DNA of 64,000 nucleotides from Ferrithrix thermotolerans DSM 19514 (GTDB taxonomy: Bacteria; Actinomycetota; Acidimicrobiia; Acidimicrobiales; Acidimicrobiaceae): contig NZ_FQUL01000011.1 of assembly GCF_900128965.1 (NCBI RefSeq), positions 1 to 64,000 of the forward strand. The letters are read 5' to 3'. The stretch's first letter is position 1; every line of letters starts with the position of its first letter. Shown piece after piece: positions 1 through 64,000 of the stretch. The notes under the pieces were generated by a model. It ran no database searches. It had not been told where the DNA came from and saw nothing but the letters and a program-made list of their open reading frames with translations. The translations under genes were made by a program, and so were the position numbers.

Positions 1-46
1 CAAATCAATTCACTCGTGGAATTTGCACAACTATCGGGACACAACC
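1..46 (-). mobile_element. End of an IS256-type insertion sequence, cut by the window edge
   Basis: These 46 bases are the exact reverse complement of 61148-61193, where the same sequence lies about 60 bases upstream of an IS256-type transposase start. The core TGTCCCGATAGTTGTGCAAA resembles IS256-family terminal repeats. The copy here points left, so the rest of the element would lie outside the window. How far the repeat continues to the left cannot be seen. Confidence 0.7.
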
Positions 47-205
47 AATCTTAAGGCTAAGAACCTCTTCATGCCCGTCGGTTAAGGCTGGTGCGATAAC
101 GCTAAGAGTAATGAACTGAAGCGTAGTTGGTGTGAGAGACTTCGTAACTGTGTTGGGCGTATAGGGTCTCTTAGGTTTGTTCTCGCCGGCTTTCTTCGCC
201 GACAT
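5..205 (-). CDS. Short reading frame truncated by the IS end, doubtful
   Basis: A 66-codon minus-strand frame starts at 205 and ends inside the IS terminal repeat. Its last 13 residues are therefore encoded by the repeat. About 53 residues would come from the host gene, beginning with a basic Lys-rich stretch. I do not recognise the protein. Only a weak AAGGCGA sits upstream of the ATG. If real, it is the 5' end of a gene interrupted by the insertion; it may also be chance. Confidence 0.2.
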   Translation of the reverse strand: MSAKKAGENKPKRPYTPNTVTKSLTPTTLQFITLSVIAPALTDGHEEVLSLKIGCVPIVVQIPRVN

Positions 206-849
206 GGTCGCTTCGCCTTGAACATCGAAATGCGCAGAGCGGTTTATTTCGATGTGGGGTTTATCTGCTTTTGGGGCGAGAACTCGAGTATGTCGTTCAA
301 GCGTTCGGTACCTCTTAGTTACAATTTGCTAGGATTTTCTTTAATTCATCTGTGTGTTTATGGCTAACAGCCCCATGGCTAAACCCTGTGTTGTAGATGG
401 ATCTTTGGTAACTAATCAGCCAGTACTGGAGAAGGGTTTTAGCGTAATTGTTGTGGTCTATCCTGTCGAGGACCGTCCTTATGGTTTACTTGATCGTCGA
501 GCACCTCTTAGACGTGTATCGATGATGTTAGTAGCGCCCGCTCTTGGTTTGTATGAGGTTCAGATCTTCTCAAATTTTGCTCGCTGGGTGCTCAGGTTAT
601 AAAGCATCCTTTTCTTTGTCCAGTAGAAAATAGATTGAACTGTGAGCGTATTGAGGGATGAAAGGACTCAGCTTTCAAGATGATAATGGCGAGATCTTCG
701 TCGGGCTTGTCTCATATGTAAGCTGTGCGAAACCTGGTTATCTACCTTTGCGTGTAGGAGATAGTGATCATTAGGCTTATGTTATCTATCCGCAGAATCA
801 TAAGGCTATGGATCGATGAAAGTACAGAAAGTGCGTATCTGTTGCCTTC
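206..849. other. Gene-poor stretch with one inverted repeat
   Basis: No convincing gene was found here. A perfect 10-base inverted repeat, ACATCGAAAT at 222-231 and ATTTCGATGT at 246-255, lies just upstream of the small frame that starts at 205. It could be an operator or a hairpin. Two short plus-strand frames (354-602 and 658-774) have no recognisable similarity or good ribosome binding sites. They may be decayed sequence next to the IS end. Confidence 0.4.
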
Positions 850-2382
850 CTAGCGTTTCTTTGAGTCCCTCAGCACTGCCAAAGCAGCCATCTTCCCTGG
901 TGTTCCTGCGATTCCACCGGTAGGAGCTGTCCCTGCGCCTGAGATGTATAGTCCTGAAATCGGAGTCCTGTGTTGGCCGAGCGTGCGAGTGGGACGAAAA
1001 ATGCCAAGCTGGCTCGGAGAAATGTCGATATGCATAGGATGGGCTCCGGGCCAGAGTCCATCTATGTACATCTCCTCGGGAAGATAAGTGTTTACATCGA
1101 CGATAGTGTCGCTAAAGCCGGGAGCTCGACTCTCGATCGTTGAAATAGCTCGCTCGATAAACTGCTGTTTCTGGCCATGCCAGCCGTCTCGGACGATATA
1201 GGGGGCAGCCGGGCATGCGAGATAGATAGTGTGATGGTGACTAGGAGCAAGAGACGGGTCTAATGCAGAAGGGGTGAATATATAAAGGGGGAGTTTGCTA
1301 GGCATGTATCCGGCCTCTGCTTCCTTCCATGCTTGTGTAAGGTCGCTAAGGCTATCGACGTAGCTTTGAAGGCCATTCCAGTCTTCAACACGACCTTCTC
1401 TATACTGTGGTAGCCTGTCGACCGCTATGTGCAACAGGGACTGAACTACATTCCCTCTTTGAACGCCGCTCAGCTCAGCTCCAGATTTTCCCGACAGCGA
1501 TGGTTTCAACAGCTCCAGTAGTGCCGTCTTTGGGTCTATGGCTGTTACGACAGTGCGGGCGTAGATCTTCTCGCCTGTCTCCAGCACCACCCCACGCACT
1601 TGAGAGCTGTCTCTCTCGATAGCAGCCACTCGTGCGGAGCATCTGAGAGTTCCTCCTAGTGTCTTGAGTCTTAGTACTAAAGCGTCGATAAGCGCCTGTG
1701 AACCGCCGATCGCATGCCATTGTCCGAATCGGTGGTAGGCGGCCTGCCAGAGAGCAAAGATAGCTCCTCCACTTACAGAAGGTCCGATTCCTCCGTGAGC
1801 TGCAAAGGCGGCTATTGGTCCCCTTGTGAGGTCACTTCTGAGATACTTCGTGAGTAAAGACTCGTAGGGCAAAGATAGATCGTAAATACTTTCAGCCAAG
1901 GAAGAACGTCTAAGCTGATTGATTGACTTGATGACTCGGTAGAGGTCTTTTAGCTGGGTTCCACCGCGCATGGCGGGCAGGATCAGCTCGATGTAGGGAA
2001 GGGCACGGTCCATGAACTCCTTATAGGCGTGAGCCTCAGCGATATCGACCTGAGCGATAGAGTCTACCGTCTTTTCGATTGAACGGTAGAAGCGAACGAT
2101 CTCACCCGTCTCTCTTACTGCGACGGAGAAGGGATCCATCTCCATGTAGGTGAGCCCAGCGTCTCTTAGTCCGAGTTCAGAAGGGATTGAGGTCATGTTG
2201 ATTATGTTGTGCGCTGCGGAATGAAGGTTAAATCGGTATCCCGGAATCCGCTCCTCTGTGCGGGAGCCGCCACCTGGGCGGTCTAGCGCCTCTAACACCG
2301 TCACTTGTCGTCCAGACATGGCTAGGTAGCACGCAGCGATCAGACCGTTATGACCGGCACCTATAACTAAGACGTCTTCCAT
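850..2382 (-). CDS. Phytoene-dehydrogenase-like FAD oxidoreductase
   Basis: This 510-residue flavoprotein belongs to the CrtI/COG1233 group (phytoene desaturases and relatives such as PYROXD2). The N-terminal dinucleotide motif VIGAGHNG and the following LEALDRPGGGSRT bind FAD. A C-terminal GGIAGTPGKMAA segment closes the FAD site, as usual in the family. The ATG at 2382 is preferred over an in-frame TTG six bases upstream because GAGGAG lies six bases before it. The substrate is unknown. It follows dxs on the same strand by about 115 bases, so a role in isoprenoid or carotenoid metabolism is plausible. Oxidoreductases of this family that are not carotenoid enzymes are common, so substrate assignment is weak. 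Confidence 0.8.
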   Translation of the reverse strand: MEDVLVIGAGHNGLIAACYLAMSGRQVTVLEALDRPGGGSRTEERIPGYRFNLHSAAHNIINMTSIPSELGLRDAGLTYMEMDPFSVAVRETGEIVRFYRSIEKTVDSIAQVDIAEAHAYKEFMDRALPYIELILPAMRGGTQLKDLYRVIKSINQLRRSSLAESIYDLSLPYESLLTKYLRSDLTRGPIAAFAAHGGIGPSVSGGAIFALWQAAYHRFGQWHAIGGSQALIDALVLRLKTLGGTLRCSARVAAIERDSSQVRGVVLETGEKIYARTVVTAIDPKTALLELLKPSLSGKSGAELSGVQRGNVVQSLLHIAVDRLPQYREGRVEDWNGLQSYVDSLSDLTQAWKEAEAGYMPSKLPLYIFTPSALDPSLAPSHHHTIYLACPAAPYIVRDGWHGQKQQFIERAISTIESRAPGFSDTIVDVNTYLPEEMYIDGLWPGAHPMHIDISPSQLGIFRPTRTLGQHRTPISGLYISGAGTAPTGGIAGTPGKMAALAVLRDSKKR

Positions 2383-2497
2383 GTGCAACTCCTCTATGGG
2401 CTATGTACCTCCCACGTAGGTTTTCGACGCAGATCGCATTGTGGATTAGAACTAGCTAGATCGATATTGGCGTTGTAGTCAGAGGGAATGCGGTCAG

Positions 2498-4435
2498 CTA
2501 TAGCAGCGGGGGAAACTTCTCGGATGTGTGCTTCACTAAGGCGGACTCATAGGCGGCCCATATGGTATCTGCAATCCCGTTCTTGTCGAGTTTTAGAGCG
2601 CTAAGTATTCCCTCTGGGTCTCCTTGGGCGATAAATTCGACCGGTACTCCGTAGTTGAATACATCCACCTCAGGTGCGACCTCTCGCAGACTGTGGCCGA
2701 TAAAGTCGCCTGCTCCTCCGTTTACGAACCCATCTTCAAAGGTGAGCACGAGGCGGTGGTTACTAAGGTCTTCGAGCAGATCTTGATCTAGTGGCCTAAT
2801 GCATCGAGGATCCCACAGGGTAACCGACACGCCCTTAGATGCAAGATCTATTGCAGCCTGATATGCAGGTAGCACCATCTTGCCGACTCCGACGACTGCG
2901 ATCTCACCCGACCCTGAAATGAGTTTGCGCGCACGCAGTCCTTCTCCTGATCCTGATGCAATCTGAAGCGGTCCGGGCGTCTTGGGAAACCTTATGGACG
3001 ATGGTCCGGGCAGTGTTAGTGCCGTATCGATCATCCTTTCCAGCTCTTCAAGTGAGCTTGGGGCAAAGACACAGAGATCTGGAACAGACAGCATCTGCAC
3101 TAGATCCAAAACTCCGTGGTGCGACGGACCGTCGTCCCCAGTGATGCCGGCACGGTCAATTACGAAACACACTGGGAGTCTGTGTAGAGCGACGTCAAGG
3201 TTGACTTGGTCGAAGGCACGAGACAGAAACGTCGAATATATTGCAACCACCGGCCTGAGCCCGCCCATCGCCATTCCAGCTGCACCTGTGACCGCGTGTT
3301 GTTCTGCGATTCCTACATCAAAGAATCTATCTGGGTAAGACTGTGAAAACGGCAAAAGACCTGTTGGAGCCGGCATCGCAGCGGTTATCGCAACCACCTC
3401 AGGACGACTCTCAGCGACCGCAAGAAGGTGCTTGGAGAAGGTTTCTGTGTAGGAGCCACATTGCTCTTCGTTACAGTTCCCTGATGGCTTGCGAACCTTT
3501 AGGTCATGGAGGCGGTTTATCTCGTCGTCCTCAGCGGGAGCGTAACCCCGACCTTTTTGGGTAAGGACGTGAACTACGATCGGACCTTGCCACTCTTTTG
3601 CTCCTTGTAGAGCGTACTCAAGCTCTGCTACATCGTGGCCATCGACCGGACCGGTATATCTAACTCCAAGTGCTTCGAAGAAAACCCGTGGCTCGATCGC
3701 CTCTCTAAGGGCTGCTGTGAATCCAGACCAGGATGTGGCAGCCAACCCTCCTACCGCCGGTATCTCAGATATGACCTTACCAAGGCGGTTTCTCGCCTGC
3801 ATATAGGAGGGGTGAAGTCGAATCTTGGTGATTGACTGGGAGAGCCTCGAGATGGTGGGCGCGTACGATCGCCCATTATCGTTCCAAATAATTATGATGT
3901 TCGACTGAGCGTGACCTATATTGTTTAGCGCTTCATACGCCATTCCACCGGTCAGGGCACCGTCTCCCACAACTGCTACAACCCTGCGGTTGGGGTCTTT
4001 GGACTCAGCTCTTAGAGCCTCTCCGGTCATGGGTCCTCGCCCTAACTTCATGGAGGCAGCGAGTCCGTACGCATAGCTTAGCGCAGTCGAGGCATGTGAG
4101 TTTTCAATCCAGTCGTGTTCGGACTCAGCCCTCTTGGGATAGCCTGACAGACCATCTTGAGTTCTTAGGGTCTCGAACTCCGAGGCTCGTCCAGTTAGTA
4201 GCTTATGGATATAAGCCTGGTGGCCAGTGTCAAATAACAGTATGTCCTTGGGAGACTCAAAGACTCTGTGAAGGGCAACGGTTAGCTCTACTACTCCAAG
4301 ATTTGAGCCGAGGTGACCTCCGTGGGTGGTTACGGTATCCACAAGGAACTCCCGGAGCTCCTGGCATAGTTCAGAGATCTGCTGATACTCTAAGTTCCTG
4401 ATATCGGATGGGGACGATATCTTCTCAAGCCACAT
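2498..4435 (-). CDS. dxs: 1-deoxy-D-xylulose-5-phosphate synthase
   Basis: DXS condenses pyruvate and glyceraldehyde 3-phosphate with thiamine diphosphate. It is the first and usually rate-limiting step of the MEP isoprenoid pathway in the cytoplasm. The 645-residue protein has the family N-terminus (MWLEKISSPSDIR), GGHLGSNLG at 39-47, and the ThDP-binding GDGALTGG at 157-164 with Asn187. The C-terminal transketolase-like half includes AEQHAVTGAAGMA. A longer frame reaches 4477, but the ATG at 4435 has AGGAG five bases upstream and matches the usual DXS start. The gene precedes the CrtI-like oxidoreductase on the same strand, which suggests an isoprenoid pair. Confidence 0.96.
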   Translation of the reverse strand: MWLEKISSPSDIRNLEYQQISELCQELREFLVDTVTTHGGHLGSNLGVVELTVALHRVFESPKDILLFDTGHQAYIHKLLTGRASEFETLRTQDGLSGYPKRAESEHDWIENSHASTALSYAYGLAASMKLGRGPMTGEALRAESKDPNRRVVAVVGDGALTGGMAYEALNNIGHAQSNIIIIWNDNGRSYAPTISRLSQSITKIRLHPSYMQARNRLGKVISEIPAVGGLAATSWSGFTAALREAIEPRVFFEALGVRYTGPVDGHDVAELEYALQGAKEWQGPIVVHVLTQKGRGYAPAEDDEINRLHDLKVRKPSGNCNEEQCGSYTETFSKHLLAVAESRPEVVAITAAMPAPTGLLPFSQSYPDRFFDVGIAEQHAVTGAAGMAMGGLRPVVAIYSTFLSRAFDQVNLDVALHRLPVCFVIDRAGITGDDGPSHHGVLDLVQMLSVPDLCVFAPSSLEELERMIDTALTLPGPSSIRFPKTPGPLQIASGSGEGLRARKLISGSGEIAVVGVGKMVLPAYQAAIDLASKGVSVTLWDPRCIRPLDQDLLEDLSNHRLVLTFEDGFVNGGAGDFIGHSLREVAPEVDVFNYGVPVEFIAQGDPEGILSALKLDKNGIADTIWAAYESALVKHTSEKFPPLL

Positions 4436-4531
4436 AAAAACTCCTACTGCCCGGAACTTTCCTTCAAAGCACTCCAAGGCTATATGGTTATCTTAACTCT
4501 TGGTGGCGCATTAGTGACAACCTAGACCTTA

Positions 4532-6334
4532 CTAACCTCTACAGCTCAAGTTACTTGTCACGCCCAGACTGTATCCGATAGCGCCCAAGAAGCGTCTCCA
4601 CGTAAAGCTAAAGTGCAACGAGTCGACACCAACTTTAGGGTTGTGCCATAGCGTTAGTCCACTTTGGCTCTTCGTGAGGCATCCCGACGAAGGGACGAGG
4701 AAAGGGGAGAAGTTTATAGATACCATGAGGGTCTTTGTACTATAGACCTTTGTGACTATGGTCTCTAAGCCTACCCTTACAACCTTTGTATTAGGACTTA
4801 CTATAGGGAGGGGGTATGGCACCCTATAAATTGTGATGTCTTGGCTGCGATAGACCTCTTTGAGGGCTGACTCCTTAGAGGCGAGAAGAGTCGCTTCTTT
4901 CACGGCTGAGAAGTCATAAGGTCCCTTTGTAAGGACTACGTAAGCGGCTGACGTGTTGTGCAGCCAAGACAGATATTTCTTATCTGAAAGATTCGACCGA
5001 TACAGCAGCTCGTTGTTGGGAAAGTCAGCCTGCCGGAACCATCCGCGAACGATCGGAATCTGTGCTGCTGGAAGAAAGTATGCCTCTGCGTGAGTTGGCG
5101 TGTCTACGACCTCGACCCTAAATCCTGGCTTTAGATGAGCCCGTAGAAAAGAGATGGCGGGTGACCAGTAAGAAGGTTGGCTCTGTCTATACGCCTGACC
5201 AGCGTCTAAGAGTGGTCCTGAGACCTCTGAGTAGGTCCAGTATGCCGAGAGCACCAACAACGCAATCGAACCCACAAGATACGGTCGTACAGTTCTATTC
5301 GTATAGGCGTTGTCTCGCAGGCGCACCTTTTTCATCACTTTGGTGGCGATGTAGAGTGAGACGGGCAGGGATATCTCTGAGAGTTTGTTCATATTGGCGC
5401 CAACGGGGGTTGGTATGACCATAAGAACGACCGAGATTGCGAGATATAGTGCGAATCCGACGGCTAGGGGATGAATGAAGGGGTGCTTGGATTTACTATC
5501 GTCCTGGAGTCCCTTTAGGGAAAGGACTATAGATAAAAGAGAGAAGACGATGATGATTGCGGCGTCAGAGGCAAAAAACGGATAGAAGTTAGAGCTCGCA
5601 AAGGCAAGCTCTAAGATGAACACGACTACTACCTGAACCTCCAAAACCACTATGTAATAGGAGCGTGTCAAGACCGCAGTTGCTGAAGCAAAGACGTTGG
5701 CCAAAGCCCTATTCCCCTCTTTTTTGCATGAGAAGGTTCTATGGATCTCGATGCTGAATACAGCTATAGCCAAGAATCCTGTCGCCAGAGGAGAGGAGGT
5801 TATGGACAGAGCCGTAGTGATGAGGTAAAGGACCCTTTTTTTACTGTAGTATGCAAAAAGTGATACCGCAGCGAATGCAACTCCACTGAGGTACGCGAGA
5901 TCGCCGCTTTCGACCGAAAACGGCCAAATCACCAAGAAGGTCACAAAAAAGTACCGCTGGTCTTGAGAGTCTCCATTTGGCAACGAAAATAAAAACCCAA
6001 CACTAAGTGTTACAAGAGTCACAAGGAACTCAGTGATCTTTAGCCCCAATATCTGACCGATAAGGTATGGGGTGATCGAGTAGTTTGCAAATAGATAGGT
6101 GCCTTCGTACCAGAAGTTGTTCCACAGTACTATACCATGGTGGCTCAATACGTCTAAGTAGTAGTAGTGAGCAAATACGTCCGTGCCCGGAGGGCCCTTG
6201 AATATAAGGACAAGCGTTTCTAGGATGCTGAACCCAAAGGAAAGTACCAACAACCGCAATGCTCTGTTTGATGGTGTTTGTGTCAGGGGTTTCATCTTAT
6301 AGAGAGCTTTAAAAAAGGAGGTCTTATGCTCCAC
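4532..6334 (-). CDS. Large multi-pass membrane protein, GT-C-like
   Basis: About 600 residues with many hydrophobic segments in the first 370 residues, then a soluble C-terminal part predicted outside. An early GTDVFAHYYYLDVL loop after the first membrane span, with acidic and His residues, resembles the first loop of GT-C or oligosaccharyltransferase-like proteins. I cannot assign a family firmly. The GTG at 6334 is chosen because TTAGGAGG lies six bases upstream; a TTG at 6361 and an ATG at 6295 lack good sites. It lies downstream of no obvious partner and is followed by dxs on the same strand about 100 bases on. A transferase using a polyprenyl-linked sugar is a guess. Confidence 0.65.
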   Translation of the reverse strand: MEHKTSFFKALYKMKPLTQTPSNRALRLLVLSFGFSILETLVLIFKGPPGTDVFAHYYYLDVLSHHGIVLWNNFWYEGTYLFANYSITPYLIGQILGLKITEFLVTLVTLSVGFLFSLPNGDSQDQRYFFVTFLVIWPFSVESGDLAYLSGVAFAAVSLFAYYSKKRVLYLITTALSITSSPLATGFLAIAVFSIEIHRTFSCKKEGNRALANVFASATAVLTRSYYIVVLEVQVVVVFILELAFASSNFYPFFASDAAIIIVFSLLSIVLSLKGLQDDSKSKHPFIHPLAVGFALYLAISVVLMVIPTPVGANMNKLSEISLPVSLYIATKVMKKVRLRDNAYTNRTVRPYLVGSIALLVLSAYWTYSEVSGPLLDAGQAYRQSQPSYWSPAISFLRAHLKPGFRVEVVDTPTHAEAYFLPAAQIPIVRGWFRQADFPNNELLYRSNLSDKKYLSWLHNTSAAYVVLTKGPYDFSAVKEATLLASKESALKEVYRSQDITIYRVPYPLPIVSPNTKVVRVGLETIVTKVYSTKTLMVSINFSPFLVPSSGCLTKSQSGLTLWHNPKVGVDSLHFSFTWRRFLGAIGYSLGVTSNLSCRG

Positions 6335-6544
6335 CTTTGACCTCCTAAATCGCTGTTTCAAGCCAATTGCGCACCTATTGTAACTGATTTGGAGTGACTT
6401 GAACCACCCATTAAGCCTACCTATATGGGCTAAGTGAGATGATTAGTATGTAAGAAGAAGGGGTTCTTTAGGTCGCTCCTCAATGATGTGGTTGTAACTT
6501 GTTCGATCTTTACTTAGTGAGCCAGTAGTTAGGAAGTGCTATCT

Positions 6545-7471
6545 ATGCGCGCTGTCTTTTATGAAACCTTTGGTGATCCCGATGTGCTTCAGGTGGGTGA
6601 GATCGCTGATCCAAAGGTTGGACCCGATTCAGTGTTGGTTAAAGTACACGCTACTTCAGTCAACCCTGTGGATTGGAAGATAATGAAGGGTTATTTACAG
6701 TCTCGGATCGACTGTGTTTTACCTATAGTCCCCGGATGGGATCTTTCAGGAGTCGTACAAGAGGTTGGAGCATCTGTATACGAGTTTGAAGCCGGTGACG
6801 AGGTTTATGGCTACGTGCGTATGGACTACGTAAAGCACGGAACCTATGCATCTTACGCCTCTGTCCCGGTTAGGACCTTGGCCAAAAAGCCAAAGTCGCT
6901 CTCGTTTCTTGAAGCTGGAGTGTTTCCCTTAGCGGGCCTAACCGCCTATCAGGGTCTTGTCCGTCACCTCGCTCTAAGGCAAGGAGAGACGGTTTTGGTC
7001 TCCGGAGGAGCGGGTGGTGTTGGGGTATTTGCGATCCAGATCGCCCAAAAATTGGGGGCAAGAGTCGTTGCAACAGCATCAGAGCACAACTTCGATCTAC
7101 TACGATCGCTTGGCGCAGCGCCTGTTCCTTATGGTGAGGAGTTTGTAGGAGCTATGGCAGATCTAGGGGTTGACAGGGTGGACGCATTCTTTGATCTTTA
7201 TGGAGGTCAGGGTCTACAGGCTGGACTATCATTCTTGGGCGATAAGAGTAGGGTTGCATCTGTTGCAGACAGTTCCGTGCGAGAGCATGGGGGGCGTTAT
7301 GTATTTGTTCGACCCTCTAAAGACGATCTTGACGCCCTATCTGTACTGAGTGAATCAGGGGACCTAAAGGCGTTAGTCTCGCATAACTTTCCTTTCGAGA
7401 AAAGCGCTGAAGCCTTTGAACTTTCGATGCAAGGGCACGTGTCGGGGAAAGTTGGAATCACCCTGGTCTAG
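6545..7471 (+). CDS. Zinc-independent MDR-type quinone/alcohol oxidoreductase
   Basis: This 308-residue medium-chain reductase uses NADPH. The GroES-like N-terminal fold carries SVNPVDWKI and GWDLSGVV. The Rossmann motif SGGAGGVGVFAIQIA binds the cofactor, and the C-terminus GKVGITLV is typical. The structural-zinc cysteines of alcohol dehydrogenases are absent, which places it among quinone oxidoreductase-like enzymes. The ATG at 6545 has AGGAAG eight bases upstream and is preferred over the GTG at 6536. It stands alone, divergent from the preceding membrane protein and convergent with the SRAP gene. The physiological substrate cannot be read from sequence. Confidence 0.85.
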   Translation: MRAVFYETFGDPDVLQVGEIADPKVGPDSVLVKVHATSVNPVDWKIMKGYLQSRIDCVLPIVPGWDLSGVVQEVGASVYEFEAGDEVYGYVRMDYVKHGTYASYASVPVRTLAKKPKSLSFLEAGVFPLAGLTAYQGLVRHLALRQGETVLVSGGAGGVGVFAIQIAQKLGARVVATASEHNFDLLRSLGAAPVPYGEEFVGAMADLGVDRVDAFFDLYGGQGLQAGLSFLGDKSRVASVADSSVREHGGRYVFVRPSKDDLDALSVLSESGDLKALVSHNFPFEKSAEAFELSMQGHVSGKVGITLV

Positions 7472-7617
7472 AGCTTTGACCTATTGATGGGTGTTGAGTG
7501 CCGATCTCCCTCCACTTTGTCAGTCCTGGACCGTAAAGAGTAAGGAGTTTGGATGTCCAAGACCCAAGGTATCGTTTTGGTACGGTAGATGGCTCGCCTC
7601 ACATCTCTAAGCCGCAT

Positions 7618-8325
7618 CTAAAAGAGTCTGAGCTGTTCAGTGTACTCGCTGGTGCTAGCTTCGGCTAATGAGACCTCTCTGTCTCCTAAGTAGGACGAGG
7701 CTATCTGAGTGGGGTGTAACTTGACCTGATCGGATCTTATAAGCATGTTGGAGATATCCTTAGTCGATGTTTCTCTGGAGAGCCACATCCTTGTCTCTTG
7801 TTGGCTTAGATGCAGCGGCTGACGATGATGGATATGCGATACACTCTGCGATGCGTCAGTGGTAATCACTAATACGCCTTCACCGCCAGAAACCGCATCT
7901 CGAAGCAGTATGCCAGCCAACTTGGCGATTTGGTTACCTTGGGGATGTATGAGATAGGGAACTCTCTTTCCACCATGTAGTTCGCTCCACTCGTAGTAAC
8001 CGCTGACCGGAACAATGCATCTTCTTGTCATCAGGGATTTATGGAACAGCGGCTTATCGAGCGCTGTCTCAGCTCTTGCGTTTATCAATAACTTTGGGCT
8101 GGAGTTCCCGCCTAGCTTTACTTTTGCGCCAAAACGAGCGATCGATGCTGATGCCTCTTTAGATGACGACTCAGTAGTAAAGACAACGCAGGGCTGCGTT
8201 GGACGAATCTGCTTCTCGGAGAGGTACTTATTAACTTCATTGATATTGGTCAACGACAAATCACTGATAAGGCCGGAGTCGACAAGCTCCTCTAGTTCAA
8301 TTAGCTGCGCAAATCTTCCACACAT
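7618..8325 (-). CDS. SOS response-associated peptidase (SRAP/HMCES/YedK family)
   Basis: SRAP proteins link covalently to abasic sites in single-stranded DNA through Cys2 and so shield the lesion. The 235-residue protein begins MCGRFAQL, which exposes Cys2 after Met removal. It also has the conserved Asn in LLINARAETA, the Glu in SGYYEW and the His in SHIHHRQPLHL, corresponding to the family active site. The frame is open to 8505, but only the ATG at 8325 gives Cys2 and it has GAGGTGG upstream. The gene is monocistronic and convergent with the MDR gene. Confidence 0.92.
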   Translation of the reverse strand: MCGRFAQLIELEELVDSGLISDLSLTNINEVNKYLSEKQIRPTQPCVVFTTESSSKEASASIARFGAKVKLGGNSSPKLLINARAETALDKPLFHKSLMTRRCIVPVSGYYEWSELHGGKRVPYLIHPQGNQIAKLAGILLRDAVSGGEGVLVITTDASQSVSHIHHRQPLHLSQQETRMWLSRETSTKDISNMLIRSDQVKLHPTQIASSYLGDREVSLAEASTSEYTEQLRLF

Positions 8326-9131
8326 GGTTCCACCTCGATCCCTAATACAAAGTAGCACACCCCTTTTGTTGCTGGGCGTATGTGAATTTAGAAGATCTGG
8401 TAGCGTAGATCCATAAACCAGACGCAAGCTTTGCTGCGTGATTTTCGCCAATCTTCGATCTTGAGCACGGTGTGCGTGGCCTCGTGCATAAAGATACCTC
8501 AACATATTTGCTAACAGCGTATTGGTCCTACTTGCGCCACCGTCAAAGCGGGAGTGGTGAGCGATCGATCGATCTTGCGTTACTAGCGTCTAGATACATC
8601 TGTGAAGCGTTTGTGATGTTAGGGACCTCATTGCCTGTATCGCCACGCGCTCTTAGTCCCGTTTTTGCTATGCGGAAGCGATTTGGCACCTCTCTTGGCC
8701 TGGTCTTAGGATCCATAGCGCTTTGAGCCTAGACGTGATAGTGAGAGCCGAAGCTATACTTAGCAGGACTTGGTCGGATGTGCGCTATTTATACGATCCC
8801 GTGATCCTTCAGCGAGAAACCGATGATCATCCGTGCTCGGGTTCTTGAGCCAAGAGGAGTTCGATTGGACTGAACTGTTGTGCAACTCTTCGAAGACACT
8901 GGTTTTTTGCTGGTGGTGGTCGTTGGTCGGCTCTGTCATGGAGTTCGAGGGAGTGCCTGCTCTCTGACTTGATCGGTTTGACTTTCGATTCATATTGAAG
9001 CTCTGTGGCGACAGACCTTGCTGAGTGCAGTAGATCACAGTAACTGTTTAATATCCATTAATTTGCTTGTAATATGAAACTAAAAATAGTTAGGCGTCGT
9101 TGGATCAGGTGCGGGAAAGGGAGGCTCAGAC
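8326..9131. other. About 800 bases without a convincing gene
   Basis: Short frames exist on both strands (for example 8472-8726 plus, 8760-9038 minus) but none has family-like composition or a clear ribosome binding site. The stretch 9040-9130 is AT-rich and probably holds the promoter of the MFS gene. Nothing else was recognised. Confidence 0.4.
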
Positions 9132-10412
9132 ATGGAGGTCGCGCGTTCTCGACTAGGTATTAGCAAGACGTTCAGCTCCCTTGCGATTAGGAACTTTCGG
9201 CTTTACCTCTTTGGACAGATCGTTTCTACGACCGGTACTTGGATGCAGTCCGTAGCGATGGCTTGGTTGGTACTCAGACTTACTGGTAGTGGTGTAGATC
9301 TCGGTCTTGTTACAGCCGTTCAGTTTCTTCCCGTATTGGTGCTGGGGGGCTTTGCTGGGACTTTGGTAGACCGTTTTGACAAGAGAAAGATCTTGATCGT
9401 CACCCAGTCCTTATTTGCCTCTCAGGCTGCCCTGCTTTATATCCTCGTGACCCTTGGCGTTATCCGTGTGTGGATGGTGTTCGCCCTCTCTTTGTACTTT
9501 GGGTTGGTGAACGCGGTTGATCCCACAGCTCGTCAGAGCTTTGTTCAGCAGATGACAGGTCCTGACAACCTCCAAAACGCCGTTAGCTTGAACTCGGTAA
9601 CGTTTAATGTCTCAAGAGCCTTTGGTCCAGCACTTGCCGGCGTTGTGATTGCATCGGTTGGCGTGGGTCCGGCCTTTGGATTAAACGCTCTCTCATACCT
9701 TGCGGTAATCGTTGCACTGATGATGATGCGAAGATCTGAGTTCTTCCCATTTCCTAAGGGTTCAAAGGCTAAGGGCCAGTTCAGGGAGGGTCTTGGGTAC
9801 GTTAAGCGGTCTCCGATTCTCCTACTTACACTTCTTGGTGTTATGGTTGTCGGTACCTTTGCCTACAACTTCAACGTCTCTCTTCCCCTTTTGGCCAAGT
9901 TCACCTTTCACGGAGGTCCGGAGACCCTAGGACTTATGAGTTCGTTCATAGGAGCGGGAGCGGTTGTAGGGGGGCTCTGGGTTGCCTCAACTTCTCAGGT
10001 AACGCTGAAGAAGCTAGCGAAAATCGGGACTTTTTTCGCTGTGGCCCTTACTCTTTCGTCGATTATGCCAAGCCTGAAGGTCACGTTATTATTCTTGGCG
10101 GTCATGGGAGCATTCTCAATAGCGTTTATGTCCCTAGCCAACTCTCTTTTACAGCTCAACTCTCCAACGGAGATGAGAGGCAGGGTCATGGCTCTGTATT
10201 CAGTTGGATTTTTGGGAAGTACTCCTATCGGCTCTCCTATAACGGGATACGTAGCCCAACACTTAGGACCGAGAGTTGCTCTTCTAATGGGCGCTTCTTC
10301 AGTGGCACTGGTAGCTTTGCTACTCGGCGCCTACATATACGTAGAGAGGCGACCTAAAAGTAAGATCAACTCAGGTGGAGATGTGGCTTCAGCGGTTGCG
10401 CCTAGTGCCTGA
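9132..10412 (+). CDS. MFS exporter (enterobactin exporter-like MFS_3 group)
   Basis: A 426-residue major facilitator protein with about 12 hydrophobic segments. The N-terminus FRLYLFGQIVSTTGTWMQSV and the loop GGFAGTLVDRFDKRKIL (cytoplasmic loop 2-3 signature) are typical of the MFS_3/EntS group, whose members export siderophores, macrolides or other small molecules by proton antiport. GGGAGG at 9118-9123 supports the ATG. The last 11 bases overlap the 3' end of the convergent EAL gene. The substrate is not deducible. Confidence 0.88.
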   Translation: MEVARSRLGISKTFSSLAIRNFRLYLFGQIVSTTGTWMQSVAMAWLVLRLTGSGVDLGLVTAVQFLPVLVLGGFAGTLVDRFDKRKILIVTQSLFASQAALLYILVTLGVIRVWMVFALSLYFGLVNAVDPTARQSFVQQMTGPDNLQNAVSLNSVTFNVSRAFGPALAGVVIASVGVGPAFGLNALSYLAVIVALMMMRRSEFFPFPKGSKAKGQFREGLGYVKRSPILLLTLLGVMVVGTFAYNFNVSLPLLAKFTFHGGPETLGLMSSFIGAGAVVGGLWVASTSQVTLKKLAKIGTFFAVALTLSSIMPSLKVTLLFLAVMGAFSIAFMSLANSLLQLNSPTEMRGRVMALYSVGFLGSTPIGSPITGYVAQHLGPRVALLMGASSVALVALLLGAYIYVERRPKSKINSGGDVASAVAPSA

Positions 10413-11652
10413 GATGCCTTTGCTTCTCCGCAATCTCCTCGAGCCGCCTTGCTATCTCCGCGAAGAGGTCGGGGATCTCGATGACGCAGTCCCATTCCCC
10501 GGTGGGACCCAAGCACAAGGCTGGATCAAGGCGCGTCTCCTCGTTGCGCTGTAAGAGCCTTTTTGCAACCTGATGGGACTCTTCGTCTGGGCTTATCAGT
10601 GCTGAGACTGGGAACTGCTCCCACCTGTTATCCTTTGTTCTTCGATGCAGGCTGTGAGGTTGTCCTTCTTCGTCTACTGTTACCACGTATCTCGCTGAGG
10701 AGTCTATACCTTCCGTAGGGTTCAGCGATGGGCTCAGGGAAGCCCTCTTTGCGATGTTTCGTAACGATATATGGTTCGTTGAGTTATAGAGACTTCGACT
10801 GGTGGATGAGATGTAATTAGAAAGATCCGAACTCATTGGAGCAAGCTCGTCTTTGGGCTTCCCAAGAGCCCATCCTTGACCGAGCGGCACATTTAGATCG
10901 ATTAACTGCGTGATCTCGGCTTGAGTCTCTATTCCTACTGCCAGCACCCATCCGCCTATGTCGTCGACGACCTCACTTACCATCTTTACTAGTGCCACTT
11001 TGATGGGGTCTTTATCTATTCCGCTAACTAGTGATCGAGTCAACTTTACGATCTCAGGCTTTAGGGCCTCTAATGTCTTCAGTCCTTTATAGTCCACTCC
11101 TGTATCGTCGAGGGCTACGATTGCTCCGTGGGACCGCAGCTCCGTGAGGGCAGATGCGACATCGGGTAGTAGATCTTCGGGTATCTGTCCGGTGAGTTCG
11201 ATAGCGATTCTTGTCAAGTCGCCATCTAGCGACTCACGGACCTGGCTTGATAGCAGTGCCTTAGGTGTGACATTGATCGATAGAAAGTTAGAGGAAGGAA
11301 GTTCCATAATCTTCTTCCTAGCCTGCAGGACCGCCGTTGCCTCTAAAGCAGAGGACATCCCGGAGTGATCTGCCGCCCTGAATAGTTCTTCGTAGCTTAT
11401 CGAGCTGCAGCTGGGGAAGCGTGAAAGAGCTTCATAGCCAACGATTTCGCCCTGAAGTAGATCTACTATCGGCTGCAAGTGAATAATGAGCAAAGAGGGT
11501 TCGGCAACTACATCAAAAACACTTAGACCACAGGGCCACTTTTGTCTTGGTAGATGGGTGTTATCTGTGCGATCCGTGGACCCCAAGGTGGCTGGGCTAT
11601 CGGCTGGTACCTGGCCTGTCACGGTAGCGTCGTCGTGGCAGTGGTTAGTCAA
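10402..11652 (-). CDS. EAL-domain protein, probably catalytically degenerate
   Basis: The EAL domain (about residues 50-285) belongs to the c-di-GMP phosphodiesterase family. Retained: Glu74-Ala-Leu76, Asn127 (LSINVTP), Glu152, Asp182-Asp183, Lys203, Gln259. Altered: the usual ELTE reads IELTG, DDFGTG reads DDTGVD, and EGVE reads VGIE at 239-242, so one normally conserved catalytic Glu is Val239. The protein may bind rather than hydrolyse c-di-GMP, or may have lost both. Residues 300-416 form a separate C-terminal domain I do not recognise. No GGDEF domain or membrane segment is visible. The start is TTG with GGGGAG eight bases upstream. Confidence 0.85.
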   Translation of the reverse strand: MTNHCHDDATVTGQVPADSPATLGSTDRTDNTHLPRQKWPCGLSVFDVVAEPSLLIIHLQPIVDLLQGEIVGYEALSRFPSCSSISYEELFRAADHSGMSSALEATAVLQARKKIMELPSSNFLSINVTPKALLSSQVRESLDGDLTRIAIELTGQIPEDLLPDVASALTELRSHGAIVALDDTGVDYKGLKTLEALKPEIVKLTRSLVSGIDKDPIKVALVKMVSEVVDDIGGWVLAVGIETQAEITQLIDLNVPLGQGWALGKPKDELAPMSSDLSNYISSTSRSLYNSTNHISLRNIAKRASLSPSLNPTEGIDSSARYVVTVDEEGQPHSLHRRTKDNRWEQFPVSALISPDEESHQVAKRLLQRNEETRLDPALCLGPTGEWDCVIEIPDLFAEIARRLEEIAEKQRHLRH

Positions 11653-11886
11653 GAAGGTTACTCCCCATATTCAGTCTTTTCGGATCTGGGGGTGTAAACC
11701 TTTAGCGTTGTTATCTGTCGAATCAAATCAGAAAACAATCAAGGAAGGTTACTAACTCTCATACAGACGGGTTAGTCGAGCGCTCTGGACCTCTTAGGAG
11801 CCGTCTCCATGGCGATGGACGTAGAGGTGGGAGAATGCATGGCATATCAAGGTCACTCCTAGCCTTTTATCTGAGACGCAATTGGA

Positions 11887-12123
11887 CTAAGAAGAGGCCT
11901 TTTTAAGCTCATGTCTTAGGGAGAAAAATAGGGTAATCACCACGACCAAGGGAGGGATTAGATAAGGGGCGCTTATGCCCCCTTCGTGTAATGCTACGAG
12001 TCCAATTACTAAAGTTGCCACGCCAGCGCTTAGCCCCGGCGTTTCTCCAACTAAGAGGTCCCAAAAGAAGCTGGCTATTGACTTGAGTATCTTAGAAACC
12101 GTTTCGATCATATTTTGTTCCAA
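11887..12123 (-). CDS. Small membrane protein in the metal-transport locus
   Basis: A 78-residue protein with an amphipathic N-terminus and two hydrophobic segments (about 30-47 and 54-68), ending in a basic tail. It starts five bases after the stop of the COG4280-like gene on the same strand, so the two are almost certainly cotranscribed. I do not recognise a family. A small subunit or modulator of the upstream transporter-like protein is possible but unsupported beyond position. Confidence 0.6.
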   Translation of the reverse strand: MEQNMIETVSKILKSIASFFWDLLVGETPGLSAGVATLVIGLVALHEGGISAPYLIPPLVVVITLFFSLRHELKKASS

Positions 12124-12128
12124 TCACC

Positions 12129-12884
12129 TTAAGATGCTGAACTCCTTCTATTTGCTTCTGTGACCTGGGCGCTCTTTAGGTATTGAACCAAGAGATAGCT
12201 GACCGCGGCGTAAAGTGCGATTAGTCCCACGATAGAGAGATCCGATAGCGGCCAGTGTACATGCAGACCTTCGCCAGACCAGAAAGTACCGAAGGAGATG
12301 AGCATGACTCCAACGGCCATCTTCATTTTGTTCTCAGGCACCGAGGAAAGCTGTCTTGACAGGGCCGCTCCGACGCCAAAGACGATGACAGCGGTTAGCA
12401 CCGCAGTCACAGAAGAGACGAGGAGATGGCCAGAGGTTGTCCCAAGGGTCAGCACAATGATAACAACCTCTAGACCCTCTAGAAACATCCCCTTGAACGC
12501 TACTGCAAATCCTACCGAGTCGACGACCTTGCCGCTATTTTGTGTCTGCGACATCTCCTTCACCTCTCGCTCAAAGATTGCGTCTTCATCGTGAAGAGCC
12601 TTGAGACCAGAGGACCTAAGGATCGCCTTTCGGACCCACTGGAGACCAAAGATCAAGGTAACAACTCCTACGATGGTTCTCAGTGTGTCGATAGGTAGGA
12701 CGTGAAGCAGTGCAGGTCCAAGAATCGCGACGATGACGGCAAGCACTAATAAAGCAGTCGCTGCTGCACTGATCGAGGTCTTCCATCCCTTAGTCGTTGC
12801 GACTGCTAGAAGTATCGTGAAAGCCTCGACCATCTCAACTGCGCTCGCAAGAGCAACTGCAACTATTACAACAGAAGTACTCAT
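12129..12884 (-). CDS. COG4280-like membrane protein, putative metal transporter
   Basis: A 251-residue protein of six or seven membrane segments built as two similar halves. Each half opens with an acidic E-x-x-E motif inside a hydrophobic segment: EMVEAFTILLAV in the first and EGLEVVIIVLTL in the second. A charged cytosolic loop (about residues 95-120) separates them. This layout recalls cation transporters of the GDT1/UPF0016 (E-x-G-D) and FTR1 (R-E-G-x-E) families, without matching either motif exactly. It lies divergent from an Nramp-type gene, which supports a role in metal ion transport. Function remains inferred. Confidence 0.6.
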   Translation of the reverse strand: MSTSVVIVAVALASAVEMVEAFTILLAVATTKGWKTSISAAATALLVLAVIVAILGPALLHVLPIDTLRTIVGVVTLIFGLQWVRKAILRSSGLKALHDEDAIFEREVKEMSQTQNSGKVVDSVGFAVAFKGMFLEGLEVVIIVLTLGTTSGHLLVSSVTAVLTAVIVFGVGAALSRQLSSVPENKMKMAVGVMLISFGTFWSGEGLHVHWPLSDLSIVGLIALYAAVSYLLVQYLKSAQVTEANRRSSAS

Positions 12885-13138
12885 CGGTGTACGATCCTTA
12901 TCGCCCCTTTTGACTCAGCTTCAACCTTGACGATCAAAAACTGTGATCGTCTCGACGTAGATTTTCAACCTCGACATTGACCTTCAACTAGTCGTCAGTA
13001 TATCGTTGAGGCGTGAACCCTCAAGAGGTTCAACGCTTAACACTTGGTGAACTGTGGCTCTTAGCGGTTGTTGTGCTAGTACTATGTATTAGGCTTTGTG
13101 TGTCACAGGTCGAAAATTTTGTCGTCTATTCGGAGGCT

Positions 13139-13179
13139 GGTAAACATTTTACCCTCAAGTAGCTGGGTCCAATGGACCC
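13139..13179 (+). promoter_or_regulatory. Two hairpins in the leader of the Nramp-type gene
   Basis: Two short perfect stems follow each other: GGTAAA-CAT-TTTACC (13139-13153) and GGGTCC-AAT-GGACCC (13165-13179). They lie about 80 bases before the Nramp ATG, in the 376-base gap that separates it from the divergent COG4280-like gene. They could form a regulatory leader or a double protein-binding site. I could not match them to the M-box or yybP-ykoY riboswitch consensus. Confidence 0.4.
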
Positions 13180-13260
13180 TAAGAAGTAGTTTCGTTCGCA
13201 GCTAAGGCGAGTTTCATACTCTCCTTCTGCGCAAAGATCTGATTGGTGGAAGGAGGCAAT

Positions 13261-14964
13261 ATGAAGTTTGACCGCAGCGGGGTTAGTACTTCCTCGGGAA
13301 CAAAGGAAGCGGCACAGGGGAAGCTGGACGATTCGGCGGTTTTGGACTCCGCACATGTTGGTGACATAATTGGTGCCTTTGGGACGGTAAAGGTCGACGA
13401 CACAAGGTCCTCAAGGTCTAAAGGGTGGCGCAGGCTCTTCACCTTGCTGGCGATTATGGGTCCGGGACTTGTGGTTATGGTCGGTGACAACGATGCAGGT
13501 GGTGTTGCTACATATGCGCAGGCGGGTCAGAACTACGGTCCGCACCTGCTATGGACACTTTTACTACTGATACCGGTGCTTTACGTCAACCAAGAGATGG
13601 TAGTTCGTCTCGGGGCTGTCACTGGAGTGGGTCACGCCAGACTTATATTCAACAGATTTGGTAAGTTCTGGGGTGCATTCAGTGTTATCGATCTATTTAT
13701 CTTGAACGCACTTACGATTGTGACGGAGTTTATCGGAGTTGACCAGGCCTTTAGGTACTTTGGTCTTCCCTCTTACCTTGGGATTCCGGTCGCTGCAGTC
13801 TTACTGTTTCTATTTGCTTCAGGAGGAAGTTTCAGGCGATGGGAGCGCTGGATGTATCTTCTGATAGCCTTCAACCTTGCAGTTATTCCAATGGCTATCT
13901 TTGTTCATCCAAACTACGGTCAGGTCGTGAGCAATACCATCATTCCATCGTTCCCTGGAGGGATAAACGCCTCCTTGTTGTTGCTGATCATAGCGATTGT
14001 GGGTACAACGGTTGCTCCTTGGCAGCTTTTCTTTCAGCAGTCAAACGTAATAGACAAGCGGATCACGCCAAGGTGGATACCCTATGAAAGGATAGATACC
14101 GCAGTTGGCGTGGTCCTTACGGAGATCGGTGCGGCGGCCCTACTAATCGTGCCAGCGTATGCTCTTGCTCATACTCATGCGTTTGGAAACTTTACCTCTG
14201 CTCTTGGTACAGCTGTAAGTCTGAGGGCGCATGCGGGATCTGTAATAGGGGACCTCTTTGCCCTGGTACTCTTAGATGCCTCGCTAATAGGCGCCTCAGC
14301 TGTAACGCTCTCTACAACTTATGCTCTAGGCGACGTATTCAATATACGGCACTCTTTGCATTGGAGTCCGAGAAGAGCTCCGGCCTTTTATCTCTTTTAC
14401 GCAGCACTTTTGGTGGTTAGTGCAGTAATAGTTCTAATCCCACACTCGCCCTTGGGTCTTATCACCACCGGAGTCCAGGCTCTCGCTGGTATATTGCTGC
14501 CTTCTGCGACGGTGTTTTTAGTTCTCCTATGCAACGACAGGGTCGTACTGGGACCCTGGGTTAACTCAGTCGCCCGAAACATCGTTAGTGGCGTAATAGT
14601 GTGGATACTCGTTCTTCTATCTCTAGCCCTCACAGCGGCAACGGTATTTCCTAATCTGACCGGTACCCAGCTTGTGCAAGGACTAGGAGTTGGAGCTCTT
14701 GTTGGAGCCCTTGGAGGCGTAGTCCTGCTTGTAAGGGGACGTTTAGAGTCAGCTACATACGATAGGACTACACCTTCTATGAAGATGGATCGAGCTGCCG
14801 TTTTGAAAGAGCGCGAGAACTGGCGCATGCCCAAGTTAGACAAACTCGCAAGAGCCGAGATGAGTATAGGAAGAAAGCTGGGGCTTGGCACCCTAAGGGC
14901 CTACTTGGTTCTGGCCTTTGTGATGGTAATCGTAAAGGTAGTGCAGCTAGCCTCCGGTCATTGA
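13261..14964 (+). CDS. Divergent Nramp-family divalent metal transporter
   Basis: A 567-residue SLC11/Nramp homologue with a hydrophilic N-terminal extension of about 58 residues and at least 11 membrane segments. In place of the canonical DPGN of segment 1 it has GDNDAGG (75-81), and in place of MPHN of segment 6 it has VAPWQLFFQQ (251-260). These residues normally form the metal site, so ion selectivity may differ from Mn/Fe Nramps. The ATG at 13261 with AAGGAGG upstream is preferred over the TTG at 13243. It converges on the PRC/MgtE_N/CBS gene; this pairing is familiar from other actinobacteria and suggests joint function. Confidence 0.88.
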   Translation: MKFDRSGVSTSSGTKEAAQGKLDDSAVLDSAHVGDIIGAFGTVKVDDTRSSRSKGWRRLFTLLAIMGPGLVVMVGDNDAGGVATYAQAGQNYGPHLLWTLLLLIPVLYVNQEMVVRLGAVTGVGHARLIFNRFGKFWGAFSVIDLFILNALTIVTEFIGVDQAFRYFGLPSYLGIPVAAVLLFLFASGGSFRRWERWMYLLIAFNLAVIPMAIFVHPNYGQVVSNTIIPSFPGGINASLLLLIIAIVGTTVAPWQLFFQQSNVIDKRITPRWIPYERIDTAVGVVLTEIGAAALLIVPAYALAHTHAFGNFTSALGTAVSLRAHAGSVIGDLFALVLLDASLIGASAVTLSTTYALGDVFNIRHSLHWSPRRAPAFYLFYAALLVVSAVIVLIPHSPLGLITTGVQALAGILLPSATVFLVLLCNDRVVLGPWVNSVARNIVSGVIVWILVLLSLALTAATVFPNLTGTQLVQGLGVGALVGALGGVVLLVRGRLESATYDRTTPSMKMDRAAVLKERENWRMPKLDKLARAEMSIGRKLGLGTLRAYLVLAFVMVIVKVVQLASGH

Positions 14965-15021
14965 TAGAGGTTATGGGAGACCTATAAAGCACTTACGTTA
15001 TTGGTGTTGAACTACTAATAG

Positions 15022-15062
15022 AAAAACTACACGACTAAAGGAAAGTTAGTCGTGTAGTTTTT
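15022..15062. terminator. Bidirectional terminator, 17-base perfect stem
   Basis: AAAAACTACACGACTAA at 15022-15038 pairs exactly with 15046-15062 around a seven-base loop, giving A-runs and T-runs on both sides. It sits between the convergent Nramp and MgtE_N genes and should stop transcription from both directions. Confidence 0.92.
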
Positions 15063-15082
15063 ACCCCTCTGAAATGGATGTT

Positions 15083-16372
15083 TTACTTGTTCCAAGGTAG
15101 TTTGAAGTGAAATCCAGAGCTTCGCTCCAAGGCATCGACTACGTCGTCTGCAAGAACCCGTCCTATTGGAAAACCTTCTTCATCCACGACGACCAAAGAG
15201 CTTGATCGAGCCTCTATTAGCGTCTTTACTACCTCACGTAAGGGGGCTTCTGCGTCTATATACAATGGATCGTGTTCTCCAAGTAGGCTGCCGACCGCTT
15301 GCGATGAATCGGCGATAAAGAGGTCGAATAGGTGGACGTCGCCGAGGTACTTTCCGTTTTCGTCTACGACGACGGTAGCGTCGATGTCGGTGGAGTGATC
15401 CTTGGCTGCCCGCATCTTTTCAGCTACTTCACTTATTGTATCTTGCGGACTGGATATAACAAGCACGGTAGTCATAAATCCCCCCGCCATAGTCTCGGGG
15501 TACTCTAGTGACTCCTCGAGAGCCTCGGAGACCTCTGGTGGAAGCTTTGCAAGTATCTCATCTGCCTCAGCGCGACCTAAGTCTCGCAAAGCGTCTACCG
15601 CCTCATCAGGTTCCATCTTTTCGATTAGCTTTGCTGCTACCTCAGGAGGCGTGTCCACCATGAGATCCTCTACCTCTTCTGGCTCCATCTCCTCTACAGC
15701 GTCTGCTAGATCAGAGAGGTCCATAGAGGCCGTGAACTCATCACGTGCTTCATCGTCTAATTCCTGGAGCAGGTCTGCCAGCTCCCCGGGTCTTAGCCTA
15801 CGCAAACCTTCGTGTAGCTCCTTGAGCTTGAGTTCTGAGTCGGCCTCTCCAAATGGTTGTACCAAAGACCAGTCGATGAGACCTGAGTCAACCTTGCTCA
15901 AGGCCTTTAGACCACGACGCTTCTCTGGTCCAGAGACCCCGACCAGGTACATCGTCTGTCCGATCCAGGCTAGGTATAGCTCTTTGGCGATTACCACAGA
16001 TGCGCCTTGCACATCGACTATCTGGCGTCCAATTACATCTGCCTCTAGTCTGAGTTCCCCTCGCCTACGCTCCCACTTGCCGGGACCTGCGCCTAGATAT
16101 CTGATCGTTCTTGTGGACGCTTGGAACACCTCTATCTTGGATGCAGGAACCAAAAGCTCACTTTCACTGTTTTGATCTTTGATTACCATACCCTTTACGT
16201 CAGGGTAGATGGCGTCCCCGCTCCACTTCACGACGACATCGATTACACGCCCTAAGGAGTGGCCAGATGCATCACTTACAGACTTTGTAAGTATTACATT
16301 TAGAGGAATAAGAGAAGACCTGACCGCCAGACGGTCCAAAAGGGTTATCCTTCTGATTCTTCGGATACTCAC
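15083..16372 (-). CDS. Soluble PRC-barrel / MgtE N-domain / CBS protein
   Basis: A 429-residue protein without membrane segments. It has a PRC-barrel-like N-terminus (about 20-180, possibly two copies), an MgtE intracellular N domain (about 190-300, with the helical repeats LADLLQELDDEARDEF and VEDLMVDTPPEVAAKLIEKM) and a pair of CBS domains (about 305-425, including GGFMTTVLVISSPQDTISEV). In MgtE channels these domains sense Mg2+ and gate the pore; here the pore is missing. The gene faces a divergent Nramp transporter, so it may act as its cytosolic metal sensor. That role is inference. The start codon is GTG. Confidence 0.85.
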   Translation of the reverse strand: MSIRRIRRITLLDRLAVRSSLIPLNVILTKSVSDASGHSLGRVIDVVVKWSGDAIYPDVKGMVIKDQNSESELLVPASKIEVFQASTRTIRYLGAGPGKWERRRGELRLEADVIGRQIVDVQGASVVIAKELYLAWIGQTMYLVGVSGPEKRRGLKALSKVDSGLIDWSLVQPFGEADSELKLKELHEGLRRLRPGELADLLQELDDEARDEFTASMDLSDLADAVEEMEPEEVEDLMVDTPPEVAAKLIEKMEPDEAVDALRDLGRAEADEILAKLPPEVSEALEESLEYPETMAGGFMTTVLVISSPQDTISEVAEKMRAAKDHSTDIDATVVVDENGKYLGDVHLFDLFIADSSQAVGSLLGEHDPLYIDAEAPLREVVKTLIEARSSSLVVVDEEGFPIGRVLADDVVDALERSSGFHFKLPWNK

Positions 16373-16565
16373 GTTAGAACTCGCTTTCCGCCACCGACCC
16401 TTTTATGTCGTGACGACTTGTTAGCGTCACCATAGACGCTTCCCTTATCTAAGTTGTGTGGAGCCTATATCACCTAAGTATACAACTTGCAAGGTTCTGG
16501 GTCTTGAGTTTTGCCGTTCACCATGGGCAAGACAAAGTCTTTATAGAGGTGGAGACAGAGCAGTC

Positions 16566-17075
16566 CTATACTTTGGAAGAAATGGGGGATCCGATCCAGC
16601 GTGCGGTTTTATCTCGATATTCGATGTAACTGTTGACAAATTGCTCTGTCAGATACCGCTCTTCGCCCGGAACAATAACTCTATCGACGTAGATCCATCC
16701 AGCTGCCGTCGCAACCATACCAGCGATGGATCTGTTAGCAAAAGAACGCCCTAGGGCCGCAAGTAGAGAACCTAAGTATATGGGATTTCTAGAAGCAACG
16801 AAGGGACCCGAGGTCACAACTTTAGACTTTTGGTTCTTTGGATTTGGACTTTGACCCTCTTTGATCATATACACGGCCGCAGTAGCTGAGACGGTGAACC
16901 CGGTAAGGGAAAGGAAACTTCCGATAGCTTTCATGGCGGCGCAACCACTAGCGTCTTTGCGTTTTCTTCGATATTTGCTAAACGATACTCCCAGTTCAGA
17001 GAGTGACATCAACAGTATTGGAGGAGGGATGTGTACTTTGCTAGCAAACCCGATGATACCATTTGAGTCTTTCAT
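16566..17075 (-). CDS. Isoprenylcysteine carboxyl methyltransferase-like membrane protein
   Basis: A 169-residue membrane protein of the ICMT/PEMT superfamily. The C-terminal part has the family signature: GPFVASRNPIYLG (about 90-102) followed by PGEERYLTEQFVNSYIEY. These enzymes use S-adenosylmethionine to methylate lipophilic substrates at the membrane. Three or four hydrophobic segments are visible. The protein substrate or lipid cannot be deduced. The gene lies downstream of the beta-propeller gene on the same strand but is separated from it by a strong terminator. Confidence 0.8.
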   Translation of the reverse strand: MKDSNGIIGFASKVHIPPPILLMSLSELGVSFSKYRRKRKDASGCAAMKAIGSFLSLTGFTVSATAAVYMIKEGQSPNPKNQKSKVVTSGPFVASRNPIYLGSLLAALGRSFANRSIAGMVATAAGWIYVDRVIVPGEERYLTEQFVNSYIEYRDKTARWIGSPISSKV

Positions 17076-17156
17076 ATGATATCAGGCTATCGGACTTTTT
17101 GAGTGGGCGCTTATCTCGGGAACGCCTGACGGTCGTTTCTACATAAAGGTTTGAGG

Positions 17157-17194
17157 AAGAACTAAGGCCAGAGCTAGGTCTGGCCTTAGTTCTT
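17157..17194. terminator. Strong stem-loop terminator after the beta-propeller gene
   Basis: AAGAACTAAGGCCAGA at 17157-17172 pairs exactly with 17179-17194 around a six-base loop. It lies 50 bases past the stop of the minus-strand propeller gene, and its minus-strand copy ends in TTCTT. Confidence 0.85.
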
Positions 17195-17244
17195 GTGATG
17201 ACGAGATTTATCTCCCTCGTGGCACCTGCAAATTGGATATTTGA

Positions 17245-18276
17245 TTACTTGGGCTGGATCTTGATGACCGTGATGGTAGCAGATCCCTGGTTAGCGACGT
17301 ACGCGTAACCTGTCTTCTTGTCGATGCCTACCCCTTGGGGCTGAATTCCAGTTGGCAAAGTAGCCAATACCGAGTTGTCTTTCGTGTCGATCACTGTTAC
17401 CTGGTTTGATCCGCTGTCGTTGACGAATAGGGTCTTTGTTTTCGAGTCAAGGGCGAGACCGTGCGGAGAAGAACCGACAGGAATATTTTGTACTACGCTT
17501 GATCCCTTTACAACTGCGACGCTGTTAGCACCTGCAAGGCCGACGTAAACCGTTGCGTTATGCGGATCTGCCAGGGCCCACCAAGGATTTGCGCCTACTA
17601 CAGTCGTAGAGACCACTTGATCCGTCTTGGCGTCAATGGCGGTGATCGAGTCTCCTGCGGGGTTTACTGCACCTGTAGGTGAGATTCCTGTATTTGCCGA
17701 GTAAACCATCTGATTAGCAGGATCGTAAGATACTCCCCAAGGATTAGGTCCGACGTTGATTTGGTCGGTTACCATGTTGTCCTTCATGTTAACCACGTCG
17801 ATTTGGTTGGTGCCGATGTTGGATACAAATACCTCGTGAAGCGAGTTTGAAAGCGCTAGTCCGTGAGGATGTCCGCCTACGTTGACTCGAGCCTCTAGGG
17901 CGTATGTCCTTGCGTTGATAACGTCGAGGAGACCTCTGGCTATGTCGGTAACGTAGACGGTCTGCGTTGCTTGATCCACCATTACCGTGTGTACAACGCC
18001 ACCTAAGTAGATGGTGTCAACTACCTTGCCGTCCTGAGGGTCGATTACTGTTAGTGTTCCTTGTGCTAGGTGGCTGACGAAGAGGCGGTTGGTTCTTTGA
18101 TCTACGCCTATGAAGTGAGGTGTGGGTGCCCCAGCGCTGATAGTCTTAATTACTTCAACCTTGGGCTGGTTGTGTCTGAGGGGAGATGCGAATGCTGGTG
18201 CCTCCATGAACGCCGAGGCTGCTGCGACGGCTAGCGTCATCGACGCAGCGAACGAAAATACCTTTTTGGCTCCCAT
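17245..18276 (-). CDS. Secreted YncE-like beta-propeller repeat protein
   Basis: A 343-residue protein with a cleavable signal peptide (positive Lys at 4-5, hydrophobic 8-22, AFA-SP near 29-32). The mature part consists of about seven repeats of roughly 42 residues carrying the pattern V.N.GTNQIDVVNMKDN and NPWGV or SPHGLALD. This is the YVTN/YncE beta-propeller type, usually extracytoplasmic binding proteins. No catalytic residues or haem motif are apparent. It is monocistronic with its own terminator. The binding partner is unknown. Confidence 0.88.
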   Translation of the reverse strand: MGAKKVFSFAASMTLAVAAASAFMEAPAFASPLRHNQPKVEVIKTISAGAPTPHFIGVDQRTNRLFVSHLAQGTLTVIDPQDGKVVDTIYLGGVVHTVMVDQATQTVYVTDIARGLLDVINARTYALEARVNVGGHPHGLALSNSLHEVFVSNIGTNQIDVVNMKDNMVTDQINVGPNPWGVSYDPANQMVYSANTGISPTGAVNPAGDSITAIDAKTDQVVSTTVVGANPWWALADPHNATVYVGLAGANSVAVVKGSSVVQNIPVGSSPHGLALDSKTKTLFVNDSGSNQVTVIDTKDNSVLATLPTGIQPQGVGIDKKTGYAYVANQGSATITVIKIQPK

Positions 18277-18508
18277 ATTGTTCCTAAACCTTTCTGTTTA
18301 CTTTTAAAGTTGTACGGACAAGTTATTGGGTTGATCCTTAATGCTTCGTGAAACTGGCTGACTTCTATGTCAGAAGGTCGTTGTTTGATGCCAACTGGAC
18401 ACAAAGGGCAAGAACTACCTTGGTGCATACCGAAGCATCTACGACTGTCATAGGCGTTACTTTGTAGATAAAGATGCCAGATCACCGTTATTGGGGATGG
18501 CTTGGTAA

Positions 18509-19773
18509 ATGGATAGAGATGCAGAACTGCGTGATTTTACAGAAACCATGAACAAGGTCTTTGCACTTGCACTGTCCATGTGTCAGACGATGACAAAGAC
18601 CTACTGACGAGAGTGCTTTTTGGGTTTTTAGAGTCGGACTTTGCAGCGACCCTAGTGGTAGCACCGTCTCACCCTAGTTTTAGGCTACTTGACGTCCAAG
18701 GGTTCTTCGATGCATTTGAGGCGGACCCAGAGGTAACACTTGAGTGGACAGCTGTGCAATCGAGGAGATCCGGTACCTTCTATACCTTTCACGCTCAAAG
18801 GAGAAAAGGCAGCTAAGGTAGGCCCAGTCACCTACGTGCATAGATCCGCCTCTTCAAGTACTTATAGACGTGGTGTGGACTATGGGGTCTTTATGTTGCA
18901 GGGGGAGGAGTCTTGGTTTGCAGAGGGGTTACGTTGGGACCAGCAAATGCAGCGGGTGTTCTTGGAGCTCTTTTTGCCCAGCCAGTCGGCGGCTTTGGAT
19001 CTGATGAGACGCTTCAAAAGTTACCTGCGCTTCGAAAGTGTGATGCAATAGGGCGTGCTAACCTTTGGCGATTACGAGGCTAACCCGGTTGGTCTGCGGT
19101 CGTTACTCAAGAGACCTGTTCTTGACCGCAGTGATCTGATACTCCCGAAGGAGGTCTTTGAAGCACTCGATCGGTTCGTCCCTTTAGCCCAGGCTCTGGA
19201 GCAGAGGTTGAGAGACTCGGGTCAGCATCTAAAGAGTGGAGTTCTTCTCTATTGCCCTCTCGGAACTGGAAAGCCCCTTATCGTTAGGTAGCTAATCAGC
19301 CAGCTTCAAGAAGCACCGTCTCTATCCTCTCGGGGAGACAGTTGCATATGGTATCTCAGATCTCGCGGCTGGCTTGCGATCTACAACTGTCGTTAGTTAT
19401 TGTAAACGATGTCGATCTGATCACAACCGTTGGAGAGCTCTCAACTGGTGCTAGTCCTATGCTGTTTGAGCTTATGAACCTGATAGACGGCGTAGATCTT
19501 GAAGCAACATTGCCTTCATTCTAAGTACCAACAAAGTCGATACCCTCGGGGGGCACTGGCGGATCGAACTGGGAGGATCGATCTGGCTCCTTAGACATAA
19601 AGCAATCACTGCGGGGTCGTGTAGAGCTGCTCGGGCTTTGTGGGAGAGATGTCGGACTCTGATCTATCTCAGAAGAGGCAGAGCCGTTACTAAAACTTAC
19701 CGAAGGCGTAAGTGGGTCTCACATGAGGCAACTACTTAGGCGCGCTGTGATAACACTTGCCTCGGAGGATTAA
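18509..19773 (+). pseudogene. Decayed AAA+ ATPase gene
   Basis: Fragments in shifting frames can be joined into one ancestral protein. They are an N-terminal domain (18509-19051), a segment with a damaged Walker A, CPLGTGKPL for GPPGTGKTL (near 19255-19280), a damaged Walker B, LVIVNDVDLI (near 19395-19425), then LSTNKVDTLGGALADRTGRIDL (sensor/arginine-finger region, near 19520-19585), and a C-terminal lid piece ending TEGVSGSHMRQLLRRA before TAA at 19771-19773. At least four frameshifts and several in-frame stops (for example TAG at 19049-19051) interrupt it. The family is CDC48/proteasome-like AAA. No product is expected. Confidence 0.85.
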
Positions 19774-20060
19774 GGGGTTACGAGAGTCGGTGTCCCTGAA
19801 CTTATCGACGTAGCGCGTAAGGGGAGTGAAGAACGCGAGGGACTGATAGACAGACCACTTGGTGGATCGAAGATCTGAACGATCCGGTAGGAGCGTCATA
19901 GTAGATTTCTCGTATGCAGAGTGTTGTGTCGAACGCATTGGGATGGCGGATTCCTTATCTATGGCGTTGATCTCCCCTTTGCGCTAGGGTTCCTCGCCGT
20001 TTGTTTTTAGGCTGGTAGCGTTCAAATGTGGTCTTAGTGGCCCCTCTAAGAAGGTGGTTT

Positions 20061-20738
20061 ATGTCAAAGGCAGTCGTATTGCTTAGTGGTGGACTTGACT
20101 CAGCGACCGTAATGGCCCTCGTGGGGAGCGAGGGGTACGAGATCTACGCCCTGAGCTTTGACTATGGTCAGCGCCACCGGGTCGAGATCGAAAGTGCTAG
20201 AAAGCTTGCGCAGAGTTACGGGGCTCTCCATGTGGTTGTTCCGCTTCCATCTGTTTCGTTTCAGGGATCGTCTCTTACCACAAAGGAGCTTAGTGTTCCA
20301 AAGAGAGAGAAATTAGGGGAGGGGATTCCCAACACCTACGTCCCAGCTCGCAACACAGTGTTTCTTTCATTTGCTCTTGGCTTTGGTGAGACTGTTGGCG
20401 CGTTTGATATCTTTATTGGAGCCAACTCCATAGATTACTCAGGCTATCCAGACTGCAGATATGAGTACCTAACAGCCTATGAACAGATGGCGAATTTAGC
20501 ACTAAAGGAGACAGTCGAGGGACGTGCCAAGGTGAAGATTCATGCCCCTCTCCTGTCACTAACTAAAGCAGAGATAGTTGCACTCGGACTTTCTCTTGGA
20601 GTTGACTACTCGATAACCCATAGCTGCTACGATCCTGATGAAGAAGGAAGAGCCTGTGCGAGATGTGACTCCTGTGCAATTAGGCTTAGAGCCTTCGCCG
20701 AGAATAACGTTGTAGACCCGGCGCCTTATAGATACTAA
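20061..20738 (+). CDS. queC: 7-cyano-7-deazaguanine synthase
   Basis: QueC converts 7-carboxy-7-deazaguanine to preQ0 with ATP and ammonia, the branch metabolite of queuosine and other deazapurines. The 225-residue protein has the PP-loop SGGLDS at 9-14, the family segment YVPARNTVFLS, and four zinc-binding cysteines at 189, 199, 202 and 205. The ATG at 20061 has AAGGTGG upstream; an upstream GTG at 20028 is less likely. It stands alone, with argF 80 bases downstream. queG at 44 kb in the same window supports a queuosine role rather than DNA modification. Confidence 0.96.
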   Translation: MSKAVVLLSGGLDSATVMALVGSEGYEIYALSFDYGQRHRVEIESARKLAQSYGALHVVVPLPSVSFQGSSLTTKELSVPKREKLGEGIPNTYVPARNTVFLSFALGFGETVGAFDIFIGANSIDYSGYPDCRYEYLTAYEQMANLALKETVEGRAKVKIHAPLLSLTKAEIVALGLSLGVDYSITHSCYDPDEEGRACARCDSCAIRLRAFAENNVVDPAPYRY

Positions 20739-20818
20739 CCTCTGACCCATGGGGAGTTATTTGTGGAGCCCGATGGCGTTATCGTTAGATCTCTTTAGAT
20801 AGCAGGAGAAGACAAAGG

Positions 20819-21817
20819 GTGGACTTTCAACGCTGGAAGGGTAAGAGTTACCTCGCAGAAAAAGACTTTGACGCTACGTCTTTGCTCGAGATTGTGGACC
20901 TAGCCAAATCCCTCAGAGCCAAGACCTCCTCTGAGAGGACCAAGCACTTAGAGGGTAAAAGGATCGCCCTTGTCTTTGAGAAGGACTCAACCAGAACTCG
21001 ATGCGCATTTGAGGTCGCTGCTTATAGACAGGGAGCCCTTACAACCTATCTAGGACCGACCGGTTCGCACCTTGGACGAGAGGAATCAGTAGCTGATACC
21101 GCCAAGGTGCTCGGGCGGATGTACGATGCCATCGCGTATCGTGGCTTTGCGCAGGAGACTGTGGAGACTCTCGCACAACACAGTGGTATGCCCGTGTATA
21201 ACGCTCTAACCGACCAGTGGCACCCCACCCAGTCGCTAGCAGACGTGATGACTATGACCGATCACGTCACTAAGGCTCTCTCAGAGATCTCGTTTTGTTT
21301 CGTGGGTGACGGAAGGAACAACGTCGCAAGATCCCTTTTAATCACAGGGGCGTTGTTGGGTATGGACGTCCGAATCTGCTCACCGAGTGCACTTTGGCCC
21401 GATTCAAAGACGGTGGCTCAAGCCGAAGAGTTTGCCCGTTCGTGTGGAGCAAGGGTACTGGTTAGTGACAACCCCGAGGAGGCCCTCTTAGGTGTGGACT
21501 TTATCTACAGTGACGTGTGGCTCTCAATGGGAGAACCGAAGGAGCTTATGCACTCCAGAGTAGAGATGCTTGCGCCCTATCAGGTAAACAAGGAACTTTT
21601 GGAACTGGTTGGACATGGCAACTGGCGCTTTATGCACTGCCTTCCAGCGCTTCACGATAGATCGACTGAAGCTGGGAGTGAGCTTGGGCGTCTGTATGGA
21701 GACAGTGCATTTGAGGTAACAGATGAGATCTTCAACTCTGAGAGATCGATAGTCTTTGAACAGGCAGAGAACCGCTTATACACGATAGAGGCCCTCATGG
21801 TGGCGACCCTGTCGTAG
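20819..21817 (+). CDS. argF: Ornithine carbamoyltransferase
   Basis: Catalyses carbamoyl phosphate plus ornithine to citrulline in arginine synthesis. The 332-residue protein has the carbamoyl-phosphate loop STRTR at 57-61, HPTQ at 135-138, and HCLPA at 273-277 with the catalytic Cys. The start is GTG with AGGAGA upstream. No other arg gene is nearby. Catabolic and anabolic OTCs cannot be separated by sequence alone, but no arginine-deiminase genes are present. A catabolic role is therefore not suggested. Confidence 0.95.
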   Translation: MDFQRWKGKSYLAEKDFDATSLLEIVDLAKSLRAKTSSERTKHLEGKRIALVFEKDSTRTRCAFEVAAYRQGALTTYLGPTGSHLGREESVADTAKVLGRMYDAIAYRGFAQETVETLAQHSGMPVYNALTDQWHPTQSLADVMTMTDHVTKALSEISFCFVGDGRNNVARSLLITGALLGMDVRICSPSALWPDSKTVAQAEEFARSCGARVLVSDNPEEALLGVDFIYSDVWLSMGEPKELMHSRVEMLAPYQVNKELLELVGHGNWRFMHCLPALHDRSTEAGSELGRLYGDSAFEVTDEIFNSERSIVFEQAENRLYTIEALMVATLS

Positions 21818-21828
21818 GGTACAGCCCC

Positions 21829-22614
21829 TCAGGAGTACGAAACAGACAACATGGAGATGCCAGCTCCGCCAAAGCCCGTGGTGGGAAAGCTCAGGTCGTC
21901 TTCTTGGTCCTTGGCGCCTAAGACATAAAGGAGTGGCAGGTAGTGATCCGGAGTAGGGATCGAGAGTTCTGCCTCCTTCCCAAGTCGATCGAAGTTGATA
22001 AGAGAGCTGAAGCGCTCTTGAGCTAACAGATCTCTTACCATGGCATCGAACGTCACGTTCCAGCTCTCTGGTGGTCCGCCAAGGCCGTGCTCTGACTGAA
22101 ACGTTGCGGCGAGATTGTGAACCACGTTTCCGCTTCCAAGAATGAAGACACCCTGCTCTCGGAGCGGAGCAAGGGCCTTCCCAATCTCAAAGTGCTGTTT
22201 TGGAGTGAGGGTGGCGTCTATGGAGAGCTGGACAACGGGGACGTTGGCCTCAGGGAACATCTGCATAAGCAAAGACCAGGTTCCATGATCCAACCCCCAG
22301 CTCTGATCCATTACTACCGGTCTTTGTGGAAGAAGGTCTGCGACAGCCTTAGCCAACTCTGGATCTCCCTTTGCTGGATAGCTAACCTCATAGAGTCGAT
22401 CTGGGAAACCTCCAAAGTCGTAGATGGTTCTAGGTGCGCTCATCGCCGTTACGCCTGTACCTCTTGTGTACCAGTGAGCCGAAATACAAAGGATCTGCCT
22501 CACCTCTCGACCTAGAGACTCTGAGTACTTTTGCCAGCTCTTTGTGAAGTCGTTTTCTTCGATTGCGTTCATAGGTGAGCCGTGTCCGAAAAATGCTACC
22601 GGCAACTTTGTCAC
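21829..22614 (-). CDS. ygiD: 4,5-DOPA dioxygenase-type extradiol enzyme
   Basis: A 261-residue member of the LigB/DODA family of non-haem iron ring-cleaving dioxygenases. Family residues visible: GHGSPMNAIEEN near the N-terminus with a metal-binding His, the ISAHWYTRGTGV segment, and LDHGTWSLLMQMFP with a second His. A late His in GSGNVVHNLA completes the set. Start GTG one base after the stop of the marR gene, so the two form an operon. The MarR-type regulator probably responds to a phenolic ligand. The true substrate is unknown. Confidence 0.88.
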   Translation of the reverse strand: MTKLPVAFFGHGSPMNAIEENDFTKSWQKYSESLGREVRQILCISAHWYTRGTGVTAMSAPRTIYDFGGFPDRLYEVSYPAKGDPELAKAVADLLPQRPVVMDQSWGLDHGTWSLLMQMFPEANVPVVQLSIDATLTPKQHFEIGKALAPLREQGVFILGSGNVVHNLAATFQSEHGLGGPPESWNVTFDAMVRDLLAQERFSSLINFDRLGKEAELSIPTPDHYLPLLYVLGAKDQEDDLSFPTTGFGGAGISMLSVSYS

Positions 22615-22615
22615 T

Positions 22616-23152
22616 TTAGGTTGCGTCCTTTCTGGGTTGCTCTTTGTCTTTGTGTCCTTTTTGTAACTTCAAAGCCCGGTCTCCCTCGCACTGAGGCGTC
22701 GAGCTGAACTGCTCCAAGAGCTTTTCGGATATCTTATGTAGTGCTTCTAGCTCAGTAGGGCTGAGCTGATCTATTAGTACCTCCCTTACAGTCTTTACAT
22801 GCGAGGGTGCGATCTCATGTAACAGTCTTTCCCCCTCCTTTGTAAGAACTACATTGAGGCCTCTGGCATCGTCTTTGCAAGGAACCTTGTCGATAAGCCC
22901 TTTCTTTGAGAGGTTGCTAATCTTGTAGGTCAAAGCAGACTTGTTTATGATCGTGAGCTGTGCGAGGCGCCCCATTCTCATGGTGTGGTCCTCCGCTTGG
23001 GATAGCCGTACGAGTATTTCGTACTCCGAGTGCGAGAAGTCAAAGTCATGGCGGAGTTGCGAATCGACGCGTTGTTCGATCAGCTGAGACGCTGCCAAGA
23101 AGTTTGTCCAAGTCAGAAGCTGTTCCTGGCTAAGCCAGAGTCTTTCAGTCAT
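22616..23152 (-). CDS. MarR-family transcriptional regulator
   Basis: A 178-residue winged-helix repressor. The DNA-binding part spans about 45-115, with HTMRMGRLAQLTIINKSALT as the recognition region and DKVPCKDDARGLNVVLTKEG as the wing. A long helical tail of about 25 residues is basic. It is the first gene of an operon with the extradiol dioxygenase. A perfect palindrome lies 24 bases before the ATG and is a likely autoregulatory operator. The ligand is probably aromatic, by analogy with the family. Confidence 0.9.
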   Translation of the reverse strand: MTERLWLSQEQLLTWTNFLAASQLIEQRVDSQLRHDFDFSHSEYEILVRLSQAEDHTMRMGRLAQLTIINKSALTYKISNLSKKGLIDKVPCKDDARGLNVVLTKEGERLLHEIAPSHVKTVREVLIDQLSPTELEALHKISEKLLEQFSSTPQCEGDRALKLQKGHKDKEQPRKDAT

Positions 23153-23175
23153 TATTATCTATAATATACTAATAT

Positions 23176-23189
23176 GTTCAAATTTGAAC
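23176..23189. promoter_or_regulatory. Perfect 14-base palindrome, candidate MarR operator
   Basis: GTTCAAATTTGAAC lies 24 bases upstream of the marR ATG, inside an AT-rich stretch with TATTAG/TATATT elements that could serve as a -10 box. It also sits about six bases beyond the 3' end of rnpB. Length and symmetry fit MarR-family sites. Confidence 0.65.
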
Positions 23190-23194
23190 TAATT

Positions 23195-23533
23195 GTTCGA
23201 GCTGACCTATAGGCGGGGTTCTGTCCGGTCTACGACCTGGGTAGCCATCCATCTATGCAGTCCACCTGAGGCTGTAACCTAAGGTTACGAGCGGGCCGCT
23301 CATGCCTCGTCTTGACCTTGCTCCGGATGGGGTTTGCCGAGCCAGGGGAGTTACCTCCTCTGCTGGTGTGCTCTTACCACACCGTTTCACCCTTACCAGC
23401 TTTTATAGCTGGCGGTCTGTTCTCTGTTGCACTTTCCTGCGAGTCACCTCGACTAGCCGCTAGCTAGCATCCTGCCCTGTGGAGCCCCGACCTTCCTCAG
23501 AGATTCCTCCGCGGCTACCCGGTCAGCTCGAAC
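23195..23533 (-). ncRNA. rnpB: RNase P RNA
   Basis: Read on the minus strand, the transcript has the hallmarks of bacterial type A RNase P RNA. They are the P4 5' element GAGGAAGGTCGGGGCTCC, then ACAGGGCAGGATGCTAGC, then GGGTGAAACGGTGTGGTAAG, the substrate-binding GGTAACTCCCC region, GCAAACCCCATCCGGAGCAA, and the P4 3' element ACAGAACCCCGCCTATAGG. The ends pair as P1 (GTTCGAGCTGACC with 23195-23207). It is the catalytic RNA that matures the 5' ends of tRNAs. Exact ends are estimated from the P1 stem. Confidence 0.97.
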
Positions 23534-23654
23534 AGTTATACTTTAGCGACTGCTGGGTAAGAGTTCGTCAAGTTGGACGGTGTCGACGTCGATGCTATAG
23601 TTTTGTCTGTAGGATCAGTTTTCGTTACAGGTTGGAACTGGGAGTTTATCTGAG

Positions 23655-23879
23655 ATGGCAGGACAGCAAGGTCAAACGCAGGCGAAGAACGGTCCGTCGA
23701 GGTCTATGACGATATTCTTATTCTTCCTAGCTGTGGTGTTTTTCGTTGTTGTGGGTGGGGTGATAGTGCAAAACTCCTCACTTGGAGAAAGATCGTGGCA
23801 GCAACCCGCCGTTGGAGCATCCTACAACGGTTACTCAGGAGCACCGGTAGGGTCTTCGATCTACCAGTCGAACCCCTAG
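23655..23879 (+). CDS. Small single-pass membrane protein
   Basis: A 74-residue protein with a Gln/Lys-rich N-terminus, one hydrophobic segment (about 18-38) and a short exported tail rich in Ser, Gly, Tyr and Pro. GGGAG lies 11 bases before the ATG. I do not recognise a family. It is divergent from rnpB, and no neighbour suggests a role. Confidence 0.5.
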   Translation: MAGQQGQTQAKNGPSRSMTIFLFFLAVVFFVVVGGVIVQNSSLGERSWQQPAVGASYNGYSGAPVGSSIYQSNP

Positions 23880-24159
23880 TCTCACTTAATTCAAGTATCT
23901 CCAAACCCTAGTCGTTCTTGTTGAGGAACAACTAATCAGCGCGTTTTCCATCTCTGTTGTCGCCTCGGTTGTTCCATCTGTGCTAAGGACGTGCATCTAG
24001 CGATTTATGTAGTGAAAGCATCTCTGATGGTAAGCATGTAGGGGAATCAAAAAGCAATTAGGACACCATTAGTGAAATTAGTAGCACCATTTGTCGCAAT
24101 TTCTGTGCATAGTCGGTTCTTTCCGGATAAAGTGGAGGAGTTGGGTGAAAGGTGACTAG

Positions 24160-24753
24160 GTGACGTCTGCGGATCAGGTTGTCGAGTTTGATCTGTGTCT
24201 TGCGAGTGCGAGAGAAGGAGACTCTGACGCCTTTGGTCTGCTTTGGAAGAGGTTCCATACCAAACTTACAGCCTATGCGAGACGTCTGGATCCAATCGAC
24301 TATGACGATATTGTCTCTGAAACCTGGATAGGGGTCCATAGTGCAGTTGCAAGGTTTTACGGTTCCGAAGAGGACTTCGAAGCCTTTCTGCGTTCTATCT
24401 GCCGTCGTCGTGCTGTTGACTCTTGGCGCAGAAAGAGACGGATAGGCTGGGAGGAGCTTGCGGAGGACAGACCTCAAAGTGCAGAACCCACCCCCGAAGA
24501 GGCCATATCTTCACTGGAAGATCTTCGCTACGTAAAAGAACTCATAGGTCGCCTCCCTAAGCGGCAGCGTGCAATTGTGACCTGTAGATACCTCTACCAG
24601 CTGTCATATGCGGAGGCAGCGGTATTTTGTGGTAGCAAGGAGGGCTCTCTGCGAATCGCAAACCATCGGGCTCTTGAGAATCTGGCAAGGTATGCAGATC
24701 AAGTATTCGATCCAGATGGAGTTGGATCGTCGATACGTGGCGGTCGAGGATGA
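24160..24753 (+). CDS. ECF-type RNA polymerase sigma factor
   Basis: A 197-residue sigma-70 family protein with region 2 (about 12-93: SAREGDSDAFGLLWKRF, DDIVSETWIGVH, RSICRRRAVDSWRRKRR) and region 4 (about 120-180: LIGRLPKRQRAIVTCRYLY with a helix-turn-helix). Sigma regions 1.1 and 3 are absent, as in extracytoplasmic-function sigmas. The start is GTG with AAAGGTGA upstream. The stop overlaps the ATG of the following membrane-protein gene (ATGA), so translation is coupled. That partner is the obvious candidate regulator. Target promoters are unknown. Confidence 0.9.
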   Translation: MTSADQVVEFDLCLASAREGDSDAFGLLWKRFHTKLTAYARRLDPIDYDDIVSETWIGVHSAVARFYGSEEDFEAFLRSICRRRAVDSWRRKRRIGWEELAEDRPQSAEPTPEEAISSLEDLRYVKELIGRLPKRQRAIVTCRYLYQLSYAEAAVFCGSKEGSLRIANHRALENLARYADQVFDPDGVGSSIRGGRG

Positions 24754-25391
24754 AGGAAGAGAGCGTAACGCCGTCGCAAACGGTTTTGCCTGGTTCTGAG
24801 ACCGAGATCGCGGTGGTGGGGGCGCTAAAGGCACCGGAGAACAAGGATTCTAGCCATCTCGCAAAGGTTCGTACATGGGCTAAAAGATCGAGTTCTACTA
24901 ACCCGGCGTTAGATCTTCTAAAGACCGCAGTAGTGCTATTTTTTGCGCTTTTTGTGGGGACCACGGCGGCAAAGTCGCTCAAATTGACGCTTTTTGGATC
25001 GAAGGTGACTCATGTTCCGGTCTCGGTGGTTATTGAGCGAATAGGTGTTGGAACTAGGACCGAAGTTGAGCGAATCCGCGAGAACGAGGCGTACCAACAC
25101 CAACACAGATCGAAGATGGTCCAAGTGCCAAGCACTCTTCCGGTTACGGGACTCTCAACTACATCTACTACGGCGGTTACTTCAGGATCGACCTACGTGT
25201 CTGGCTCTTCTACCTCTGCGTCGTCCTCTACGACGACGGTTTCAACCACGACATCGGTCACGTCAACAACTGAAAAGGTGATACCGCCTAAGTCGCCCAA
25301 GGAACCAAAGCCAGCAAAGGTGATACCGCCTAAGTCGCCCAAGGAACCAAAGCCAGCAAAAGTGATACCGCCTAAGTCGCCAAAGCAGTAG
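24750..25391 (+). CDS. Membrane protein with Ser/Thr-rich and PPKSPKEPKPAK repeat tail
   Basis: A 213-residue protein with about 53 cytoplasmic residues, one membrane segment (about 54-74), and an outer region. The outer region has a charged part (about 100-122), a Ser/Thr-rich linker (about 133-175) and a tail of nearly identical 14-residue repeats with the unit KVIPPKSPKEPKPA (176-213). Its ATG overlaps the sigma-factor stop. The layout fits an anti-sigma or signal-transducing partner, but no zinc-binding HxxxCxxC anti-sigma motif is present. The tail could contact cell wall or glycans. No known family was recognised. Confidence 0.7.
   Translation: MKEESVTPSQTVLPGSETEIAVVGALKAPENKDSSHLAKVRTWAKRSSSTNPALDLLKTAVVLFFALFVGTTAAKSLKLTLFGSKVTHVPVSVVIERIGVGTRTEVERIRENEAYQHQHRSKMVQVPSTLPVTGLSTTSTTAVTSGSTYVSGSSTSASSSTTTVSTTTSVTSTTEKVIPPKSPKEPKPAKVIPPKSPKEPKPAKVIPPKSPKQ
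25275..25391 (+). repeat. 42-base tandem repeat, about 2.8 copies, in coding sequence
   Basis: Units begin at 25275, 25317 and 25359, each AAGGTGATACCGCCTAAGTC onward; the third copy is cut short by the stop codon. The first two copies are identical and the third has a single change near its start. Perfect units of this kind often change in number between strains. Confidence 0.92.
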
Positions 25392-25639
25392 GTTCTCGGA
25401 CCTTTGATAGTTGTTAGTGGAATATAAAGAGACTTTCCCGCCGTCCAAAGTTGAAAAGATGCAGTTCTATCGCCAAGTCCAGCACGACTTTCTTGGTGGG
25501 GAGTGATCTTCTAAAGTTTTCTCTGGACTTTTCCGTAACGTTTTTACCTTTGCGCACGATAGTTATGGTGTAGGCGTTGATACTCAAAGTCTGCACGGTA
25601 GGGATTTCAAACGTATCTCGATACCACGACTCGACATCG

Positions 25640-25675
25640 TAGAGCGAGGGGATTCTCCTCGCTCTACCGCTTTTT
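25640..25675 (+). terminator. Rho-independent terminator
   Basis: TAGAGCGAGG at 25640-25649 pairs exactly with 25657-25666, followed by CCGC and TTTTT. It lies about 250 bases past the sigma-factor operon. The 25392-25639 interval holds no convincing gene. Confidence 0.85.
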
Positions 25676-25694
25676 AGGACTTATACACCATCTC

Positions 25695-26177
25695 CTACCT
25701 CGGCAGTGTCTTGGCTCTTGAAAGATCGGCGATCTCGATCTGATACTGCCTCATAGACTCCTTCAAGGACGGATTAGCTATAGCCAGTATCCTAAGCGCC
25801 AACAAGGCGGCGTTTGTTGCGTTGTTGATTCCTACCGTAGCTACGGGAACTCCGGCAGGCATCTGCACTATGGAGAGAAGTGAGTCTAAGCCTTCCAGTG
25901 TCTTTGCTCGAACCGGTACTCCTATGACTGGTAACGTAGTAGCTGAGGCAACCATCCCAGGTAGGTGTGCCGCACCTCCGGCACCAGCTACTATGACCTC
26001 AAACCCCTCATCGGATGCAGATGCTGCAAAGGCTAACATATCGTGCGGAGTTCTATGGGCGGAGAGAACCTTCGCAAGGTAACCAACCCCGAAGCGTTCA
26101 AAGGTGTTAAGCGCTGGAGCCATAACCTCGTAGTCGGAGTCTGAACCCATGACTACTGCAACTTTTTGGTTGATCAC
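25695..26177 (-). CDS. purE: 5-(carboxyamino)imidazole ribonucleotide mutase
   Basis: PurE moves the carboxylate of N5-CAIR to C4 to give CAIR in purine synthesis. The 160-residue protein has [12 protein letters not shown] at the N-terminus, SAHRTPHDM with the catalytic His, and [14 protein letters not shown], as in class I PurE. The ATG overlaps the purK stop by four bases, so the two are translated together. The usual octameric enzyme size matches. Confidence 0.97.
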
Positions 26178-27337
26178 CCTATCTCCTTTACAAACGCCTT
26201 ACTGGCTGCTGCTCTTGCTGTCTCTCGTGCAGTCTCTAGAGATCGTCCGAGGACTGTGATGTGCCCTACTTTTCTACGCGCTCTGACAGTTTTGGAGTAG
26301 AGGTGGACTTTGATGCTAGGGTCGGACAACAAGGCGTCTCTATCTATGTGCCACCTGCCGCTCTCTATGGGACCTATCAAGTTGACCATCACGGCATCAC
26401 TAAGGAGTTCTGTAGATCCAAGCGGTAGGTTCAGTACGGCCCTAAGGTGATTTTCAAACTGCGAAGTGACACAGGCATCCGCCGTGAGGTGGGCGCTATT
26501 GTGAACTCTGGGAGCTAGTTCATTTACAAGTAGCTCGCCGTCTTTTGTGACGAAGAACTCCACAGCCTGGATCCCAACGGACCGGGTGAGGCGGGCGATG
26601 GTTTTTGCGATCTCTATCGCTTTAGCCTTTAGATCTTGATCGGGTATTTCCTCGGTGGACACCTCAACACAGATTCCATCGCTCTGTCGGGTGATAAGTG
26701 GGGGATAGGTCAGTATTTCGCCTTCTAAGGGCGAGACGGTGACTATGGCGAACTCATAGTCGATGTCGAGTCTTGGTTCCATGACGTAAGGAGTGTCAAA
26801 GGGCTCCTTACCGAGTTGCGCCTCGGCGTCTGCGACCGAGTCAGCAAAGATCACTCCTCTTCCGTCGTATCCATAACGTGTGGCTTTTAGGACAAAAGGT
26901 GGCCTGATTGCATTGGCGAACCCCTCGACCTCTGCCATTGAGTGACATGTCAGATGAGGAGGTACCGGCAGAGCTGCAGCGGACAACTCCTTTCGCTGGA
27001 CATCTTTGTCCGAGGCGACCCTAAAGGTGTGAGATCCAGGACGCATTACGCACCCACGGTTCTCAAGTTCGTCGATTATTCGGTATTCGATCAATTCGTG
27101 CTCAAAGGTAACTACGTCGCATTTGCGCGCGAACTGGTACAGAGCCGATGGAGAGTAATCCGACACCACTTCGTAGCTGCATATTAGTGACTTTAGGGAC
27201 TCGTCTTTCTCTAACGCAAGTACGTGTAGCTCAACGTCTAAGGAGATAGACGCCTGAACCAACATACGGGCCAGCTGACCACCCCCGACGACTCCCACCT
27301 TTGGCCGTTTCCCTGTAGTCCTCCAGTTTTCAGTCAT
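26174..27337 (-). CDS. purK: N5-carboxyaminoimidazole ribonucleotide synthase
   Basis: PurK is an ATP-grasp enzyme that makes N5-CAIR from AIR, bicarbonate and ATP, the step before PurE. The 387-residue protein has [18 protein letters not shown] at the N-terminus, the ATP-grasp core ([27 protein letters not shown]) and [14 protein letters not shown] near the metal site. The ATG at 27337 follows GGAGG; an upstream codon at 27358 is less likely. It is followed by purE with overlap, the standard purKE order. Confidence 0.96.
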
Positions 27338-27610
27338 GTTCCTCCAGCCGTCCAACATGTGAGATTCTACATGGCAAGTCCGATAGACGACCAGATACCC
27401 ATATCAAAGGTTGACGACGCGTTAGGTCAGGGGACCTTGAACACTTCGCTATCTACTGAGGGAAATTCTCCATTGGCTACCTCGATAGCACCCCTAATGC
27501 TTTGTAGATAAGGCAAACCTTCAATGGTGGCAGTATAGGGTGTTTTTCCCACAGGAGTTACTCAGGATTTATAGTACGATGGAGGCGTCGATTTTGGAAG
27601 GGGAGGTTCT

Positions 27611-28018
27611 GTGGGATATGTAAGTGGTGTTGGTGGAGGCGGTGGTGTTTCCTCGGGATCACCTACGGTGCTTCAAGCCTATCTTTCTATGTGGAAGAAC
27701 TTTGCTGACTTTCGATCAAGGACAACAAGAGCCACTTACTGGAAGGCTGCTGCGGTGAACATTGTTATTTACTTCGTTTTGTACGCAGTTACTCTCTCAT
27801 CTAACTCCACGGGAGCGATCTCGATAGTATCGATATATTCACTTGCTGCCTTGGTTCCTGGACTGGCGATAGCGGTGAGGCGCCTGCATGACTCCAACCA
27901 CTCTGGGGCTTGGATCTTTTTGGCCGTGATTCCCATTGTAGGGTCCTTGGCGGTTCTCGTCTTTATGCTGTTACCTTCCAGTCAGGAGGATAATCGCTAC
28001 GGATCCGCCTTTGTCTGA
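27611..28018 (+). CDS. DUF805 membrane protein
   Basis: A 135-residue protein with a Gly/Ser-rich N-terminus, then the DUF805 core. The features are FADFRSRTTRATYWKAAAVN, three or four hydrophobic segments, and the family motif VRRLHDSNHSGAWI (about 89-102) before the last segments. The start is GTG with GGGGAGG upstream. DUF805 proteins are small integral membrane proteins of unknown function. It is divergent from purK. Confidence 0.85.
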   Translation: MGYVSGVGGGGGVSSGSPTVLQAYLSMWKNFADFRSRTTRATYWKAAAVNIVIYFVLYAVTLSSNSTGAISIVSIYSLAALVPGLAIAVRRLHDSNHSGAWIFLAVIPIVGSLAVLVFMLLPSSQEDNRYGSAFV

Positions 28019-28098
28019 TGGATGTTGTTGGCAAAGAGGTTGTCAAAAGAGACCGATAGTAGGCGTGAGGACTTTGCCGTGGGGTCCTCTAGAGGTGC

Positions 28099-29568
28099 TT
28101 AGCTAAAACGGATTGCACTTAGAGCGGGTATCTGTTGCTTAGAGAGTTCTTTGGCGCGAGCCCATTGGGCTCTGAGCTCATCGATATCCGCTGAAGCGGT
28201 AACGACACTAGTAGGGATAAAGGTCTCACCGACAAGGTCCTTTCGGGGATATGAAGTGGGCTTGTCAAAGACGCCTTCTGTCGCATGTTGTGCGAGCGTT
28301 CCAGCACCTAAAGAGGTGGCTTCCAACTGTTTGGATCTTCGTACCTCTACTTCGCTGAAGGCGGAGGTGTATCTGAGCAGTAGGTCGCTTTGTGCCATCT
28401 TTCCATCGACCATTAGACTCGTGATCTCAATGGACGTGTCGTTTTGAACTGCCTTTACGATATCTGCCACACTATGGGCTACGCCCTGTAATACGGCGTC
28501 GGCCAACTCAGCAACACCTGTCACCCTTTTGACTCCAAAAAACGTTCCTCTGGCGCCAAAGTCCCATTCAGGCGTGGCGAGCCCCCCAAGAGCAGGTACA
28601 AAGATACATCCATGGTTAGGGGACGCCGATCTAGCCAGATCGTTTATCGCACTAGGAGGGCTGTTCTTTAGAAAAGTGGAACAGAACCACTGAATCGCTG
28701 AACCACCAGAGAGCAGTACACCCTCTGCGCCCCAGCCGATCTGCTCCTTCTCTTTGATCGTTGGGATCCGATAGCTCCCCCAGGCCCCCCTTCGTTCAAA
28801 AGATGGAGGCGTAACTCCTAAGTTGAGATCGACCATCACTCCAGTGCCCAAGGTAGCCTTTGCTTGACCCGAGCGATAACAACCCTGGCCGAAGAGCGAG
28901 GCCTGTTGATCCCCTATGAGGCATAGAAGCGGCAGATTCTCTGACAGGTGTCTTGTAACCCCTAACTCACCGACGGAAGGAGTTATCTCGGGTAAAAGCT
29001 CTCGTTCGATCCCTAAGGCTGCAAGCCTTTTTTCGTCGTAGTTAGAAAGATCAGATAACGTAAGACCGGACATAGCAGCGTTGGTGATGTCAGTGATATG
29101 ACCAACTCCAAGATAGTTTGCGATCCAACTGTCTAACGTTCCAAGGCGGAGGTACCTGCGATCTCCCTTGTCGATCTTTGAAAGGAGATGAGAGTATTTG
29201 GTAGCACTTTCGTTTGGGGCTATCGGCACTCCCTGTGCACCAAGAGCCAGACATTGGGTTGCTGTTCGAAGATCCTGCCATGAGATGGCGGGGGCAAGCG
29301 CTCTACGCTCCGAAGCGTCCCAGATCACAGAGGTTGCTCTCTGTGTGGTAATAGCCAGAGCTTCAGCCGGTTCTTTCGAGTGCGCCAAAGCTGCTTCAAT
29401 CACCTCTAAAGATGTAGCTGCGATAGAGTTCGCGTCGTACTCTACGACCGTCACTCCTTCTTTGTGAACGGGAAAGGCCTTGGAAGCAACCGTCTCTATC
29501 TCACCTGTCCTAGCCAGCGTTGAGGCCCTAACCGATGATGAACCCACGTCAAGGACTACGACTGACAC
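28099..29568 (-). CDS. Glycerol kinase-like FGGY carbohydrate kinase
   Basis: A 489-residue FGGY kinase with the N-terminal VLDVGSSSVRAS phosphate loop, ISWQDLRTAT, GDQQASLFGQ and the C-terminal ATSLGAGTLA. GDQQASLFGQ is typical of glycerol kinases, but other GlpK-specific residues differ (TDITNAAMSGLTL where GlpK usually has TNASRT). It lies 44 bases after glpD on the same strand, so it probably belongs to glycerol use. A second, more standard glycerol kinase is present at 49.8 kb, so this copy may act on a related polyol. The start is GTG. Confidence 0.8.
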   Translation of the reverse strand: MSVVVLDVGSSSVRASTLARTGEIETVASKAFPVHKEGVTVVEYDANSIAATSLEVIEAALAHSKEPAEALAITTQRATSVIWDASERRALAPAISWQDLRTATQCLALGAQGVPIAPNESATKYSHLLSKIDKGDRRYLRLGTLDSWIANYLGVGHITDITNAAMSGLTLSDLSNYDEKRLAALGIERELLPEITPSVGELGVTRHLSENLPLLCLIGDQQASLFGQGCYRSGQAKATLGTGVMVDLNLGVTPPSFERRGAWGSYRIPTIKEKEQIGWGAEGVLLSGGSAIQWFCSTFLKNSPPSAINDLARSASPNHGCIFVPALGGLATPEWDFGARGTFFGVKRVTGVAELADAVLQGVAHSVADIVKAVQNDTSIEITSLMVDGKMAQSDLLLRYTSAFSEVEVRRSKQLEATSLGAGTLAQHATEGVFDKPTSYPRKDLVGETFIPTSVVTASADIDELRAQWARAKELSKQQIPALSAIRFS

Positions 29569-29612
29569 CTCTTTGAGCCACCCTTCTCTTTAGACCTACA
29601 GGTCATCAAAGG

Positions 29613-31274
29613 CTACTTTGGAACCTTAGTAGACGGCGCCTTGACCATCTGATCGACCTGGAGGTTGAACTCTGCTTCGTTTATCGACAAAGATCTCATA
29701 ATCTCTTTCTTGGACGCTTTAGCTAAGGAAACCGCAAGGTCCATGTCTAAGGTAGCTATCCGGGACCGTCTTAGAAAGAGATCCGACACCGTACGTGCAC
29801 CTTCAAACTTTGTCATGTACTGGATCTCACCAAGGTATATTTCATCTGCCTCAAGCAGGTCAGGACTGTGCAAGTTCCAACTATTTACAATCACCTCAGC
29901 AACTTTAGGTGCCTCTGCGCCATAGCGTGCGATTAGGTGCTCTCCGAGACGGATGCGCTCTGTTGTCGACGACGTTGCCTGTGCGAGGAGACGATCGATG
30001 TTTCGTCTGAGTTCACTTTCTTGATGAGGGAGGTAGGAGCCGATAAGGGATAGCCGCTTTGTCTGAGACTTGGCTTTTACGCCCAATATCTCACATAGCG
30101 CATCGGTAACTTGGGTCGCCATTGCCCTGTAGGTCGTCAGTTTTCCTCCTGCGACGAATACGACGTTATTTCGCACCGATATTGCGTGCTTTCGAGAGAC
30201 CTCTTCAGGATTGTCTGTCCCCCTCTCCATGACAAGGGGCCTTAGCCCAGACCAACCTCCTGTTATATCGGCGGGAGCGAGATCTGCCTCAAAGACCTCA
30301 TTTAGTCCTTCAAGAAGGTAGGCGACGTCCTCGCTGGTAATGTCTGGAGAGGCCAGGTCGCCGTCGTATCGTGTATCTGTAGTTCCAAAGTAGCTGTAGC
30401 GTCCCCAAGGCACGACGAAGACACGTCGCTTGTCGGAAGGAACGTCGATAGCTGCAGCGGAGTTAAGCGGTAGTTTTTCTCTTGGAACACTTAGGTGTAT
30501 ACCTTTGGCGGGCAGGATATCAAAGTTGGGCTGTGACTTAAATAGAGGCGAAAGTAGCTGATTGCCAACTCCTGCGGCTACCGCCACAGCTTTAGCTTTC
30601 ACCTCGAAGGTCTCTGGTTTTCCAAGTGTGCTCCTAAGCGTTAGACCTACCGTTCCAGCTTTGTCTTTAACCTCTGTTACCTCTGAATAGGTAAGCACCC
30701 TTGCGCCGTACGCTCGATGCGCGGTCAAAACAGTGGAGTTGGTTAGGCGAGCGTCGTCGGTAAGTGAGTCGGGGTAAAGAAGTCCTCCGTGGAGCTTCTC
30801 TTGCCTTATGAGAGGTAGATTCCTTACCACCTCCTTTGTGCTAAGGACGCTGTGAGCCTTTGCAGACCTTAAGGATCCTGCGAGATCGTAACCCCAAAGA
30901 GTTGCAGAGTAAAGGTGTCGTTTGGCAAATGCGAAGTATCTGGATCTTGAGACTATAGGTATCGTAAAGCCAAGTGGCCTAACGAGGTGAGGGGCGATCT
31001 TCTGTAGTATTGAGCGCTCCCGCAACGCCTCTGCCACAAGGGTAACCTCTCCGCTTTCGAGATATCTGAGGCCGCCGTGGATTAGCCTTGAAGAGGAAGA
31101 CGATGTGGCGGATGCTACGTCGCCTCGGTCGATCAGAACTACACTTAGACCTCTTGATGCTGCATCGAGAGCTATCCCAGCACCGGTCGATCCAGCGCCA
31201 ATGACCGCTACGTCGAATACCTGAGAGAGATTTGCGTCCTGTCTTTGGAGGTCGTAGTGTGTGAATCTGTCCAC
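29613..31274 (-). CDS. glpD: Glycerol-3-phosphate dehydrogenase (FAD, GlpD type)
   Basis: GlpD oxidises glycerol 3-phosphate to dihydroxyacetone phosphate and passes electrons to quinones. The 553-residue protein has the FAD motif VAVIGAGSTGAGIALDAASRG, then the GlpD signature TSSSSSRLIHGGLRYLE, and the GTTDTRYDG segment. The C-terminal domain carries VAGGKLTTYRAMA. The start is GTG. It is first in an operon with the glycerol kinase-like gene. Its promoter region faces that of the Fur-family gene. Confidence 0.93.
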   Translation of the reverse strand: MDRFTHYDLQRQDANLSQVFDVAVIGAGSTGAGIALDAASRGLSVVLIDRGDVASATSSSSSRLIHGGLRYLESGEVTLVAEALRERSILQKIAPHLVRPLGFTIPIVSRSRYFAFAKRHLYSATLWGYDLAGSLRSAKAHSVLSTKEVVRNLPLIRQEKLHGGLLYPDSLTDDARLTNSTVLTAHRAYGARVLTYSEVTEVKDKAGTVGLTLRSTLGKPETFEVKAKAVAVAAGVGNQLLSPLFKSQPNFDILPAKGIHLSVPREKLPLNSAAAIDVPSDKRRVFVVPWGRYSYFGTTDTRYDGDLASPDITSEDVAYLLEGLNEVFEADLAPADITGGWSGLRPLVMERGTDNPEEVSRKHAISVRNNVVFVAGGKLTTYRAMATQVTDALCEILGVKAKSQTKRLSLIGSYLPHQESELRRNIDRLLAQATSSTTERIRLGEHLIARYGAEAPKVAEVIVNSWNLHSPDLLEADEIYLGEIQYMTKFEGARTVSDLFLRRSRIATLDMDLAVSLAKASKKEIMRSLSINEAEFNLQVDQMVKAPSTKVPK

Positions 31275-31346
31275 AGGATAAATCTACCTCAAGTAGGCGG
31301 CGCCGGTGCGTAGGAGTTCTGTATCTTATCGTAAATAATTGTCAAA

Positions 31347-31362
31347 TAGTAATTGATTACTA
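31347..31362. promoter_or_regulatory. Inverted repeat before the Fur-family gene, candidate Fur/PerR box
   Basis: TAGTAAT-TG-ATTACTA is a perfect 7-base inverted repeat two bases upstream of the Fur-family ATG at 31365. It lies in AT-rich DNA (AATAATTGTCAAATAG just before). Its composition resembles PerR/Fur boxes and suggests autoregulation; the glpD promoter is on the other side. Confidence 0.55.
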
Positions 31363-31364
31363 CT

Positions 31365-31811
31365 ATGATTACTCTCGTGAGAAGTCCCGACGAGTTATCA
31401 GAGCTCTTTCGATCCACTGGTCGAAAGGTAACGCCGCAACGGCGAAGGATATTTGAGATCTTGGAGGGGAACTCCTCACACCCCACTGCAGAGAGCATCT
31501 ACTTCGAGTTGGCCAAGGATATGCCTACAGTCTCGCTAAAGACCGTGTATCTGACCTTGAGAGAGCTCGAGGAGGTCGGTGAGATCCAGTCTCTGGATCT
31601 AGGGATGGGATCGTCTCGCTTCGACCCCAACGTCGATGAAGAGCACCACCACCTGGTGTGTATTCGATGCGGAGAGGTGCGAGACATCTACTTAACGCTC
31701 GGTCAGGGACTGCAGAGGCAAGTACCTCAGGATCAGTTTGCCGTGACAAAGGCAGAGGTCGTCTTTAGGGGGTTGTGTGCTAACTGCAGGGCATCGTCTG
31801 AGGCAGAGTAG
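31365..31811 (+). CDS. Fur-family metalloregulator, probably PerR-like
   Basis: A 148-residue repressor of the Fur superfamily. The winged helix (about 10-80) includes KVTPQRRRIFEILE and PTVSLKTVYLTLREL. The metal-binding part has EEHHHLVCIRCGEV and a second CxxC near the C-terminus (LCANCRA), which form the structural zinc site. Upstream and downstream gene content (rubrerythrin, Fe-S proteins) suggests a peroxide or iron stress role, as for PerR. An ATG at 31365 is preferred over the TTG at 31353. No good ribosome binding site is visible, so a leaderless message is possible. Confidence 0.88.
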   Translation: MITLVRSPDELSELFRSTGRKVTPQRRRIFEILEGNSSHPTAESIYFELAKDMPTVSLKTVYLTLRELEEVGEIQSLDLGMGSSRFDPNVDEEHHHLVCIRCGEVRDIYLTLGQGLQRQVPQDQFAVTKAEVVFRGLCANCRASSEAE

Positions 31812-31877
31812 TGCGTTGGTGGGTCTAAGTGATAAGGTGCGTTTGGTATGAAGAGATCTGATCCAAAGGAGAGATAA

Positions 31878-32297
31878 ATGGCTGAACTAAAGAACTCTAA
31901 GACATTCGAAAATCTAAAGGAGGCCTTTGCGGGCGAGAGCCAGGCAAATCGCCGCTATCTTTACTTTGCACAGAAAGCCGATGTAGAGGGATACCCCGAC
32001 GTAGCGGCGCTTTTTCGTTCGGTTGCAGAGGGCGAGACTGGTCACGCCTTTGGACACTTTGACTTTCTTGCAGAGGTAGGCGATCCGGTAACGGGGGCTC
32101 CAGTTGGAACCACCGAGGACAACCTAAAGTCAGCTATCGAGGGTGAGACCTACGAGTACACCGAGATGTATCCGGGTTTTGCCAAGACCGCACGTGAAGA
32201 GGGTTTTGACGAGATAGCAGACTGGTTAGAGACACTGGCGAGAGCAGAAAAGAGCCATGCGGGCCGTTTCACCCAAGGGCTAGAGTCGATCAGCTAA
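31878..32297 (+). CDS. rbr: Rubrerythrin, short form without rubredoxin domain
   Basis: Rubrerythrins are di-iron peroxidases of the ferritin-like fold. The 139-residue protein has [19 protein letters not shown] and [12 protein letters not shown] (metal-binding Glu and His residues) and a second pair, [14 protein letters not shown] and [11 protein letters not shown]. The usual C-terminal rubredoxin CxxC pair is absent, as in sulerythrin-like forms. It follows the Fur-family gene by 66 bases. Its ribosome site is AAAGGAGAG. Confidence 0.93.
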
Positions 32298-32328
32298 GTT
32301 CCCAGTACATTTGCTAAAGATCTGTAGT

Positions 32329-32361
32329 GAGGTGGACCGGGGAATCATCCCGGGCCACCTC
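32329..32361 (+). promoter_or_regulatory. Hairpin between rubrerythrin and the Fe-S gene
   Basis: GAGGTGG (32329-32335) and CCACCTC (32355-32361) pair, with an inner CCGGG/CCCGG stem. No long T-run follows. It may act as a partial terminator or RNA-stability element that lowers expression of the downstream genes relative to rubrerythrin. Confidence 0.6.
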
Positions 32362-32384
32362 TATCAATAGATAGCGAGGATGTA

Positions 32385-33677
32385 ATGACAACCACCTACG
32401 ATCCCTACAACCCAAAGTATCTGCTCGAAAGCGACTTGAGAGAAGAGCTCACAAGGGTCTTCGATCTATGTCACGGATGCCGAATGTGTCTTCACTACTG
32501 CGGCTCGTTCCCCTTGTTGTTTGACTACATTGACGCCCACGACGGGGATGCCGAGAAGTTATCTTCTGCGGAACAAGATGCAGTTGTCGATGAATGCTTT
32601 CAATGTAAGATCTGTTACGTCAAGTGCCCCTACATCCCTCCGCACGAGTGGGATCTTGACTTTCCAAGGCTCATGATGCGGGCTAATGCGGTAAAGACTT
32701 ACAACAAGAAGAAGCCCCTTATCGAGTACGTTACAGACCAGGCGCTAGCGCGTACCGATCTTGTCGGCACAGTCTCTTCGGCACTGGCTCCAATAGCAAA
32801 CAAGGCTATCGCCGATAATCAAGGCCCTATCCGAAAAACCATGGATACCTTGGCGGGGATCTCTTCAAAGAGACTGTTGCCTCCCTATGCGAAGGTACGT
32901 TTTCGTCACTGGTTCAAGAAGCGGATACGCCCCTTTGTGGAGAATCGAAGAGCCAAGGTTAGTGTCTATCCAACCTGTTTTATCGACTACATGGCTCCAG
33001 AGATCGGCAAGGATCTTGTAAGGGTATACGAGCACAACGGAATCGAGTGCTCGCTTCCTGACGGAGTGAGCTGTTGCGGTGCGCCATGGTTGCATGAGGG
33101 AAATGTAGAGAAGTTCGAGCAGGTAGCTATGAAAAACGTGAAGGCTCTAGCAAAGGCTGTGGACGAGGGAAAAGATGTCGTGATAGCCCAACCTACGTGT
33201 GCTTACGTCGTAAAGAAAGACTATCCAATCTACGTGAAAGACGAAGATGCCAAGAGGGTGAGCGAACGTACGTACGACGCGTCTGAGTATCTATTTCGGA
33301 TACACAAGCAGTTGGGAGGATTGAAAGACGACTTCTCTGGAGAGATTCCGCAGGAGATAACGTATCATTCGGCTTGCCACCTACAGGCGCAGAACGCAGG
33401 AATCAAGGGAAGGGACCTCATTAAGCTGCTTGGGACCAAGGTAAATCTGGTGGCCAAGTGCTCAGGCATCGACGGCACGTGGGGGTACCGAAAGGAGAAC
33501 TACGACTCTTCGAAGAAGATTTCTGCGGCACTTGGTGTAGCGCTGGAAAAGACGGGCTGTGAAACCTTTGTCGGTGACTGTCACCTCGCCAATACGGCGA
33601 TTTACGAGGAGACTCTTCACAAGGTGGAACACCCTCTTTCCGTGTTGGCAAGGGCATATGGCATACCACGGGAGTAA
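32385..33677 (+). CDS. GlpC/HdrD-like Fe-S protein
   Basis: A 430-residue protein with two N-terminal [4Fe-4S] motifs, CxxCxxCxxxC at Cys29-32-35-39 and Cys71-74-77-81. Two CCG-type segments follow (SCCGAPWLHEGN and a later YHSACHLQAQN/KCSGIDGTWGY pair), as in heterodisulfide reductase subunit D and anaerobic glycerol-3-phosphate dehydrogenase subunit C. It sits between rubrerythrin and DUF3501. This gene order is common in bacteria and suggests that the protein passes electrons to rubrerythrin. It is not adjacent to glpD's reading direction, so a GlpC role is less likely. Confidence 0.88.
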   Translation: MTTTYDPYNPKYLLESDLREELTRVFDLCHGCRMCLHYCGSFPLLFDYIDAHDGDAEKLSSAEQDAVVDECFQCKICYVKCPYIPPHEWDLDFPRLMMRANAVKTYNKKKPLIEYVTDQALARTDLVGTVSSALAPIANKAIADNQGPIRKTMDTLAGISSKRLLPPYAKVRFRHWFKKRIRPFVENRRAKVSVYPTCFIDYMAPEIGKDLVRVYEHNGIECSLPDGVSCCGAPWLHEGNVEKFEQVAMKNVKALAKAVDEGKDVVIAQPTCAYVVKKDYPIYVKDEDAKRVSERTYDASEYLFRIHKQLGGLKDDFSGEIPQEITYHSACHLQAQNAGIKGRDLIKLLGTKVNLVAKCSGIDGTWGYRKENYDSSKKISAALGVALEKTGCETFVGDCHLANTAIYEETLHKVEHPLSVLARAYGIPRE

Positions 33678-33737
33678 CGAACTGACTTAGAGTCAGGCGA
33701 TGAGCTATGAAACGGATTTGATATAGAAAGGCAGTAG

Positions 33738-34328
33738 ATGTCTAAGGGTTTAATTGGAGTTGACGAGATAGAGGATCTTAGATCCTATGAACGTCACAGG
33801 GAAGTAACGAAGGCTGAGATGATTGCCTATCGGCGTATGCGACGGGTGACTCTGGGAGAGATCATGTCTTTCACTTTTGAAAACAAAAAGACAGTTCTCT
33901 ATCAGATCCAAGAGATGGCTAGGGCAGAGAGGATGCTGTCAGATACCCAGATACAGGCGGAGATAGACGCTTATGAGAGCCTGATACCTAGGGAAGGTCA
34001 GTTGGTCGGGACTCTGTTCATAGAGCTCACAAACAAATCCGAGCTTATGTACTGGCTTCCCACCCTGACGGGCATAGAGCGTAAGTTGTCGATTGTTACA
34101 GAGGCGGGTTCGTTCACCTCCTACCCCGAAGAGGGACACGCAGAGCAGCTTACCAGGGGCGACATCACGCCTTCGGTACACTATCTCGTCTTTGATCTAA
34201 GCGACAAAGCCCAAAAGGTGTTTCTTGGCTCCGATGTATACCTAAAGGTGGAGCATGAGAACTACGCAGCTGAGGCGCTTTTGTCAGAGGAGGTCAAGGA
34301 GTCTATAGTTGCCGATTGGAATGGGTGA
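33738..34328 (+). CDS. DUF3501 protein
   Basis: A 196-residue soluble protein of DUF3501. Recognisable parts are the N-terminal YERHREVTKAEMIAYRRMRR and the central FENKKTVLYQIQEMARAER. Members are found next to rubrerythrin and the Fe-S protein of this type, as here, so it is thought to work with them in peroxide or redox stress. No cofactor motif is obvious. Biochemical function is unknown. It lies 60 bases after the Fe-S gene. Confidence 0.85.
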   Translation: MSKGLIGVDEIEDLRSYERHREVTKAEMIAYRRMRRVTLGEIMSFTFENKKTVLYQIQEMARAERMLSDTQIQAEIDAYESLIPREGQLVGTLFIELTNKSELMYWLPTLTGIERKLSIVTEAGSFTSYPEEGHAEQLTRGDITPSVHYLVFDLSDKAQKVFLGSDVYLKVEHENYAAEALLSEEVKESIVADWNG

Positions 34329-34399
34329 TCTGGTCTGTGGAGCGGAGTTTGACTATCATGGGCTTGTTGGTTGAGATAGCCTAAAGAAGAAGGTGTGAG

Positions 34400-35575
34400 T
34401 TGGACTTTGACTTGAGCGAGGAGTTGCAGGAGCTGCAGCTTACCGTTAGGAAGATAGCAAGGGAGAAGGTCGCCCCAAGGGCTCGAGAGATCGACTCCAC
34501 CGGTGAGTATCCGCAAGACATCTTCGAGGTCTTCCGTGACGCCCAGTTGCTCGGACTATGCATACCAGCGGAGTACGGAGGCTCTGGTGCTGGCATCTTG
34601 GGGTTGACCATCGCAATCGAAGAGGTAGCCAAGTACTCAAACACCGCCGCTCTCATGCTACTGCTCACCAGGCTCCCAACTGGACCTGTGATGATAGCGG
34701 GCTCTGAGGAGCAAAGACACAGGTATCTTACCCCCATCGCTGAAGGATATCAGAGGGCGTCATTTGCCCTATCTGAACCGCAGGCAGGCTCTGACGTAGC
34801 TGGAATGCGGACGAGAGCCGTTCCTGATCCTGAGGTTCCGGGAGGATGGATATTGTCTGGTACAAAATGCTGGATCTCAGGAGTAGTTCAGGCAGACTGG
34901 TACACCGTGTTTGCAAAGACCGGTGATCCGTCATCGAGAGACCACTCGGCGATCACGGCCTTTATCGTCGATCGCAACCTAGAAGGGGTGAGTGTCCCAA
35001 GAGTAGATAAGAAGATGGGCGTACATGGAGTAGATACTGGGGAGCTCCACCTAGATGGTGTTCGGGTGCCTCCCGAAAACGTAATAGGCGAGGTCGGAGG
35101 TTTTCGCCTGGCGATGCTAGGACTGAACTCCATGCGCCCCATCGTGGCTGCAAGAGGTATCGGTTTGGCTGAGGGAGCGCTTATGTACGCCGCTGAGTAC
35201 GTAAAGGCTCGGGAGGCATTTGGAAAGACGATCGCAGATTTCCAGGGTATCCAGTGGGAGATTGCCAAGATAGCTACGGAGATCGAGGCCGCCCGCCTGC
35301 TAACCTATAGGGCTGCGTGGCTTGCCGATCAGGGCAAGTTTACCAAAGAGTGGGTTCCTTATCTCTCGATGTCCAAGTACTATGCCACTGAGATGGCGGT
35401 GAGAGCATCTTCGTTGGCTGTGCAACTACTTGGTGCTGCGGGATACATGGAAGATCATCCAACGGAACTTTATTATCGAGATGCAAAACAGCTCACGATC
35501 GTCGAAGGAAGTACCCAGGTGCAGTTGGGTCTTATAGGAAAAGCGGTCCTCGGCCACGATATTTGGTGGGACTAG
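34400..35575 (+). CDS. Acyl-CoA dehydrogenase
   Basis: A 391-residue flavoprotein of the ACAD family, which introduces a trans double bond into acyl-CoA and passes electrons to ETF. Visible are the FAD-binding FALSEPQAGSDVAGM and GWILSGTKCWISG, the substrate-binding region REAFGKTIADFQGIQWEIA, and the C-terminal YRDAKQLTIVEGSTQVQ, in which the catalytic Glu is at the usual position for short/medium-chain enzymes. The start is TTG with AGAAGG upstream. Chain length specificity cannot be told. It may be cotranscribed with DUF3501 (72-base gap). Confidence 0.9.
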   Translation: MDFDLSEELQELQLTVRKIAREKVAPRAREIDSTGEYPQDIFEVFRDAQLLGLCIPAEYGGSGAGILGLTIAIEEVAKYSNTAALMLLLTRLPTGPVMIAGSEEQRHRYLTPIAEGYQRASFALSEPQAGSDVAGMRTRAVPDPEVPGGWILSGTKCWISGVVQADWYTVFAKTGDPSSRDHSAITAFIVDRNLEGVSVPRVDKKMGVHGVDTGELHLDGVRVPPENVIGEVGGFRLAMLGLNSMRPIVAARGIGLAEGALMYAAEYVKAREAFGKTIADFQGIQWEIAKIATEIEAARLLTYRAAWLADQGKFTKEWVPYLSMSKYYATEMAVRASSLAVQLLGAAGYMEDHPTELYYRDAKQLTIVEGSTQVQLGLIGKAVLGHDIWWD

Positions 35576-35607
35576 TTCCGGCTTGGAGTCGACTGCAATT
35601 GTTAGAT

Positions 35608-35659
35608 GAGGCGGATCAAGCAAAGAGCTTCTATCTTCCCTCTTTGAATGGTCCGCCTC
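35608..35659. terminator. Stem-loop between convergent genes
   Basis: GAGGCGGA (35608-35615) pairs with TCCGCCTC (35652-35659), and CAAAGAG inside pairs with CTCTTTG. It lies between the acyl-CoA dehydrogenase and the convergent MFS gene. T-rich sequence is only partial on either strand. Confidence 0.6.
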
Positions 35660-35670
35660 TTCGTGGTGGG

Positions 35671-37068
35671 TTACGGCTCCACGAAAGAGGGTAAGTAGTC
35701 TCCTTCGAGGACAATTACGTCGGATGAACTCTCTTCTAGAGAAAGCCCTTTCGTCTCAGGGATCAGGACTATCGTAAGTACTGCGGCAAGACCAGCTGTG
35801 GCTGCGAGGAAGTAGATAGCGAAGGACTCCCCGTAGGCTTTGAATAGAGCAGGGAAGACAAAGGCTGCTATCATGGCTCCGACTCTGCCGCCTGCTACTG
35901 TGAGACCTTGCACGAAGCCGCGTGCCTTCGTGGGTGACAACTCCACTCCTAAGATACCCGATGCACTTACTGATCCGGGTCCAACTTGAGAGAAGAAGTT
36001 CTGTAGTCCATAAAGGATGAGTCCGGTCGTGGGAACCATAGCAGCGACGGAGCCCGAATATAGTCCAAAGGCAATTAGGGCACCGGCCATCCCGATGAAC
36101 CCCAGCACCTGAATGGGTCTTCTTCCAACTCTGTCAAGTAGTGAAAGTCCTATCACCGCACCTGGAATGGTAAAGAGGGCGGTGTTTAGTAGGCTAAAGC
36201 TGACTGCGCTGAGCCCCAATCCCTTGGCGATGAGCGATGGACCGAACAAGATACCCGAGTACGCAACTATGTCAAAGAGGAACCACAACAGCACGGGTCC
36301 TATTACTCTCTTGGGATCTTTCTTGATGTAGTGCCATGCAGAGTTCGGATCCTTTATCGCTTTAGGATCGATAGGAGCTATCTCTTTTTCGTCGATCTCA
36401 GATATGATCCGAGCCGCAGTTGCAGTGTCGCCTTCTACTCGGGCAAGATACCGTGTGGTCTCAGGCATCTTTCGTCGTAGGTAGATAACCGACGCAGGGA
36501 ATATGGCGCTAGCGCCGAGAACAACCCTCCATACAAGATCCGGCGAGGCGCCAAGAGTTGTCAGTCCGAGATCTAACAAGGCGGAGACGGCTGCACCGGT
36601 TACCCAAGTGACCCCAAATCCAAAAGCCATGGATTTGCCTCGGTCTTTTGCGTTGGCGTGCTCCCCCATGATCATTGGGGACAAAGTGTAATCAGCTCCG
36701 ACGCCTAGGCCTAGTATAAACCTAACGATGATGAGCGTCATAACGTTAGGTACAAACGCCTGTGCCAGGCCAGCTATGGCCATAAGCCCTACGTCTATAC
36801 CGTAGTATCGTTTTCTGCCTTTATTGGCGAGTTGTCCAAATACTAAGGCTCCGATCGTTGCTCCAGCTAGCGCTGAACCTGCAAGCAGTGAGGACTCCAA
36901 TGTGTCGAGTGCTTTGATCCCAAAGCTCGCCAGTACAAGTGGAAGTACCACACTTATAGAAGAGAGATCGTAGCCGTCTGCGAAAACCCCCATTCCGGTA
37001 GTAAGGACCGACCGAAGATGAAATTTCGAGAACTTAGCTTGATCCTGAGGTGAGAAAAAAGTGGTCAA
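35671..37068 (-). CDS. MFS transporter, sugar/phosphate:H+ symporter type
   Basis: A 465-residue transporter with 12 membrane segments. FADGYDLSSISVVLPLV near the N-terminus, the loop GQLANKGRKRYYGID and the central PETTRYLARVEGD match the metabolite:H+ and phosphate:H+ symporter groups of the major facilitator superfamily. A long central hydrophilic loop (about 200-235) separates the halves. The start is TTG with GGAGGAG upstream. The substrate is not deducible. It has no cotranscribed neighbour. Confidence 0.85.
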   Translation of the reverse strand: MTTFFSPQDQAKFSKFHLRSVLTTGMGVFADGYDLSSISVVLPLVLASFGIKALDTLESSLLAGSALAGATIGALVFGQLANKGRKRYYGIDVGLMAIAGLAQAFVPNVMTLIIVRFILGLGVGADYTLSPMIMGEHANAKDRGKSMAFGFGVTWVTGAAVSALLDLGLTTLGASPDLVWRVVLGASAIFPASVIYLRRKMPETTRYLARVEGDTATAARIISEIDEKEIAPIDPKAIKDPNSAWHYIKKDPKRVIGPVLLWFLFDIVAYSGILFGPSLIAKGLGLSAVSFSLLNTALFTIPGAVIGLSLLDRVGRRPIQVLGFIGMAGALIAFGLYSGSVAAMVPTTGLILYGLQNFFSQVGPGSVSASGILGVELSPTKARGFVQGLTVAGGRVGAMIAAFVFPALFKAYGESFAIYFLAATAGLAAVLTIVLIPETKGLSLEESSSDVIVLEGDYLPSFVEP

Positions 37069-37449
37069 TATGCTCCTCCGTCTTCGATAGCGACTTCAAA
37101 GAGAAGGATAAAGAGGGTACTAAAACTCACTCAAAACACGCATAAAATTATTGTCGAATTTGAACTTAATGGTTGTTTGAGTTGCAGAGTAAGCGTTTCC
37201 AAAGACTTTGAGACGTAAATAGACTTCGACTTTGCGTTTCAGCCAGACGACCCTAAGTTACGATTGCACTCACGGTGATGGTACTCGAAGATCTGATTGG
37301 ATCGCTTTGATCCTCTCGCAACTTAGCCCTACCTGTCTTCTCGGACCGACAGCGTTTGTGAGTGTCTTTGTCCGCTTACAAAGAAGCGGTGGGTCGCTCA
37401 TGAGTCCCCTTTGTGCGAGTAAGAGTTTTTGGACCTTTAGAGGTGAGTT
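37069..37449. promoter_or_regulatory. MFS promoter region with a MarR-like half palindrome
   Basis: No gene was recognised. TGTCGAATTTGAAC at 37152-37165 matches 11 of 14 positions of the palindrome before marR (23176-23189), about 85 bases upstream of the MFS start. Regulation of the MFS gene by that MarR protein is possible but rests only on this similarity. Confidence 0.3.
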
Positions 37450-38040
37450 CTAGAAGTTGTTGTTCCGCAACCGGGAAGCATCCCAGGCGTCGACACTCAC
37501 CTTTATCATGCGCTCATGCTGGCGTCACCTCTCATGTTCATGTCCATGTACAAGCCACTGCCCTTTGTCCCTAGAATGCCAGCTACAGAACCGTTCGTCA
37601 TCGTGGCTATCTCCATAGAAGGGGAAGTGACACATAGAGACCTGGTAATCTTCGATCTGGGCTTCTTCCTGGCAGCCATGGACCAACAGTCCAGCTTCTT
37701 TTTTAGGAGCGCAGCGCCACTTGTCGACCCTATCTTTCTTTTTTGACCTTAGGCCTTCCGAGCAACGATCATGGTTGCCCGGGGATCAAATACTCTCTAC
37801 CGGCCCAGACGTCGATTAGTGCGAGCGATCTCTCTATGGATCCAAGGGCTAAGTAATCGAGCATGTAGGCGTCATCGTCGTCTTCTACGACTCTGCTCCA
37901 CATCTCTGAGATCTCCGGCTTCATGTCCTCTACGTTGCTGTAGGGGCGAGCGGTCTATCTGACTATGTTCTCGTGACCGATGTGTAAGTCCGAGGGCCAC
38001 CATCTTGTAGCTAGATACTCAAAGTGTAACGAGGTGCGGC
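37450..38040 (-). pseudogene. Metallophosphoesterase, broken by three point lesions
   Basis: Minus-strand reading gives SDLHIGHENIVR near 37970-37990, a TAG stop at 37955-37957 where homologues have Tyr, then RPYSNVEDMKPEISEMWSRV. Removing one G from the run near 37778-37784 restores PGNHDR, the catalytic motif, and the frame runs on through CHFPFYGDSHDDERF to LVHGHEHER, where TGA at 37525-37527 replaces a Trp. The final VSVDAWD and stop at 37450-37452 match the end of the family. This is a calcineurin-like phosphoesterase of the small bacterial GNHD/GHxH type. The start is not clear; the N-terminal boundary is estimated. Confidence 0.85.
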
Positions 38041-38202
38041 CACCCCAACGTCTAACAACGATAGTGTCTTGAGATCTGAATTGGTCTTTCTCAAAGCCAT
38101 CGTCGCTTGGTGTGCCAACCACTCTTAGTTTTATCTCGCTTTATCTGCTCTGCTCTGAGTTTGCTACTTATCCCGATGCCTAAGGTGAGAGGTGAGCAAC
38201 CT

Positions 38203-39321
38203 ATGCGCCTAAGAAGTTGCATCGGCAGCTATTTTTTTGTTATGGAAACAACCGACAGTTCGGCGTCTGGCATCGTCACTTGGCAGACGATCCTCTCCAA
38301 ACTCTCTGATCGGAAAGATCTAGATAAGACGGAAGCGCAGTGGGCTATGGAAGATATGCTCGCCGGTCGCACGTCTCATACGATTATGGCCGCCTTCCTT
38401 TTGGGACTTCGAGCCAAAGGTGAGTCTCCACTTGAGATGAGCAGCTTTGCGACTGTGATGTCAAGGTACAAGACCGAGGTAGTACTAGGTGCCGCAGCTG
38501 TGGACACCTGTGGAACAGGTGGCGATAAGAGACACACCGTAAACGTCTCTACTGGCTCTGCGATCTTGGTGGCTGGAGCAGGAGGGAAGGTTTGTAAACA
38601 TGGGGGTCGGGCGTCGTCATCTAAGAGTGGATCGGCGGATATCCTAGAGGCACTGGGGGTCGATATAGATATGTCACCAGAGGTGGTTGCTCGGTGCGTG
38701 GAGTCCGCTGGAATTGGCTTTTGCTTTGCACCACGGTACCATCCCGCTATGGCTCATGTGGCTCCGGTAAGGAGGGAGCTGAAGGTTCCCACGGTCTTCA
38801 ACTTTCTGGGACCACTAGTAAATCCGGCTAACACCCCTTACCAACTAGTTGGGGTATCCGACCCAAAGATGGTGGATGCTGTTGCTCAAGTTCTTTCGAG
38901 TTTAGGGTCCAAGGGATCCATGGTCGTTTTCGGAGCAGATGGACTCGACGAGATCTCTCTCACCTCTGTCTCCTATGTGACCGAGATCGTCTGTAACGAG
39001 GGCGGTTTCGCTGAGGAGAAGAGATACCAACTGGATCCGAGAGACTTCGGCTTCAAACTATGCCAGATTGAAGACTTGGTGGGGGGTACCCCTAACGAGA
39101 ACGCCGCTGAGCTAATAGACGTTTTGGAAGGAAGGCTTCAAGGTCCCAAATTAGATATCTTGGTGCTCAATGCAGGAGCAGCTCTTTATATATCAAAGCA
39201 ATCAGAGTCCATAGCGGATGGTATCGAGATGGCATATGAGTCCGTGAGGTCTGGTGCGGCGCTAAATGCCCTAAACGATCTAGTTAGCATCTCTAACGAA
39301 GAGGTGAAGACCGGTACGTAA
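38203..39321 (+). CDS. trpD: Anthranilate phosphoribosyltransferase
   Basis: TrpD transfers phosphoribose from PRPP to anthranilate, the second step of tryptophan synthesis. The protein has the PRPP-binding DTCGTGGDKRHTVNVST, then KVCKHGGRASSSKSGSADILEALG (conserved Arg/Lys) and the FAPRYHPAMAHVAPVRRELKVPT segment, as in all TrpD. Length is 372 residues from the ATG at 38203 (GAGGTGAG upstream) or 359 from the ATG at 38242, which is closer to the family length; the choice is open. No other trp gene is nearby. Confidence 0.93.
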   Translation: MRLRSCIGSYFFVMETTDSSASGIVTWQTILSKLSDRKDLDKTEAQWAMEDMLAGRTSHTIMAAFLLGLRAKGESPLEMSSFATVMSRYKTEVVLGAAAVDTCGTGGDKRHTVNVSTGSAILVAGAGGKVCKHGGRASSSKSGSADILEALGVDIDMSPEVVARCVESAGIGFCFAPRYHPAMAHVAPVRRELKVPTVFNFLGPLVNPANTPYQLVGVSDPKMVDAVAQVLSSLGSKGSMVVFGADGLDEISLTSVSYVTEIVCNEGGFAEEKRYQLDPRDFGFKLCQIEDLVGGTPNENAAELIDVLEGRLQGPKLDILVLNAGAALYISKQSESIADGIEMAYESVRSGAALNALNDLVSISNEEVKTGT

Positions 39322-39440
39322 GCACATCTGGTCAACTAGCTCAGTCACGAACCACATACAGTTAGTTACTTATCAAAGTGCTTATCTTGCCCCAAGGCAG
39401 CGTTACGGGAGTCGGAAGGGTCTCGTTGGACCGTATTTCT

Positions 39441-40928
39441 TCAGGATAAACGTGCCACAAACAACTCCCCAAGTCTGTGGATCTCAGACGCAAGGGAAAG
39501 GTCTGACAGATGGGTTAGGGGGTTGAGGCCGCCCCTTAGTACTCTGTTGGCTACGAGAGCCGACTCGAATAACTCTGTGTCTGTGGATCTATTTGCCCAT
39601 TGGTACCAACAACTGTCACCTTGGATATCAAGTAACCCCTCTTGGATCGTTACTCTCTGATGGCTTTGGCTCTCCAACAACTGCAGAGCTTCTCTGTCTC
39701 TGATCTCCCTTGCTAGCAGAGTGACTGACAGTTTCATTAGTAGCCTCTTGGCGTCGTCTCTCGTAACCGCTGCTTTTTCAAACTCCTTCTCATTCGACAT
39801 CGACACCATCTTGTTATGAAAGATGTGGTAGATCCTTTGATAGACCTCCGGATCTCTATCTACAAGGAGAACCTCGCCAGCTGAGTCTTTTAGGGACTCT
39901 ATAGCTCTAAGGGCAGAGTGGGCGGAGAATTTAGAGAGAAACGGTCCGAGCAAATGGTTGGGTCTCGCTAACAAGTGGTCCTTAGCTGCTGAGGACGGGA
40001 GTAAACTCCGATGCCTTGTATCGATCCACCAAAGCTCTTGATTTTTATGCTGATGGTTAAATCTCGGAGCTAAACCCTGGATTAGCCGCCTCTCAAGCGC
40101 CTCAGCTTCGATGAGGGTAGGCGTCACCGAGTAGTCGATCCTTGAAAGCTGGTGCAGAAGAACTGGTATCTTACGACGCTGTTCGGAGGAGAAGTAACTT
40201 CTTACCCTTGTCTTTAGGTCTGTGGCCTTACCTACATAAAGGGGCTTTGATTCCTGATCCAAAAAGAGGTATACCCCACTTTTATGCGGTAAAGTCTTCG
40301 ATAGCGTCGTTTTTTTGGCGAGTTGACCGCTGTTTAGAGTTGTTATAGTCCGCAGATCTTCTAAGTGCGTAGCTCCAAGTTGTCCCGCTCGCTCTATTAG
40401 TGCATGTAGCAGCTCCACGGTGGCCAAGACGTCGTCCATCGCTCGGTGGCTCGGACGGTACCTAGCAGAGATGTACTGTGACAAGGTGCCAAGGCGAAAG
40501 TCATGTACCTCACCCAATAACAGCCTGCGGCTTAACGTCAGCGTGTCAAGCGGTGTGGCCGTCAACGGCTCCATTCCGATCCTCACGCATGCGGCGTTAA
40601 TGTAGCGCAGATCAAATTTCACGTTGTGTCCCACTGGTACTGTGCCTCGAACAAACTCTGCGAACTGTGGAATTACCTCGTTTTCCAACGGAGCCTCCTC
40701 GACCATGTGATTTTGAATTCCGGTCAAGGCTACGATCCGGGGAGGTATTGCATTTTTTGGCCTCATGAGAGTGTGGAACCGATCCTCGAGATGTCCGTAG
40801 CGGACCTTGACCGCAGCGATCTCTGTTATAGACGGTTCTTCGGGTCCGCTCCCGTTAGTCTCCACGTCCAACACGCAAAAGGTTAGTTGAGAGAGCTGAG
40901 TTAGCTCGTAGTCAAGCTCTAACTGCAT
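39441..40928 (-). CDS. DnaQ-like exonuclease fused to a UvrC-type GIY-YIG domain
   Basis: A 495-residue fusion. The first part (about 10-185) is a DEDDh 3'-5' exonuclease with CVLDVETNGSGPEEPSI (acidic DxE), GHNVKFDLRYINA and HRAMDDVLATVELL. The second (about 215-300) is a GIY-YIG nuclease like the UvrC N-terminus: KSGVYLFLDQESKPLYVGKA. The remaining C-terminal part resembles the UvrC linker and UVR region (EFEKAAVTRDDAKRL). Such fusions occur in actinobacteria and probably take part in repair. The RNase H-like endonuclease half of UvrC is missing. Confidence 0.9.
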   Translation of the reverse strand: MQLELDYELTQLSQLTFCVLDVETNGSGPEEPSITEIAAVKVRYGHLEDRFHTLMRPKNAIPPRIVALTGIQNHMVEEAPLENEVIPQFAEFVRGTVPVGHNVKFDLRYINAACVRIGMEPLTATPLDTLTLSRRLLLGEVHDFRLGTLSQYISARYRPSHRAMDDVLATVELLHALIERAGQLGATHLEDLRTITTLNSGQLAKKTTLSKTLPHKSGVYLFLDQESKPLYVGKATDLKTRVRSYFSSEQRRKIPVLLHQLSRIDYSVTPTLIEAEALERRLIQGLAPRFNHQHKNQELWWIDTRHRSLLPSSAAKDHLLARPNHLLGPFLSKFSAHSALRAIESLKDSAGEVLLVDRDPEVYQRIYHIFHNKMVSMSNEKEFEKAAVTRDDAKRLLMKLSVTLLAREIRDREALQLLESQSHQRVTIQEGLLDIQGDSCWYQWANRSTDTELFESALVANRVLRGGLNPLTHLSDLSLASEIHRLGELFVARLS

Positions 40929-41179
40929 AGATCGAGCTTATACTGGAGATGAAACGATAGTACATGTGTTCTAAGTCTTTACTTTTGCTACCCTTTACCT
41001 AAATTAGCCTTATGTGAGGTGTAAAGGGGTAGAAGTAGTAATGCTTTGGGAGTTTTGACGATGCCTATCGATCGAGGCGACCCTATAGAGGTTGTACTTC
41101 GGATGCAATTGTCGTAGAGTGTGATTTTCAGATCGACTGGGCGTGTTAATCGTATGCAACTTTGTCTAGTCTGTGGAGC

Positions 41180-42727
41180 TTACTTGGCAGATTGAGATAT
41201 GTAAAGCTCTGTTATCTTTTCTACAAGACCCAAAGAGGGCGAGCCATATCGGAGAAGGGCGTCGTGAAAGTCTCCTAAAGAAAAAGTGCCACCCATCAGG
41301 GCCTTTGCTCTGTCTCTCTCTTTGGCTATCACCTTTTTGCCCAGGCTGTATCTGGCGTAAGTAGGGTCAAATAGCGCCCGCTCGGCTTCAGAGTAAGCAG
41401 CAGGCCCCTTTAGATGAGCTAGATCTTCAAAGACGCGCGCTGCATCTGCCACAGTCACTCCCTCTGCGTGTTGCATGAAGGTAGATAGAACCCGTGCGAT
41501 CCGCACCAATGCCTCGACTGCCACACCGATTTGAAAGCGTGGATCGTCGCTCATAAAACCCTCCTCAAGCATGAGTTCCTCGCCGTAGTGTGCCCACCCC
41601 TCAACGAAGGCGTTGGAGAGAAGGGTCTTGGTTACCTCAGACTTCGAACTCCTAAGCCTCTGGCCATGAGCAAAGTGACCAGGTATAGCTTCATGTACGG
41701 TAATAGCTGGGAGTGTTGTGAAAGAAAATACGGACATCCACTGAGCTTCTTGCTCTTTAGTGAACTCCTCACTTGGAGGTGTGATGTAGTACATCGCTGG
41801 CGCACTTTGCTCATAGGGTGCGTTCCAAGACATCATCGCCATCGCCCATCTTCTTGAGAGAGGAGCAGGTCCTACCTTACATATGCCGCCAACGTCTTTG
41901 AGTAACCCTCTTTGTTCAACAAAGCTTCGAGCCGTTGAGATCGTCTCACGCGCTAAGGTATAGACTTGGTGCATCTCAGGGTACTCCATGAGGAGGTCTC
42001 TAACTGTCAACTCAGGGTCTTTACGCAGAGACCTAAGGCGAAGCAGTCCGTCCTCAAGCATCTCCCCAAGACGCTTCGCTTCGGACTCTGCCCACGATAT
42101 CACCTCGGAGGAGGAGAACGAGACCCCGTCGTAGACCCCTAAGTATCTCTCAAGACTTTGCCTTCCAAGAGCGGGAGGTACGTCGTTTTTGTTTGGGTCT
42201 TCAAAGTCCATGAGATGGGCCTTTAGGCGTGCAATAGCAGCGGTGGATCTGAGCTTTATCTCTTCAGGTATCGGTTCTTGTGCCACAGACCTCTCGAGGT
42301 TTCTAAGCGTGGAGAGAGCTGCCGATGCCATAGGGGCAGAGACCCGATCTAGGGTAGCAACTGCAGTATCCACAAGGCCCGGCCATAGATCTAAGTGTTT
42401 AACCTTCGATTCGGTCCGTTGTTCAACAGGAGCGTACTCCCTGTCGTAACAAGACACATCGAGGTTATCTATGTGAACGAAAGGGTTGGATCTGTGGACA
42501 GAAAGATCTCTGTATTCGAATCGAAGGCCTTCCTCATAGTTGCCTAATTGGGCACTTTCGATCTCATCTAGATCTGGCGTATCTCCGGTTCCTAAGGTAA
42601 GTAGCATTTTATCGACCGAGGATGGACTAAGGTCCACGGCTACTGCGTCATATAGATCGTGAAGTCCCGCCATCTCGCGAAGTGTCGGGACTATGAACTG
42701 GTGCACATTGGACAGCCGTAGGGTCAT
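41180..42727 (-). CDS. DUF885 family protein, putative metallopeptidase
   Basis: A 515-residue DUF885 protein. The diagnostic HEAIPGHFAHGQRL followed by FVEGWAHYGEELMLEEGF carries His, Glu and His/Glu residues in the arrangement of a zinc peptidase. DUF885 proteins are large, mostly helical and often annotated as X-Pro or oligopeptide hydrolases without firm biochemistry. No signal peptide is present, so it is probably cytoplasmic. The gene is divergent from the small zinc-ribbon gene. Confidence 0.88.
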   Translation of the reverse strand: MTLRLSNVHQFIVPTLREMAGLHDLYDAVAVDLSPSSVDKMLLTLGTGDTPDLDEIESAQLGNYEEGLRFEYRDLSVHRSNPFVHIDNLDVSCYDREYAPVEQRTESKVKHLDLWPGLVDTAVATLDRVSAPMASAALSTLRNLERSVAQEPIPEEIKLRSTAAIARLKAHLMDFEDPNKNDVPPALGRQSLERYLGVYDGVSFSSSEVISWAESEAKRLGEMLEDGLLRLRSLRKDPELTVRDLLMEYPEMHQVYTLARETISTARSFVEQRGLLKDVGGICKVGPAPLSRRWAMAMMSWNAPYEQSAPAMYYITPPSEEFTKEQEAQWMSVFSFTTLPAITVHEAIPGHFAHGQRLRSSKSEVTKTLLSNAFVEGWAHYGEELMLEEGFMSDDPRFQIGVAVEALVRIARVLSTFMQHAEGVTVADAARVFEDLAHLKGPAAYSEAERALFDPTYARYSLGKKVIAKERDRAKALMGGTFSLGDFHDALLRYGSPSLGLVEKITELYISQSAK

Positions 42728-42750
42728 ACTTTAAAGGTATCGTAACTATC

Positions 42751-42954
42751 GTGGAAACTCGACGCTATAGATGCACAAACTGTGGGAACGTTACCAGATT
42801 TGATGTAACAACCGATGTCGTCTCCAAATCCTTTTACCACTTCAGCGTGGGCGGTGAGTTAGGAATTGAGGGTGAGGAAGTTATAAGGAAGGAGATCCTA
42901 GAGGTCTCTTGCAGATGGTGTGAGTCGCCAAAGTGGGTCACAGAACTCGGCTAG
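42751..42954 (+). CDS. Small zinc-ribbon protein
   Basis: A 67-residue protein with two CxxC pairs, CTNCGNVTRF near the N-terminus and CRWCESPKWV near the C-terminus, which should bind one zinc. The start is GTG. No known family is recognisable beyond the zinc ribbon. It lies in the gap between the DUF885 gene and a reductase gene, 75 bases upstream of the latter. A nucleic-acid or protein-binding role is possible. Confidence 0.7.
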   Translation: METRRYRCTNCGNVTRFDVTTDVVSKSFYHFSVGGELGIEGEEVIRKEILEVSCRWCESPKWVTELG

Positions 42955-43029
42955 TTGATCGAGAGCTTTAGGTGACAGATGTCGAAGCTGAACAGCTCGT
43001 AGTCACCTATTGCAGTTATGCTTTAATCT

Positions 43030-43836
43030 GTGGTCAATGAACAAAGTCGTAATGAGGTCGAGCTGAAAGTGGAAGATCCCGTGCGGAGAGGCCAATCTGG
43101 TAGTGTACGGGCCAAGCCTCCCGTGTGGCAAAAGGGCAAGGTCGTTGGGATCATAGTTGAGACTCCGGAGACCAACACCCTTCAGATCGAGGTGCCTGAT
43201 CCAACGCCGTTTCTCCCGGGTCAGTACTATAACATCCGTATCCCAATCGAAGGCCGACCCAGACCTATCCAGAGGGCTTACTCTATCGGCTCATCTCCTT
43301 TCCCCAACTACTCCGTGGTAGACGTTGGTATCAGGGAAACCCCAGGTGGTCTCGTGTCCCCAAGGCTGGTACGAGAGAGCTTCGTTGGTCAGGAACTAGA
43401 GGTAAGAGGGCCCTACGGTGCATTTACCTGGACAGAGCAGGACGGTGGTCCTGTGTTGCTGATTGGAGCAGGCTCGGGTGTGGTTCCTTTGATGGCGATG
43501 ATCCGTTACCAGGTTTCAAAGGGCCTCTCGACACCGATGCATCTTCTGTTCTCCTCCAAGGGATACGAATATGTAATCTATAGGGATGATCTAGAGCGTC
43601 TGGAGAGCGAGAACGGCTGGCTTACGGTCTCCCACGCCTTTACCCGAGCCCCCGGAGACGAGAGGTGCAGATACCACAGACGCATCGATAAAGAGATGAT
43701 CTCTGAGGTGTTTCACGAGATAGATCCAAAGGTTGCCTACCTCTGTGGGCCTCCGGAGATGGTTGAGGAGAGCGAGAAGGTTCTACTGGGTCTGGGCATG
43801 CCTGAAGAGGCCGTAAAGACCGAGAAGTACGACTGA
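43030..43836 (+). CDS. Ferredoxin-NADP reductase-type flavoprotein
   Basis: A 268-residue FAD/NAD(P)H oxidoreductase. FAD is bound by the RAYSIGSS motif (family RxYS) and the NAD(P) half has LIGAGSGVVPLMAMIRY, then the CGPPEMVEESEKVLLGLG signature near the C-terminus. No [2Fe-2S] domain is present, so electrons must pass to a separate partner. The start is GTG. Next to it, nine bases on, is a DUF4031 gene and then queG. QueG needs a reduced donor, so this reductase may supply it; that is inference. Confidence 0.88.
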   Translation: MVNEQSRNEVELKVEDPVRRGQSGSVRAKPPVWQKGKVVGIIVETPETNTLQIEVPDPTPFLPGQYYNIRIPIEGRPRPIQRAYSIGSSPFPNYSVVDVGIRETPGGLVSPRLVRESFVGQELEVRGPYGAFTWTEQDGGPVLLIGAGSGVVPLMAMIRYQVSKGLSTPMHLLFSSKGYEYVIYRDDLERLESENGWLTVSHAFTRAPGDERCRYHRRIDKEMISEVFHEIDPKVAYLCGPPEMVEESEKVLLGLGMPEEAVKTEKYD

Positions 43837-43845
43837 GGCCATGGC

Positions 43846-44118
43846 GTGATCCTAATAGACCGTCCTCTTTGGTACAAAGACGGCGAAAGATGGTCGCATC
43901 TAGTGAGCAACGTATCCCTCGAGGAGCTTCATAGCTTTGTAGACCTGTTGGGAGTTCCCCGAAAGGCGTTTCAGGGTGACCACTACGATATTCCTGAAAG
44001 ACTGCTCGCAAGATCGATCGAACTCGGGGCTGTGCTTGTAGACCCCCGAAGACTTCTTTCAGAGCTAAAAGCTGCGGGTCTGCGTAGACCTTCGAGTCCA
44101 AATCGGCCCTTACGGTGA
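43846..44118 (+). CDS. DUF4031 protein
   Basis: A 90-residue protein of DUF4031, with the family N-terminus ILIDRPLWYKDGERWSHLVS and the core GDHYDIPERLLARSIELGAV containing the conserved His and Asp residues. Its function is unknown; members occur mostly in actinobacteria. The start is GTG. It lies nine bases after the ferredoxin reductase-like gene and 21 bases before queG, so the three are probably one operon. Confidence 0.85.
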   Translation: MILIDRPLWYKDGERWSHLVSNVSLEELHSFVDLLGVPRKAFQGDHYDIPERLLARSIELGAVLVDPRRLLSELKAAGLRRPSSPNRPLR

Positions 44119-44139
44119 CAATGGGTCTATTTTAGTTTG

Positions 44140-45195
44140 ATGGATTTATCAGGACCGATCGGTCTCGCTAATTCTCTTGACGCTCTCTCGGAGAGGTTAC
44201 TAGGTAATCTTCGCAGCGCCGGTGCAGTTGCAGCGGGGATCACCTCCGCCGAGGGCTTTGAGGGTGACCTGACCTTCCTCCAAAGACAGCGTGCAAGCGG
44301 AGAGAACGACACAATGGCTTTCACCTATCGCAACCCTTACAGATCCACCCATATAAGGGTGACTTACCCCTATGCAAAAAGTATCGTTGTAGCAGCTCAT
44401 CGCTATGAAAAACCTTTGGAGCCAGAGGTTGACTATGTTGCAGCTTACTCTTTGTCGGACTACTACGCAGAGCTCAGATCCATGCTCTATGATGCATCCC
44501 GGTTGCTCAAAGACAACGGATATCGGGCTCAGGTTGTTATGGACTCTAACGCTCTGGTGGACAAGGCCGCTGCCAGGAGAGCCGGATTGGGTTGGGTAGG
44601 GAAGAACTCGCTGGTTCTTATCCCAAAGGTCGGATCCAACGTCGTGCTCGGCTCTATTGTGACCGACGCCGAACTATGTTTTACCGACTCCCCCGTGAGG
44701 TCTCTATGCGGTAGTTGCACGCGCTGCCAGGACAACTGTCCAACAGGAGCTTTACAGCAGGCTGGAGTTGTAGATGTCTCTAGGTGCCTGGCATGGCTTT
44801 TGCAACGCGAGGGGTCGTTCCCTCTCACTTATCGCGAGACGGTTGGCACTCAGATATATGGATGCGACCGATGTCAGACGGTATGCCCTGTCGGTGGGCG
44901 GGCTCGGAGAGACTCAAAGAGTCAACTTGAGCCAGCGGAAAGCTCCTTTGAGCCGAAGACACTTCTCGTTCTAACCGACGAAGAGCTGCTAAGACGTTGC
45001 GAGAGGTTCTATGTGCCGTCTCGATCGGCTAACCATATTAGGAGAAACGCTCTGTTAGCCCTAGGAAATAAACGTCCCATTACAGACCAAGAGGTCGAAC
45101 TGCTGCGTCGATACTCGAGATCTCCGGATCCGGTCTTGGCCGAACAGGCGTTGTGGTCGCTTGCGCGACATGGGCTTGCTCTATCATATACATAG
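44140..45195 (+). CDS. queG: Epoxyqueuosine reductase
   Basis: QueG reduces epoxyqueuosine to queuosine in tRNA with cobalamin and two [4Fe-4S] clusters, the last step of Q biosynthesis. The protein has CGSCTRCQDNCPTGA and CDRCQTVCPV (the two clusters). The central segment AARRAGLGWVGKNSLVL is also family-typical. The ATG at 44140 is preferred over the TTG three bases upstream. With queC at 20 kb this argues for de novo queuosine synthesis. The preceding reductase-like gene may provide electrons. Confidence 0.94.
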   Translation: MDLSGPIGLANSLDALSERLLGNLRSAGAVAAGITSAEGFEGDLTFLQRQRASGENDTMAFTYRNPYRSTHIRVTYPYAKSIVVAAHRYEKPLEPEVDYVAAYSLSDYYAELRSMLYDASRLLKDNGYRAQVVMDSNALVDKAAARRAGLGWVGKNSLVLIPKVGSNVVLGSIVTDAELCFTDSPVRSLCGSCTRCQDNCPTGALQQAGVVDVSRCLAWLLQREGSFPLTYRETVGTQIYGCDRCQTVCPVGGRARRDSKSQLEPAESSFEPKTLLVLTDEELLRRCERFYVPSRSANHIRRNALLALGNKRPITDQEVELLRRYSRSPDPVLAEQALWSLARHGLALSYT

Positions 45196-45218
45196 CGTCT
45201 CGAACTAGATAGTTTTTA

Positions 45219-45249
45219 GGCTCTCTTGCACTCAAGCACAAGGAGAGCC
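45219..45249 (+). terminator. Imperfect hairpin after queG
   Basis: GGCTCTC (45219-45225) pairs with GAGAGCC (45243-45249), with a further TTG/CAA pairing next to a bulge. No T-run follows. It may be a weak terminator or a site before the glycosyltransferase gene. Confidence 0.4.
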
Positions 45250-45272
45250 AGTTTCAAAGTAAACTCCGCAAA

Positions 45273-46424
45273 GTGAAGATAAGGCACGTTCTTCTTACAA
45301 ATGACTTTCCCCCCAAGAGAGGCGGCATACAGAACTATCACTACGAGCTCTGGCGACGACTTGACCCAGATACCTTCACGGTCATATGTCCAGCAAGCGG
45401 AGATGCGGAAAAAGACCGGGAGTTCGATGACAAAGTAGGCTTTAGAGTTGTAAGACTAAAGGGTCCCCTCCTTCCAACAAGATCACTTGTTTCACTTGTA
45501 GAAGAGGAGGTCGCTAAAATCGGCGCTTCTCTTGTCGTAATCGAACCAGCTTTTTTGCTCGGCAGGGTCGGGTGGTCTCTCTCTGTTCCCTATGCGGTCA
45601 TTGTCTTTGGGGCGGAGTACGTGATACCTGCGGCTATCCCAACACTAAGAACGCAACTTCGTCGGACGATTGAAAGGTCCACGCTCGTGATTGCTGGCGG
45701 CGGTTATCCGGCTAACGAGGTGATTCGATCGCTAGCCGGGCGGGGACTCGACCTGTCTAGAAAGGTGAAAACTATTCGTCCGGGCGTAGATCATGACTAC
45801 TTCCGTGAGCCGACCGAGGCTGAAAGATGCGAGGCTCGAAAGTACTTCTCGGTGGATATGTCTCGTAATGTCGTGGTCTTTGTCTCTAGGCTGGTGCCAA
45901 GAAAGGGAGCAGACACCCTGATAAAGGCGGTGGCTCTTATGGAGCCAGAGATTCGTCCTCTGATTATGCTTGGAGGCACGGGGAGAGACGAAGCCAGACT
46001 TAGGTCCCTAGCGAGAAAGCTCGACGTCGAGGTGCGCTTTCAGGGCGGACTCTCTAAGTCTGAACTGCGCAGGCTGTATTGGTGCGGAGATGTCTTTGCG
46101 ATGCTGACGCGCTCTAGGTGGTTGGGTCTCGAACAGGAAGGTTTCGGCATAGTGTTCCTCGAGGCAGCCGCAACGGGTCTTGCGGTTTTAGCTGGTAAAA
46201 GCGGAGGGTCTTATGAGGCCGTGCTGCACGGTGAATCTGGATTCTTGGTGGATCCACCAGAGAGCGCTGCGCTCCTTGAAGAGGGGCTGAGACGTCTGCT
46301 TGAAGACAGGACTTTGAGAAAGACCTTTGGGGAGAGGGGCAGAAGGTATGTCGTAGAGTGCTGTGACTACGACCACTTATCGACACAGCTGAGGGAAGCT
46401 CTTGAGTTAGCGGTGCTAAGCTAA
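45273..46424 (+). CDS. GT4-type glycosyltransferase, PimB-like
   Basis: A 383-residue GT-B enzyme. N-terminal TNDFPPKRGGIQNYHYEL binds the acceptor side; the C-terminal half has the donor-binding VSRLVPRKGADTLIKA, and EQEGFGIVFLEAAATGLAV matches the E-x(7)-E motif of GT4. The overall pattern resembles PimB' mannosyltransferase of phosphatidylinositol mannoside synthesis and related enzymes of actinobacteria. The acceptor is unproven. The start is GTG. SRPBCC, ROK kinase and aminotransferase genes follow on the same strand. Confidence 0.85.
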   Translation: MKIRHVLLTNDFPPKRGGIQNYHYELWRRLDPDTFTVICPASGDAEKDREFDDKVGFRVVRLKGPLLPTRSLVSLVEEEVAKIGASLVVIEPAFLLGRVGWSLSVPYAVIVFGAEYVIPAAIPTLRTQLRRTIERSTLVIAGGGYPANEVIRSLAGRGLDLSRKVKTIRPGVDHDYFREPTEAERCEARKYFSVDMSRNVVVFVSRLVPRKGADTLIKAVALMEPEIRPLIMLGGTGRDEARLRSLARKLDVEVRFQGGLSKSELRRLYWCGDVFAMLTRSRWLGLEQEGFGIVFLEAAATGLAVLAGKSGGSYEAVLHGESGFLVDPPESAALLEEGLRRLLEDRTLRKTFGERGRRYVVECCDYDHLSTQLREALELAVLS

Positions 46425-46481
46425 GCTGTATTCGTAGTCTCAAACCGTTACGTTGCGGTTGAGGGAGAGCTAGGAGCGGAT

Positions 46482-46931
46482 GTGGAGATAGCCTCTGAAA
46501 CCATCGTTGTCAAGGCAACGCCTAGTGAATGCTATGCAGTTGTGACGGACTTCGAGTCGTATCCTCTTTGGGCATCTGACATAAAGGCGGTAGAGGTAGT
46601 TAGAAGGGATGACTCTAGCCGACCTCTTGAGGTGACGTATCGGGCTACGGCGTTTGGGCGAAGCGCCTCATACACACTGTCATACGACTATACCAAGGCT
46701 CCCTACGAGCTGAGCTGGGTGCTAAAGACCGGAGACATCGTTTCGAAGCTTGATGGGTCCTACAGCCTTAGTGAGTCTGAAGAGAACTTCACCCAGGTGA
46801 CCTATCAGTTAAGTGCCGAACTCATCGTTCCTTTCCCAGGATTTGTTATGAGAAGGGCGGAGTCTAAGATCATCCACGCTGCGCTTGAAGATCTAAGGCA
46901 GAGGGTGGAGTCAAACATCGCTGCCAAGTAA
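46482..46931 (+). CDS. SRPBCC-family lipid/polyketide-binding protein
   Basis: A 149-residue START-like protein. IVVKATPSECYAVVTDFESYPLWASDIKAVEVV is split by its usual loop, and the C-terminal part carries LIVPFPGFVMRRAESKI with the long helix, as in polyketide cyclase/dehydrase-like SRPBCC proteins of actinobacteria. The fold makes a cavity for hydrophobic ligands. Ligand and role are unknown. The start is GTG. It lies between the glycosyltransferase and the ROK kinase. Confidence 0.85.
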   Translation: MEIASETIVVKATPSECYAVVTDFESYPLWASDIKAVEVVRRDDSSRPLEVTYRATAFGRSASYTLSYDYTKAPYELSWVLKTGDIVSKLDGSYSLSESEENFTQVTYQLSAELIVPFPGFVMRRAESKIIHAALEDLRQRVESNIAAK

Positions 46932-46957
46932 CTCGAAGAAAGTTGTAACCGCAAGCT

Positions 46958-47794
46958 TTGGCTGACACCGATCCATATTTTCTCGGACTTGACATAGGGG
47001 GAACGAAGCTATCTGCGTCCGTGATCCTAGACAATGGAGAGGTGTTGAACCTTGGTTATCTTCCTCTCACATCTTTAGATCAACTAGGTGATAGCGCCAA
47101 CCGCTTGCTCGACAGCTTCAGCATTCAAGGAGCCCAAAGGGTTGGCGTGGCGGTAGCTGCGTGGGTAAGCTCAAGGTCAAAGTCCCCCGTATTTTCTCCG
47201 CATCGCCCAGAGTTGATCAGGACTGACTTTGTTAAGCTGCTAGGTCTTGAAGGTCCTAGTCGCATAGTGGTAGATAACGATGCCAACTGCGCAGCCTTCT
47301 CTGAGTTGGATCTGTTAGGGGACTCGACGACAGCTGTAGTGAACTTTGGTACTGGGATAGGCATGGCGATAGTTCAAGACGGTGAGCTACTAAGGGGATC
47401 GGAAGGCTTCGCTGGCGAGCTGGGTCACTGTTATGCAGGAGGCGTGGTTATCTGCGAGTGTGGAGCGCGAGGGTGTCTGGAGTCTGAGCTAAGGGCTTGT
47501 TTCGTAACTTCTGCTGACACTTTGGACGTAGCACAGACGAAGATGTCTCGCTATGTAGAACTTGGAGCCATGGGTCTAAGTTGGGTGATTCGGATTCTAA
47601 ATCCAAGGGAGATCGTCGTAGGAGGAGGTGTGCCCCTTTTTTGGGAGAACTTCGTGGGCGATCTTATAGGGGCGCTGCCCAGCTATATCCCAGCCTCCCA
47701 GTCCTTTACATTGCCGTTGGTTCGTCCATCTCTTCACAAAGAGTACTCAGGGTCGGTAGGGGCTGCACTTATGGCGAGGAGTAATCTTCAATAG
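46958..47794 (+). CDS. ROK-family sugar kinase
   Basis: A 278-residue ROK protein. The phosphate-binding DIGGTKLSASVILDNGEV opens the sequence, and GHCYAGGVVICECGARGCLESE is the zinc-binding motif with conserved His and Cys. The closing GGGVPLFWENF belongs to the ATP site. In actinobacteria this position next to a PimB-like gene is typical of glucokinase-type ROK proteins. Glucose is the likely substrate but not certain. The start is TTG. No DNA-binding domain is present, so it is not a ROK repressor. Confidence 0.88.
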   Translation: MADTDPYFLGLDIGGTKLSASVILDNGEVLNLGYLPLTSLDQLGDSANRLLDSFSIQGAQRVGVAVAAWVSSRSKSPVFSPHRPELIRTDFVKLLGLEGPSRIVVDNDANCAAFSELDLLGDSTTAVVNFGTGIGMAIVQDGELLRGSEGFAGELGHCYAGGVVICECGARGCLESELRACFVTSADTLDVAQTKMSRYVELGAMGLSWVIRILNPREIVVGGGVPLFWENFVGDLIGALPSYIPASQSFTLPLVRPSLHKEYSGSVGAALMARSNLQ

Positions 47795-47832
47795 ATGAGA
47801 CAAGGTATCTCTTTGCAATGTAGCATCTGTCT

Positions 47833-49023
47833 GTGCAGTTTCGCAGGATAGAGTCCATTCCCCCTTATGTGTTTTCTGTGGTTGACGGGAAAAAGAGAGA
47901 GGCTCGGCGACTAGGGAGAGACGTTATCGATCTTGGATTCGGCAACCCCGACATCCCATCTCCCGACGTGGCGGTCGACAAACTGGCGGAGGCTGCGAGA
48001 AATCCAAGGAACCACCGTTACTCGGTATCGAGAGGCATTCCGAATCTGAGGGCTGCGATAGCCGATAGATATAAGGCCCTTTACGGGTGCGATCTTGACC
48101 CAGATACCGAGGTTGTGGCGACTATTGGTGCTAAGGAGGGTCTAAGCCACCTGATGTGGGTTCTACTTGGTTCGGGCGATGTGGCTCTGGTGCCCTCTCC
48201 AAGTTATCCGATACACATATGGGCACCACTGTTTGCAGGAGCTGAGGTGGTGCAGGTTCCTCTCGGAGTCTCTCTATCTGGCGAGCTGTCCCCAGAGGAG
48301 GAGTTTTTTGACAGACTAATAGAGAGCTACGAGGCCTCTTGGCCCAGGCCAAGGGTGGTGATCGTCTCCTTTCCGCATAACCCTACTACCACCTGTGTAG
48401 ACCTTGCGTGGATGACAAGGCTAGTCGAGTTTGCAAAAGAGAGAGACGTCGTCTTGGTGCACGACTTTGCTTACTCCGATACCTATTTCGATGGGCTGAA
48501 GCCCCCCTCTATCTTGCAGGTGCCTGGTGCAAAGGACGTCGCCGTTGAGCTGTACACCCTCACCAAGTCTTTCTCAATGGCGGGCTGGAGAGTTGGATTT
48601 ATGGTAGGCAACGCCGAGATATGTCAAGCACTAGCAAAGATGAAGAGCTATTTGGACTACGGAACCTTCCAGCCTATTCAGATAGCTGCAACGGTGACAT
48701 TGAAAGAGGCACAGGACTATCCCGATGAGGTAAGACGGATCTACACACAGAGACGAGACGCCTTATGTGACGGACTGGACCGGATCGGATGGCACATCGA
48801 TAGACCCAAGGGAACGATGTTTGTGTGGGCTGAGATACCGAAGCGTTATGAACATATGAGTTCATTAGAGTTCGCCTCCTTTATGATCGACGAAGCTGAT
48901 GTGGCTGTATCTCCAGGTGTTGGCTTTGGCCCTGGCGGTGATCGGCACGTGAGGTTTGCACTAATTGAAAACGAGCAGAGAATTGCGCAGGCTGTTCGCA
49001 ACCTAAAGCGCCTGGCGCTTTAG
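47833..49023 (+). CDS. Class I aminotransferase, AlaC-like
   Basis: A 396-residue PLP enzyme of fold type I. Visible are the N-terminal FGNPDIPSP, the substrate-binding SFPHNPTTTCVDLAWM, and TLTKSFSMAGWRVGFMVGN with the PLP-binding Lys. This pattern matches the AlaC/YfdZ group, which makes alanine from pyruvate and glutamate. Arg near the C-terminus (RHVRFALI) binds the substrate carboxylate. Some members are methionine- or aspartate-specific, so the substrate is not certain. The start is GTG. Confidence 0.87.
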   Translation: MQFRRIESIPPYVFSVVDGKKREARRLGRDVIDLGFGNPDIPSPDVAVDKLAEAARNPRNHRYSVSRGIPNLRAAIADRYKALYGCDLDPDTEVVATIGAKEGLSHLMWVLLGSGDVALVPSPSYPIHIWAPLFAGAEVVQVPLGVSLSGELSPEEEFFDRLIESYEASWPRPRVVIVSFPHNPTTTCVDLAWMTRLVEFAKERDVVLVHDFAYSDTYFDGLKPPSILQVPGAKDVAVELYTLTKSFSMAGWRVGFMVGNAEICQALAKMKSYLDYGTFQPIQIAATVTLKEAQDYPDEVRRIYTQRRDALCDGLDRIGWHIDRPKGTMFVWAEIPKRYEHMSSLEFASFMIDEADVAVSPGVGFGPGGDRHVRFALIENEQRIAQAVRNLKRLAL

Positions 49024-49169
49024 TGAAGCTCTGTGTTTTTTCTACATTGAGCTATCCGATCTTTAACTCAGGCTTAACGACTAGACGTACCTCCTTTCTT
49101 ACCGTTGCTGTATGATCTGCCGATAGTTCTAAAAAGATCTTAGAGAGCACCTGCGCACAGGGAGGTACT

Positions 49170-49814
49170 TTGAAAAGGTTTCGCCTGCGACTATGGCTTG
49201 ATGACAGACCCGGGGCTTTGGGTGCAGTTGCTTCAAGGATTGGGTCTGTGAAGGGGGATCTGGTTGGAATAGAGATCCTTGAACGCGGAGGCGGTAGGGT
49301 AGTCGACGATCTTATCGTCGAGCTTGAGTCTGACTCTTTGATAGAACTCATGATCAAAGAGATCTTAGAGGTCGACGGAGTCGCTGTTGAATATGTAAAA
49401 GATGCCTCTGTGTTAGAGGGAGAGGGAGCTCTCATCGCCCTGCGTTTTGGCGCCGAGCTTGGGAGCTATCGCTCCTTCGATGAAAAGACCGAGGCTTTGG
49501 TTAAGTTTTTGCACGATACCCTTGATGCAACGTGGACAGCGGCGATCGACATCGAAAGCGGTCACTTCGTCTGCATCGAGGGCGAACCCCCAAAGGCTGA
49601 GTGGTTGGTAGCCTTCGTCAAGGGAGCGACCTACGAGGAGGCGACTGGAGATTCGTCAAAGGCAATGGCTCCCAAAGAACTTACATGTGCGACTATCAAC
49701 GGTAGTAAAAGAGCGATCGTCCTTATGCGGACGGACCATGCGTTTAGAGACGCCGAGAGGCAACAAATCCGGTATCTTTCAGCTATTCTTAGTTCCTATC
49801 TTCGGATGGGATGA
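49170..49814 (+). CDS. ACT-domain protein
   Basis: A 214-residue protein with an N-terminal ACT domain (about 1-72: LDDRPGALGAVASRIGSVKGD and VEYVKDASV). ACT domains bind amino acids and control metabolism. The C-terminal half (about 80-214) has a GAF-like look (TWTAAIDIESGHFVCIEG) but is not recognised with confidence. The start is TTG with GGGAGG upstream. It follows the AlaC-like aminotransferase, which fits amino-acid sensing, but the direct partner is unknown. Confidence 0.75.
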   Translation: MKRFRLRLWLDDRPGALGAVASRIGSVKGDLVGIEILERGGGRVVDDLIVELESDSLIELMIKEILEVDGVAVEYVKDASVLEGEGALIALRFGAELGSYRSFDEKTEALVKFLHDTLDATWTAAIDIESGHFVCIEGEPPKAEWLVAFVKGATYEEATGDSSKAMAPKELTCATINGSKRAIVLMRTDHAFRDAERQQIRYLSAILSSYLRMG

Positions 49815-49837
49815 CAGATACATGAGACATCTTTGGC

Positions 49838-51316
49838 CTATGGTCGTGTTGCGTACGCGATCGTACGCTTTACTCGTTCGCTCCACAGTCCGTAGCGCTG
49901 CTTCATCTGTGTATTTGACACCGTAGGTCGAAACTCGGTATCAACTTGGTTGTGCCGAGCGGCTTCATCGAGGTCTGAGGCGAGACCCAAAGAGTAGGAG
50001 GCTCCGGCGAACGCACCGTAAGCTGTCGACTCTCGTAGTTGAGATCTTTGAAGAGTAACTCCTATCGAGTCTGCCTGCAGCTGACATAAAAGAGATGAGC
50101 GAGTTAGACCCCCGTCCACTCTTAGCGTTTCAATCTCAGCGCCCCCCAACTCTTTCATGGCGGCTAATAACTCCGTTATCGAGTTCACCACGCCTTCTAC
50201 GACAGAGAGCACGATATCCTTTCTTGTTGTGGAGTGAGATAGTCCAAAGATCGCCGCCTGGGTGTTCGATACCATATGAGGTGATCCAATTCCATCAAAG
50301 GCCGGTATGAACACCGGCGAACCGGCTGAAAAAGATGGCTTTCCCATGGTGTCGATCTCGTCGTAGTTCTCTATAAGACCAGCGTTTTCTTTCAGCCAGG
50401 TTAGGACAGACCCTGCGGAGAACGACGCTCCTTCCAGTGCGTAGCATGTACCCAAAGACTCGCCCGAGTAGGCGATAGTTCCTAAAACTCCCCGAGAAGG
50501 TGGAACAACTCTTGAAGCTCCGGTGCTGATCATCGCAAACGCTCCGGTTCCATAGGTAATCTTTCCTCTTCGCGATCCAGTCGCAGATTGCCCGATGAGC
50601 GATGCCTGTTGATCTCCTAATATGGCAGCGATAGGGACGCCGTCGATAGAGGGAAGAACGTCACCGGAGATCGATATGTCCATAGGGAAAGATGAAACAA
50701 CCTCAGGCATAGACAGTGAAGTGGCATGAAATAGCTCCAGCAATTCAGGAGAAAAGGTTAGAGATCTTGTGTCGAACATAAGTGTTCTCGAAGCATTAGA
50801 TGGGTCGGTCACGAACCTTTTCCCACCTGTTAGAGCGCTACATATAATAGTGTCGACGGTAGCAAAACGAGATCCATCTAATGGGTCTCTTGTATCCATT
50901 GCCATGGCTAGGACCTTAGAGCCAGAGAAGTAGGGATCTAGTGGCAAGCCCGTCCTTTGAAGCGTCTCCGATTCAAAACCTTTATCTCTTAGATCCTCGC
51001 AAAGCCTTTCAGTTGAGCGGTCTTGCCAGGAAATAAGAGGTGTTATCGGCGATCCGTGTCTATCGAGCAGTGCGAACGACTCCCGCTGGTTAGTTATGGC
51101 TACGGCCAATGGACTTGACTCCTGCTGCGCAACGCTCTCGTCGATGCATTGCAAAACCTTATCTACAAGGACCTTGGGATCTTGACACAAGACGTTTTTA
51201 GCGTTGTAGTAAAAGTCCAAGGGGCGTTGCGAGATGTAAAGGACGTTTCCGTCAAGGTCAAATGCGACGGCACGCACAGATGAGGTTCCGGCATCGAGTG
51301 CAAGGATGTAGTCCAT
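49838..51316 (-). CDS. glpK: Glycerol kinase
   Basis: GlpK phosphorylates glycerol with ATP. The protein of about 492 residues has the phosphate loop ALDAGTSSVRAVAFD and ITNQRESFALLD, then TGLPLDPYFSGSKV, TDPSNASRTLMFD and GDQQASLIGQ, all typical of glycerol kinase. VDGGLTRSSLLCQLQAD closes the C-terminal domain. It starts at ATG 51316 or GTG 51319. No glpF transporter is nearby. It lies at a distance from glpD at 29.6 kb, which has its own kinase-like neighbour. A long inverted repeat lies just upstream. Confidence 0.92.
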   Translation of the reverse strand: MDYILALDAGTSSVRAVAFDLDGNVLYISQRPLDFYYNAKNVLCQDPKVLVDKVLQCIDESVAQQESSPLAVAITNQRESFALLDRHGSPITPLISWQDRSTERLCEDLRDKGFESETLQRTGLPLDPYFSGSKVLAMAMDTRDPLDGSRFATVDTIICSALTGGKRFVTDPSNASRTLMFDTRSLTFSPELLELFHATSLSMPEVVSSFPMDISISGDVLPSIDGVPIAAILGDQQASLIGQSATGSRRGKITYGTGAFAMISTGASRVVPPSRGVLGTIAYSGESLGTCYALEGASFSAGSVLTWLKENAGLIENYDEIDTMGKPSFSAGSPVFIPAFDGIGSPHMVSNTQAAIFGLSHSTTRKDIVLSVVEGVVNSITELLAAMKELGGAEIETLRVDGGLTRSSLLCQLQADSIGVTLQRSQLRESTAYGAFAGASYSLGLASDLDEAARHNQVDTEFRPTVSNTQMKQRYGLWSERVKRTIAYATRP

Positions 51317-51330
51317 CACTTCAACATAGC

Positions 51331-51372
51331 AGCTGTTCCTCTGTCGTAGGAGAGGCCGAAGGAGGAACAGCT
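51331..51372. promoter_or_regulatory. 11-base inverted repeat before glpK
   Basis: AGCTGTTCCTC at 51331-51341 pairs exactly with GAGGAACAGCT at 51362-51372. It lies 15-56 bases upstream of the glpK start, either an operator or a leader hairpin that covers the ribosome site region. No Shine-Dalgarno was seen next to the start codon. Confidence 0.6.
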
Positions 51373-51559
51373 ATCTTGTGATCGAGTGGACTCAAACCTT
51401 GAGCTAAGCTAAGTGCAGTCGACGTCTCCGCCTGTTCCTTGTGCAAGTTATCTATCTCTTCATGCCGAAGTGGGTTTCTAAGTGGTAAGTGGAGAGATCT
51501 TAGGCGAGTACTTTAGGGGGTACTTTTGAGCTTGGAGACTTGAGCTAAGGGAAGGTTCG

Positions 51560-52078
51560 GTGGAAGTGATGCTATGGGGATCAAAGGTGGTGCCTCGTGC
51601 GATTGAAAGTGGCGACTTTGAGCGTCTCCGGGAGTTTCAAAACGACCTAGAGATTGAAGTTCCAAGGGGTGGAGAACCTCACCGTCTGCGCTCTAGGACC
51701 GAGATAGCTTCGTATTTTGAGCCTCTCAACGAGATAGGCAGTGCGTTTAACTTCGCAACCGCTCCAAAGGATAATCTAGAGACGGCGATCGGTCACTGTG
51801 GACTGTTTAATCTTTCTAACAGCTCCAGAACCGCCGAACTTGGGATAACGTTTGGAGATAGATCTTGCTGGGGGAGGGGTTATGGACGCGACAGCGTGGG
51901 GGTATTGGTGGACTATGCATTTCGTATCCACAACCTACGAAAGATTACTCTGTGGGTACACTCTGACAATGAGCGTGCAAGACGTAGCTACGAGGCGGCT
52001 GGTTTTGAGCAGGAGGCGATCGGTAAGGATCATATGTGGAGCTCTGGAGGTTACGCTGACCTTGTAGCGATGTCCTGA
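51560..52078 (+). CDS. GNAT-family N-acetyltransferase (RimJ/RimL type)
   Basis: A 172-residue acetyl-CoA-dependent transferase. GLFNLSNSSRTAELGITFGD forms the beta-bulge strand, and CWGRGYGRDSVGVLVDYAF is the acetyl-CoA pyrophosphate-binding loop (R/Q-x-x-G-x-G/A). The C-terminal NERARRSYEAAGFEQEA is also typical. RimJ/RimL-like members modify protein N-termini or amines; the target is unknown. The start is GTG with GGAAGG upstream. The gene is divergent from glpK. Confidence 0.88.
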   Translation: MEVMLWGSKVVPRAIESGDFERLREFQNDLEIEVPRGGEPHRLRSRTEIASYFEPLNEIGSAFNFATAPKDNLETAIGHCGLFNLSNSSRTAELGITFGDRSCWGRGYGRDSVGVLVDYAFRIHNLRKITLWVHSDNERARRSYEAAGFEQEAIGKDHMWSSGGYADLVAMS

Positions 52079-52119
52079 TTCAGATCCTCGATCGATGTCT
52101 TGATCCGATACTCGTCGTC

Positions 52120-53031
52120 CTAGCGCTTTACCTTTCGTGTGGCTATGAAGTCATCCCAGGTGCGGCTAAGCCCCTCCTCTAGGGAAACTGAGGCCTTCAG
52201 ACCAAGTCGATCCGCCTTTTCGAGGCTTATCTTTACTCCCAACATCTCACCTTTTTGTGGAGGTATATGAGGTGGGGACAGTTCCCGACCAACGACCTTG
52301 GATACCATAGCTACCACCTCGGTCACGGTGTATGAGACGCCAAAACCGAACGATACTGTCCCAGTTACTCGCTGTTCTGCGAGCTTGATGAAGGCTCCAA
52401 CGACGTCATCGATGTATACATAGTCCCTGAATTGGTCTCCTTCGCCGTATATGCGGAAGTCGCTCTCTCCTACCGCATAACGCATCAGACGTGGCACAAT
52501 AGAGTCTTTGTTCCACATAGAGGGACCGTACACGTTGGTGAGGCGAATGTTTGCAGTAGCAATGTCGTAGGAGTGGTGGTAACCGGAGGCTAACATCTCG
52601 GCTGCTGCCTTGGTGGCTCCGTACGGGGTTAGAGGATTTAGCCCAAGGGCCTCTGTGATCTCGCCTTCGGTGTAGTTGCCAACGACAGCGTTTGAAGATG
52701 CACTTACTACCGCCGGTACGTTACGCTTCCTGGCGTACTCGAGAACCTGAAAAGTACCGGTGACGTTTGAGTAGAAGGCGTCTACGGGGTCGGTTATGGA
52801 CTTTAGTACCGAGGTTCTTGCCGCTAGGTGAAGAATTGCGTCAAAGGCGACCTCGGGCACCTGCCGCCAAGTCGATTCATCTTCTATATTTCCCTTTATG
52901 TATTCATCGAACTCGACTTTGGGAGGGTTTTGGTCGATGTTAACGACGTAGGTTCCTCTTTCCTTGAGGTGTTTAGCGATCTGGCCCCCGATGAACCCAG
53001 AACCTCCTGTTACAATGACTCTACCTAACAA
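52120..53031 (-). CDS. NAD-dependent sugar epimerase/dehydratase
   Basis: A 303-residue extended SDR enzyme. The Rossmann motif VTGGSGFIGGQIAKHLKER binds NAD. The active-site triad is Ser in SASSNAVVGN and the pair YGATK (Tyr and Lys), with NIRLTNVYGPSMWNKDSIVPR in the substrate domain. UDP-glucose 4-epimerase and GDP-mannose dehydratase-type activities are possible. It opens the envelope-glycan group at 52-57.6 kb. The start codon is TTG. Confidence 0.88.
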   Translation of the reverse strand: MLGRVIVTGGSGFIGGQIAKHLKERGTYVVNIDQNPPKVEFDEYIKGNIEDESTWRQVPEVAFDAILHLAARTSVLKSITDPVDAFYSNVTGTFQVLEYARKRNVPAVVSASSNAVVGNYTEGEITEALGLNPLTPYGATKAAAEMLASGYHHSYDIATANIRLTNVYGPSMWNKDSIVPRLMRYAVGESDFRIYGEGDQFRDYVYIDDVVGAFIKLAEQRVTGTVSFGFGVSYTVTEVVAMVSKVVGRELSPPHIPPQKGEMLGVKISLEKADRLGLKASVSLEEGLSRTWDDFIATRKVKR

Positions 53032-53223
53032 TGTTAACTCCCAACGTAACCCTTATGTCACGTATCAGGATAGGAGTAGCTTTGAAGGTGAAGTATCGGT
53101 AAATTGTTATGGTATCGTTAAGGTTACCGCCGAGTAGGGACTGCTTATTCAGGGATACTAGATTTATACCGATAAGATGTTGGCGCCAAATAGCCTGCGC
53201 CCCTTGGAGTTTGGTGGTGTTCT

Positions 53224-53712
53224 TTGACGATAACACAAAGTGTTGGCAAGTTGCATTGGATCTGGAACTCCGTTTTAGGGAAAAGGTTGCTCAAATACGC
53301 AGCAGGTTCAGGAATATCAGCTGTAATCTCGCAGATCGCATTTATCGTGAGCTTTGGAATACTGCACCTCTTTGGCTCCAGGGGCTCATCGATACTCGCC
53401 ACTCTCATAGGAGCCGTTCCCTCCTACTTCTTGAATCGGAACTGGGCTTGGCAGAAGCGTAGCCCCTCTTCCTTTGGCAGGGAGGTAGTGCCCTATTTTG
53501 TTATGGCAATCCTAGGGCTTGTGTTTTCGACCTGGAGCGCAGATTTTGCTAACACTCATGCGAGCATCGTGGGTTCCTCTCATACGCTGAGGGTCCTGTT
53601 TGTATCAGCGGCGTACTTCGGAGCCTTTGCAGTTCTTTGGGTAGCTAAGTTTGCTTTCTTGAACAAGTTTCTCTTCGGCGACGACAGCTCATCCGCCTTT
53701 GTGGTTGACTAG
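53224..53712 (+). CDS. GtrA-like membrane protein
   Basis: A 162-residue protein with four membrane segments. The features LLKYAAGSGISAVISQIAF and PSYFLNRNWAWQKRSP match GtrA/DPMS3-like proteins, which assist the transfer or flipping of polyprenyl-phosphate-linked sugars. It is divergent from the epimerase and in the same block as a GT2 polyprenyl sugar synthase. Together they suggest a modification of wall glycans. The start is TTG; no strong ribosome binding site was seen. Confidence 0.85.
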   Translation: MTITQSVGKLHWIWNSVLGKRLLKYAAGSGISAVISQIAFIVSFGILHLFGSRGSSILATLIGAVPSYFLNRNWAWQKRSPSSFGREVVPYFVMAILGLVFSTWSADFANTHASIVGSSHTLRVLFVSAAYFGAFAVLWVAKFAFLNKFLFGDDSSSAFVVD

Positions 53713-54078
53713 GTCACAAAGGGGTTCTTAATTCCTGAAGGTTCTTCGCCGAGGGATAAGTTATCCCTCGTGCTGCAAATAGGTGAAGGATATGTAGCCA
53801 GAGCGATCTTTGCCTTAGGAGGAGGGGAGGGCACCGAAAATGTTCTCTCTCCTAATCATCTGTTTCGACAACAAGCTTATCGAAATCTGCACCATCGACA
53901 AATCAATTGTCTCGAGCTCTACTGTCTAAGGCAGTTACCTACTTACGACCTTAGATGTTAATCTTCGACCTAAGGTTTGAGAAAGTTTCCATAGATGTAT
54001 CCGTCTTTGTTTCGGACTTAGTTGGGTTGTATCTGGTCGTAAGGCTCTCATATTTTTGATATCTTCTCGGGCGAGTAT
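53713..54078. other. Intergenic region with a near-perfect palindrome
   Basis: CGAGGGATAA-G-TTATCCCTCG at 53750-53770 is a 10-base inverted repeat with a single central base, just after gtrA. No T-run follows, so it is either a weak terminator or a protein site. The rest of the stretch contains no recognisable gene. Confidence 0.55.
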
Positions 54079-56796
54079 CTAAGTTTTAGTTGTTTGGAAA
54101 GGGGTTCCTCCTTCACTCATTGTAGGTTTGAGTCGATCTACTCGTGAAGTGAGACTTAGGAATAACAAGGCGACTGTAAGTGCCAGACCCACGCCGAACA
54201 GTGTCTCTGCGGTCGTCAGACCAGGGGGAGTGTAAGAGAGTGTCACCGTTGTTGCCCCCGGTGGAACTGTAACTGTCTGCAGTGATCGATACTGTCCTAC
54301 CTTCAGTGTATGTATCTTTCCAGCTGAGGAGTAATATGCCTTCCAGCCAGATGTGTATGCTTGGCTTACGACCGCTGTAAAGGCCGCTTTGGAGACGGCA
54401 TCAAAGGTGATGGAGCCGTCTAGGCTCTGCCTGACCGACGTGATCCTCGCTCCTTTAGGAGCCATGATGAGACTTCTGTGGGGGTGGCGGTAGGTAAAGA
54501 TCGATAGCCCGTTCGGTCCTGGCGTATAAGAGTAGAGCATCGGAGTAACTACGTGAGATAGCCATCCGTTCAGTTCAAACAAGTTCTCTCCTGAGTCAAT
54601 CACCACTTTTGAGTACGGTGAGCCATTTACTGTTTCTAACTTGCCACAGGTCTGAAGCCTAATTTCGTAAGCAGGTTGCGTAACAAAGGGAGTTTCGAAG
54701 AAAACGTAACCTCCTTCGACTACCCTTTGGCTAAGTTGTTGAGTTCCCCATACTCCGATTGCTTCTGCACCTTTTATGCAAGATGCGGTGGTATGCAGTG
54801 GAACTTTGATACCTACGTAAGTTACGACCGTTGGAGAGCCTAGGTAGAAACTTGAAGTCTCCTCCTTCTCCCCTGAAGTCTTGGCGATCGCTTGTAAGTT
54901 GGAACCCACATATGTTATCGGCGGCTGTCCGTTGGTCGGATTGTTTGGCTTTGGCAGCCTTGACAAGAAGTACTTCGAGCCGGAGGTCAGTCTTGTTATG
55001 TTTAGATCCCTAACTCCAAAGCTGTCGAGTATGTAAGGGTTGATTGAGCCCTGTAGTTTGGAGTTAGTGACGTTGTTGTAGCCAGCGATGCCCAAAGAGG
55101 CATACCCTTGGGCTGAGAGCTGTCTTTGAAGGTAGTTAAGGTCAGGAAGTCCGACTTTCAGAAGGTTTGAGTAGTAAAAGAGGTAAGGGTCGAATATCAC
55201 GCTCCGTTCATCTCCAGGTAGGTGTGGTGTATATTTCGTGAACTCCGCATGGTTTCCATACGGACCGCTTTGGGGAATCTGACCGATCAGTGTCTGTCCT
55301 GCGTAAGAAATGATTTGAAACGCAGTAACGAAAAGTGCTATTCGAAAGGTATCTCTAGCAAGAGTTACCCTGTCTGTGTAGATCGAGACGACAAGCGCAA
55401 CTAGAGCGATGATCGATAAGGTAGCACCGACAGTTACCAAGACTTGTAGCCCGCCAAGCTGTACTGGGTAAGGGGCGGGAACGTCAAGTGCCCGAAACAA
55501 GGTCAAAGGCGAAACCAAAAGGGCTAGAGCCAAGGTCGCAGATAGTAACGAGATTACAGACACTAGCGCTAGGAGAACCCTTGGCTTTACCTTTATTGGT
55601 ACTCCCACGAGTGCCTTCGATGCGAGTTTGTCAAAAGATGCCCCGAAGGACAGAGTCAGAATAAGGTCGACTGCGTACATGTTCCTAGATGGAAGTCTCT
55701 GAAGGTTGTAAAGAGGTACGTGGGCCATGATGAACTCAAATGGCGGAAGGTAGGTGCCCAGGGCTAGTACTACAGCCACGGCCAATGCAGCCAGGAAGGC
55801 TCTGCGAAGCTCGTTAGATATGCTGCCCAGCTTGGCGCTGAACAATGTTGTAGCACCAACAACGGTTACGATGGGGGGAAGATATGTCGAGATCTCTGCG
55901 AGGTTGTAACTGGAGAAGTAGCTAACGACACCCAGCGAGCCGTAGTTACCAAAGAGAAACGGCGATATGAAGGTTGGTAAGAAGTACGGACTGTAAGGCC
56001 CAGCCTCGAAGAAGTTGGAAGCAGTCTTTGCTCTATTGGAGAGAGCTTCAAAGAGTAGTCCTGGAATCCACTGGATCGATGACAGAAGCAGAGCCAAGAC
56101 TCCGGCCGTGGCAAATAGGGCTACGGTCCTAGCCTTATCTCTATCTGAAAGGAGAAGAACGAAGCTCACCACAGCGCACATAATTAGACCGTCGATCATG
56201 GCCTCAGGAGCTCCGGCTAGCACCACTAAAGAGAAGGAGATGCCGAAGAAAGCCGCCTCTCGCATGCGTAAAGAGATGGTTTGTTGCTTGAAGAAGCGCA
56301 AAACAAAGTACAGCATCCATATCGAACCAGCAATGCCTTCAATCATGTCGATGTGGACGCTCTGGGATGCAAACTGTCCGGTGAAGGTAAATACAAGTGC
56401 ACTCAAAACAGAGGCAGTCTTCGATCCCCCGAGCTGCCGTACCGTCAGATAAACACCCGTTGAGGCTAGGAAAAAGGTTAGAGCAACGTTGAGGCTCATA
56501 GCTAAAGAGGGTGGGAGGAAGATAAAGAGCCATGTGAGGGGAAAGAAGACTCCAGCGTTGAATCCAGCTAGGAGAGGCTCGCCCGCCCAGTTGAATTTGT
56601 CCCAGGTCGGTAGATGACCTTTTGCTAGGATCGCTCCTGCCATGGCCCGAAGGGGAAGGTTTTGGTTGAGGTTGTCCCCATATATGAGAGGGTCGCCGAG
56701 CGCTAAGGGTATCAGGTAGATAGCAAGATCAACTGTGAATATCCAGACAAGAGGTGACGAAAGTACCCGTGAGGGTGTACTGATTGTCTTAGCCAC
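54079..56796 (-). CDS. YfhO-like large membrane protein
   Basis: A 905-residue protein with about 14 membrane segments, a large outer domain (about 500-820) and a final membrane segment near 875-890. The N-terminal GDPLIYGDNLNQNLPLRAMAGA and WNFNWAGEPLLAG-type loop (DKFNWAGEPLLAGFNAG) match YfhO/GT-C-like proteins. YfhO homologues are needed for glycosylation of teichoic acids or other surface polymers with polyprenyl-phosphate sugars. It overlaps the upstream GT2 gene by eight bases, so the two form an operon. Confidence 0.85.
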   Translation of the reverse strand: MAKTISTPSRVLSSPLVWIFTVDLAIYLIPLALGDPLIYGDNLNQNLPLRAMAGAILAKGHLPTWDKFNWAGEPLLAGFNAGVFFPLTWLFIFLPPSLAMSLNVALTFFLASTGVYLTVRQLGGSKTASVLSALVFTFTGQFASQSVHIDMIEGIAGSIWMLYFVLRFFKQQTISLRMREAAFFGISFSLVVLAGAPEAMIDGLIMCAVVSFVLLLSDRDKARTVALFATAGVLALLLSSIQWIPGLLFEALSNRAKTASNFFEAGPYSPYFLPTFISPFLFGNYGSLGVVSYFSSYNLAEISTYLPPIVTVVGATTLFSAKLGSISNELRRAFLAALAVAVVLALGTYLPPFEFIMAHVPLYNLQRLPSRNMYAVDLILTLSFGASFDKLASKALVGVPIKVKPRVLLALVSVISLLSATLALALLVSPLTLFRALDVPAPYPVQLGGLQVLVTVGATLSIIALVALVVSIYTDRVTLARDTFRIALFVTAFQIISYAGQTLIGQIPQSGPYGNHAEFTKYTPHLPGDERSVIFDPYLFYYSNLLKVGLPDLNYLQRQLSAQGYASLGIAGYNNVTNSKLQGSINPYILDSFGVRDLNITRLTSGSKYFLSRLPKPNNPTNGQPPITYVGSNLQAIAKTSGEKEETSSFYLGSPTVVTYVGIKVPLHTTASCIKGAEAIGVWGTQQLSQRVVEGGYVFFETPFVTQPAYEIRLQTCGKLETVNGSPYSKVVIDSGENLFELNGWLSHVVTPMLYSYTPGPNGLSIFTYRHPHRSLIMAPKGARITSVRQSLDGSITFDAVSKAAFTAVVSQAYTSGWKAYYSSAGKIHTLKVGQYRSLQTVTVPPGATTVTLSYTPPGLTTAETLFGVGLALTVALLFLSLTSRVDRLKPTMSEGGTPFQTTKT

Positions 56797-57598
56797 GAAC
56801 TACGAAGCGCTCTCTTATCCATGTTGAAAAGACAACTCGTGCGTAGTTCAATCCGTACTTCAGATTGTTACCCTTCTTCGACTTTCCGGTGTGTCGTTTT
56901 GACATAACGACCGGATGCTCAGTTACGGTTGCTCCTGCGTAGATTGCAGATATGAGAAGCTCTGAAGACTGATACTGAGGCTCCTCGAGACGGATCCGAT
57001 CGAGCAGTTCGGTCCTTAAGACTCTGATACCAGATGAGGTGTCTGTGACTGGGTACTTGGTTAGAAACGAGATAAGACGGGCAAAGACCTTTACACCTAG
57101 ATCTCTTATAGGGTCACCAACCTCTGAATGGCCCAGAACCCTGGAACCTTGGACAAAGTCCGAACTTTTGTCTCGCACCATCTTTACCATCAGCTCAAGG
57201 TCGGAAGGGTTCCACTGTCCATCGGCGTCTACTACCGCTACTATTGGAATATTATTCAGACAGGCGACCTTGTAACCGAGCTTTAGGGCCGCTCCTTGTC
57301 CTCGGTTGATCGGAGCGGCACAGACTAGTAGTCCGGCTTCCTTCGCCATCTCGACGGTGTTGTCCGTTGATCCGTCCGAGACTACTACGGTCTGGGCCTT
57401 TAGGTCACCTATGGACGAGGAGATGACACTGGCTACCTTGGCGATGTTCCGTTCTTCGTTGTAGGCCGGAATCAGCACTAAGACCGATACCTCTTCAAGA
57501 GCTTTGGGATTATCAGACATGAATTCAGCAAGGGTTTCTCTATCGATCGGATCGGTACCTAAGCGAGCCTCGGTGCTTACGGGCAAAGGGGACGACAT
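56789..57598 (-). CDS. GT2 polyprenyl-phosphate sugar synthase
   Basis: A 269-residue GT-A enzyme. VLIPAYNEERNIAKVASVI opens the fold, the SDGSTDNT and VDADGQWNPSDLELM segments hold the DxD-type metal site, and VQGSRVLG follows. This pattern matches dolichyl/polyprenyl-phosphate mannose or glucose synthases. It lacks the C-terminal membrane segments found in some relatives. It feeds the YfhO-like protein of the same operon with lipid-linked sugar, a reading based on gene order. The sugar is not deducible. Confidence 0.9.
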   Translation of the reverse strand: MSSPLPVSTEARLGTDPIDRETLAEFMSDNPKALEEVSVLVLIPAYNEERNIAKVASVISSSIGDLKAQTVVVSDGSTDNTVEMAKEAGLLVCAAPINRGQGAALKLGYKVACLNNIPIVAVVDADGQWNPSDLELMVKMVRDKSSDFVQGSRVLGHSEVGDPIRDLGVKVFARLISFLTKYPVTDTSSGIRVLRTELLDRIRLEEPQYQSSELLISAIYAGATVTEHPVVMSKRHTGKSKKGNNLKYGLNYARVVFSTWIRERFVVRG

Positions 57599-57750
57599 CT
57601 CTATAGGGCTCTCTTTTTGTAGCTATCGTGAACTAATTGAATATTTTACAAAAACCAACTTCATATAGAGTAGCAACTGCACTTATGGAATCGCTTTAAC
57701 AATATTTTCGAAATCTCTATGATAGTGACACCTTTGTAATTTCTACTGAG

Positions 57751-57797
57751 ATACAATATCTCGTGGGTAGTGCAAGGTACCACACTACCAGTAGTGG
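57751..57797 (+). promoter_or_regulatory. Two NrdR-like boxes 31 bases apart before nrdJ
   Basis: ATACAATATCTCGTGG (57751-57766) and ACACTACCAGTAGTGG (57782-57797) resemble the NrdR consensus acaCwAtATaTwGtgt, the first more closely than the second. Their start-to-start distance of 31 bases is the usual three-turn spacing. A TACAAT -10-like element overlaps the first box, as expected for repression. NrdR is not encoded in this window. Confidence 0.7.
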
Positions 57798-57865
57798 TTA
57801 ATCGGCGTAAATGTGAACATACAAACGCCCAGAGTGATAATACAAACTTAGCTTTGGAGGCACCG

Positions 57866-60691
57866 GTGGCTATCGCCCCTGAGAGATTGACAGTAAGTTT
57901 CAGCCGTTTCTTCACGAAGGAAGGGGAAAATCCCTATGACAGCGTCGTGTGGGAGCGTAGAGATTCGAGGATAACTAACTACAGAGACGGCAAAGTTGCC
58001 TTTGAGCAGCTTGGTGTTGAAGTACCTAGTACATGGTCACTAAATGCGACAAACATATTGGCACAGAAGTACTTTCGGGGTACACCTGGAACGAAGGAAA
58101 GAGAAAGTTCTCTAAAAGAGGTTGTCGACAGGATAGTGGACACCATCACCGAATGGGGAGCCAAGGACGGATACTTCGTAGACGACGAACAAAAAGAAAG
58201 TTTCAGGCACGAGCTCAAGTACCTCCTTATTCACCAACGCGCTGCCTTCAACTCACCGGTGTGGTTCAACATAGGAGTGAAGGGGGTTCCTCAACAGGCC
58301 TCAGCATGTTTTATCCTCTCCGTTGACGACGATATGAACTCGATTCTGAACTGGTACCGGGAAGAGGGGATTATCTTCAAAGGTGGATCTGGTGCGGGTG
58401 TCAATCTCTCAAAGATCAGGTCCTCTAAAGAGCTGCTTCAAGGTGGTGGCACAGCATCGGGTCCAGTGTCGTTCATGCGAGGTGCGGATGCCTCAGCCGG
58501 TACGATCAAGTCAGGTGGAAAGACTAGAAGAGCAGCAAAGATGGTGATCTTGAATGTCGACCATCCTGACGTAGAAGAGTTCATCTGGTGCAAGGCACAA
58601 GAGGAGCGCAAAGCCAGAGTGCTTAGAGACGCTGGTTTTGATATGGATCTTGATGGTAAGGATTCGTTCTCTCTTCAGTATCAAAACGCCAACAACTCAG
58701 TGAGGGTTACCGATGACTTCATGCGTGCTGTCGAAGAAGATGGAGATTGGGAACTCAAGGCCGTAACCGATGGTTCTGTGGTCAAACGAGTCAAAGCCCG
58801 TGAACTCATGCGTGAGATAGCGCAGGCTGCATGGGAGTGTGCAGATCCAGGTATACAGTACGATACCACGATCAACAGGTGGCATACTGCTCCTAACTGG
58901 GGACGGATCAACGGTTCTAACCCATGCTCGGAGTACATGCATGTGGACAACAGCTCTTGCAATCTCGCTAGCTTCAACCTGCTTAAGTACCTAAATGATG
59001 ATCACAGCTTCGATGTTGAGGGGTTTATGCACTCTGTCAAGGTCGTCTTTTTGGCCCAAGAGATTTTGGTGGGCAACGCTGACTATCCGACCGAGGTGAT
59101 AGGTGCAAATTCAAGGCGATTCCGACAGCTCGGCATAGGCTACGCCAACTTGGGAGCTTTGCTCATGGCGCAAGGCTTGGCTTATGACTCAGATGAAGGT
59201 AGAGCCTGGGCTGGTGCCATTACAGCGCTTATGACCGGAACGGCTTATGCGACATCGGCGGAGATGGCTGCGAGGATGGGGGCATTCTCAGAGTATGAGA
59301 ACAACAGTGACGCCATGAAGAACGTGCTCTCGATGCATAGGAGTGCTCTTGATGCAATCGATGCTTCTTTGGTACCTGCGGCGCTAATTCAGTCGGCTAG
59401 GGAGAGTTGGGATAGGGCTGTAGCTGGATGCGAGACATTTGGAGTTCGCAACTCACAAGCTAGTGTTCTAGCTCCGACCGGAACCATCGGTCTACTCATG
59501 GACTGTGACACGACGGGGGTTGAACCAGATCTTGGACTAGTGAAGTACAAGAAGCTAGTTGGCGGTGGCACAATGGCCTTTGTAAATCAAACTGTGCCTC
59601 GTGCTCTTGATGCTCTTGGTTACTCCGGTGATGAGATAGAAGACATAGTTAACTATATAGATCAGCACAAGACGATCGTGGGTGCACCAAGGTTGAAAGA
59701 CGAGCATCTGCCGGTCTTTGCGTGTTCGATGGGCGATAACGTCATTCATCACTTGGGGCACATAAAAATGATGGCAGCGGTCCAACCCTTCATCTCGGGA
59801 GCGATCTCAAAGACAGTAAATTTGCCGGAGGAGGCAACGGTTGAAGACATCGAGCAGCTTTACATCGATGCTTGGCGCATGGGTGTCAAAGCAGTAGCGA
59901 TCTACCGTGATAACTGCAAGGTTGCCCAGCCGTTGTCGACAGCCAAGAGCTCGGATAAAAAGTCTGAGGAACCCGCTCAAGTGACTGAACTGACTGAACT
60001 TGAAAGAAAGATTGAAGAGCTCGAACAAGCTCTCAAGATTCAGACCGTGGTTGTAAAACAACCGATTCGGGAGCGACTTCCTCGGAAGAGAAGATCTTCC
60101 ACCTTTGCGTTTCAGGTGGCAGACTGTGAAGGTTATGTAACCGTAGGCGAGTACGAGGACGGCAGACCGGGAGAGGTCTTCATGAAGGTGTCAAAGCAGG
60201 GTTCGACTCTTGCTGGCATTATGGATGCATTCTCGATCTCGGTGAGCCTAGGACTCCAGCACGGAGTGCCCCTTTCGACCTTTGTCAGAAAGTTCACCAA
60301 TATGCGATTTGAACCAGCTGGCATCACAGACGATCCTGATCTCCGCATCGCCAGCTCACTTGTGGACTACATATTCAGACGCTTGGCGGTGGACTACCTT
60401 CCTCTTGAAGAGAGACAAGACCTGTCGATTCTGACCACCGAAGAGAGATCTCAGCTCACACTGTTTCCGACTGAAGAGATGGTGAAAAATGAGCGAGAAA
60501 CCGCTCCGCCTTATGGTAAGGAGGATGTGTCCAAAACGTCTGCTACCCAAGTAGAACAAAGTCAAACCGCACTCATAAGCAGGTCAGAGCAGAGGGATGC
60601 CCCTTATTGCTTTGAGTGTGGCAATGTGATGCAAAGATCAGGTTCTTGCTATGTGTGTTCCAGTTGTGGCACAACAAGCGGCTGTTCGTAA
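57866..60691 (+). CDS. nrdJ: Class II (B12-dependent) ribonucleotide reductase
   Basis: NrdJ reduces ribonucleotides with adenosylcobalamin, independent of oxygen. The protein is about 941 residues. The RNR barrel begins after PYDSVVWERRDSRI and includes QASACFILSVDDDMN, GSGAGVNLSKIRS, NPCSEYMHVDNSSCNLASFNL (catalytic loop) and VLAPTGTIGLLMDCDTTG. The C-terminus has a zinc ribbon, CFECGNVMQRSGSCYVCSSCG. No N-terminal ATP cone is present. The GTG at 57866 with GGAGG five bases upstream is preferred; a frame open to 57770 would start inside the second NrdR box. Confidence 0.95.
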   Translation: MAIAPERLTVSFSRFFTKEGENPYDSVVWERRDSRITNYRDGKVAFEQLGVEVPSTWSLNATNILAQKYFRGTPGTKERESSLKEVVDRIVDTITEWGAKDGYFVDDEQKESFRHELKYLLIHQRAAFNSPVWFNIGVKGVPQQASACFILSVDDDMNSILNWYREEGIIFKGGSGAGVNLSKIRSSKELLQGGGTASGPVSFMRGADASAGTIKSGGKTRRAAKMVILNVDHPDVEEFIWCKAQEERKARVLRDAGFDMDLDGKDSFSLQYQNANNSVRVTDDFMRAVEEDGDWELKAVTDGSVVKRVKARELMREIAQAAWECADPGIQYDTTINRWHTAPNWGRINGSNPCSEYMHVDNSSCNLASFNLLKYLNDDHSFDVEGFMHSVKVVFLAQEILVGNADYPTEVIGANSRRFRQLGIGYANLGALLMAQGLAYDSDEGRAWAGAITALMTGTAYATSAEMAARMGAFSEYENNSDAMKNVLSMHRSALDAIDASLVPAALIQSARESWDRAVAGCETFGVRNSQASVLAPTGTIGLLMDCDTTGVEPDLGLVKYKKLVGGGTMAFVNQTVPRALDALGYSGDEIEDIVNYIDQHKTIVGAPRLKDEHLPVFACSMGDNVIHHLGHIKMMAAVQPFISGAISKTVNLPEEATVEDIEQLYIDAWRMGVKAVAIYRDNCKVAQPLSTAKSSDKKSEEPAQVTELTELERKIEELEQALKIQTVVVKQPIRERLPRKRRSSTFAFQVADCEGYVTVGEYEDGRPGEVFMKVSKQGSTLAGIMDAFSISVSLGLQHGVPLSTFVRKFTNMRFEPAGITDDPDLRIASSLVDYIFRRLAVDYLPLEERQDLSILTTEERSQLTLFPTEEMVKNERETAPPYGKEDVSKTSATQVEQSQTALISRSEQRDAPYCFECGNVMQRSGSCYVCSSCGTTSGCS

Positions 60692-60700
60692 CGAGAGCCT

Positions 60701-60805
60701 GTTGCGAGTTTCCTGAATTCCGGTTGCGAGTTTCGTAGCCGTGAGGCAGGCACAGGAGGCTTGCTACGTGAGAAGGGGAGCCGCCGTTGCCGGGTGGCTC
60801 CCCTT
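60701..60805. repeat. Direct repeats and stem-loop at the edge of the mobile region
   Basis: GTTGCGAGTTTC occurs at 60701-60712 and again at 60723-60734. AAGGGGAGCC (60773-60782) pairs with GGCTCCCCTT (60796-60805). The direct repeats may be the outer end of the transposase remnant that follows; the hairpin may terminate either nrdJ or the transposase gene. Confidence 0.55.
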
Positions 60806-60875
60806 GGTGCCTTCCTACTCGGTCGCGAGCGCGATGCGCCGTTCTTTGCAGACCAGGGTGGTGGTTGAACGGCTC

Positions 60876-61147
60876 TCAGGCGGCGCGTGGTGTTGACGGG
60901 CCTTCTGCAGTGGCTGCGAGGCTCGAAAGGTGCAGGTTGACGGCTGCGCAGGCGAGAGCGACGACGATCCCAAACTTCGTTCTGCCCCGTAGCCTGATGG
61001 CCTTGTTCTTCAGCTGGATGAGGTCGGGATTCTTCAGCATCGAGTAGCTGCGCTCGACAGAGGAACGCTTGGCTTACTCCTGCTGCCAAGTGCGGCTTCC
61101 TCGCAGAGGGTTCTGCCAGGTGATCGGGGCACGGAATGCTTCCCAGG
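60876..61147 (-). pseudogene. C-terminal remnant of a DDE-type transposase
   Basis: The minus strand encodes WEAFRAPITWQNPLRGSRTW, a TAA stop at 61074-61076, then AKRSSVERSYSMLKNPDLI and GRTKFGIVVALACAAVNLHL, ending at TGA 60876-60878. The VERSYSMLK and AVNL features are those of DDE transposase C-termini in actinobacterial insertion sequences. The 5' half is missing: the frame runs directly into the IS256-type end at 61148. The region is clearly richer in G+C than its surroundings, a sign of transfer. Confidence 0.75.
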
Positions 61148-61193
61148 GGTTGTGTCCCGATAGTTGTGCAAATTCCACGAGTGAATTGATTTG
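61148..61193 (+). mobile_element. IS256-type terminal repeat, second copy
   Basis: Exact inverted copy of 1-46. It carries TGTCCCGATAGTTGTGCAAA, the IS256-like terminus, about 60 bases before the start of an IS256-type transposase fragment, so it marks the left end of that element. Confidence 0.8.
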
Positions 61194-61252
61194 CTAGTGG
61201 TGGCCATGGTATCTAGGAATTATTAGAAACCAGAACCTCAAGGAGGTAGACC

Positions 61253-61420
61253 ATGACCACCACAAACAATACTAAAGCACTTATCGAGTCAGTAAAAGAG
61301 ATACTTACTCAAGATGGAGATCTGCTAAGAAATATTATCCAACAGGTCCTACAAGAGATGCTAGAAGCAGAGATGGATCAGGTGCTTGGTGCATCTAGGT
61401 TTAGATCCCATCATCTCTGA
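61253..61420 (+). pseudogene. N-terminal fragment of an IS256 (Mutator) transposase
   Basis: Fifty-five codons follow a strong AGGAGG site six bases upstream. The residues IIQQVLQEMLEAEMDQVLGA are the conserved IS256-family N-terminus, in which an E-A-E-M-x-x-x-L-G-A stretch is usual. The frame ends at TGA 61418-61420 after SHHL, where the family would continue for some 340 further residues. The element is therefore truncated, and sequence of another kind follows directly. Confidence 0.85.
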
Positions 61421-61556
61421 TCGACAGAAACAGGCTCGCCTTGGATGGTCCAACTCCATGATGGCAAGACACTATATAGATGCTATCTCTGCCGAGGACC
61501 AAAGAGCTGCTAGGTACCTTGCATCTGTCTTGGTTCAAAGAGATGAAGATATCTAA
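61405..61556 (+). pseudogene. Probable tyrosine recombinase C-terminal remnant
   Basis: In the frame after the IS256 fragment, about 46 codons read RLGWSNSMMARHYID then AEDQRAARYLASVL before TAA at 61554-61556. LGWS-x(6)-HYID fits the last part of integrases, where LGH-S-x(n)-Y carries the catalytic Tyr. The fragment has no start or body. Its stop overlaps that of the convergent excisionase-like gene, as in integrase/excisionase modules. Assignment is tentative. Confidence 0.45.
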
Positions 61557-61759
61557 CTAGCAACCGCCGGCGTCTCTCCGTTCAGTACACGCATGAGGGC
61601 GGCTCTTGAGACCTTCTTCCTCCTGCCGATCGTAAGAACCCTTACAGGGAAGGTTCCATCTGTTATCGAACGATACGCTGTTGAGCGATCAATACCCAAC
61701 AAGATGGCAGCCTCCTCAACGCTTAGGAGATACTTGGTAGTATTTGTGTCCTTAGGCAC
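61553..61759 (-). CDS. Excisionase-like helix-turn-helix protein
   Basis: A 68-residue DNA-binding protein. LLSVEEAAILLGIDRSTAYR is a MerR-type winged helix-turn-helix, followed by GTFPVRVLTIGRRKKVSRAAL, the wing, as in the helix_turn_helix 17 excisionase family. AGGAGG lies upstream of the GTG start. It faces a recombinase remnant, so it was probably the directionality factor or regulator of an integrated element. Confidence 0.85.
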   Translation of the reverse strand: MPKDTNTTKYLLSVEEAAILLGIDRSTAYRSITDGTFPVRVLTIGRRKKVSRAALMRVLNGETPAVAS

Positions 61760-61896
61760 CTAACGTCACCTCCTCTCGATATTTCTAAAGTAAACCATTA
61801 CTCATCGTTCAGATTCACGAGTTCTCGACGATGAAAGGAAAGTCCGGGTTCTATATATGTGGAGAAACCCTACGTGTCTGTATAACATATAACTAT

Positions 61897-62439
61897 ATGA
61901 ACCGTTTAGCTCTTCTGAACCGCCTGTCCCCTTTGGAACAGCGTGGGATCATCGTCTTCACCAAAAGGGACTTAGAAAAGGTCTTTCCAGAGGAGAATGG
62001 GAAGACTATGGAAAAAAGTCTGGAACGTATGCGCCAAGACCAACTTCTGGTACGTGCCGCTCGAGGTGTCTACGTCTTCGCTCTAGCTATCCCCCGACAC
62101 CGCGGTTGGCTCATTGAAGATATTGCTAAAGCTCTGCGCCCTAACGACTTTAATTACGTATCACTGGAGAGCATATTGTCTGAGTACGGGGTCATCTCAC
62201 AGATCCCCGTGGATCGACTTACAGTGATGACGACAGGTGCCAAAGGACTTCACCATACTCCTTTCGGCACTATCGAGTTCACCCATACAAGCAGATCCCT
62301 CCCGGATCTCCTGGAACGAACCTTAGTCGTGAACGGACGCCCCTTACGCATCGCTACAAAGGTGGCAGCCGTCCAGGATTTGCGCCGAGTGGGACGAAAT
62401 CTAGATCTAGTGGATTGGGAGGAGGTAGTAGATGACTAG
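61897..62439 (+). CDS. abiEi: AbiEi-family antitoxin
   Basis: The antitoxin of a type IV abortive-infection system: it represses the operon and counters the AbiEii nucleotidyltransferase. The winged-helix N-terminus includes LLNRLSPLEQRGIIVFTKRD, then RGVYVFALA. The C-terminal antitoxin domain has FGTIEFTHTSRSLPDLLERT and TKVAAVQDLRRVGRNLDLVD. The ATG at 61897 fits a likely leaderless start, 10 bases after TATAAC (61881-61886); the frame is open to 61831. The stop overlaps the toxin start by eight bases, the usual coupling. Confidence 0.88.
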   Translation: MNRLALLNRLSPLEQRGIIVFTKRDLEKVFPEENGKTMEKSLERMRQDQLLVRAARGVYVFALAIPRHRGWLIEDIAKALRPNDFNYVSLESILSEYGVISQIPVDRLTVMTTGAKGLHHTPFGTIEFTHTSRSLPDLLERTLVVNGRPLRIATKVAAVQDLRRVGRNLDLVDWEEVVDD

Positions 62440-63376
62440 CGAGGACTTCGCCCGCTACGTGGATATGGCTATGGCGGGACAGGGCGGATTGGGATTTATG
62501 CGCCCTGTGGTCGAGAAAGAGCTACTGCACTATGAGCTCTTCTCTGCCCTAGACGAGGCAGGCTTACTTAAATCTCTAGTTTTTCAAGGGGGCACGGCGT
62601 TGCGACTCTGTTACGGTTCCAACCGATTCAGCGAGGATCTGGACTTTGCTGGGGGCATTTCATTTGATGCTAAGAACATGGACACGATCAAGGATTGCAT
62701 CGTCACGCAAATCGGGCAACGCTTCGGTCTGGAAGTCACCGTCAAAGAACCCAAAGCATTCTCTGGTGGAGGAAAAATCCACGTCGACAAGTGGACTGTG
62801 ATTATCCACACTAATCCTGGGCGTCCGGATCTGCCTATGCAGAAGATCAAGTTGGAGATCGCCAATGTCCCAGCCCACACTCGCGATATTCTGCCACTGC
62901 GCATTAACTACTCAGTTTTGATTGGCAGATATCCTACGCTCGTGGCAGTCGAAACCGGTGATGAAATCTTGGCGGACAAACTGATCGCCCTGCCCATGTC
63001 CATCTCCCGATTAAATGGCAGCACCGTGGAGCCCACTCCCTCCCGTATTAGGTATCGGGATATCTGGGATATCGCTTGGCTGTTATCCCAAGGAGCGCAC
63101 CTCGAAACCGAGCTGGTGACACAAAAAATTGACGACTAGGGACTGTCTTATATCTATCCGCAGTTGCTCGAAAGGGCTATCAAGGACATTCCCACCATTG
63201 CCGGTGGGATGGCGTATCGTACCCAGATGGCGCGCTTTCTCCCCAAAGAACAGCATGAACAGGTGTTTGGCAAAGCTGGATACGAACAGTACTTCGCTCG
63301 TACTATCAACACACAACTGCAACAGGTAGAACACGGCCTCCGGCGTGACGGGCCAAGCTACGAGTTCCAGCTCTAG
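62432..63376 (+). pseudogene. abiEii: AbiEii nucleotidyltransferase toxin with an in-frame amber codon
   Basis: Full length would be 314 residues. The catalytic core is complete before the stop: GGTALRL at 53-59, S-E-D-L-D at 67-71, KLEI near 140-143, ADKLIAL at 181-187 and RYRDIWD at 207-213. TAG at 63137-63139 interrupts after residue 235, and the same frame continues for 78 codons (GLSYIYPQLLERAIKDIPTI onwards) to TAG at 63374-63376. Related proteins usually have DDYGLS-type sequence here, so a TAY-to-TAG change is likely. The product would be a C-terminally truncated NTase or, with readthrough, a full one. Confidence 0.85.
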
Positions 63377-63728
63377 GTGGCTATACCGATCTTTAGGTAC
63401 TTCTCGATCGCTGGTCTGATCTTGGAGCTGTACATACCTCAACCAGGAGGCCCGTCAAGCCCTTATAACTTCTACGGTGGTGAAGTGGGCATTTTGTCAG
63501 TACACAGCCTTTGCAGGTCTCGAGGGTTGTGGAGCTCAACGTTACTATAGTACGACCGCAGCTCATGACGCCAATTACCACACGTTGTTAGGACCCTGCT
63601 GAACTACCCGCATCCTCACCACCTCTGCTTAGGCAACGGGCTCCGATTGGTGCTGTCTGGTTCCTGGCCCCTTACTTTGTAGTCCTCCGTATCTCTCTGT
63701 TGGGAGAGGTGAGGGAGGAGGAGTGGTC
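63377..63728. other. Region after abiEii with no recognised gene
   Basis: Several short frames are open on both strands, none with known features. The sequence probably belongs to the flank of an integrated element. Confidence 0.4.
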
Positions 63729-64000
63729 TTAACTCACAATCACCCAGTTCCCGTACTCTCTCGTGAGGTTGTTGTGAAGAAGGACTTTCAAGTTTCAGAC
63801 CGTTCCAAGGAGGAGATAGTGCCTTCTGTTCTTGATGAATCCCCGGTAGCAGAGCTTTGCACCATTGAGCTTGCGTTTCATCTGGGCATGGATCCGTTGT
63901 ACGCCTAGACGAATCGCTTGGTACTGGGCTCTGGTCTCGGCATCCTTCCAATTCTCACGTTGAACCCTGGCATAGACATGATTCGGGCCAAAGGTCATGA
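63729..64000 (-). pseudogene. Transposase C-terminal remnant, cut by the window edge
   Basis: Minus-strand reading gives RENWKDAETRAQYQAIRLG and VQRIHAQMKRKLNGAKLCYRG, then NRRHYLLLGTV, TGA at 63795-63797, and a further NLKVLLHNNLTREYGNW before TAA at 63729-63731. The Q-R-x-x-A-Q-x-K-R-K and NLK-type end resembles DDE transposases such as the IS1182 group. The stop lies where homologues continue as TNLK. The 5' part lies outside the window, so whether the remainder is intact is unknown. Confidence 0.6.

Follow-up and report, generated by a model that had tools for sequence, protein, structure and literature searches.

The window analysed here, a stretch of 64,000 nucleotides of the Ferrithrix thermotolerans DSM 19514 genome (2.49 Mb, 95 contigs), contains a gene of an ECF sigma factor followed by a gene of a one-span membrane protein, and results of our analysis identify the two as a genuine and conserved pair whose general kind is known; this genus has a variant of it with a specialised, strongly conserved outer tail. 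The description is based on the observed pair, its architecture, conservation and synteny, the selection acting on the tail and the presence of protease genes in the host. The unusual part is the genus variant, in which the inner part of the membrane protein is shrunken, a three-helix motif present in many proteins of the wider family is undetectable, and the outer repeats are conserved. The membrane protein is a plausible cognate regulator of the sigma factor, and we consider it probable that it acts as a membrane-anchored, zinc-free anti-sigma partner of RsdA/RsbN-like type, controlled by proteolysis. The host is a member of the Acidimicrobiaceae, whose known habitats are acidic and rich in metals (PMC4714123).

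Table. Features of the sigma factor/partner locus (positions in the window)
Feature	Position	Strand	Remarks
RNase P RNA (RF00010), synteny anchor beside the pair	23194-23530	-	257.8 bits
Small one-span protein upstream of the pair	23655-23879	+	74 aa; same position in L082, L083 and L106 (tblastn)
ECF sigma factor	24160-24753	+	GTG start, 197 aa
Sigma region 2	24241-24441	+	residues 28-94; Pfam
Sigma region 4	24526-24684	+	residues 123-175; Pfam
One-span membrane partner, probable anti-sigma factor	24750-25391	+	ATG start, 213 aa; adjoins sigma also in G001 and G003
ATGA shared by the sigma stop and partner start codons	24750-24753	+	
Partner residues 1-38, cytoplasmic, weakly conserved	24750-24863	+	pN 0.54-0.58 vs. 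pS 0.73-0.81
Partner residues 39-58, conserved juxtamembrane stretch	24864-24923	+	K39, W43, S47, P52, D55, L56, K58
Membrane span, about residues 56-74	24915-24971	+	hydropathy; AlphaFold helix 52-71, low confidence
Partner residues 91-137, conserved outer block	25020-25160	+	GVGTRxEV ... HRSK ... QVPxTLPxTGxST
LPVTG, LPxTG-like motif, partner residues 130-134	25137-25151	+	common to all three genus members
Ser/Thr-rich linker, partner residues 138-175	25161-25274	+	
C-terminal repeats KVIPPKSPKEPKPA	25275-25388	+	two full copies and one partial; TRF

The product of the first gene is a minimal ECF sigma factor. Its assignment to the ECF group follows from the presence of regions 2 and 4, both scoring above the curated Pfam cut-offs (Sigma70_r2, 44 bits; Sigma70_r4_2, 41 bits), and it also matches TIGR02937 (sigma70-ECF) with 73.6 bits at a cut-off of 42.9. 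The top-scoring specific NCBIfam model was PRK09648 (ShbA, of the SigD type); the score of 72.2 bits is far below the 209-bit cut-off of this model, and the protein is not assigned by it as a SigD/ShbA equivalog. The nearest solved relatives of the sigma factor include BldN (6dxo) and SigD (3vep), and CnrH is detectable as a solved relative as well. The GTG start codon is aligned with ATG in two congeners. The pN values of the sigma gene are 0.36-0.38 between this genome and the two congeners and 0.13 between the congeners. A promoter scan 5' of the pair gave results no better than chance, and the search for an ECF promoter in the upstream alignment of the three species revealed none that was convincing.

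The initial annotation had read the locus as a sigma factor gene whose stop codon overlaps the start codon of a gene encoding a membrane protein with one span and no zinc motif, and our analysis bears this out: the two open reading frames share the ATGA, and the partner has a single hydrophobic span. It contains no cysteine and therefore lacks the HxxxCxxC motif of class I zinc anti-sigma factors (ZAS). No Pfam or NCBIfam family scored over its cut-off in the partner, PDB sequence searches with the protein and with both partner alignments returned nothing meaningful, and its AlphaFold model is of low confidence (pLDDT 49) and uninformative. The partner has the features expected of an RsdA-like protein, namely a span, a long disordered outer domain and an adjoining ECF gene, the disorder being judged from the composition of the outer domain and from the low confidence of the model. 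Since the span shows no strong charge asymmetry between its flanks, the N-in/C-out topology of the partner should be taken as probable.

The sigma factor and its partner are encoded also by two of the three other members of the genus (G001 and G003), that is, in three species in all; in the remaining member (G002), whose genome is 76% complete, the sigma gene, the partner gene and the neighbouring marR gene had no match. A search of genome contigs with the partner gave matches only in the two congeners. When 298 genomes from the order were scanned with the partner, one additional weak match (G111) was obtained; it was rejected as compositional, as no matching open reading frame was seen beside a sigma gene there. 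The gene order marR(-), RNase P RNA(-), small one-span protein(+), sigma(+), partner(+), purE(-), purK(-) is common to the window, to L082 and L083, and to G004, a representative of another genus, which carries a positional orthologue of the pair on one 5-kb contig. The partner in G004 is laid out similarly, with a long cytoplasmic part, a span and a tail rich in Ser, Thr and Pro; BLAST detects no similarity between it and the partner in the window, and the repeat and the LPxTG motif are absent from it. The small one-span protein encoded upstream of the pair, which has no Pfam family, is 55-78% identical in G001, G003 and G004. In the same region of the window, a LigB-type dioxygenase gene (21829-22614, minus strand) adjoins marR, a pairing kept in several genomes of the family (L090-L093), and a gene of a DUF805 membrane protein is located at 27611-28018 (plus strand).

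To place the pair in the order, we compared 48 homologous ECF loci and took as the partner the longest open reading frame starting from -60 to +250 nt relative to the sigma stop codon. Such a frame was called at 46 loci. Its product has a hydrophobic span at 44 of the 48 loci (four of these proteins have two at a lenient threshold), none of the 46 called partners contains HxxxCxxC, and in 42 of the 44 span-bearing proteins at least 51% of the part following the span is Ser, Thr, Pro, Gly, Asn or Ala, i.e., it is of low complexity. Zinc-free one-span partners behind ECF genes are thus common in the order. Because three other ECF loci of the host genome (L004, L005 and L007) have anti-sigma partners with the zinc motif, the zinc-free type of partner goes with this particular ECF group. 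A second zinc-free pair is present in the host genome at L052 (2488-3399), with an ATGA overlap, the wide-family motif described below and a tail rich in Ser, Thr and Gly.

The partner is not missing beside the sigma gene in relatives, as the initial annotation had allowed it might be, because the pair is conserved: it recurs in three species of the genus, in its positional orthologue in the second genus and among the loci of the order. These data refute the idea that an ECF gene and an unrelated low-complexity open reading frame adjoin here by chance, which we regard as scarcely credible. Frames of low complexity appear readily, and the genus does not keep the ATGA overlap, the two genes being separated in the congeners by +48 and +39 nt (in the wider set it occurs in 12 of the 46 pairs); however, the gene order is conserved across two genera, a span-bearing protein stands at nearly all of the homologous loci, and several segments of the partner are under purifying selection.

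Many partners of the wider family share a cytoplasmic motif of the approximate form LLxG...LxxLAxLIxxAxxPATxxELAxExxVxAAFR, modelled with moderate confidence as three helices. None of the ten wide-family partners scanned had a Pfam family over the cut-off, and Foldseek found no match to the wide-family N-terminal model at E <= 0.001. In the genus partner the three-helix motif is undetectable, and hhalign aligned its N-terminus to the wide family with a probability of 1.3%. The clade that is sister to the genus pair is not settled by the tree, in which long branches meet.

The mechanism was called unfamiliar in the initial annotation, a view that finds no support, given both the frequency of such zinc-free partners in the order and the known zinc-free membrane-anchored anti-sigma factors RsbN and RsdA (PMC8103513, PMC11175481). 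The outer domain of RsdA, about 160 residues long and disordered, has been suggested by analogy with RsgI as a possible sensor of envelope defects or of the cell wall; the corynebacterial protein is cut by MarP and then by Rip1, the activation of the SigD-RsdA system involving MarP, Rip1 and ClpXP (PMC11175481). The pair described here resembles SigD-RsdA of Mycobacteriales in combining an ECF sigma factor with a membrane-anchored protein, here a probable anti-sigma factor, whose outer domain is disordered, and both types of membrane protease are encoded in the host genome: a Rip1-like M50 protease with HExxH and NMIPLLPLDGG, and a MarP-like protease composed of CvpA and trypsin parts. In contrast to RsdA, the window partner has a cytoplasmic segment of only about 55 residues, outer K/P repeats and an LPxTG-like motif, and it lacks the RsdA_SigD_bd domain (PF16751), which was likewise found in none of the genomes of 60 relatives in a search that is weak, as it had no positive control. 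With BldN-RsbN of Streptomyces (ASDIII), where membrane-anchored RsbN contacts sigma4 and sigma2 by three helices (PMC7406223, PMC8103513), the similarity concerns the three predicted cytoplasmic helices of many wide-family partners and the position of BldN among the nearest solved relatives of the sigma factor; however, no match to RsbN in sequence or fold was found, and the genus partner is without the three-helix motif. CnrY, of class II, is an example of a short zinc-free anti-sigma segment (PMC7406223) and CnrH is related to the sigma factor studied here, but no sequence similarity of CnrY to the partner was found, the resemblance being in length only. The disordered outer region of RsgI monitors the cell wall (PMC11175481, PMC10202637), and SigI-RsgI of Bacillus subtilis is comparable as a system with an anti-sigma factor of this layout, with no sequence relation claimed.

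Regulated proteolysis of a membrane anti-sigma factor would be, we infer, the most economical reading of the pair. The short cytoplasmic segment of the partner may hold the sigma factor at the membrane in an inactive state, while the conserved Lys/Pro repeat peptide, at the end of the disordered Ser/Thr-rich linker, would reach into the wall or envelope, so that a change in envelope contact or integrity could serve as the signal. The outer part would then be cut by the MarP-like site-1 protease and the span by the Rip1-like M50 site-2 protease, and the sigma factor would be freed.

The initial annotation had assigned residues 1-53 as a whole to sigma binding. This view is weakened, since residues 1-38 are nearly free to change and the inner conservation is limited to residues of about 39-58; the part that holds the sigma factor is most likely the latter stretch, possibly with assistance from a helix in the variable N-terminus. 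The comparison of sequences also provides two points against an anti-sigma role: the near absence of constraint on residues 1-38 appears odd for a binding domain, and no anti-sigma domain could be detected in the genus partner. Together with the outer repeats being the best conserved part, they would fit the main rival explanation, according to which the genus partner has lost its anti-sigma domain and role and is a co-expressed envelope protein, perhaps a target of the sigma factor, which would be controlled otherwise. We consider this loss unlikely, yet to be taken seriously. The partner gene lies directly behind the sigma gene in all three species and in the positional orthologue, the juxtamembrane stretch and the span are conserved (pN of residues 39-82, 0.18-0.26), and anti-sigma segments as short as that of CnrY exist.

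In each of the three species the span ends on its outer side in small residues conforming to small-x-Ala (TAA, SVA, SAA), which might indicate that the partner is cut by signal peptidase and its tail released as a peptide; alternatively, the partner could be a co-activator and not an inhibitor. We find this improbable. An n-region of about 55 residues, as the partner would have, is long for a signal peptide, and the residues next to the membrane share in the conservation of the span.

The C-terminal repeats noticed in the initial annotation are real, but their natural unit comprises 14 residues (KVIPPKSPKEPKPA, rich in K and P) and not 12; TRF reports a period of 42 bp, 2.7 copies and 97% match at 25274-25385. 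A search of the whole genome for the DNA pattern of PPK(S/T/R)PK found the three copies here and only one other short place, with no occurrence in the reversed control. Within a genome the copies hardly differ from one another, and the differences between species are almost only synonymous (pN 0.02-0.07); the exceptions are position 14, occupied by A, V or I, and a few residues of the first copy and of the last. This pattern indicates that the repeats are homogenised within genomes and that the peptide is under strong purifying selection. By these comparisons no other piece of the pair is as strictly conserved in the genus as the repeat tail, the Ser/Thr linker preceding it drifting with pN of 0.34-0.55. 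In the evolution of the genus the outer repeat peptide has been retained, whereas much of the inner segment has drifted.

The LPxTG-like motif (VPxTLP[VL]TG) occurs in the outer region of the partner in each of the three genus members and is absent from all 43 other partners, and shuffling of the outer region yields such a motif in 0.4% of trials. Sortase genes are present in G004 as well as in each of the three genus members; in the genome studied, a sortase-family protein of 357 aa is encoded at G000:C74:14160-14516 (L072, L079). A sortase substrate has LPxTG followed by a hydrophobic span and a basic tail at the C-terminus, an arrangement that the partner does not have. By this definition the motif is not a sorting signal, because the usual following span is absent and the span of the partner is N-terminal to it. 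No further LPxTG proteins were seen in the searched parts of the genome. That the motif is nevertheless a real sortase site in reverse orientation seems to us very improbable. If it were one, a sortase would cut the motif, join the membrane-held sigma-binding stub to peptidoglycan and free the K/P tail; the anti-sigma factor would then be covalently tied to the wall and would provide a direct readout of wall growth or damage.

The pair belongs to an order-wide set of zinc-free one-span partners behind ECF genes, for which no Pfam family was found. Within this set, the retention of the outer repeat during the drift of the inner segment is the opposite of the pattern one would expect of an anti-sigma factor, and for this reason the genus variant offers a tractable case for what disordered outer tails recognise.
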